Shown here one piece after another: positions 1 through 26,352 of a stretch of DNA of 26,352 nt (position 1 is the stretch's first letter; each line of letters begins with the position of its first letter). This stretch comes from a virus. Under the pieces are notes generated by a model that made no database searches, had not been told where the DNA came from, and saw only the letters and a list, made by a program, of their open reading frames with translations. The translations under genes and the position numbers were made by a program. Location: the IMG/VR virus record IMGVR_UViG_3300046517_000816, positions 1-26,352 of that record; one strand, 5' to 3'.

Positions 1-2
1 CT

Positions 3-95
3 GTTCGGCGGGGGGCGTATCTGGTGAGCCACGGCGTGCTGCTCGGCATCATGTGCCTGGCGCTGGTGGTGCTGCTGATCGCCGCTGTCACCTGA
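3..95 (+). CDS. C-terminal end of a small membrane protein (5' truncated)
   Basis: The reading frame is open from the window edge and stops at TGA 93-95. The 30 visible residues end in a strongly hydrophobic helix (LLGIMCLALVVLLIAAV), so the product finishes in a membrane span with almost nothing after it. A GTG at 24 could start a 23-residue peptide, but the frame is open upstream and this is more likely the tail of a longer gene. Function is not recognisable. It could be phage or host sequence, and no boundary signal was seen. Confidence 0.45.
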   Translation, partial: VRRGAYLVSHGVLLGIMCLALVVLLIAAVT

Positions 96-130
96 TCGTC
101 GCGTGACGACACGGCCGGATAGCGAGTAGC

Positions 131-154
131 GGGCGGCTTCTGGCGGTACCGCCC
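131..154. other. Inverted repeat in the leader before the PEP-CTERM gene
   Basis: The 180-base gap between the first stop and the PEP-CTERM start contains a perfect 12-base palindrome (GGCGGTACCGCC, 142-153). An overlapping pair of arms, GGGCGG (131-136) and CCGCCC (149-154), gives two alternative hairpins. No T-tract follows, so a factor-independent terminator is not supported. It could be an operator or a structured leader. I see no convincing -35/-10 pair in this gap. Confidence 0.3.
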
Positions 155-274
155 ACCACTCTCCCGCGCTCCTTGCACGGACGCGGTGGCCCACCACAGC
201 ACGATCGAGTCCAGCTCGCAACGACACGCAACGACGCCTGCGCATCAACAACAAACCCACAGGGGCTTCACGTC

Positions 275-910
275 ATGAAACACGCACTGCTCGGCGTCAC
301 CATCGTGGCTGGCGCCATGTTCTTCCACGCACCGGCCTATGCCACGGTCATCCTCTCGTTCGGTCAAACTGCCGGCACGCCGATCACGGCAACGGAGAAC
401 GGAGCGCAGACCGCCACCACGCTCAGCGCCACCGATGCGGCGATCAGCGTCACTCAGATCGAGAATGGCGCGCCGACCAGTGCCTTCTTCGATCTCAGTG
501 CGACGTCTGTCGGTGCCGCCGTGCCGATCCTGGGGGGAAGTGCGCAGAAGTTTAGCGGCACGTTCAGCATTACCAGCGCGGCGGGCGGCGCCGGCACCAA
601 CTACCTGTCGGGCACATTCGCGGACGTGACGTTTGGCAGCGGTGCCGGTGGGGCACTCGCGGTCGGTGCGCCGCCTGATGCGCTGACGCTGACATCCGAT
701 GTCATCACCTCGCTACTGCAGCCATCCGCCGTGGGCCTGGCGTTCGCCAATATCACGCCGGCATTCCAGATCGTCGGCACCAGCATCGGCTCGTTCACCT
801 CGTCGGTGTCGGGGACATTCAGTGCCAGCGCGGTGCCGGAACCGGCGAGCCTGGCGCTGCTGGGCGTCGGGCTGCTGGGGCTTGGGTTGGTGCGTCAGCG
901 GCGTGCGTGA
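275..910 (+). CDS. PEP-CTERM sorting-domain protein
   Basis: A 211-residue secreted protein. Residues 1-23 form a Sec signal peptide (basic MKH, hydrophobic core, AYA before the mature chain). The middle is rich in Gly, Ala, Ser and Thr, fits a beta-structured extracellular protein, and has no catalytic motif I recognise. The last 25 residues carry the PEP-CTERM signature: VPEP at 187-190, a hydrophobic helix, then the basic end RQRRA. In known systems exosortase in the inner membrane processes this tag, usually in bacteria that make exopolysaccharide. The ATG at 275 is chosen because the signal peptide starts exactly there, although the frame is open further upstream. The stop overlaps the next gene's GTG start (GTGA), implying one operon with the small genes that follow. 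Either the phage carries a host-surface gene or the left edge is host DNA. Confidence 0.85.
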   Translation: MKHALLGVTIVAGAMFFHAPAYATVILSFGQTAGTPITATENGAQTATTLSATDAAISVTQIENGAPTSAFFDLSATSVGAAVPILGGSAQKFSGTFSITSAAGGAGTNYLSGTFADVTFGSGAGGALAVGAPPDALTLTSDVITSLLQPSAVGLAFANITPAFQIVGTSIGSFTSSVSGTFSASAVPEPASLALLGVGLLGLGLVRQRRA

Positions 911-1107
911 CCGAGCAGGAGCGCACGAATGGGCTGCTGGCGTCGATCAGCGAGAGGCTGATCCGGGTGCTGCCGCCAGCGTTCCTCGTGCTCCTGATCC
1001 TCAACGCGCTGTTCCTGGCGGCTTTCTGGTGGGTGTTCGACCACAACGTCGTAGCCCGCACCGAACTCCTCAACAGGATCGTTGAGAAATGTCTGCTGCG
1101 CCCCTGA
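907..1107 (+). CDS. Small single-span membrane protein
   Basis: A 66-residue protein starting at GTG 907, which overlaps the previous stop by four bases. It has a polar N-terminus of about 20 residues, one hydrophobic segment at about 24-44 ending in aromatic residues (AFWWVF), then a charged tail (RTELLNRIVEKC). The size and shape resemble small membrane proteins often found in phages of alphaproteobacteria, which are sometimes called holin-like, but nothing in the sequence proves a lysis role. It overlaps the next gene by 19 bases, so translation is probably coupled. A PEP-CTERM accessory role is also conceivable from its position. Confidence 0.6.
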   Translation: MTEQERTNGLLASISERLIRVLPPAFLVLLILNALFLAAFWWVFDHNVVARTELLNRIVEKCLLRP

Positions 1108-1271
1108 AACCGCGCAAACCGGGCTACCGACTGACCCCCGAGCGCGCGCGGGAGATCGGTAAGCTGGGCGGCGTGGCGCGCGCCAAGGCGCTGTCGCGGG
1201 AGCAGCGCTCAGAGATCGGCTGCAAGGCCGCGACGGGACGCTGGGGCGCGATCACCGGGCGCAGCTACTGA
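1089..1271 (+). CDS. Small basic protein with KGG-like motif
   Basis: A 60-residue, strongly basic protein. The core GKLGGVARAKALSREQRSEI followed by a CKAATGRW stretch matches a pattern seen in many small phage and bacterial proteins in which a Gly-Gly repeat is followed by a Ser-x-x-x-Arg helix and an Ala-rich basic end. The biochemical role is unknown; its charge would suit nucleic-acid binding, which is inference. It starts inside the end of the previous gene and ends before the hairpin at 1286-1317. It is the last gene of the short plus-strand group that begins with the PEP-CTERM gene. Confidence 0.55.
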   Translation: MSAAPLKPRKPGYRLTPERAREIGKLGGVARAKALSREQRSEIGCKAATGRWGAITGRSY

Positions 1272-1285
1272 GCCGGCCCAAAGAA

Positions 1286-1317
1286 AAGCCCCGCACTCAC
1301 ACAGGAGAGCGGGGCTT
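1286..1317 (-). terminator. Factor-independent terminator of the minus-strand gene 1381-1635
   Basis: A perfect 9-bp stem (AAGCCCCGC at 1286-1294, GCGGGGCTT at 1309-1317) encloses a 14-base loop. Read on the minus strand, the stem runs into TTTTCTTT, a usable U-tract. Read on the plus strand, no T-run follows. It therefore mainly ends transcription of the minus-strand gene, and its stem may also slow transcripts leaving 1271. Confidence 0.75.
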
Positions 1318-1380
1318 GGAAGGTTCTTCAGACCGAATCGCGAGCCACGATAGCGCGGAGAGCGGCGCCATGCCAGCCAG

Positions 1381-1635
1381 CTACAGGCGGGAGAGAATCT
1401 CGGCCTCGTTCTCCGGGATCAGCTCGCGAACCACAGTGATATGCGCCGCCAGTAGTTCCTCGCGTAGCGTGGCATTGTCTGCGTCACTGCCAGCGAAGTG
1501 CCCTGCCAGCCAAGTAGCCAGCAAATCTGCCAGCACCGCGCCTTGAACGGATGGAGGCTGACCGGCCAGGTGCGGCTCAATCTCCCACACCAGGTCGCTC
1601 ACATCATTCCGTTCCACGAGCTTGTTCCGTTCCAC
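1381..1635 (-). CDS. Small conserved-type phage protein of unknown function
   Basis: An 84-residue acidic, mostly helical protein. The frame is open further upstream on the minus strand, but GTG at 1635 is preferred because a strong ribosome binding site (GGAGGAAAG) sits seven bases before it. It begins with a duplicated VERN motif encoded by two 12-base direct repeats. The rest (AVLADLLATWLAGHF near residue 34, then a Leu/Glu-rich C-terminus) looks like a small helical protein seen in other alphaproteobacterial phages, with no known role. It diverges from the 1664 gene across 28 bases and is followed by a terminator, which supports independent expression. Position and orientation would fit a regulator, but no DNA-binding motif is visible. 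Confidence 0.65.
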   Translation of the reverse strand: MERNKLVERNDVSDLVWEIEPHLAGQPPSVQGAVLADLLATWLAGHFAGSDADNATLREELLAAHITVVRELIPENEAEILSRL

Positions 1636-1640
1636 GCTCT

Positions 1641-1657
1641 TTCCTCCCGGTGAGGAG
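1641..1657. promoter_or_regulatory. Hairpin covering the ribosome binding sites of both divergent genes
   Basis: TTCCTC (1641-1646) can pair with GAGGAG (1652-1657), with a five-base loop and one terminal G-U pair. GAGGAG is the Shine-Dalgarno sequence of the plus gene at 1664. The complement of the first arm is the GGAGG Shine-Dalgarno of the minus gene starting at 1635. Each transcript can therefore fold its own ribosome binding site into a short stem. Pairing is read directly; a regulatory effect is inference. Confidence 0.35.
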
Positions 1658-1663
1658 ACCACC

Positions 1664-1948
1664 ATGCCAGCTAGCATGAAGGACGTCATCTCGGTCCCCT
1701 GGACCGACGAGGAGCGCACCACCCTGCGCCAGATGTGGCAGAACGGCATGGGCGTGACGCTCCTGGGGCGCATGCTGGGGCGCTCCAAGTATTCCGTCGC
1801 CAAACAGGTGCGGGCACTGCGCCTGGGGCCGCGTGGAGGCCCCGTAGCGCCGCCGCAACCGCCGCCACACCGCCAGCCACCACCGCAGCCGCTACGCCCG
1901 GGCGCTCACACCCTGCCGCCGCTGCCGAGTGAACTACAGGGAACCTGA
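1664..1948 (+). CDS. GcrA-like helix-turn-helix protein with proline-rich tail
   Basis: A 94-residue protein. Residues 12-55 (PWTDEERTTLRQMW, then GVTLLGRMLGRSKYSVAKQV) read as a three-helix DNA-binding domain like the N-terminus of GcrA, the alphaproteobacterial cell-cycle regulator that works with sigma70 at methylated promoters. The tail from about 58 is almost all Pro, Arg, Gln and His. ATG 1664 is chosen for its GAGGAG site seven bases upstream. The stop overlaps the portal start (TGATG), so it is translationally coupled to the capsid genes. It could regulate the late operon. A role as a terminase small subunit is a weaker option suggested only by its place directly before the portal gene. 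Confidence 0.6.
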   Translation: MPASMKDVISVPWTDEERTTLRQMWQNGMGVTLLGRMLGRSKYSVAKQVRALRLGPRGGPVAPPQPPPHRQPPPQPLRPGAHTLPPLPSELQGT

Positions 1949-4146
1949 TGGCCCGACGCCCACAATCCGGTGATGCTGCGATCGTGCGCGAGGCGAAAGC
2001 CCGTTTCGAGCGCTGCGTGGCGTGGGAGAGCGCGTGGAGAGAGCGAGCGCTGTTTGACACTCGTTTCGCCAACGGTGACAGCGCCAATATGTGGCAATGG
2101 GACACCAATGTGCGCTCCGAGCGCGGTTCCCGACCGTCACTGACGTACAACCAGGTCCGCCAGCACAACCTCCAGGTCATCAATGACGCGAGGCAGAACA
2201 AAGCGCAGATAAAAGTCACGCCTACCGGTGGCCGAGCCTCATACGAGGCCGCACAAGTCTTTTCCGGCATCATCCGCCGCATCGAGTATGTGTCGAAGGC
2301 CGTCGATGCCTACAGCACAGCCACATACCACCAGGTCGAGTCGGGCATCGGCTACGTCCGCGTCCAAACGGACTACTGCGATGACACCTCGTTCGACCTC
2401 GACCTGTTCATCCGCCGCATTGCCGATCCGCGCACCGTCTACATGGACCCAGACGCCAAACTCTACGACAAATCCGACGCCAACTTCGCGTTTGTGTTCG
2501 AGGACATCCCGCGCGACCGCTACGAGGAGGAATACGGCGCCGAGGACAGTCCCGCCCCGGTCACCCTCGAACACTCGGACGGCTGGAACGACAAGGATCA
2601 CGTCAGGATCGCTGAATACTGGCGCGTCAACATGGCCAACGCCACGCTCCACCGCCTGCAGGACGGCACCGTGGTGCGGGACGACGAGATACCCGACGAG
2701 CTACGCGATCAGGTCAAGCCGCTGATCGTGAAGTCGAGGGACATCGCCGAGCCGAAAATCGAGTGGTTCAAGCTGGCCGGCGACCGCGTCATCGACCGCG
2801 AGGAATGGCTCGGGAAATACATTCCTTTCGTGCCGTTCATCGGAGAGGAAACCGTCATCGCCGGCGAGATGGATCGCAAGGGGCATACCAGAAGCCAAAT
2901 AGATGCCCAAAGGATTTATAACTACTGGGCTTCGGCAGCCGTCGAGCAGGTCGCGCTGCAGACCAAGTCACCGTATGTCGCGCGGGCCGATGCGATAGAA
3001 GGCCGTGAAGAGCAGTGGGCCACCGCCAACGTCAAGAACTGGTCGGTGCTGGTCTATAATTCGCTCGATGAGAAGAGCAACGCGATCCCGCGTCCCGAGC
3101 GCGAGCCACCGCCGCAGATGGCGCAGGCGTATATACAAGGGATGCAGATCGCCCGCCAGGACCTGATGAGCGTGACCGGCCAGTATCAGGCCGAGTTGGG
3201 CATGCCGAGCAACGAACGCAGCGGCATTGCAATACAGCAGCGCCAGCGGCAGGGCGACACCGCGACATACCACTACATCGACAACCAGGCGAAAGGCATC
3301 CGGCAGATCGGCCGCATCCTCATCGACCTCATTCCCAAGGTTTACGATGTGCGCCGGGTCGTCATGACGCTGGCCGAGGATGGCACCGAGAACAAGGTGC
3401 TGGTTGATCCGCAGGCGCAGGACGCGCACCAGTTCGTTGCTCAGCAGCCTGACGGCTCGCACGCGCCGGTCACACCAGGCGATGCGCAGAAGCAGCAGGA
3501 AGACCCGGAACAGCCTGATCCCTCCGTCATCTTCAACCCACAGATCGGGCAGTACGACGTTGAGGCCGATGTTGGCCCGGCGTACGGCACGCAGCGGCAA
3601 GAGGCCGCGAACGCATTCGCGCAGATAATGGCGCAAAACCCGGCGGCGTTTCAGGTCGTTGGCGATTTCTGGGCTACCAACAGCGACTTCCCCGGCGCCG
3701 ACGAACTGGCCGATCGGCTAAAGCGGGGCCTGCCGCCGCAATACAAGGCCGGCCCTGATCCTCAGGTGCTTGCGGTGCAGCAACAAGCCCAGCAGATGGT
3801 CGAGCACGCCAAGCAACTGCTCGGGCAGGCCGATCAGGAGATCGCGCAACTCAAACAGCAGGTCGCGGAGCTCCAGTCGCAGGCGAAGGACAAGGGCGCC
3901 GAGATCGCGGTGAAGGACTACGACGCCGAAACCCGCAGATTGGCCGCTGTCGGCAGCATCGACCCGCACAGTACGCAGATCATCGTTCGGGACATGGTCT
4001 CCGACATGCTCGGCACGCGCTTGCAGCCCATCCTGGAGGGCCACGCCGACGTGCAGGGCGACCTGGCAGCGCGCATGGCCCCACCAGTGCCACCGAATGG
4101 CTCCGACGCCTCCGGAGGCTCTCCAGCGCCGGCACCGGTGCAGTGA
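1948..4146 (+). CDS. Portal protein, P22 gp1-like
   Basis: A 732-residue protein, close to the 725 of P22 gp1. Twelve copies of a portal form the DNA entry and exit ring at one capsid vertex, receive DNA from the terminase and hold the tail. The N-terminal part (WRERALFDTRFANGD, then RPSLTYNQVRQ near 66-76), the Asp/Tyr-rich clip/wing region and the FVPFIGEE stretch near 294-301 fit the P22-type portal family. Residues about 610-700 are Gln/Lys-rich helices with coiled-coil character, as expected for the barrel that projects into the capsid. The C-terminus is a disordered Pro/Ala tail ending SPAPAPVQ. The DNA for that end is repeated 514 bases downstream. It starts by TGATG overlap with the previous gene. 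Confidence 0.92.
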   Translation: MARRPQSGDAAIVREAKARFERCVAWESAWRERALFDTRFANGDSANMWQWDTNVRSERGSRPSLTYNQVRQHNLQVINDARQNKAQIKVTPTGGRASYEAAQVFSGIIRRIEYVSKAVDAYSTATYHQVESGIGYVRVQTDYCDDTSFDLDLFIRRIADPRTVYMDPDAKLYDKSDANFAFVFEDIPRDRYEEEYGAEDSPAPVTLEHSDGWNDKDHVRIAEYWRVNMANATLHRLQDGTVVRDDEIPDELRDQVKPLIVKSRDIAEPKIEWFKLAGDRVIDREEWLGKYIPFVPFIGEETVIAGEMDRKGHTRSQIDAQRIYNYWASAAVEQVALQTKSPYVARADAIEGREEQWATANVKNWSVLVYNSLDEKSNAIPRPEREPPPQMAQAYIQGMQIARQDLMSVTGQYQAELGMPSNERSGIAIQQRQRQGDTATYHYIDNQAKGIRQIGRILIDLIPKVYDVRRVVMTLAEDGTENKVLVDPQAQDAHQFVAQQPDGSHAPVTPGDAQKQQEDPEQPDPSVIFNPQIGQYDVEADVGPAYGTQRQEAANAFAQIMAQNPAAFQVVGDFWATNSDFPGADELADRLKRGLPPQYKAGPDPQVLAVQQQAQQMVEHAKQLLGQADQEIAQLKQQVAELQSQAKDKGAEIAVKDYDAETRRLAAVGSIDPHSTQIIVRDMVSDMLGTRLQPILEGHADVQGDLAARMAPPVPPNGSDASGGSPAPAPVQ
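4126..4146 (+). repeat. Left copy of a 21-bp direct repeat (end of portal gene)
   Basis: These 21 bases encode the last portal residues (APAPVQ) and stop, and are repeated exactly at 4640-4660. The flanks of the two copies differ. The pair brackets the miniature coat gene, as expected if that gene entered by recombination that duplicated the target or brought its own copy of the portal end. Confidence 0.9.
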
Positions 4147-4628
4147 TGGAGCGGAGAGGGTTTCTCGGCGGCGTGATGGCCACATTGGCCGCGCCTGCTG
4201 TAATCCGACCCGGACTACTGATGCCGGTATCGACTCTGGCATTTCCGATATATGGCCCAGGCGGTTTTCTCACGCATTCGATGATCGCGCGCGAGTTCAA
4301 CCGTCGTTTGCAAGGCATGGTGCGTTCCGGCTTGGTAGGCAACACGGCGTCCGGGCAGTCGTCTGTGGATGTAACGATCACCGCGTATGACATGACGTAT
4401 TCGATCGAGGACTTCGCCTTGCGCTATATTGATCCAGCAGCGCGCTCTATTGCGGCTCATTTGAATGCGAAAGGCAGCAAGCTTTCTATCGGACAAATCC
4501 TGCCAATACCACATGGCATTGAGGCCGGGGCTGTTGATGACCGGAACGGTGTAATAGCGCGGGCGATCACGGCTTACGACCTACTCACAGATACGCAGTG
4601 CCTGCGTTTTGACGTGAGGCACTCATGA
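4143..4628 (+). CDS. Miniature coat-protein paralogue with Tat-like N-terminus
   Basis: A 161-residue protein starting at GTG 4143 or ATG 4146. Residues 3-29 look like a twin-arginine signal (RRGFLGG, hydrophobic stretch, then APAVIRP). The rest aligns in three blocks with the coat protein at 8199: LTHSMI at 43-48 with the coat start; VDVTITAYDMTYSIEDF and on (75-109) with coat 86-120, about 40% identical by eye; and 136-158 with the coat C-terminal block ending RIDV, 9 of 23 identical without gaps. About 200 central coat residues are missing. GC is about 50-57% in lines counted by hand, against about 62% in the portal gene. The gene lies between 21-bp direct repeats. It may be a minor capsid or assembly-modulating protein. 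Export by Tat is doubtful because the coat-like body would act in the cytoplasm. Confidence 0.65.
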   Translation: MMERRGFLGGVMATLAAPAVIRPGLLMPVSTLAFPIYGPGGFLTHSMIAREFNRRLQGMVRSGLVGNTASGQSSVDVTITAYDMTYSIEDFALRYIDPAARSIAAHLNAKGSKLSIGQILPIPHGIEAGAVDDRNGVIARAITAYDLLTDTQCLRFDVRHS

Positions 4629-4639
4629 CCGACACCCCC

Positions 4640-4660
4640 GCGCCGGCACCGGTGCAGTGA
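4640..4660 (+). repeat. Right copy of the 21-bp direct repeat, inside an 11-codon remnant ORF
   Basis: This copy is identical to 4126-4146. It lies in a tiny frame, 4625-4660 (MTDTPAPAPVQ), whose ATG overlaps the stop of the miniature coat gene (ATGA). The peptide repeats the portal tail, so it is best read as a remnant of a portal-like C-terminus rather than a working gene. Confidence 0.9.
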
Positions 4661-4661
4661 G

Positions 4662-6434
4662 TTGGCCGTCAACCTGCTCCAGTATGGCGACCCCTACGGG
4701 CTCAGCGACAACCCGCTGGGGCGCGCGCCTGCGCCACCCTATGACCCGGCCACCGCGACGCTGCCGGATACCGGGAAACCGACAGTTGTGGACCCGTTGG
4801 TGGACTGGCTCGCCGCGATGCGGGCGAAGCACCTTCAGCGCACCGAGACCACACCGATCTGGCCGCTGACGAACCCGGTCGGCACCCAGAGCCTGGGCGA
4901 GCAGTCGCTGAGTATGCCGCAGGGGCCATACGATCAGGTCGCGTTTATGCGGCAGGACGGCTCGCCGGTCATGGCCTCGGATATAGCGGCGGCGCATCAG
5001 GCGATAGAGACCGCGAAGGACGTGGCGCCGACTATGGCGCTCGGCATGATGGGGACGACCGGCGCGCGCTACCGCCGCATCGGCCCGGGCTACGAGACGA
5101 TCGATCCTAGCGTTCCCGCGCCGCCCGGCGAGCCGCCGGCTTTCGGCATCGGGCACAACAACCCGCCAGTCCGCAGCGCCATCTGGGCGGCGCCACAGAC
5201 GCGTGGCGCGGCAACCGCGACGATAGGACGGATGGGCTCCAACGCGGATGCGACGCTCGAGGCGTTGGGGCTGCCGGCCTACAACGACATCGTGCCGTCG
5301 ACCAACACCGGCCCGGTGCCCGAGAGCCTGGTCCAATCGGGCTCGCCCGTGCGGCCTGGCCAGGTGTTCGACCTGTCCGATACCTGGCGCGTGCCGGATG
5401 TCCCGCAGGAACCGCTGTCGCGCATCGATCCCGAGGCGGGGCGCCGCAAGGGGCTGCCGCCGCACATCATCGACGCCACCACCGATCCCGAGATCCGCGC
5501 TAAGCTGCGGACGGTGGCAGAGGCGGGGCTGAAGACCGGCGGCGCCTACTGGTACAACGCCGAGCCCCTACGCCTGGCGTTTGTCACCGAGTTGGGACCA
5601 GAGGAAGGCAACGCCACGTTTGCTAAATACATGCGCACGGTTGGCGCCGTTTCGGCCGGGTCCGACGTGAGCCAGAACATTAGGACCGCGAGCTACTACA
5701 ACGTGCGTGAGCGACAGGGAAACCCGGTGCAGGGGGAGCAACTTCCTAACAAGAAGTGGACGCCAATCGATTTAGAAAGCCCTTACGGGCACAAAATGCA
5801 GGGCGCGCAATACGGCGCTTACCGCGACATTGCCGGCGGCAATCCGCTCGATCCAGAGATGCGCCCGAAGCGCGCCAGCTTCGACGCCAATCTGAGTGGC
5901 AATCAGGAGCCGGTAACGGTGGACAAGCACAATTTGCGCCTGATCGGCATGCTGTCGAAAGACCCCGAGTTCCTCAACACGACGCAGACGGCGGACGTTA
6001 ATTACCCGTCGATCGGGGTGAAGAAGGGCGACAAGATCAACTGGCGCGATGAGGTCAAATCGGGGCGGCTCACGATCGACCAGATGCTGGAAATACCGCA
6101 GGCCTGGAAGGACGTGCCCGAGGCCAACCACTACGCCGCCCTGGAGGGCTTCCAGCAGGATCTGGCGCGCGAGATGGGCATAAGCCCCGCGCAGCTGCAG
6201 GCGGCGCTGTGGGTGGGCGGGGGGCGCGTCACGGGGCTGCGCTCGCTACCGACATCCTTTATGGGTGCCGTCGAGGGCCGCCTGCAGAAGACCGCCGCCA
6301 CGCTCGGCGGCACGCCCACCAAGGCATTGCTCGACTTCGTGCGCGGCAAGAAGCCCCTGCTGTCACCGCTCGCGGCGACGGTCGGCGCTGGTGCGGCGGC
6401 TAACGCCCTGCAGCCCGACGATACTCGTCAATGA
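4662..6434 (+). CDS. Large phage protein of unknown function (IGHNNPP motif)
   Basis: A 590-residue protein. The frame is blocked by a stop at 4626-4628 and the first usable start is TTG at 4662, one base past the direct repeat; an earlier ATG or GTG may have been lost in that rearrangement. The N-terminal third is Pro/Gly-rich and contains FGIGHNNPP at 161-169, a short motif recurring in phage proteins. Residues about 280-525 look like one folded domain with KTGGAYWYNAEPLRLAF, VDKHNLRLIGM near 420-430 and LQAALWVGGG near 512-521, a pattern resembling conserved domains of unknown function in other phages. The C-terminus is an Ala/Gly-rich hydrophobic segment. Its place between portal and scaffold fits a minor virion or internal protein; I cannot assign an activity. 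Confidence 0.8.
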   Translation: MAVNLLQYGDPYGLSDNPLGRAPAPPYDPATATLPDTGKPTVVDPLVDWLAAMRAKHLQRTETTPIWPLTNPVGTQSLGEQSLSMPQGPYDQVAFMRQDGSPVMASDIAAAHQAIETAKDVAPTMALGMMGTTGARYRRIGPGYETIDPSVPAPPGEPPAFGIGHNNPPVRSAIWAAPQTRGAATATIGRMGSNADATLEALGLPAYNDIVPSTNTGPVPESLVQSGSPVRPGQVFDLSDTWRVPDVPQEPLSRIDPEAGRRKGLPPHIIDATTDPEIRAKLRTVAEAGLKTGGAYWYNAEPLRLAFVTELGPEEGNATFAKYMRTVGAVSAGSDVSQNIRTASYYNVRERQGNPVQGEQLPNKKWTPIDLESPYGHKMQGAQYGAYRDIAGGNPLDPEMRPKRASFDANLSGNQEPVTVDKHNLRLIGMLSKDPEFLNTTQTADVNYPSIGVKKGDKINWRDEVKSGRLTIDQMLEIPQAWKDVPEANHYAALEGFQQDLAREMGISPAQLQAALWVGGGRVTGLRSLPTSFMGAVEGRLQKTAATLGGTPTKALLDFVRGKKPLLSPLAATVGAGAAANALQPDDTRQ

Positions 6435-6591
6435 ACGCCAAGATGGCATCCGCTTCGTCCGTGTCGTCAGCGATCCGCGCGATTGCGCGCGCGAGCTCGT
6501 GGTCAGTCCCCCAGGACGCAACGCGCTCCACGAACGCGTCGGCGGCCTCCGTTCTCCACCACGGGTGCGGATCTGGTATACTGGTCGACAT
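6400..6591 (-). CDS. Small acidic protein, unknown function
   Basis: A 63-residue protein on the minus strand. ATG 6591 is preceded by AAGGA at a seven-base spacing, so it is favoured over an upstream in-frame ATG. The sequence opens with a Pro/Trp-rich segment (PDPHPWWR) followed by Asp/Glu/Ala-rich helices. It converges on the 4662 gene and overlaps its last 35 bases. A possible promoter lies 71 bases upstream on the same strand. No family is recognised. A small, separately promoted gene on the opposite strand inside a late operon is typical of a cargo (moron) gene, but that is inference. Confidence 0.6.
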   Translation of the reverse strand: MSTSIPDPHPWWRTEAADAFVERVASWGTDHELARAIARIADDTDEADAILAFIDEYRRAAGR

Positions 6592-6661
6592 GCTGCGTTC
6601 CTTCTCAAACAAGGGGCGTCGCTAGGGGCGGGATCGGCGCGCAAACACCGGTCCCGTCCCG

Positions 6662-6690
6662 CATATAGCACAACCATTGCGGTATTCCAA
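6662..6690 (-). promoter_or_regulatory. Possible sigma70-type promoter for the small minus-strand gene
   Basis: On the minus strand, TTGGAA (6690-6685) and TATATG (6667-6662) are separated by 17 bases, each matching four of six consensus positions. The -10 box lies 71 bases before ATG 6591. The spacing is ideal but the boxes are weak. It stands out in otherwise GC-rich DNA. Confidence 0.35.
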
Positions 6691-6692
6691 AG

Positions 6693-6872
6693 ATGACTGA
6701 CCCCACCAGCCTGCCCGAGGCGCTGGTCGAGATCGAGCGCCTGCGCGCCCGTGTCACCGAGCTCGAGGCCGAGCTCGCCATCACCCACGGCACCCTGGCA
6801 AAACCCACGCCAGACGAGCCGACCACGATCGTCCACAACGTGAAACCGTCAGCACCACCACATGGCGAGTGA
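6693..6872 (+). CDS. Short coiled-coil protein
   Basis: A 59-residue protein. After a short acidic start, residues about 8-33 form an uninterrupted heptad-like helix (ALVEIERLRARVTELEAELA), a clear coiled coil. The C-terminal half is Pro/Thr-rich and probably disordered. Its end overlaps the start of the next gene by 11 bases, implying coupled translation with the assembly genes downstream. The ribosome binding site is weak. Its place just before the coat-arm protein and scaffold suggests a helper in capsid assembly, but nothing proves it. Confidence 0.6.
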   Translation: MTDPTSLPEALVEIERLRARVTELEAELAITHGTLAKPTPDEPTTIVHNVKPSAPPHGE

Positions 6873-7206
6873 TCCGCAGCGGGAATACGCGAGAGCCCTC
6901 GCGGGATACCGCAGGGCCATGGCGCGGCTGCAGGAGGCCAAGCGACACATCCCGCCGACGCCGCAGGACCGGCTTAGGCAGCGAAAGCGCGAGGAACGTG
7001 CGGCCGAACGGGCGCACTATCTCGCGAACAAGGAAGCGATCGACGCAGAGCAGGGCAAGTGGCTCGAAATGCTCACCACCAAGGCGCTGGCGATCCTGCA
7101 TCAGAAAGTTAACGCCCTGCAGGTTGCTGAGGAGGCTGCCTCCAAGATCGGCAGCACGCTGCGTATCCGCCTCCCTGTCAGTTACCGCATCAACGACAAC
7201 GAGTAA
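6862..7206 (+). CDS. Coiled-coil protein ending in a copy of the coat-protein N-arm
   Basis: A 114-residue protein. Residues 1-68 are a highly charged helix rich in Arg, Glu and Ala, like a scaffold or nucleic-acid-binding helix. Residues 70-110 match the coat N-terminus (coat 12-60): KALAILHQK is shared exactly, then after an eight-residue gap so is KIGSTLRIRLPV. The matching DNA differs mostly at third codon positions, so the peptide appears conserved by selection rather than freshly copied. The gene overlaps the coiled-coil gene before it and ends five bases before the scaffold gene. It may compete with or template the coat N-arm during procapsid assembly. A non-functional fusion is less likely given the synonymous pattern. 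Confidence 0.7.
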   Translation: MASDPQREYARALAGYRRAMARLQEAKRHIPPTPQDRLRQRKREERAAERAHYLANKEAIDAEQGKWLEMLTTKALAILHQKVNALQVAEEAASKIGSTLRIRLPVSYRINDNE

Positions 7207-7211
7207 CACCC

Positions 7212-7958
7212 ATGTCCGAGACGACCGAACACCCGGCCCCCGAGCCGGAACGTGAACCCGCGCCTACGCCCGCACCAGAGTCCACGCCGGCACCGGACGA
7301 CGCGCCAGAGCAGACGCCCGAGGAGGAGGCCGAGCGCAAGAGCCGGGGCGATCGTCGCTTCGCCGCCATCACGGCCAAGCTCAGCGCCGCCGAGCGGCTC
7401 TACGCCCAGAAGGAGGCAGAGGCGGTCTATTGGCGACAGCAGGCAGCGCAAGGGGGTCAGCCGGCCGAGGAGACGCAGGAGCAGCGGGTTGCCAGGATCG
7501 AGCGTGAAGCCGATGTCCGCGCCGAGCAAAAACTGCTGGCTCAGCGGTTCCACGACGCCGGCGGTGCGCAATACCCCGACTGGCAGCAGAAGACCCGTGA
7601 GCTGATCGACATGGGGGCCGACGCGGAAATAGCCAGGCTGCTGATCAGAATGCCAGGCGGTGTGCATGTCGCTGCCGCCCTGGCCGACGACCCGGAGGCG
7701 CTTCAGCGTATTGCCGGCACTGAAGGCACAGAGGGCCGCGCAATGGCGCTCGGGCGGTTCGCTGCGAGGATCGACGGTGCCAACGGCAACGGTCATGCGC
7801 GTGCGGCTGCACCGACGCCTATGACCCGCGCGCCGGCTCCGGTGCGGCCAGTCACCGGACGCGCCTCACCCGTGTTCAACGAATACACAGCGTCGCCCGA
7901 GGCACTCGCGGACTACTACCTGAAGAAGGACCTGGAGCGCCACAGGGGCAGGCGGTGA
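7212..7958 (+). CDS. Scaffolding protein, P22 gp8-like
   Basis: A 248-residue protein, shorter than the 303 of P22 gp8. Residues 1-45 are a Pro/Glu/Ala-rich disordered tail. Helical, charged sequence follows (about 46-190), with a likely coiled coil around 60-120. The chain ends in helices with a strongly basic tip (YYLKKDLERHRGRR), which in P22-type scaffolds binds the coat. Scaffolding proteins direct coat assembly into a T-number-correct procapsid and leave before DNA packaging. Its position directly before the coat gene supports the call, although scaffolds are poorly conserved and the assignment rests mainly on order and composition. Confidence 0.82.
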   Translation: MSETTEHPAPEPEREPAPTPAPESTPAPDDAPEQTPEEEAERKSRGDRRFAAITAKLSAAERLYAQKEAEAVYWRQQAAQGGQPAEETQEQRVARIEREADVRAEQKLLAQRFHDAGGAQYPDWQQKTRELIDMGADAEIARLLIRMPGGVHVAAALADDPEALQRIAGTEGTEGRAMALGRFAARIDGANGNGHARAAAPTPMTRAPAPVRPVTGRASPVFNEYTASPEALADYYLKKDLERHRGRR

Positions 7959-8198
7959 TGCCGTAACGAGCCGTGCCTGACCTCTAGCGGGTGGGTCAAC
8001 CCCGCTTACCGCCGCGCCCGGTATATGGCGCTGTGGCTACAGCACACCAAGCCCTCGCGAGGCTCTAAATCCGCCGTGTCGTGCTGATCCGCCTGCGGCT
8101 GTGTCTTTCCCTGTCGTCGCGGCGGGCAATCGAGGCTCCAAGAACCGCATCCGGTGAGGAGCCCTTTTCCCGCACTCGTGTGACGAAAGGGGCATGTC
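7959..8198 (+). other. Structured 240-base leader before the coat gene
   Basis: No gene is apparent here. Several inverted repeats follow one another: AGCGGG/CCCGCT at 7986-8006, GCGCC/GGCGC at 8014-8031, GCTGT-GGCT-ACAGC at 8030-8043, and the palindrome CCTCGCGAGG at 8053-8062. The coat ribosome binding site AAAGGGG is at 8186-8192. The stems are short and lack T-tracts, so a leader or attenuator that sets the coat-to-scaffold ratio is more likely than a strong terminator. Confidence 0.4.
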
Positions 8199-9401
8199 AT
8201 GCCCGCTACAAATACACTCCTCACTATAAATATGATAACGGCGAAGGCGCTCGCAATACTGCACCAGAAGTGCAACATTATAGGTGCAGTAAACCGCCAA
8301 TACGATGACAGTTTCGCCAACTCAGGCGCCAAAATAGGCAGCACACTACGCATCCGACTGCCAGTGCAATACACCGTCTCCACCACCCCGGCACTGTCGC
8401 TGCAGAACACGGTGGAGAACTACGTCTCCCTGCCGATCACCAACCAGTACCACGTCGATTTCTCGTTCTCGTCCGCCGAACTGACGCTGACCATCGATGA
8501 CTTCTCGGCTCGCTACATCGAGCCCGCAATCGCCGTGCTGGCCGCCAGGCTGGAGAGCGACTTCGTCAACCAGATGTGGCCGCAGGTGTGGAATTCGGTC
8601 GGGGCAGCCGGCGTAGCGCAGACATTCAAAACGGTGCTTCAGGCCCGCAAGCTGCTGCTCGACAACCTGACGCCGCAAAGCAAGCAGTGGCTGCTGCGCA
8701 TAAATACGCAGGACAACGTGGATATGGTAGACAGCCTCAAGGGCCTGTTCCAGTCCACCACCGAGATCAGGAGCCAGTACACCGATGGCGTCATGGGCCT
8801 GTCGGCAGGCTTCGAATGGGCTGAGAATACCCACCTGACCACGCAAACCAGAGGCGCCGAGAGCCAAACCTACACCACCGCCGTCGTCGCCAACCAGAAC
8901 ACCGGTAGCACACTCGCCGTCATCACCGGCACCGGAGCAGGCAACGCCGGCGACGTGTTCACCATCGCTGGCGTGTTCAGGTGTCATCCCGAGACCAAGG
9001 TGTCGTCCGGCGTTCTGCAGCAGTTCGTGTTGACGGCCAACTACGCAGGCGGCGGCGGCAATATGAGCATCGCACCCGCCATCAACGGCGTGAGCGGCAG
9101 CCCGAGCCAGAACGTCGTCACCGTCGCCAACGCGACTGCGGCGCTCACATTCGCCAACACCGCCAGCACAGCAACCGGGCTGTCGCTCGCGTTCCATCCC
9201 GACGCTTTTACATTCGCCACAGCAGACCTAGTGATGCCGGGAGGGGTCGATATGGCTTCTCGCGTGGTAAAGGACGGCATCAGCATGCGCGCTGTGCGCC
9301 AGTACAGCATCAGCGATGACACCATGCCTATCCGCATCGATGTGCTTTGGGGCGCCGCCGCGTTGCGTCCGCAGCTCGCGGTTCGGTTGGTTGCTAATTG
9401 A
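8199..9401 (+). CDS. Major coat protein, P22 gp5-like
   Basis: A 400-residue protein (P22 gp5 has 430) of the HK97 fold, P22 branch. The N-arm (ITAKALAILHQK, then KIGSTLRIRLPV at 45-56) and the following VDFSFSSAELTLTIDDFSARYIEP (86-109) match the P22-coat-like pattern. A Gly/Thr/Val-rich segment at about 225-325 probably forms the surface insertion domain. The C-terminal block has VVKDGISMRAVRQYSISDDT. ATG 8199 is preceded by AAAGGGG. The first 100 bases are AT-richer than the rest and use ATA codons repeatedly, which may keep the start of a highly expressed gene unfolded. Pieces of this protein recur at 4143 and 6862. Confidence 0.9.
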   Translation: MPATNTLLTINMITAKALAILHQKCNIIGAVNRQYDDSFANSGAKIGSTLRIRLPVQYTVSTTPALSLQNTVENYVSLPITNQYHVDFSFSSAELTLTIDDFSARYIEPAIAVLAARLESDFVNQMWPQVWNSVGAAGVAQTFKTVLQARKLLLDNLTPQSKQWLLRINTQDNVDMVDSLKGLFQSTTEIRSQYTDGVMGLSAGFEWAENTHLTTQTRGAESQTYTTAVVANQNTGSTLAVITGTGAGNAGDVFTIAGVFRCHPETKVSSGVLQQFVLTANYAGGGGNMSIAPAINGVSGSPSQNVVTVANATAALTFANTASTATGLSLAFHPDAFTFATADLVMPGGVDMASRVVKDGISMRAVRQYSISDDTMPIRIDVLWGAAALRPQLAVRLVAN

Positions 9402-9413
9402 GGAGGGCCACCC

Positions 9414-9773
9414 ATGTCATACAGCCGAGGCCCGCAACTCTTCGACCCCACGTCCATCTCGTCGTTCGCGAACAACATCACCGCAACAGCAGGGGGGACG
9501 CGGGCAGCCGCGCTCCCTCTCACGGCGGCGTTCAACCGCATTGCCGTGTGCGCCACCGCCGCCGACAGCGTCGCCCTGCCGCCCGCTGTGGGAGGGCAGG
9601 AGATCACCGTCATCAACAGCGGTGCGGCGGCCACCCAGGTGTTCGCTGCTGTCGGGACAGCCGACACCATCAACGGCGTCGCGGCCGCAACCGGCATCAG
9701 CCTCGCCGCTGCCGGCAAGGCGCAATTCGTCTCGCCGGGACAGGGCTTCTGGTTCTCGATCCTGTCCGCGTAG
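9414..9773 (+). CDS. Small beta-rich head decoration-like protein
   Basis: A 119-residue protein with a strong AGGAGGG site upstream. It is rich in Ala, Gly, Val and Thr without long charged helices. The core (DSVALPPAVGGQEITVINSG, then TINGV and QFVSPGQGFWF) is a beta-strand pattern common in small phage structural proteins and fibre domains. It follows the coat gene by 12 bases, where capsid cement or decoration proteins are often encoded. That role is inferred from position; a tail-related role cannot be excluded. Confidence 0.65.
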   Translation: MSYSRGPQLFDPTSISSFANNITATAGGTRAAALPLTAAFNRIAVCATAADSVALPPAVGGQEITVINSGAAATQVFAAVGTADTINGVAAATGISLAAAGKAQFVSPGQGFWFSILSA

Positions 9774-9890
9774 CTACAGACTAGCCTTGCTGCCGGAGGC
9801 CCCACCCTCCCACGAGTAGGGGTGTAACCCGCGTCTGGCCAGGAACGCGCTCCGGCAGCCTCGTAGCACCAATCCCGCATCGAGGTCAGC
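9774..9890 (+). ncRNA. Possible branched structured RNA between decoration and connector genes
   Basis: Perfect 10-base arms GCTGCCGGAG (9789-9798) and CTCCGGCAGC (9850-9859) enclose 51 bases that can form two further hairpins. One is CACCCT paired with GGGGTG (one G-U pair). The other is GCGT/ACGC around the palindrome CTGGCCAG. Together they suggest a three-way junction. No T-tract follows, it is not a tRNA, and no reading frame fits. It could be a processing site, an attenuator or a small RNA. Confidence 0.4.
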
Positions 9891-12206
9891 ATGACCATCG
9901 CCAACGACATCATCTTCCTGTCGCTGCGCAATTCAGGCGTCAACGGCATCGGCCAGACGCCGATGGCGCAGGATGTCAACGACGCCTTCCGCGTTCTCAA
10001 CGCCATGATCCTCGAGTGGGAATGGGAACGCACAGTCCAGGTCAACCGCACGCCGCTGCCGGTGTTTCCCGACCTCACCACCGATGTGCCGTTTTGGTCC
10101 CAGTATGAACACGTCTTGCTTACGACGCTGGCGGTGCGGCTGCGCCAGGTCTACTCGCTGCCGCCGATCCAGCTCGACGTGCAGCTCGCCGTGGGCGCGC
10201 TCAAGGCGTTCAGCGCCCTCAATCTGCAGTTCACCACCGCCCCGGCTATCGCAGCCGATGACGGCACTGGCTATGGCATCGTGTTCCTGGCTCTCCGCGC
10301 CGCCGGCCGCGTGACAGACGCCCAAGGCGTGCTGCAGACCAGCCAGGATGTTACCGACGCACACTCGCTGATGAATGAGATGCTCGACGAGTGGCAGCGC
10401 GAGCGCACTGTCCGCGTCATCTCAGGCACCCTCTCGCCGATCACCGATCTGAGCCTGCCGCTCGTGATGACGCCCGGCGAGAAGAACGCAGTCGTTCTTA
10501 ACCTCGGTGTGCGATTGCGCGATGCCTATGGCACCGAGGTCTCGAAGACGCTGGTCGAGCGAGCCGATCGTGCGCTGCAATTACTGCAAGCGATTAACCT
10601 GCAGCAGACGCCGCCCCCTACGATCGCAGCTGATGACGGCACCGGTTATGGCATCATCTACCTTGCGCTACGCACATCAGGCCGGGTGACCGACAACCAG
10701 GGCGTGCTGCAATCGTCGCAGGACGTGACCGACGCCCACAGCCTCCTCTCCGAGATGCTGGACGAGTGGCAGCGGGAACGGACGGTGCGGGTCATCCCCG
10801 GCACGCTCGCGCTCATCACGGATCTCAGTGCCCCGCTGAGCGTCACGCCGGGCGAGAAGAACGCCTTGGTGCTGAACCTCGGTGTCCGTCTCCGCGACTG
10901 GTTCGGCGCCGAGCCATCCAAGCCGCTCAACGATCGTGCTGACCGCGCCCTGCAACTGCTGCAAGCCATTAACCTGCAGCAGAACCCGGCGCCGACCATC
11001 GCCGCTAACGACAGCACCGGCTATGGCCTGGTGTATCTCGCGCTACGCGCTGCCGGCCGCGTCACCGACAACCAGGGCATTACCCAGAGCTCGCAAGATG
11101 TCACTGACGCCGCCTCGCTCATGAACGAGATGCTGGACGAATGGAACCGCGAGCGTGCGGTCAAGGTCATCCCCGGTACGCTGCCAACCATCCCCAGCCT
11201 GGCGGCGCCCCTGACGCTCACCTCGGGCGTCCGCAATGCCATCGTGCTCAACCTCGCAGTGCGGCTGCGTGACTGGGTTGGGGCCGACGTCTCCAAGACC
11301 CTGCTGGATCGCGCCACGACGGCGCTGGGGCTGGTCCAGGCCAATAACCAGCACCAGACAGCGCCCATCCACCCAGGGCCGCCAGAGACCGTCATAGAGG
11401 CGCTGTTCCTGGCACTCCGCATGGCCGGACGCATCACCGACACGCAGAGCGTCGCTGACGGCAGCAAGGATGTGGCCGACGCGTTCTCGCTGCTGGTGAT
11501 GATGCTTGGCCAGTGGCAGCGCAAGCGCTGGCTGGTGTGGCACGAGGAGGACGTGGCGCTGGTCTCGACCGGCGCTGATTTTTACACCATCGGACCCGGC
11601 GAGGATTTCGATTGCGCGCGGCCCGATAAGATCCACGCCGCCAAGATCGTCATCGGCCCCGGCGGGTTCGGCACGACCGCGGCGCTGCCGGAACAACTGC
11701 CGTTCCCGCTCGGGGCACAGCAAACCGTACGCACGCCCAACCTGGTCAACATCCCGCTTGCCATCATCGAGGCCAAGGAAGACTGGAACACCATCGCCAT
11801 CCCTGATCTGAAGTCGATTCCCTCGGCGGTGTTCTACGACAGCAGCTTCCCGGTCGGCCGGGTGTATTTTTGGCCGGTGGCGCCAGCCAACGCCTATGAG
11901 CTGCAACTTACCGTCAAGGGCCAGCTTCCGGTATATACGAGCGTCAATGACGACCTGGCGCTGCCGCCGGAATACCTCGACGCCATCATCAACAACCTGG
12001 CGGTCCGGATCGTGGTCGCCAGCAATGTGCCGGTCAGTCCGTTCCTGCTGGCAGAAGCGCGGGCGTCGCTCAACACCATCAAGCTGGCGAACACCCAGAT
12101 ACCGCTGCTGAGCATGCCGGCGGCACTCGGAGGCCATCGCAGCGGCGATGTCTCCAGCTGGGTCGGGCGTGGCATCGCCTGGACCATCAGCGGCGGCGCC
12201 CCTTAA
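9891..12206 (+). CDS. gp4-like connector protein with four extra tandem helical repeats
   Basis: A 771-residue protein whose last 271 residues (501-771) read as a complete P22 gp4-like head-to-tail connector: a helical start (EALFLALRMAGRI), FYTIGPGEDFD near 564-574, PVGRVYFWPV near 654-663, and LPPEYLDAIINNLAVRI. P22 gp4 has 166 residues and seals the portal after packaging. Residues 1-500 contain four more copies of the helical part, with FLALR-type motifs at about 9, 132, 257 and 382, a 125-residue period, and the beta domain replaced by a short loop. Copies differ mainly at synonymous sites, so they look old and maintained. The extra copies could give each subunit several portal-binding helices. 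The ring stoichiometry is unknown. Confidence 0.82.
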   Translation: MTIANDIIFLSLRNSGVNGIGQTPMAQDVNDAFRVLNAMILEWEWERTVQVNRTPLPVFPDLTTDVPFWSQYEHVLLTTLAVRLRQVYSLPPIQLDVQLAVGALKAFSALNLQFTTAPAIAADDGTGYGIVFLALRAAGRVTDAQGVLQTSQDVTDAHSLMNEMLDEWQRERTVRVISGTLSPITDLSLPLVMTPGEKNAVVLNLGVRLRDAYGTEVSKTLVERADRALQLLQAINLQQTPPPTIAADDGTGYGIIYLALRTSGRVTDNQGVLQSSQDVTDAHSLLSEMLDEWQRERTVRVIPGTLALITDLSAPLSVTPGEKNALVLNLGVRLRDWFGAEPSKPLNDRADRALQLLQAINLQQNPAPTIAANDSTGYGLVYLALRAAGRVTDNQGITQSSQDVTDAASLMNEMLDEWNRERAVKVIPGTLPTIPSLAAPLTLTSGVRNAIVLNLAVRLRDWVGADVSKTLLDRATTALGLVQANNQHQTAPIHPGPPETVIEALFLALRMAGRITDTQSVADGSKDVADAFSLLVMMLGQWQRKRWLVWHEEDVALVSTGADFYTIGPGEDFDCARPDKIHAAKIVIGPGGFGTTAALPEQLPFPLGAQQTVRTPNLVNIPLAIIEAKEDWNTIAIPDLKSIPSAVFYDSSFPVGRVYFWPVAPANAYELQLTVKGQLPVYTSVNDDLALPPEYLDAIINNLAVRIVVASNVPVSPFLLAEARASLNTIKLANTQIPLLSMPAALGGHRSGDVSSWVGRGIAWTISGGAP
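10263..11387 (+). repeat. Three 375-bp in-frame tandem repeats in the connector gene
   Basis: Copies begin at 10263, 10638 and 11013, each 375 bases (125 codons; the last aligns slightly shorter), marked by GTGYG/STGYG, LALR, SQDVTDA and the (N/S)EMLDEW motif. A more diverged copy precedes them (9891-10262) and the connector's own helical part follows (from 11391). Differences cluster at third codon positions. Confidence 0.9.
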
Positions 12207-12224
12207 GTACAAGGAAATCAGAGC

Positions 12225-14558
12225 ATGAATGCTGGCAATCGGGCCGCCGTGGCGCGTCTGGCCGCATCCCCACGTACCACGACACCGTCAGGGAGTGGCG
12301 CATCCGGCTCGGGCTATCCCTGGTCCGATGGGGATATACTCTATGCTGGCGATCTCAACGCCGCCATCGAGCTGGGCATCGCGAGCGGCAGTGGCTCGAT
12401 CACCCAGGTCGGCCTCGACAAACGCCTATATGGCACCGACGGTAAACGCCTGCAGATCCGCGCCATCACCAGTTTCGCCAATACTTTTGCCCTGTTCAGC
12501 GACGGCTATCGCTTCGATTGGGGCATTCGCAACAGCCAGAACAGCGCCAGTATTGCCAGCGTCAGTCCGCCGATCAACCGTGGTGGTGTTTACGGCCGGT
12601 GGCTGTCCTATACCTATCAGGACGACGCGACCTGCAAGAACACGATCAACCAGTATAAGCAATACGGCTTCAATACCATCCGCACCTGGGTCGGCATCGG
12701 CATGCTGAAGACCGCGCCGTTTACCGATGCGGTGACCGGGTTGAGCTTCCCCACCGAGATCGAGCTGCTCGACAATTTCGTGCGGTTCACCCAGGAACTC
12801 GGCATGTATCTCTGGCTGACGTTCGGTCAGGGGTCAGTGCCGGACGACCAGCACGCGGCGTTCTGGGCCGTCATCGCCACGCGCTACAGAGCCGCGCGGC
12901 ACGTCATCTTGGACATCCAGAATGAGCCTGGCAGTGGCACTGTGTTCGTCACCCCGTCCATTCCCACCCTGACCACACCATATAGCACTATCATGCCGAA
13001 CCTGGCGGCCTGGCGGGCGCGCTTCGAGGGGGCGCTTGCCGCCATTCGCGGCGCCGGGTTCAAGGGACCGGTCGCGGTGCAGCCGCTGAGCAACCTGTGG
13101 GGGATCGATACCATCCAGGCGGCGCTCAACAACCCGCCGTGGTCGCTCGATCCGAACATCATCGTGGCCCCGCATATGTATTACATCTGGGGTGATCCAC
13201 TACCTGGTGACCCACCAGTTACGTTCGTTAGTCAGCGCAACAACTGGGACGCCCACGTCACCAATTTCGCGCGCTATTACTGCATCGTTCACGGTGAAAT
13301 GGGACCGAGCAACGCGTACAACTATCTCAACCCACAGCCGGCGCTTGATTTCACGACCGAGGCGCTCGGGTGGTCGCAAAAAGAATGCTTCAGCGGCACC
13401 ACGTTCTTCACCGCGCAGCCACTGGCCAACCACTACAACGACATATGGGATAATATCGACCAGTTCACCCAGCTCGGGAACCTGACCGCCTGGGGCACCA
13501 ACCTGATGAACTACCACACCCATGGCGTGAACGCGCTGGCGCGGATGGTGCCTGACATCAAATCCACTAACGGCCCGCTGACCGATACCACCGGCAGCAC
13601 CGTGCTGTTCCATCGCGATGTCGAGCGTTACGATGTTGAGCTGCGCATTGCCATCGTCACCAACGGCACCGCATCCGGCACGCTGCTGGTGCGGCTGCCG
13701 TCGCCGGCGCCGACCGACCGCTATCAGTGGTTCCAGGGCATTTCGTCCACGGGCGCCTCGCTGCTGGTCAAGGTCATCGGCTTCTATGCCGAGATCACGT
13801 TAGCGGCGGACGGCAGCTATCCCGGTGCGAACGGTGTCGCGCTCACCACGTCGTTCACCTACTACGCCGCGAACAACGCGCAGGGGGCTGGATTCTCCTA
13901 CGCTCCTGCGAATTTCAACAACGACCACTGGTACACGCGCGGCGGGCTGATCACCGGGCTGGCTGACGGCAAGCAGGGTACGATCATCACCACACTGCAC
14001 ACGACGGGGTTCGGCGGCGACGGCACCTCGATGCGGCTGGTGCATACCAACACCGCCAAGATGACGCTGTTCCGCGATCCCAGCAACTTCCTCCATCTGC
14101 AACTGCGGAATGCCGCCGGCACATTGATCTGTGAGGTCGTGTCGCTGCTGCCGACCAGCACGTCGTCGCCAGAACATACGATCTTCGTCAGTTGGGATCT
14201 GAACACGCCCGAAGCGTGGCTCTTCATCAAGGGCGTGAACGAGACCGGCACGCCGCTGACGCTGGTCAACGACACGGTGGACTATACCGACAGCAACTTC
14301 GCGGTGGGCGGCACAGTCGGTGGATTAGACCTGGTGCGCGGCACGATGGACTTCTTCTGGTTCAACGACACGTTCCACCACCCCGGCAACTACATCAACA
14401 ACGGCTGTTTCTTCGATGAGTTCGACGCGCCGATCGATGTCGGCAAATACGGCGATGCGCTGACCGGCGGGTTGCCCCGGATCTTCCTGCGTAATCTCGA
14501 CGTAGGCAGCACGTTCGCCACCAACCGGGGAACCGGCGGCAACTTCACGCTGAACTAA
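12225..14558 (+). CDS. Tail appendage protein with GH5-like (cellulase-type) domain
   Basis: A 777-residue protein. Residues 1-70 are a Ser/Gly-rich lead and a short beta segment that probably attach to the tail. Residues about 115-440 resemble a glycoside hydrolase 5/clan A barrel: FNTIRTWVGIG (149-159), ILDIQNEP with putative acid/base E234, HMYYIWG (317-323), and VHGEMGP with putative nucleophile E358. Residues about 560-760 are beta-rich and look like a concanavalin/LamG-type carbohydrate-binding domain. GH5 enzymes hydrolyse beta-1,4 glucans, mannans and related polymers, so this is a candidate depolymerase that opens the host's exopolysaccharide, perhaps bacterial cellulose. AAGGAA precedes ATG 12225. 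Substrate is inference; both catalytic glutamates are present. Confidence 0.75.
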   Translation: MNAGNRAAVARLAASPRTTTPSGSGASGSGYPWSDGDILYAGDLNAAIELGIASGSGSITQVGLDKRLYGTDGKRLQIRAITSFANTFALFSDGYRFDWGIRNSQNSASIASVSPPINRGGVYGRWLSYTYQDDATCKNTINQYKQYGFNTIRTWVGIGMLKTAPFTDAVTGLSFPTEIELLDNFVRFTQELGMYLWLTFGQGSVPDDQHAAFWAVIATRYRAARHVILDIQNEPGSGTVFVTPSIPTLTTPYSTIMPNLAAWRARFEGALAAIRGAGFKGPVAVQPLSNLWGIDTIQAALNNPPWSLDPNIIVAPHMYYIWGDPLPGDPPVTFVSQRNNWDAHVTNFARYYCIVHGEMGPSNAYNYLNPQPALDFTTEALGWSQKECFSGTTFFTAQPLANHYNDIWDNIDQFTQLGNLTAWGTNLMNYHTHGVNALARMVPDIKSTNGPLTDTTGSTVLFHRDVERYDVELRIAIVTNGTASGTLLVRLPSPAPTDRYQWFQGISSTGASLLVKVIGFYAEITLAADGSYPGANGVALTTSFTYYAANNAQGAGFSYAPANFNNDHWYTRGGLITGLADGKQGTIITTLHTTGFGGDGTSMRLVHTNTAKMTLFRDPSNFLHLQLRNAAGTLICEVVSLLPTSTSSPEHTIFVSWDLNTPEAWLFIKGVNETGTPLTLVNDTVDYTDSNFAVGGTVGGLDLVRGTMDFFWFNDTFHHPGNYINNGCFFDEFDAPIDVGKYGDALTGGLPRIFLRNLDVGSTFATNRGTGGNFTLN

Positions 14559-14737
14559 TGCGCAACGTGTGCCAGCGCCTCGGCGTGCAGATGGTCGAGC
14601 CACTCCAGTGTGGTGGCGTATTGCGGCCGGTTGCCACCGTCGCAGGCGTTGAGCTGGGCGGCGTAGTCGTTGTGCAGCGACAGCGCCTCGCCCAACGCAT
14701 ACAGCAGCCTGGCGTTGATCTCGGTAAGGTTCAGCAT
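14555..14737 (-). CDS. Small protein of unknown function, minus strand
   Basis: A 60-residue protein rich in Leu, Ala and His (ARLLYALGEALSLHNDYAAQ, then TTLEWLDHLHAEALAHVAH), predicted helical. It reads much more like a protein than the plus-strand frame over the same bases. It fills the 217-base gap between two tail genes and overlaps the end of the upstream one by four bases. The ribosome binding site is poor: AAGGA is about 20 bases before ATG 14737. No family is recognised. It may be a second small antisense gene like that at 6400. Confidence 0.5.
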   Translation of the reverse strand: MLNLTEINARLLYALGEALSLHNDYAAQLNACDGGNRPQYATTLEWLDHLHAEALAHVAH

Positions 14738-14775
14738 GGCTGAATATCACCACATCGTTCCTTCGGAGACAAATC

Positions 14776-16671
14776 GTGGCCGCATCTGATCCATCGCCAG
14801 GCGTGGCGACGCGCACGGGCGTGCTACAGGGCGTTGCGGCGTTTAGCTGGGATAGTACCGCCTGGCAGCCTGTCGACCGTGCTGGGCCAGCGGTGGCGAC
14901 ACCGACGGGCGCGCTGCAGGGTGTCGCGCCATTCGCCTGGGACGGCTCTGTATGGCAGCCATCAGGTCGGGCTGGTCCGGGTGTGGCGACGCCAACCGGC
15001 GTGCTGGACGGCGTCGCAGTTTACACATGGTCAGGGTCAGCATGGACGCCGGCGGGCGGTACAGCCACGCCCTCGACGCCCAGCGGCGCCCTGCGCGGGG
15101 TGGCGGCATTCAGTTGGGATGGCTCAGCATGGCAGCCTGCTGCGCAGGCGGGGCCGAGCGTGCCGACGCCGTACGGCGTGCTGCAGGGCGTGGCTGTGTT
15201 CAACTGGACCGGCAGCGCCTGGTCGCCAGGCTCGGCGCTACCGGCTGGGGCTACGCTCGACCTGTCGTTCCTGACACCGGGATCATTGGACCCGCGCATC
15301 ACCTTCACACGCGCGTCCACAGCCACGTATTTCGACAGCACCGGCACGTTGCAGACGGCTGCAACGAACCTGATATTGCAGAGCAGCGATGCAAGCAACG
15401 CAACGTGGCTTAAGGCTGGTGCGGTTGTAGTAGCGCCAATTGTAACGGGCAATCAAACGACAGCGCCTGATGGAACCCTTACTGCCAGTCGTGCAGTGTA
15501 TCCTGCTGTGGTAGGAACGAATGCACTGAGCGTTGTTTACCAAAACATTGCACTGCCAACAGGGGTGTATACGTTCACTGCTTATTTGAAGGGCAATGTT
15601 GGTGGGGAGCGGGTATGGCTGTCGGTTGCTGGCTGGGGAAGCGGTCCGGTTGCGACGCTGACAACACAATGGCAACGCTTCACCTTTGTTACGCCTACAC
15701 TGCCTACGGCCACTTTTGGTTTTCAAATAGGCGTTGATTTACGCGATGGAGCACAAACCAGCACCTCCGCACAAACTATCTTCATATGGGGCACACAGGT
15801 TGAGGTTGGCTCATTAGCCTCGTTCTATACCCCCACCACGACCGTCGCCAACGGTGCGCCACGCTGGGACTACAACCCCAGCACGCACGCACTCAATGGA
15901 TTGCTGATCGAGGAAGCGCGGACCAATCTGCTGCTCAATAGTGCGACACTCGGCACGCAGTCTGTCACCGTCACGGCAGTTGCCACGACGCTGTCGTTCT
16001 ATGGCACCGGAACGGTGACGCTCAGCGGCACATTCGCGGGTTCTCTCGTCGGCACTGGTGCTTTCCCTGCCCGCGCATCACTGACGTTCACGCCCACCGC
16101 CGGGACGTTGACATGCACAGTCACAGGCACAGTGACCAACGCGCAAGTGGAAGCAGGCGCCTTCCCCACCAGCTACATCCCGACGACAGCAGCGAGTGTG
16201 ACGCGCGCAGCAGACAACGCCTCGATGCCAACCGCTGCATGGTTCAACGCAAGTGCGGGGACATTGCAAGCCGAAGTGATGATTGCACGTGCAACCGAAG
16301 CAGCGCGCTTCGCAGGGCTTGTGCAGATTGATAGTGGATCGAATACAAATCGCTTCAACATAACGACATGGACGGGGCTTAACTCTATTCGCATATTTGC
16401 CGCACCATCCAATCCAGGCGTGATCCTGGGGAACTGGATTGCGAACGCGATCACCAAAGGCGCTGCAACGTACGCCGGTCTTGCCGTGACCGGATCGCTG
16501 AACGGGGCTGCCATCCAGTCCGGTGCAATGGGTAGTTCGCCTGTTGGCATCAACAACCTGAAGGTTGGTTGCTCGGCCGCAGCCGGGGATGAACTCGATG
16601 GATGGATACGCCGTATCCGTTATTGGCCTCGTGCGCTGTCCAACGCCGAGCTGCAGGCGGTGACAAGCTGA
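14776..16671 (+). CDS. Repeat-containing tail fibre with carbohydrate-binding-like domains
   Basis: A 631-residue protein from GTG 14776, with GGAG seven bases upstream. Residues 8-156 are five 29-30-residue repeats with the pattern TPTGxLQGVAxFxWDGSAWQP. A motif common in phage tail proteins follows (RITFTRASTATYFDSTG, 174-190), then a jelly-roll-like domain (about 195-350), a GLLIEEARTNLLL junction (374-386), a second shorter beta domain to about 465, and a C-terminal concanavalin-like domain (about 475-631, ending in a WIRRIRYWPRALSNAEL-type strand). The DNA at 15403-15810 for the first jelly roll has only about 43-53% GC in lines counted by hand, suggesting an acquired domain. It is probably a receptor-binding fibre. 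The stop overlaps the next start (TGATG). Confidence 0.78.
   Translation: MAASDPSPGVATRTGVLQGVAAFSWDSTAWQPVDRAGPAVATPTGALQGVAPFAWDGSVWQPSGRAGPGVATPTGVLDGVAVYTWSGSAWTPAGGTATPSTPSGALRGVAAFSWDGSAWQPAAQAGPSVPTPYGVLQGVAVFNWTGSAWSPGSALPAGATLDLSFLTPGSLDPRITFTRASTATYFDSTGTLQTAATNLILQSSDASNATWLKAGAVVVAPIVTGNQTTAPDGTLTASRAVYPAVVGTNALSVVYQNIALPTGVYTFTAYLKGNVGGERVWLSVAGWGSGPVATLTTQWQRFTFVTPTLPTATFGFQIGVDLRDGAQTSTSAQTIFIWGTQVEVGSLASFYTPTTTVANGAPRWDYNPSTHALNGLLIEEARTNLLLNSATLGTQSVTVTAVATTLSFYGTGTVTLSGTFAGSLVGTGAFPARASLTFTPTAGTLTCTVTGTVTNAQVEAGAFPTSYIPTTAASVTRAADNASMPTAAWFNASAGTLQAEVMIARATEAARFAGLVQIDSGSNTNRFNITTWTGLNSIRIFAAPSNPGVILGNWIANAITKGAATYAGLAVTGSLNGAAIQSGAMGSSPVGINNLKVGCSAAAGDELDGWIRRIRYWPRALSNAELQAVTS
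14797..15243 (+). repeat. Five in-frame 90-bp repeats in the fibre gene
   Basis: Units encode residues 8-37, 38-67, 68-97, 98-126 and 127-156; the fourth is one codon short. Each has a Gly-Val-Ala core and a Trp-x-Gly-Ser-x-Trp pair. The units are diverged at the DNA level, so the array is not recent. Confidence 0.85.
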
Positions 16672-18212
16672 TGGCGCAGCCGGTTCCACTCAACGGGGGC
16701 GCCTACCAGGCGCGCAGCGTGACCGCTGCGGCGCAGCGTGCGCTCAACCTCTACGCCGAGCCGATCCCCGAGGCCGAGGGTGAGCCGGCGCGCATGTCGC
16801 ACTACCCGACACCCGGCAGCACCTGGCTCACCGAGATCGACACCGGCCCGGTGCGTGGCATCTACCAGGCCAGCAATGGCGCGGTCTACGTGGCGTCGGG
16901 CAACAACCTGCACTCGGTCAATCCCGCGACCTGGGTGGCGACAGCACTGGGCGGGCTCACGTCAGGCCTCACCACCCCCGTCTCAATGGCGGATAACGGG
17001 CTGGACCTGGTGGTGGTCGACGGCAGCGCCAACGGCTGGGTGGTCAACCTGATCGCCAATGTGATGACGCTCATCAGCGACCCGAATTTCTTCGGCGCCG
17101 ATAGCGTCCAATACCTCGACACGTTTTTCCTGTTCAACAAGCCAGGCACGCCGCAGTTCTACTGGAGCGGCAGCCTCGCGGTGACGTTCGATCCGCTCGA
17201 CTTCGCCAATAAGGAAAGCGCCTCGGATCTGCTGGTGACGATCGTGGTGGCGCGCCGCGAGGTCTACCTGCTCGGCGTTGCCACCAGCGAGGTGTTTTAT
17301 GACGCGGGCCAGCCTGGCGGCCCCGACGACAGTCAGTTCGCGCAGGTGCAGGGCGTATTTATCCCGCACGGCATCGCAGCGAAATACTCCGCCGCGTCCT
17401 ACGACAACGCGATCTTCTGGCTGTCGCGCAACAAGCAGGGGCGCGGCATCGTGATGACCAGCGCCGGCTATCAGACCAAGCGCATCAGCACCTACGCGAT
17501 CGAAACCGCGCTGCGTGGCTACGTTCGCATCGACGACGCGATAGGCTTCACCTACCAGATCAACGGGCATGTGTTCTACGTGCTGACGTTCCCAGCCGCA
17601 GATCACACCTGGTGCTTCGATACCGGCACGGGACTGTGGAACGAGTGGGGCTGGATCGACACTAACGGTGACGAGCACCGCCACCGCTCGAATTGCTTCT
17701 GCAGCGTCACCAACACCGGCAGCTCGATCAACAACACGCTGGTGATCGGCGACTGGCAGACCGGCGGCATCTACGCACTCGACAGCGATGTATACACAGA
17801 TGTCAGCGGCGAGGATGTTACCGGGCCGATCAAGCGGGTGCGCGCGTTCCCCCACCTGGTGAAAGACGGCCGGCGCATGTTCTACCGGGAATTTATCGCC
17901 GACATGGAGACCGGCACCGCGCCAAAGCTGGGGCCGGTGCCCGACAACCTGCTGGTGAGCCTCGACTGGTCCGATGACCGTGGGCACTCGTTCGGCAATC
18001 CGGTCACGCAGGCGATCGGCGGCACATCACCAACGCTCGGGGCCGGGGGGGATTACCAGACAGTCTTGCAGTGGCAACGTTGCGGAATGGCAAGAGATAG
18101 AGTGTTTCGCCTATCATGGACTGTGAACGCCCCCACGGTTCTCCAAGGGGCATGGGTTACAGCAGAAGCGGCTGATGCTGATGAGCCTGTGGCGGCAGCG
18201 GCAGCGGAGTGA
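16671..18212 (+). CDS. Packaged-DNA stabilisation/tail hub protein, P22 gp10-like
   Basis: A 513-residue protein (P22 gp10 has 472). ATG 16671 is chosen over an upstream in-frame start because it overlaps the previous stop (TGATG) and begins the family-typical MAQPVPLNGGAYQARSV. The chain is beta-rich with repeated blade-like segments: GIYQASNGAVYVASG, DNGLDLVVVDG, VQYLDTFFLFNKPGTPQFYW, and EVYLLGVATSEVFYDAG with YDNAIFWLSRNKQGRGIV. These match the propeller-like gp10 family. In P22, gp10 binds below gp4 and forms the hub of the tail. The Ala/Glu-rich end is probably disordered. Confidence 0.88.
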   Translation: MAQPVPLNGGAYQARSVTAAAQRALNLYAEPIPEAEGEPARMSHYPTPGSTWLTEIDTGPVRGIYQASNGAVYVASGNNLHSVNPATWVATALGGLTSGLTTPVSMADNGLDLVVVDGSANGWVVNLIANVMTLISDPNFFGADSVQYLDTFFLFNKPGTPQFYWSGSLAVTFDPLDFANKESASDLLVTIVVARREVYLLGVATSEVFYDAGQPGGPDDSQFAQVQGVFIPHGIAAKYSAASYDNAIFWLSRNKQGRGIVMTSAGYQTKRISTYAIETALRGYVRIDDAIGFTYQINGHVFYVLTFPAADHTWCFDTGTGLWNEWGWIDTNGDEHRHRSNCFCSVTNTGSSINNTLVIGDWQTGGIYALDSDVYTDVSGEDVTGPIKRVRAFPHLVKDGRRMFYREFIADMETGTAPKLGPVPDNLLVSLDWSDDRGHSFGNPVTQAIGGTSPTLGAGGDYQTVLQWQRCGMARDRVFRLSWTVNAPTVLQGAWVTAEAADADEPVAAAAAE

Positions 18213-18355
18213 TACTATCTACGGGCTGACGGAGCGCGCCAAACGCCCCGCCAGTCCTGACCACCCCGTTCCGACTGCAATCATCGCAAGTGGGCAAAAG
18301 ACCCTATCACATTTGCACGCCAAATCGGGCGGCTTCTCTGATTGGAAGATAGACA

Positions 18356-19186
18356 GTGGGCGCACCGATCGTTATCCCCGAGTGGCAGTGGTCCGATGCC
18401 AACGGCACCCCGTATGCCGGTGGATCTATTACTACGTATATACAAGGCACCTCGACGCCGAAATCGACGTGGACCGACCCTGGACTGACGGCGCTGAACA
18501 CCAACCCGGTGATACTCGACGCGGCTGGGCGCTCGCTGATGTTCGGGGACGGCGCTTATCGATTGGTGTTGCGCGATATCCACGGCAACCTGATATTCGA
18601 CATTCCTGCAACGACGATCGTCTCTGCCGCAATGGGTCCGGTAGTATCGGCGCCGACCATCCCCGACGCGCTCAACCTGCTGGGCGTCAATGCGCTGATC
18701 TCGGCCGAGGCTACGGCGCGCAGCAACGCCGACAGCGCCGAGCAGAACGCGAGGATTGCAGCCGATAATGCGATCACGGGCGCATATACGGCTGCCGATA
18801 CCACGCTGCAGACCAACATCACTAACGAGGCAGGATCGCGCGCCGCCGCCGACACCAACCTGCAGAGCCAGATCTCGGCGCTGCCGCCGGGCGTCACCAA
18901 TGCGGTGACTATGCAGACCGGCACCGGCACCAGCGCGGGCGGGACTGGCGCGGTCGCAGTGACATTCCCGGCGGCTTACACGGTTAACACGCAGGACTTC
19001 AACCTCAATGGCGGGACGATAAATCCGAAGGCGTTTTTCTCGATTTACCAACCAGTCGCTGTGACGCCAATCGGTCAAGTCACGACCTCAGGGGCTACCG
19101 GATATATGTGCATGATTGACGTTGTGACCGGCAACACGATCGCAGTCGCAAGCGCCGCCTTCACCTGGTTCGCGATCGGGCACTGA
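18356..19186 (+). CDS. Short tail fibre with virion-binding N-terminal domain and coiled coil
   Basis: A 276-residue protein starting at GTG 18356, with GGAAGA six bases upstream. Residues 1-90 form a known type of tail-attachment domain (PYAGGSITTYIQGTSTPK, then TNPVILDAAGRSLMFGDGAYR). Residues about 110-180 are Ala/Asp/Thr-rich coiled-coil repeats typical of trimeric phage fibres. The C-terminal 90 residues are Gly/Thr/Val-rich beta sequence that may form the tip. It is preceded by 143 non-coding bases (18213-18355) in which I see no clear signal. Probable role: trimeric fibre or adaptor attached near the gp10 hub. Confidence 0.75.
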   Translation: MGAPIVIPEWQWSDANGTPYAGGSITTYIQGTSTPKSTWTDPGLTALNTNPVILDAAGRSLMFGDGAYRLVLRDIHGNLIFDIPATTIVSAAMGPVVSAPTIPDALNLLGVNALISAEATARSNADSAEQNARIAADNAITGAYTAADTTLQTNITNEAGSRAAADTNLQSQISALPPGVTNAVTMQTGTGTSAGGTGAVAVTFPAAYTVNTQDFNLNGGTINPKAFFSIYQPVAVTPIGQVTTSGATGYMCMIDVVTGNTIAVASAAFTWFAIGH

Positions 19187-19189
19187 GCG

Positions 19190-19666
19190 ATGGCGGTCAG
19201 CGCACTCAATGCGGGCATTCCCAGCGGGCCTCTGCTGGAGGCGGATGGGACGCTCAGCAGCGCCTGGCGTGGGTTCTTCATGGCGCTGTATGCCCGCACG
19301 GGCGGCGCCTACGGCACCACGGTGGTGGGCGTGCAGAACGACGTCGATGCCGAGGCTGCGGCACGGGCTACAGCGGACACCACGCTGCAGGCGCACATTG
19401 CCGCCGAGGCCACCGCGCGCGCCGCTGGCGATGCCTCGGAGGCGTCTGCGCGGGCCAGTGGCGATGCAGCGCTCAATGCGGCGAAGGTCAATCGTGGCGG
19501 CGATGTCATGGCGGGGCCGCTCACGCTGCAGCAGGTTGGGTTCCAGGGCGTCGGCCCGCGTGGCACGCCGACGGTGACTGGCGCGTGGGCCGGCAACACC
19601 GCCGGCAAGGCGCTGTGCGTGGCGCTGGCTGCGTACGGCCTCGTGAACGATGCAACGAGTCCATGA
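19190..19666 (+). CDS. Second short coiled-coil fibre protein
   Basis: A 158-residue protein starting four bases after the previous stop. Residues 1-48 are a small folded start (LEADGTLSSAWRGFFMALYAR) like an attachment segment. Residues about 50-100 are heptad-type Ala/Asp/Thr repeats (EATARAAGDASEASARA), a trimeric coiled coil. RGGDVMAGPLTL, near residues 102-113, is a motif common in tail fibres, and a short Gly-rich end follows. It may extend the neighbouring fibre or form a separate thin one. The stop overlaps the next start (ATGA). Confidence 0.7.
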   Translation: MAVSALNAGIPSGPLLEADGTLSSAWRGFFMALYARTGGAYGTTVVGVQNDVDAEAAARATADTTLQAHIAAEATARAAGDASEASARASGDAALNAAKVNRGGDVMAGPLTLQQVGFQGVGPRGTPTVTGAWAGNTAGKALCVALAAYGLVNDATSP

Positions 19667-20217
19667 TGCGAAACTTTCAACTCGTAGCCGCCAACATCGA
19701 TGTGCTGCCGCTCGCACTGGAGATCTACCGGCAGCCCGAATTGTGGAACCAGCACAGCGCGCGCACGGGCGGCGCGGGCTCGTTCACCGGCACCGATGAC
19801 ATCTGGGTGCGGTTCCGCGATACAGCCGAGCTGGATTGCCGCGAGGCGTTCACCGAGCCGTTCGTGCCGGTGTTCTACCCCGCCTGGCACGCACTGCCGC
19901 ACCTGCGCCCGTTGGTGTTCGGCCTGATGGCGCGGCTCGAGGCGGTGCAGCTCGGGGGCATCCTGATCACGCGCGTGCCGCCAGGCTGCCAGGTTGCGCC
20001 GCACGACGATCGCGGACGCTGGCACCCGGAGTTCTTCCGCACCAAGGCCTACCTGCCGATCGCCAGCAACCCGCGCTGCGTCAGCACCTGCGAGGACGAC
20101 AGCCTAGTGATGTCGGTGGGCGAGGTCTGGCTGTTCGATAACTTGAAACTGCACAGCACGGTCAACGATGGCGATACCGATCGCATCACGCTGATCGTGT
20201 CGATGCGGGTGGAGTAG
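19663..20217 (+). CDS. 2-oxoglutarate/Fe(II) oxygenase, Asp/Asn beta-hydroxylase-like
   Basis: A 184-residue protein (ATG 19663, or the adjacent ATG 19666). The C-terminal half has the family pattern: VPPGCQVAPHDDRG (105-118) supplies the iron ligands H114 and D116; GEVWLFDNLKLHSTVNDGD (153-171) supplies the distal H164; and DRITLIVSMR places R174 where the co-substrate carboxylate is bound. Such enzymes couple 2-oxoglutarate decarboxylation to hydroxylation of a protein side chain or small molecule. It overlaps the fibre gene before it and is followed two bases later by a cupin gene. It may modify a virion protein or a host surface molecule; the substrate cannot be read from sequence. Confidence 0.8.
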   Translation: MMRNFQLVAANIDVLPLALEIYRQPELWNQHSARTGGAGSFTGTDDIWVRFRDTAELDCREAFTEPFVPVFYPAWHALPHLRPLVFGLMARLEAVQLGGILITRVPPGCQVAPHDDRGRWHPEFFRTKAYLPIASNPRCVSTCEDDSLVMSVGEVWLFDNLKLHSTVNDGDTDRITLIVSMRVE

Positions 20218-20219
20218 CG

Positions 20220-20558
20220 ATGCAGCGCGCACCCAACCAGCCGGTCTCCGTCGAGATCAAACTGACCGACGACCTGTTCGTTAAGACCGCCCAGGTGGCT
20301 GATGCCGGCACTATCATTCCGACCCACGCGCACAGCTATGACCACATCACGCTGCTAGCTTACGGCTCGATGCGGATTGAGGCGGATGGCGTCATGCTCG
20401 GCGACTACACCGGGCCGACCGGCATCCTGATCAAGGCGCACGTCAAGCACACTATGACCACACTGACAGATGGCGTGGTGTTTGCGTGCATCCACGCACT
20501 GCATGGCACCGACGCGGTTGAGATCGACGAACTGCACGAGCTGGAACTGGAGGACTGA
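20220..20558 (+). CDS. Small cupin protein
   Basis: A 112-residue single-domain cupin. The first metal motif is near THAHSYDH (35-42), giving H36, H38 and possibly H42, followed by a conserved Gly-Ser turn (AYGSMRI). A second motif around 72-78 (KAHVKH) supplies a last histidine (H74 or H77). Small cupins bind metal and act as isomerases, dioxygenases or sensors. It starts two bases after the oxygenase stop and ends one base before the next gene's start, so all three are co-translated. The acidic C-terminus (ELHELELED) is unusual for so small a protein. Function with the oxygenase is inference. Confidence 0.75.
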   Translation: MQRAPNQPVSVEIKLTDDLFVKTAQVADAGTIIPTHAHSYDHITLLAYGSMRIEADGVMLGDYTGPTGILIKAHVKHTMTTLTDGVVFACIHALHGTDAVEIDELHELELED

Positions 20559-20559
20559 G

Positions 20560-21318
20560 ATGCCTTGGGCAGCAGCCGCTATTGCTGGTTCGGCCGTCAT
20601 CGGCGCCGGCGCATCATTGGCTGGCAGCAGCCAGGCGGCGAAGAGCGCGAAGGACGCCGCCAACCTGCAGCAGCAGCAGTTCCAGACCACGCGCGGCGAT
20701 CTGTTCGACTACAACCAGGCGGGTCAGGCAGCGACCCACAACGCGCTGGCTCTGACCGATCTCGGGCCGACCGGCGGCGGGCCGAACTACGTCGATTTGG
20801 CATACAATCAGTATCTGCCGCCGCAGATGACGCAGGCGCAGCTTGAGCAGCAGCCTGGTTATCAATTCACCCTCGCGCAGGGGCTGAAGGCCACGCAATC
20901 GGCAGCCGCAGCACGCGGCCTCGGTGTCAGCGGATCGGCGCTCAAAGGCGCCGGAACATATGCGACGGGCCTGGCCGACAAGACATACCTCGACCAGTTC
21001 AATGTCTCGCAGCAGCGCTTTGGTGATGTGCTCAATCTCAACACCGCGCAGCAGGGCAACCTGCAGAGCCAGTTCGGACGGCTCTACAACCTGTCGGCAC
21101 TCGGTGAGAACGCTGCGGCGGCGACAGGTGTGGCCGGAACCTCGGCAGCCTCGACCGGCGGCAATTACCTCAACCAGGCTGGGTTGGCGGAGGCGGCCGG
21201 CACGACCGGCGTCAGCAACGCGCTCGCCGGGGGGGCGAACAACTATCTCGCCTACAATGCGCTGCAGCAGTACCTGAACCCAAAGACCGGCGGCTACACC
21301 GACCCGATCAACTCGTAG
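20560..21318 (+). CDS. DNA ejection protein, P22 gp7-like
   Basis: A 252-residue protein. ATG 20560 is chosen because the family start (MPWAAAAIAGSAVIGAGASL), a hydrophobic Ala/Gly segment, begins there; the frame is open upstream. It is followed by a Gln/Ala-rich helix (about 30-50), QQPGYQFTLAQGLKATQSAAA, and many short Gly-Asn-Ala repeats (NYLNQAG, GANNYLAYNALQQYL). This is typical of gp7-like proteins, which travel inside the capsid and enter the cell envelope ahead of the DNA. It opens the gp7/gp20/gp16-like set. Confidence 0.78.
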   Translation: MPWAAAAIAGSAVIGAGASLAGSSQAAKSAKDAANLQQQQFQTTRGDLFDYNQAGQAATHNALALTDLGPTGGGPNYVDLAYNQYLPPQMTQAQLEQQPGYQFTLAQGLKATQSAAAARGLGVSGSALKGAGTYATGLADKTYLDQFNVSQQRFGDVLNLNTAQQGNLQSQFGRLYNLSALGENAAAATGVAGTSAASTGGNYLNQAGLAEAAGTTGVSNALAGGANNYLAYNALQQYLNPKTGGYTDPINS

Positions 21319-21327
21319 GACCGCGCC

Positions 21328-23142
21328 ATGGCCGACGACCTCACGAACCTGCTGCAGGCCAACCGCTCCGCCTCGGTGCTGCAGGGCATCATGAACCCGG
21401 CGCAGGTGAACCCGCTGGCGGCGATGACCAGCGCGGCGCAGACGGCGGGGACGATCTTCGACGCTCGCGCCAAGCAGGGTCAGGGGCTGTGGGGGCAGGC
21501 GCTGCAGCAGTCCACCGACCCGACGACCGGCGTGGTGGACTACCAGAAGGCGAACCGGATCGCGGCGACCATGGGGCCAGCGGCGGCACAGGTCGCCGGG
21601 GTGAACCTGGGCAACAACTCCAACCTGACCGGGGCGCAGCTTGAGCAGGCAGTCGCGCGCACCAATTTTGTCGGCAGCCTGGCAGCGTCTGGGATGAACG
21701 ATCCATCGGACGCGAACTGGGCAAAGATCCGAGCGCAGGCGGTGGCGGCTAATCTGCCACCGAGCGCATTGGCTGAAATCGATCGGATAAGCGCAATGCC
21801 GCAGGAGCAGCGCGGCGCCGAGGCTTACAAGCATGTGCTCGGCAAAATGGATGCGCTCAGCCAGATGGCGCGCAGCCCCTATGCCACGCCAACCATGACG
21901 AACGTGGGGGCGGCTACCGTGCCAGTCACCAATATACCAGCGACTCCGTGGTCTCCAGGCTCATCAACTGTCCGGTCTGGTGGCGCGACAGTCGGCCCGC
22001 CGGCTGGTTCAACGACGTCAGCCACCGTTCCAATGGACGACCAGGGGATCATACCGCAGGACGCGAATGGCGTTCCGGCGCGCCCACCTAAGAGATGGCA
22101 GCCTGTTATGGTTCCAACCACAGCGGTCCCCGGCATTCCTGCCGGTGGCCAGACTGTCGTTTCTCCATCTTCAGGCGCGTCTGGTGGGGGTAGCCAACCG
22201 GCACCCACGCCGCCGAAGCCCGGGGCGCCTCCGATCCCAACGGGCTACCAGCCAAGAACGCCTGCGCCGAATGCGTCAGGAGGGGGCGACACCAGCGGTG
22301 GAACTGACATCCCGTGGCAGTTACCGTCCACGCCGGTGAGCGCTCAGCCTGCTCCCGCTGTACCGACCCAGGCGCCTGCGCCAGTGCCCCCTACGGGCAG
22401 CGGTCCGTCGGTAGCAAAGCCGCCGCTCATGACCTCGGCACCACAAGGACAGCCTGAGAAGCTGCAGGCCGATGTGGCGGCCTATACCAACGATCAAGCC
22501 ACAATCCCCACACAGATGACGCGAGTGCAGAACATCGCGCACGCTTATGACGCTCTTAACATGCTTAAATCCGCTACCGGCAAGGGAGCGGCTGGCATTA
22601 ACGATGTCAGAAGCTATTTGCAGACTCTGGGGCTTCTGCCGCAAGGCGCGGTGAAGGAACAGGAGTTGTTCGAGATCGCCCGCAAATATGCCGAGCGCTC
22701 CATGCTTGACGCGGCAGGAGGTGCGAGTACCGACCTGGGGAAACGCATGCAGGAGACTGCAAGCCCTGGAACCATACTCTCAACATCTGCTAATTTTGAA
22801 TTGATGCGCAACGATCTTGGCAAATCTCTACAGACCGTCGCGGCGTATAAGGACCAGCCGGATAAAACCGGGACCGGCTATCTGGAGAACCGCGCAAAGC
22901 TTGCTGATGTTACAGACCCAAGGGGTTTCGTGTGGAGCCTGTATTCAACAGAGGAGCAGGCGAAGATCAACGCCGAGGTGGAGAAGAACCCGGACGCGGC
23001 GGCTAAGCTGCACAAGGCGATCGGCATGGCGGGGCGGCTACAGTTGCAAGCCCCCGTCACGACACCGGCCGTTCGGCAAAAGCAGTCGTTTCTAGCCCCC
23101 CCTGCTATGTCAGCGCAGAACCCTTTGCAGATGACCGGATAG
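21328..23142 (+). CDS. Ejection/internal virion protein, gp20-like
   Basis: A 604-residue protein with AGGA five bases before ATG 21328. Residues 1-190 are Ala/Gln-rich helices. Residues about 190-375 are a long low-complexity stretch dominated by Pro, Gly, Ser and Thr. Residues about 380-590 are again helical and charged (AAYTNDQATIPTQMTRV, SYLQTLGLLPQGAVKEQELF), which may be the functional domain. Sequence similarity to P22 gp20 is not evident to me; the call rests on its place between a gp7-like protein and a transglycosylase plus gp16-like pair, and on composition. The disordered middle may help it unfold to pass the portal. Confidence 0.6.
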   Translation: MADDLTNLLQANRSASVLQGIMNPAQVNPLAAMTSAAQTAGTIFDARAKQGQGLWGQALQQSTDPTTGVVDYQKANRIAATMGPAAAQVAGVNLGNNSNLTGAQLEQAVARTNFVGSLAASGMNDPSDANWAKIRAQAVAANLPPSALAEIDRISAMPQEQRGAEAYKHVLGKMDALSQMARSPYATPTMTNVGAATVPVTNIPATPWSPGSSTVRSGGATVGPPAGSTTSATVPMDDQGIIPQDANGVPARPPKRWQPVMVPTTAVPGIPAGGQTVVSPSSGASGGGSQPAPTPPKPGAPPIPTGYQPRTPAPNASGGGDTSGGTDIPWQLPSTPVSAQPAPAVPTQAPAPVPPTGSGPSVAKPPLMTSAPQGQPEKLQADVAAYTNDQATIPTQMTRVQNIAHAYDALNMLKSATGKGAAGINDVRSYLQTLGLLPQGAVKEQELFEIARKYAERSMLDAAGGASTDLGKRMQETASPGTILSTSANFELMRNDLGKSLQTVAAYKDQPDKTGTGYLENRAKLADVTDPRGFVWSLYSTEEQAKINAEVEKNPDAAAKLHKAIGMAGRLQLQAPVTTPAVRQKQSFLAPPAMSAQNPLQMTG

Positions 23143-23652
23143 ATGCCGACCAACGATCAGTATGACGATCTGTTCGATGCGTGGGGACAGGCGCTCAACG
23201 TCAACCCACAGCTTGGCAAGACCGTATTCCACGTCGAGAGCGGTGGCGATCCGAACGTCAAAAACGGCACCGCTGGCGAGATAGGCCCCATGCAGATGAA
23301 GCCAGCGACCGCGCAGATGCTGGCAGTCAAGCTTGGGTTTGATCCGAAGAGCGTCGATCTCCATGATATGCGCTGGGCGGTGCCATTGGCCATGCAGTAT
23401 CTTGCGGATGGACTGACAGCCACGCAGTCGGCTGAGGGCGCGCTTGGCTACTACAATGCCGGGACCGCTGACCCGAAGCGGTGGCATCAGGACTACATCA
23501 CTAAGGCGCTCACGCTCTATCCCAACATGGCACTCACGCCAGCCGCCCCACAGCCCGCTACAGAGGCCCCGGCGTCCACGCAGACCAACACACCACCTCC
23601 AGCCCTGGCGTCCTCTGGCGCCACACAGGGCGGCAACCAGGCATCACCCTGA
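23143..23652 (+). CDS. Lytic transglycosylase (SLT-type) virion protein
   Basis: A 169-residue protein starting right after the previous stop (TAGATG). Residues about 20-115 form a lysozyme-like SLT domain: VFHVESGGDP with catalytic E32, GEIGPMQMKPATAQML (45-60), and LGYYNAGT (101-108). This enzyme cleaves peptidoglycan glycan strands, leaving anhydro-muramic ends. The remaining 50 residues are a Pro/Ala/Thr-rich disordered tail. It lies inside the ejection-protein set, so it probably opens a local hole in the wall during DNA entry rather than lysing the cell at the end. Its stop overlaps the next gene (TGATG). Confidence 0.88.
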   Translation: MPTNDQYDDLFDAWGQALNVNPQLGKTVFHVESGGDPNVKNGTAGEIGPMQMKPATAQMLAVKLGFDPKSVDLHDMRWAVPLAMQYLADGLTATQSAEGALGYYNAGTADPKRWHQDYITKALTLYPNMALTPAAPQPATEAPASTQTNTPPPALASSGATQGGNQASP

Positions 23653-25445
23653 TGGCAGACGATAGCGATGATCCCGACGTTCAGGCTGGCCGTGCAATAG
23701 CGGGCGGAACGAAAGCGAGCGGATCGTCGGCAACTGTCGATCCTGACGATCCTGATGTTGCTGCCGGTCGTGCTATTGCAACGGTGAAGGCGACCGGTGA
23801 CGCGACACAGATACCGCCTCCCAGTGATCCGTGGTGGACATGGAGCGGTCTGGGGAGAAATGTCGCGGCGGCCGGTCCGCGCATCGCCGGGAACGTCATC
23901 AACCTTCTATCTAACCCATCGGCTAACCTCGTCGGATACCCACTCATCGCAGCCGGGCAAGCGGCGCACGACTTCTTCGCGCCAATGCTGGGCGGCGAGA
24001 AGTTAAGCGAGGAGGACCGAAATGCGCTATATGCGGACTTCGCTGACCAGCCTGGAAATGCCGCCATCAAGACGCTTGGTAGCATTGTGCCGGGCGGGCC
24101 TCCGATCAATCCTTACGACATAAAGGGCACGCCAACAGAGAAGACCGTGGGCAGCATCGCCGAGGGCGCAGGCACTGCGGGCGTGACGGGTCCTGGTGGC
24201 ATAGCCAGGGCAACGGCTGGCGGTGTAGGCGGCGGCACGGGAGAGGTGGCGGCAGAGAATGTGCCTGACTGGCTCAAGCCATTCGCTGGGCTGACCGGGA
24301 ACGTAGCGGGAGCAACCGCAACCGGAGCAGGTACGGCGCTGCAGCGGGTGGTCCGGGGAGCGGTGACGGATGTCTCGCCCGCCGATGCAGCACTCGGCCA
24401 ACTGGCGCTGAAGAAATATGACATTCCTATCGACGCCAATGATCTCAGCAGCAATTCGCTCTATCGGATCGCAGCGGACCAGGCTGGTAAGCTACCGTTC
24501 AGCGGTGCCGCGCCGGCTGCGGCAGCCAAGCAAAGCGCATGGCAGGGTGCCATAGCACAGGAAATGGGAGAGCCAGGGGCAACGTCGTTCACCTCCGACG
24601 TTATGGACAACGCCCGGACGCGGATCGGCGGGGTGTTCGACCAAGTGGCCAAGAACACGCACATCGACGCAGCCAGCACAGACACTCTGACCAATGTGGA
24701 CCTCCCTAAGATCGAGGCCGACATGCACCAGATTTTGCCGACGACGGAGCTACCAAAGATCAAGGCGCAGCTCGATAATATCATCGACGTGGCAAGCAAA
24801 CAGAATGGCACCATCAGCGGTGACAGCTATCAAGCCCTCACTCGGAAGGGTGCGCCGCTCGATCTGGCCGAACGGAGCACTGATCCTAACGTCCGTCACG
24901 TTGCTGGACAGATCAGGGACGCGCTGGATGATGCGTTCGTGCGCTCGGCTTCCCCCGCTGACCAGGCGGCATTGGCGCAGGCGAAATATCAGTACCGTGT
25001 CATGCGGACGATCGATCCGCTCGTGGCCGGCTCGCGCGACGGGAACATTAGCCCCGATGCCTTCATGCAGAAGGTGCTGACAGCGTCGCGCAAATTCGAC
25101 TCACCCACAGGGGGCATCGCCTATACGGGCGGCGGTAATATCGGTGAGTTGGCACGGATCGGAAAGCTGATGCGAGCACCACCGCAGACAGGAACGGCTG
25201 ATCGTTCCCTCATCAATCTACTGGCTCTAGGAGGCACCGGTGCGCCTCTGTTTATGAACCCGGCCTATGCAGCGACAGTGCCTGCTATCCTGGCGGCTAA
25301 CCGCTTCGGGGGCGCCTATTTACGAAGTGGGGGGCTTGCCAATCGAGTTGCGGGGAACGCCCTGCATCCGCCGCTGCCGTCTCCGTTTGTGTTCGGCGCG
25401 CCAGTCCTTACAGGCGCTGATCGCAACTCGCAGCAGTCTCCGTAG
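23652..25445 (+). CDS. Ejection protein, gp16-like
   Basis: A 597-residue protein coupled to the transglycosylase gene. Residues 7-50 hold a duplicated motif (DPDV-x-AGRAIA twice, about 30 residues apart) in a disordered acidic start. Residues about 70-230 are Gly/Ala-rich with hydrophobic stretches (AGNVINLLSNPSANLVGY, LTGNVAGATATGAG) suited to membrane insertion. Residues about 240-510 are a helical charged region, and the end is Gly/Pro-rich. This matches the make-up of P22 gp16-type proteins, which form the channel for DNA across the inner membrane. The assignment depends on position as much as sequence. It is the last plus-strand structural gene in the window. Confidence 0.68.
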   Translation: MADDSDDPDVQAGRAIAGGTKASGSSATVDPDDPDVAAGRAIATVKATGDATQIPPPSDPWWTWSGLGRNVAAAGPRIAGNVINLLSNPSANLVGYPLIAAGQAAHDFFAPMLGGEKLSEEDRNALYADFADQPGNAAIKTLGSIVPGGPPINPYDIKGTPTEKTVGSIAEGAGTAGVTGPGGIARATAGGVGGGTGEVAAENVPDWLKPFAGLTGNVAGATATGAGTALQRVVRGAVTDVSPADAALGQLALKKYDIPIDANDLSSNSLYRIAADQAGKLPFSGAAPAAAAKQSAWQGAIAQEMGEPGATSFTSDVMDNARTRIGGVFDQVAKNTHIDAASTDTLTNVDLPKIEADMHQILPTTELPKIKAQLDNIIDVASKQNGTISGDSYQALTRKGAPLDLAERSTDPNVRHVAGQIRDALDDAFVRSASPADQAALAQAKYQYRVMRTIDPLVAGSRDGNISPDAFMQKVLTASRKFDSPTGGIAYTGGGNIGELARIGKLMRAPPQTGTADRSLINLLALGGTGAPLFMNPAYAATVPAILAANRFGGAYLRSGGLANRVAGNALHPPLPSPFVFGAPVLTGADRNSQQSP

Positions 25446-25562
25446 CGCCTGGGATATGTCTGCGCAAATAATACCAATGCTACCCATGATGATGATGTAC
25501 AGGCAGCACAGGATGAAAGCGATGCACGCGGCAAGAAGCAGCTCTAGCAGCACGACCATCAC
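25320..25562 (-). CDS. Putative small membrane protein (holin-like shape)
   Basis: An 80-residue protein starting at GTG 25562 (ATG follows at 25559), three bases after the RNA ligase stop. Residues about 3-36 are strongly hydrophobic (VVLLELLLAACIAF, then YIIIMGSIGIICADI) and could cross the membrane once or twice. The rest is very basic (EHKRRRQRR). It overlaps the end of the gp16-like gene by 126 bases on the opposite strand, which lowers confidence, but such a clean membrane segment is unlikely by chance. Small membrane proteins with a basic tail include holins, yet no lysis gene is adjacent, so the role is open. Confidence 0.45.
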   Translation of the reverse strand: MMVVLLELLLAACIAFILCCLYIIIMGSIGIICADISQALRRLLRVAISACKDWRAEHKRRRQRRMQGVPRNSIGKPPTS

Positions 25563-25565
25563 CGC

Positions 25566-26159
25566 TCACGATGGTCCGCGCTTCAGGCCAAAATCGCGCA
25601 ATTTGATCTTCGCCATACGGCCGTCCGTGTGGTGGAACACAACGCCTTCAATGTCACGCCCGACCATCCAATCGCGAATGCCGCCGAAGGTTCGATCAGA
25701 CGGACCATCAAGCCATAGAGGAGCGGCATTGTGGTTGGCGAGCGTATCGGTTGCGAAGTCTCGCTCGATACCGCCCTGGTGGTGCGGCCCAACTGCCTCA
25801 TAAGTGCCGTCAGGCAGTGAGTGACCAGAGCAGGCTTCTGCCTGTGCGCGGGCATCCGCAAACGCGGCGCGGAACCATTTATCATCCGGTCCATCACCGA
25901 CCGGCACCCATCCGACAGTCTTGCCGGTTTCGTCGTCCGTGTTGACCGGCTCGAATGCTGGCGGCGCGGTTTGCCCACGCTTTAACTCGCGGCGCTTGTA
26001 GAGTTTGCCATCCCGTACCATGCAGCACGCGCCATCCAGCTTGCGCGTCGGAATGCCTTCGCCAGCGAACACCCACATGCAATCCTTATGCGGCACGTCC
26101 ACAACCCGGCTGCGATCGCCGTTCCAGTCTCGATCAAAGATCGTCGGTATCTTCTGCAT
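25566..26159 (-). CDS. RNA ligase-like nucleotidyltransferase (DUF5565/RNA ligase 1 type)
   Basis: A 197-residue protein. ATG 26159 is chosen over an upstream in-frame start because AGGGA lies just before it and the family begins with KIPTIFDRDW. Motifs of covalent nucleotidyltransferases appear in order: TRKLDG with the adenylated lysine K40, KLYKRREL (52-59), TYEAVGP with E121, EGVVFHH with E171, and MAKIKLRDFG with K184 and K186. Ligases of this kind adenylate themselves with ATP and join RNA ends; in T4 such an enzyme repairs tRNA cut by host anticodon nucleases. It is oriented opposite to the structural operon, with a partial zinc-ribbon gene upstream. Repair of RNA damage by host defence is a plausible role, not proven. 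Confidence 0.85.
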   Translation of the reverse strand: MQKIPTIFDRDWNGDRSRVVDVPHKDCMWVFAGEGIPTRKLDGACCMVRDGKLYKRRELKRGQTAPPAFEPVNTDDETGKTVGWVPVGDGPDDKWFRAAFADARAQAEACSGHSLPDGTYEAVGPHHQGGIERDFATDTLANHNAAPLWLDGPSDRTFGGIRDWMVGRDIEGVVFHHTDGRMAKIKLRDFGLKRGPS

Positions 26160-26233
26160 AACTTCCCTAGCTCCATCTGCGGTATTGGTCAGGGCCGGCG
26201 CGGCTTCCGAGGGCTGCGTCGGCCCGAATTGTA

Positions 26234-26352
26234 TCAGCGGCTCAGCGTCAGATCCTCCATCTCTATCGGCTCGCTCTCGACCTCCTCGCGGCCGGTGCCG
26301 TGACAGACCGGGCATTCACCGACGTCGCGCTCGTCCTCATAGCTTCCGACGA
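26234..26352 (-). CDS. Zinc-ribbon protein, C-terminal part only (runs off the window)
   Basis: The minus-strand frame enters from the right edge and stops at 26234. The 38 visible residues contain ECPVCHGTGREE, one CxxCxGxG zinc-binding half-site of the DnaJ type, in an acidic context ending IEMEDLTLSR. It sits 74 bases before the RNA ligase gene in the same direction and is probably in the same operon. The rest lies outside the window, so no function can be given. Confidence 0.6.
   Translation of the reverse strand, partial: VGSYEDERDVGECPVCHGTGREEVESEPIEMEDLTLSR

Follow-up and report, generated by a model that had tools for sequence, protein, structure and literature searches.

A head-to-tail adaptor gene with five tandem helix-bundle units in a viral contig

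All head-to-tail adaptors described up to 2019 were reported in that year's structural paper on T7 to have one four-helix bundle organisation (PMC6702177). In T7 and SU10, 12 adaptors are bound to the portal clip; the bundle bears the nozzle, the dock bears the fibre, and a C-terminal segment embraces the portal (PMC6702177, PMC9509320). In T7-like tails the adaptor dock and the nozzle dock lie on either side of the fibre (PMC10575957). The crAss001 tail contains five stacked dodecameric rings made of four paralogous gp4-fold proteins, which form a 23-nm barrel, and the 6-fold muzzle is bound by residues 15–26 of the protein in the last ring; according to the same 2023 paper, one such ring only had been seen in other podoviruses (PMC10172136). 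Lopes et al. listed eight phages in which Ad3 is encoded twice, by separate genes (PMC4362835).

The gene studied here is located in an IMG/VR virus contig of 26,352 bases, which was analysed over its whole length and is referred to below as the window. Its 771-aa product shares some features with each of these systems. The P22 gp4 and Sf6 gp7 adaptors (Ad3, Pfam P22_Tail-4) have the same four-helix bundle as its N-terminal units and a similar neighbourhood of P22-type portal, coat and gp10 genes, but P22 gp4 has one unit per chain and no beta dock, whereas here there are five units per chain and a beta insertion in the last one. The adaptors of the T7 gp11, SU10 gp11 and DEV, N4 and GP4 types (Pfam SU10_adaptor) resemble the last unit in the bundle, the inserted beta domain and the C-terminal tail; one bundle is known in them, whereas members of the present family carry one to four extra bundles ahead of it. 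As to the crAss001 tail barrel (rings R1–R5), the likeness would be in several gp4-fold rings per neck, although stacking between portal and nozzle is here proposed from the partition of bundle loops described below. The crAss001 rings are encoded by separate paralogous genes, 14.9–30.6% identical, each with a beta-sandwich (PMC10172136), whereas here a single chain would comprise all the rings, and its middle units are 67–81% identical at the protein level. The phages with two Ad3 genes also have more than one gp4-type adaptor per neck, but in separate genes and with no fused tandem chain (PMC4362835).

No description of a tandem adaptor was found in the searches of the open-access literature. 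A tblastn search of 50,697 phage records yielded single-unit relatives only, all of which match the C-terminal unit alone and none the N-terminal units; unit 2 by itself had no match there at E<=10. No relative was found in GTDB, of which about 85,000 prokaryote genomes were scanned twice, with the A2 and the A-unit alignments.

Five adaptor units in one chain

The gene has a good ribosome-binding site and lies between the coat and fibre genes, where an adaptor gene is expected (Table 1). In a self-comparison of the protein, an offset of 125 residues gives 240 identities versus 65 at an offset of 124, which demonstrates a sharp period, and a 375-bp tandem array is detected by TRF at 10240–11078. 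The unit spacings set by HMM anchors are 118, 125 and 125 residues. The sequence-only reading had described tandem gp4 domains in one chain with a mostly exact 125-residue period, and both parts of this description are confirmed by the gene position, the period, the PHROG 637 matches and the predicted folds. Unit pairs score z = 17–97 relative to shuffled sequence, the exception being unit 1 versus unit 5 in local alignment (z = 5). Unit 1 (A) is 37–38% identical to units 2–4 (M1, M2 and M3), among which M1 and M2 are the closest, at 81%. Residues L10, L12, R13, G16, D28, V29, D31, A32, M39, W43, R47, L56, L80, V82, R83, A100, L104 and N111 (unit 1 numbering) are invariant in the alignment of all five units. 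The linkers between the units are short and proline-rich.

Table 1. Adaptor units and neighbouring structural genes of the window
Feature	Position	Strand	Evidence and remarks
Portal protein, P22 type, presumed adaptor partner	1948..4146	+	PF16510 1.3e-162
Major coat protein, P22 gp5 type	8199..9401	+	PF11651 1.1e-30, PHROG 283
Tandem head-to-tail adaptor gene, five helix-bundle units, 771 aa	9891..12206	+	
Unit A (unit 1), four-helix gp4 bundle	9891..10250	+	PHROG 637 Ad3 E=5e-6 alone; single-unit-like loops
Helix1-helix2 loop of unit A (GVNGIGQTPMAQD region)	9936..9974	+	Signature common to single-unit adaptors
Helix3-helix4 loop of unit A (YSLPPIQLDV)	10152..10181	+	Same bundle end as helix1-helix2 loop
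Unit M1 (unit 2), gp4 bundle	10251..10625	+	PHROG 637 4e-7; AF2 pLDDT 78.7; PDB matches
Unit M2 (unit 3), gp4 bundle	10626..11000	+	PHROG 637 6e-4
Unit M3 (unit 4), gp4 bundle	11001..11366	+	PHROG 637 1e-5
Unit C (unit 5), gp4 bundle with beta insertion and C-terminal tail	11367..12203	+	PHROG 12985 4e-22; AF2; PDB matches
Inserted beta domain of unit C, helix 2 to helix 3, likely fibre dock	11541..11921	+	AF2; Pfam SU10_adaptor
Conserved C-terminal tail GD.SSW.GRGL..AW, likely portal-embracing	12096..12203	+	Conserved alignment columns; after last unit only
Tail fibre/spike with GH5 (cellulase) domain	12225..14558	+	GH5 2e-15
Nozzle, P22 gp10, head closure Hc3, presumed unit A partner	16671..18212	+	PHROG 578 7e-98

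Each of the five units taken alone matches PHROG 637, the head-tail adaptor Ad3 family (E from 4e-7 to 6e-4). The AF2 model of unit 2, built from an alignment of 60 units, has four helices at residues 7–17, 32–54, 75–92 and 99–114. A failure of the N-terminal copies to resemble gp4 had been named beforehand as a weak point of the tandem claim; instead, the best 18 PDB matches of this model in a fold search are all P22 gp4 or Sf6 gp7, with a query-normalised TM of about 0.5–0.75, followed by T7 gp11, LME-1, Pan3 and similar adaptors. The helices predicted for unit A are at residues 3–15, 26–49, 67–87 and 94–112 (AF2). The full-length AF2 model contains five sets of four helices, with a beta insertion and a tail in unit 5 only; its pTM is 0.32, and thus the relative placement of the units is not fixed by the model. 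The initial interpretation of four helical parts of gp4 followed by one complete gp4-like domain is therefore right in the number of units, but the four N-terminal units already appear as complete four-helix bundles, and the fifth goes beyond P22 gp4 in having a beta insertion and a C-terminal tail of the T7/SU10 kind.

The insertion of unit C comprises about 127 residues (551–677) and seven strands in the AF2 model. The Pfam SU10_adaptor domain was found in 24 of the 29 family members, the score of the 771-aa protein alone being below the curated cut-off. The PDB matches of the full-length model are fibre-dock adaptors, namely those of cyanophage A4, Pa223, SU10, GP4, DEV and VP1. The tail of about 35 residues is conserved after the last unit and has a low pLDDT in the monomer model. 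The insertion is likely a fibre dock and the tail likely a portal-embracing segment; judging from the models, unit C represents a complete adaptor of the T7/SU10 type, and units 1–4 are bare gp4 bundles.

Some profile matches of the whole protein arise from the repeats. The Pfam P22_Tail-4 match (1.3e-7) is a score summed over the repeats, none of its stretches passing individually, and is not to be taken in isolation; a match to Pfam IFN-gamma (1.5e-6), again with none passing individually, has the same origin and was rejected as spurious. In a phmmer comparison of the whole protein with PDB sequences no match was obtained at E<=1.

Unit number and selection among relatives

By our own table count, 46 IMG/VR contigs, the window and 45 others, encode at least two units with an intact N-terminus; the unit counts leave out four 5'-truncated loci (L018, L029, L055 and L056), whose labels on the unit-C tree are too low. 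Five-unit proteins are encoded by the window, L002 and L003, which belong to at least two lineages of the coat tree. Four-unit relatives are L006, L022–L027 and L123, and the IMG/VR scans also gave three-, two- and one-unit relatives. The portals of phages with one to five units are about 72–84% identical to that of the window, and the coats within the phage group are 73–96% identical; a more distant single-unit outgroup is near 40%. The nozzle stays homologous across one to five units. In the tree of the unit-C region the multi-unit proteins form one group with support 100/99, the single-unit sisters being outside. Mapped on the coat tree, the unit number has altered at least 12 times, with two origins of the five-unit state.

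Sequence assembly is known to go wrong at tandem repeats, and the sequence-only reading had pointed to an assembly artefact as the outcome that would undo it. An artefact of assembly, or a duplication without function, is hardly credible here. The longest exact repeat within the gene is just 16 bp, the middle units are only 66–73% identical in DNA, and the architecture occurs in many independent contigs, with the same multi-unit proteins or C units recurring in different metagenomes (for example L022/L023, L035–L038 and L028/L044). The dN/dS ratios are also well below 1. Between the window and L002, units 2–4 are 90–95% identical with dN/dS of 0.07–0.12, so that the extra units are not decaying spares, while unit A is 67% identical (dN/dS 0.31) and unit C 74% (dN/dS 0.25). 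These values point to purifying selection on the middle units, tighter than on the end units.

Among the middle copies of the window, dN/dS is 0.13 for M1–M2, 0.20 for M1–M3 and 0.26 for M2–M3, with dS above 1. The earlier statement that the copies differ mostly at synonymous sites applies to units 2 and 3 (47 of 71 changed codons); the synonymous share is about half for the pairs with unit 4 (42/82 and 38/77), and the statement fails for unit 1 (18–20 of about 90). Long maintenance of the copies, which had been suggested from this pattern, is supported.

On the unit tree the A units form one clade (100/99), and units 2, 3 and 4 of the window pair with the matching positions of L002. Units 2 and 3 of L003 cluster together, which represents a separate expansion. 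The units are thus position-specific. Adjacent middle units are exactly 125 residues apart in all proteins but one, where the distance is 124.

Three further proteins deserve mention. A divergent four-unit relative on a 43,239-base contig (L123) has a longer insertion in unit C with internal repeats 'LPxxPPAGGxWxxxGV'. In a fold search with the full-length model, 918 columns were aligned to BFVD entry A0A516M5L4 (1139 aa) and 541 columns to A0A516L4P3 (583 aa); from the model comparison, these two may be further tandem adaptors.

Partition of the bundle ends and possible arrangement of the chain

In an up-down bundle the helix1-helix2 and helix3-helix4 loops share one end, opposite to that of the beta dock and the tail. 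The ends of the single-unit sisters are divided between units A and C of the tandem proteins. The helix1-helix2 loop of the sisters (LNGVGQTPLAED) is 60% identical to that of A, 18% to M and 14% to C, and for the helix3-helix4 loop the respective values are 34%, 10% and 17%. With C alone the sisters share the helix-2 end (74%), the helix-3 start (46%) and the tail following helix 4 (61%). For the first loop, A is nearer than C to the sisters in all 32 proteins, and for the second in 25 of 26 (the proteins are related and the counts are non-independent), whereas C is nearer than A in all proteins for the other three regions. The same partition was observed with a second, distant single-unit group. 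The helix1-helix2 loops of M and C are alike (50% identity), and the loop type of units 2–5 differs from that of unit 1 and of the single-unit adaptors.

The simplest reading of these comparisons is that the loops of the ancestral adaptor touched the nozzle and its opposite end touched the portal, and that in the tandem proteins A would retain the nozzle end and C the portal end, with the loops of M and C touching the next unit. The muzzle contact of residues 15–26 in the last ring protein of crAss001 agrees with such a nozzle end. The loop partition constitutes strong circumstantial evidence for this polarity, not proof. The site where a duplication cut the ancestral gene could contribute to the pattern; however, the A-C-A-C alternation along the chain needs several switches, and so a single crossover could not yield it.

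We therefore propose, and consider probable, that the protein is a single-chain multi-ring adaptor, a covalently linked stack of 12-fold rings with the last unit at the portal and the first at the nozzle. The five dodecameric rings of crAss001 offer a direct structural precedent. Twelve chains would assemble on the portal. Their C units, which bear the beta dock and the embracing tail, would form the ordinary 12-fold ring of adaptors at the portal clip, and the units ahead of C would form further 12-fold rings along the tail axis, covalently joined at a fixed spacing. The protein of the window would thus make five rings: that of C on the portal, those of M1–M3 next and, last in the stack, that of A, which would receive the hexameric nozzle (gp10). 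The unit count would set the number of rings and the length of the neck (five rings here, one to five in relatives), with portal and nozzle unchanged. A structural consequence of the tandem chain at the connector, anticipated by the earlier analysis, is likely on this evidence.

Two observations count against a stack of rings. All crAss ring proteins have a beta domain, and units A and M lack it. Besides, extra rings would part the adaptor dock from the nozzle dock, the two sides of the fibre site in T7-like tails. Since extra rings would separate the adaptor dock from the nozzle, the longer fibre arms seen in many multi-unit phages fit the proposed stack; they equally fit an arrangement in which C alone forms the portal ring, and A and M are beads around the neck that provide extra fibre docks or contacts with the capsid vertex. 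Many multi-unit phages have an extra 16–34 aa before the fibre anchor motif, compared with 2–7 aa in 14 of 14 distinct single-unit phages, and the unit number changes easily while portal and coat are little changed, as could be expected for such lateral appendages. Yet the arms have just 2–12 aa in eight of ten distinct three-unit and two of twelve distinct two-unit proteins, and beads would leave unexplained the fixed spacing, the strong constraint on the middle units and the retention of nozzle-end loops by A alone. We regard the lateral arrangement as a possible but distinctly less likely one.

The sequence-only reading had suggested an altered connector stoichiometry or the bridging of several portal subunits, that is, one chain filling several of the 12 positions in a single adaptor ring. 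The fold is the same in every unit, and 12 is divisible by two, three and four units, but not by the five found in three proteins from two or more lineages of the coat tree. Sharing of one ring would also leave most portal sites unheld, the embracing tail and the dock being present on one unit per chain, and the end loops differ among A, M and C. This suggestion is accordingly disfavoured, and we consider it improbable.

The short, proline-rich linkers and the existence of single-unit relatives as short proteins could agree with cleavage of the chain, or with internal initiation, as a source of several separate adaptors of one domain each. Such a polyprotein seems very unlikely: an in-frame start with a strong ribosome-binding site is absent from all unit boundaries, A and M units have no portal-binding tail, and the fused state is kept in 46 contigs.

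If the units do stack as rings, the neck length of these short-tailed phages would be set by the number of domains that a single gene encodes. Units gained or lost in frame would add or remove whole 12-fold rings, and covalent stacks with one to five rings would exist independently of the multi-gene barrel of crassviruses. We lean towards this broader claim with somewhat less assurance than towards the ring arrangement itself. Close relatives with zero to four extra bundles and similar portal and coat would then make up a natural length series for comparing how tail length, DNA gating, fibre position and capsule penetration depend on the number of rings. The covalent link would also allow the subunit register to be tested by deleting units in frame.

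Fibre arms and neighbouring genes

The fibre encoded next to the adaptor gene has the anchor motif YPW..GD.L.A.DLNAA at 12315, with a 30-aa arm ahead of it, and its GH5 domain suggests a polysaccharide receptor or capsule. Across the downstream fibre genes of the loci (for example L062:7773, L031:8303 and L038:8321) the anchor reads YPW..GD.L.A..LNAA. The arms of 16–34 aa in many multi-unit phages often contain an 'ARL...P' motif; the arm is absent in a subgroup of three-unit phages and in L019/L057. Arm length was rejected as a strict correlate of unit number, as several multi-unit phages have no arm. A relation between nozzle length and unit number was likewise rejected, the lengths overlapping between classes. 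For the nozzle gene of the window we used the ATG that overlaps the preceding stop (16671); the longest ORF is 16602–18212.

A fibre-like protein (14776–16671) opens with five copies of a repeat about 33 aa long (GVLQGVAAFSWDGSAWQP...). A link between these five repeats and the unit number was considered and rejected: similar genes are present elsewhere in relatives, one of them in a single-unit locus (L069).

Two small ORFs resemble parts of the coat protein. ORF 6862–7206 matches coat residues 10–61 (48%, E=3e-12), and ORF 4143–4628 matches residues 81–120 (38%, E=2e-7) and 344–382 (31%); they flank ORF 4662–6434. The two ORFs may be what is left of a second coat gene that an insertion divided, or else decoy fragments. 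An aspartyl/asparaginyl beta-hydroxylase-like gene (19585–20217, 1e-11) is located in the structural module, and many relatives have it at about this place. A PEP-CTERM protein is encoded at the contig edge ahead of the portal gene (173–910), and this is possibly host DNA or a cargo gene.
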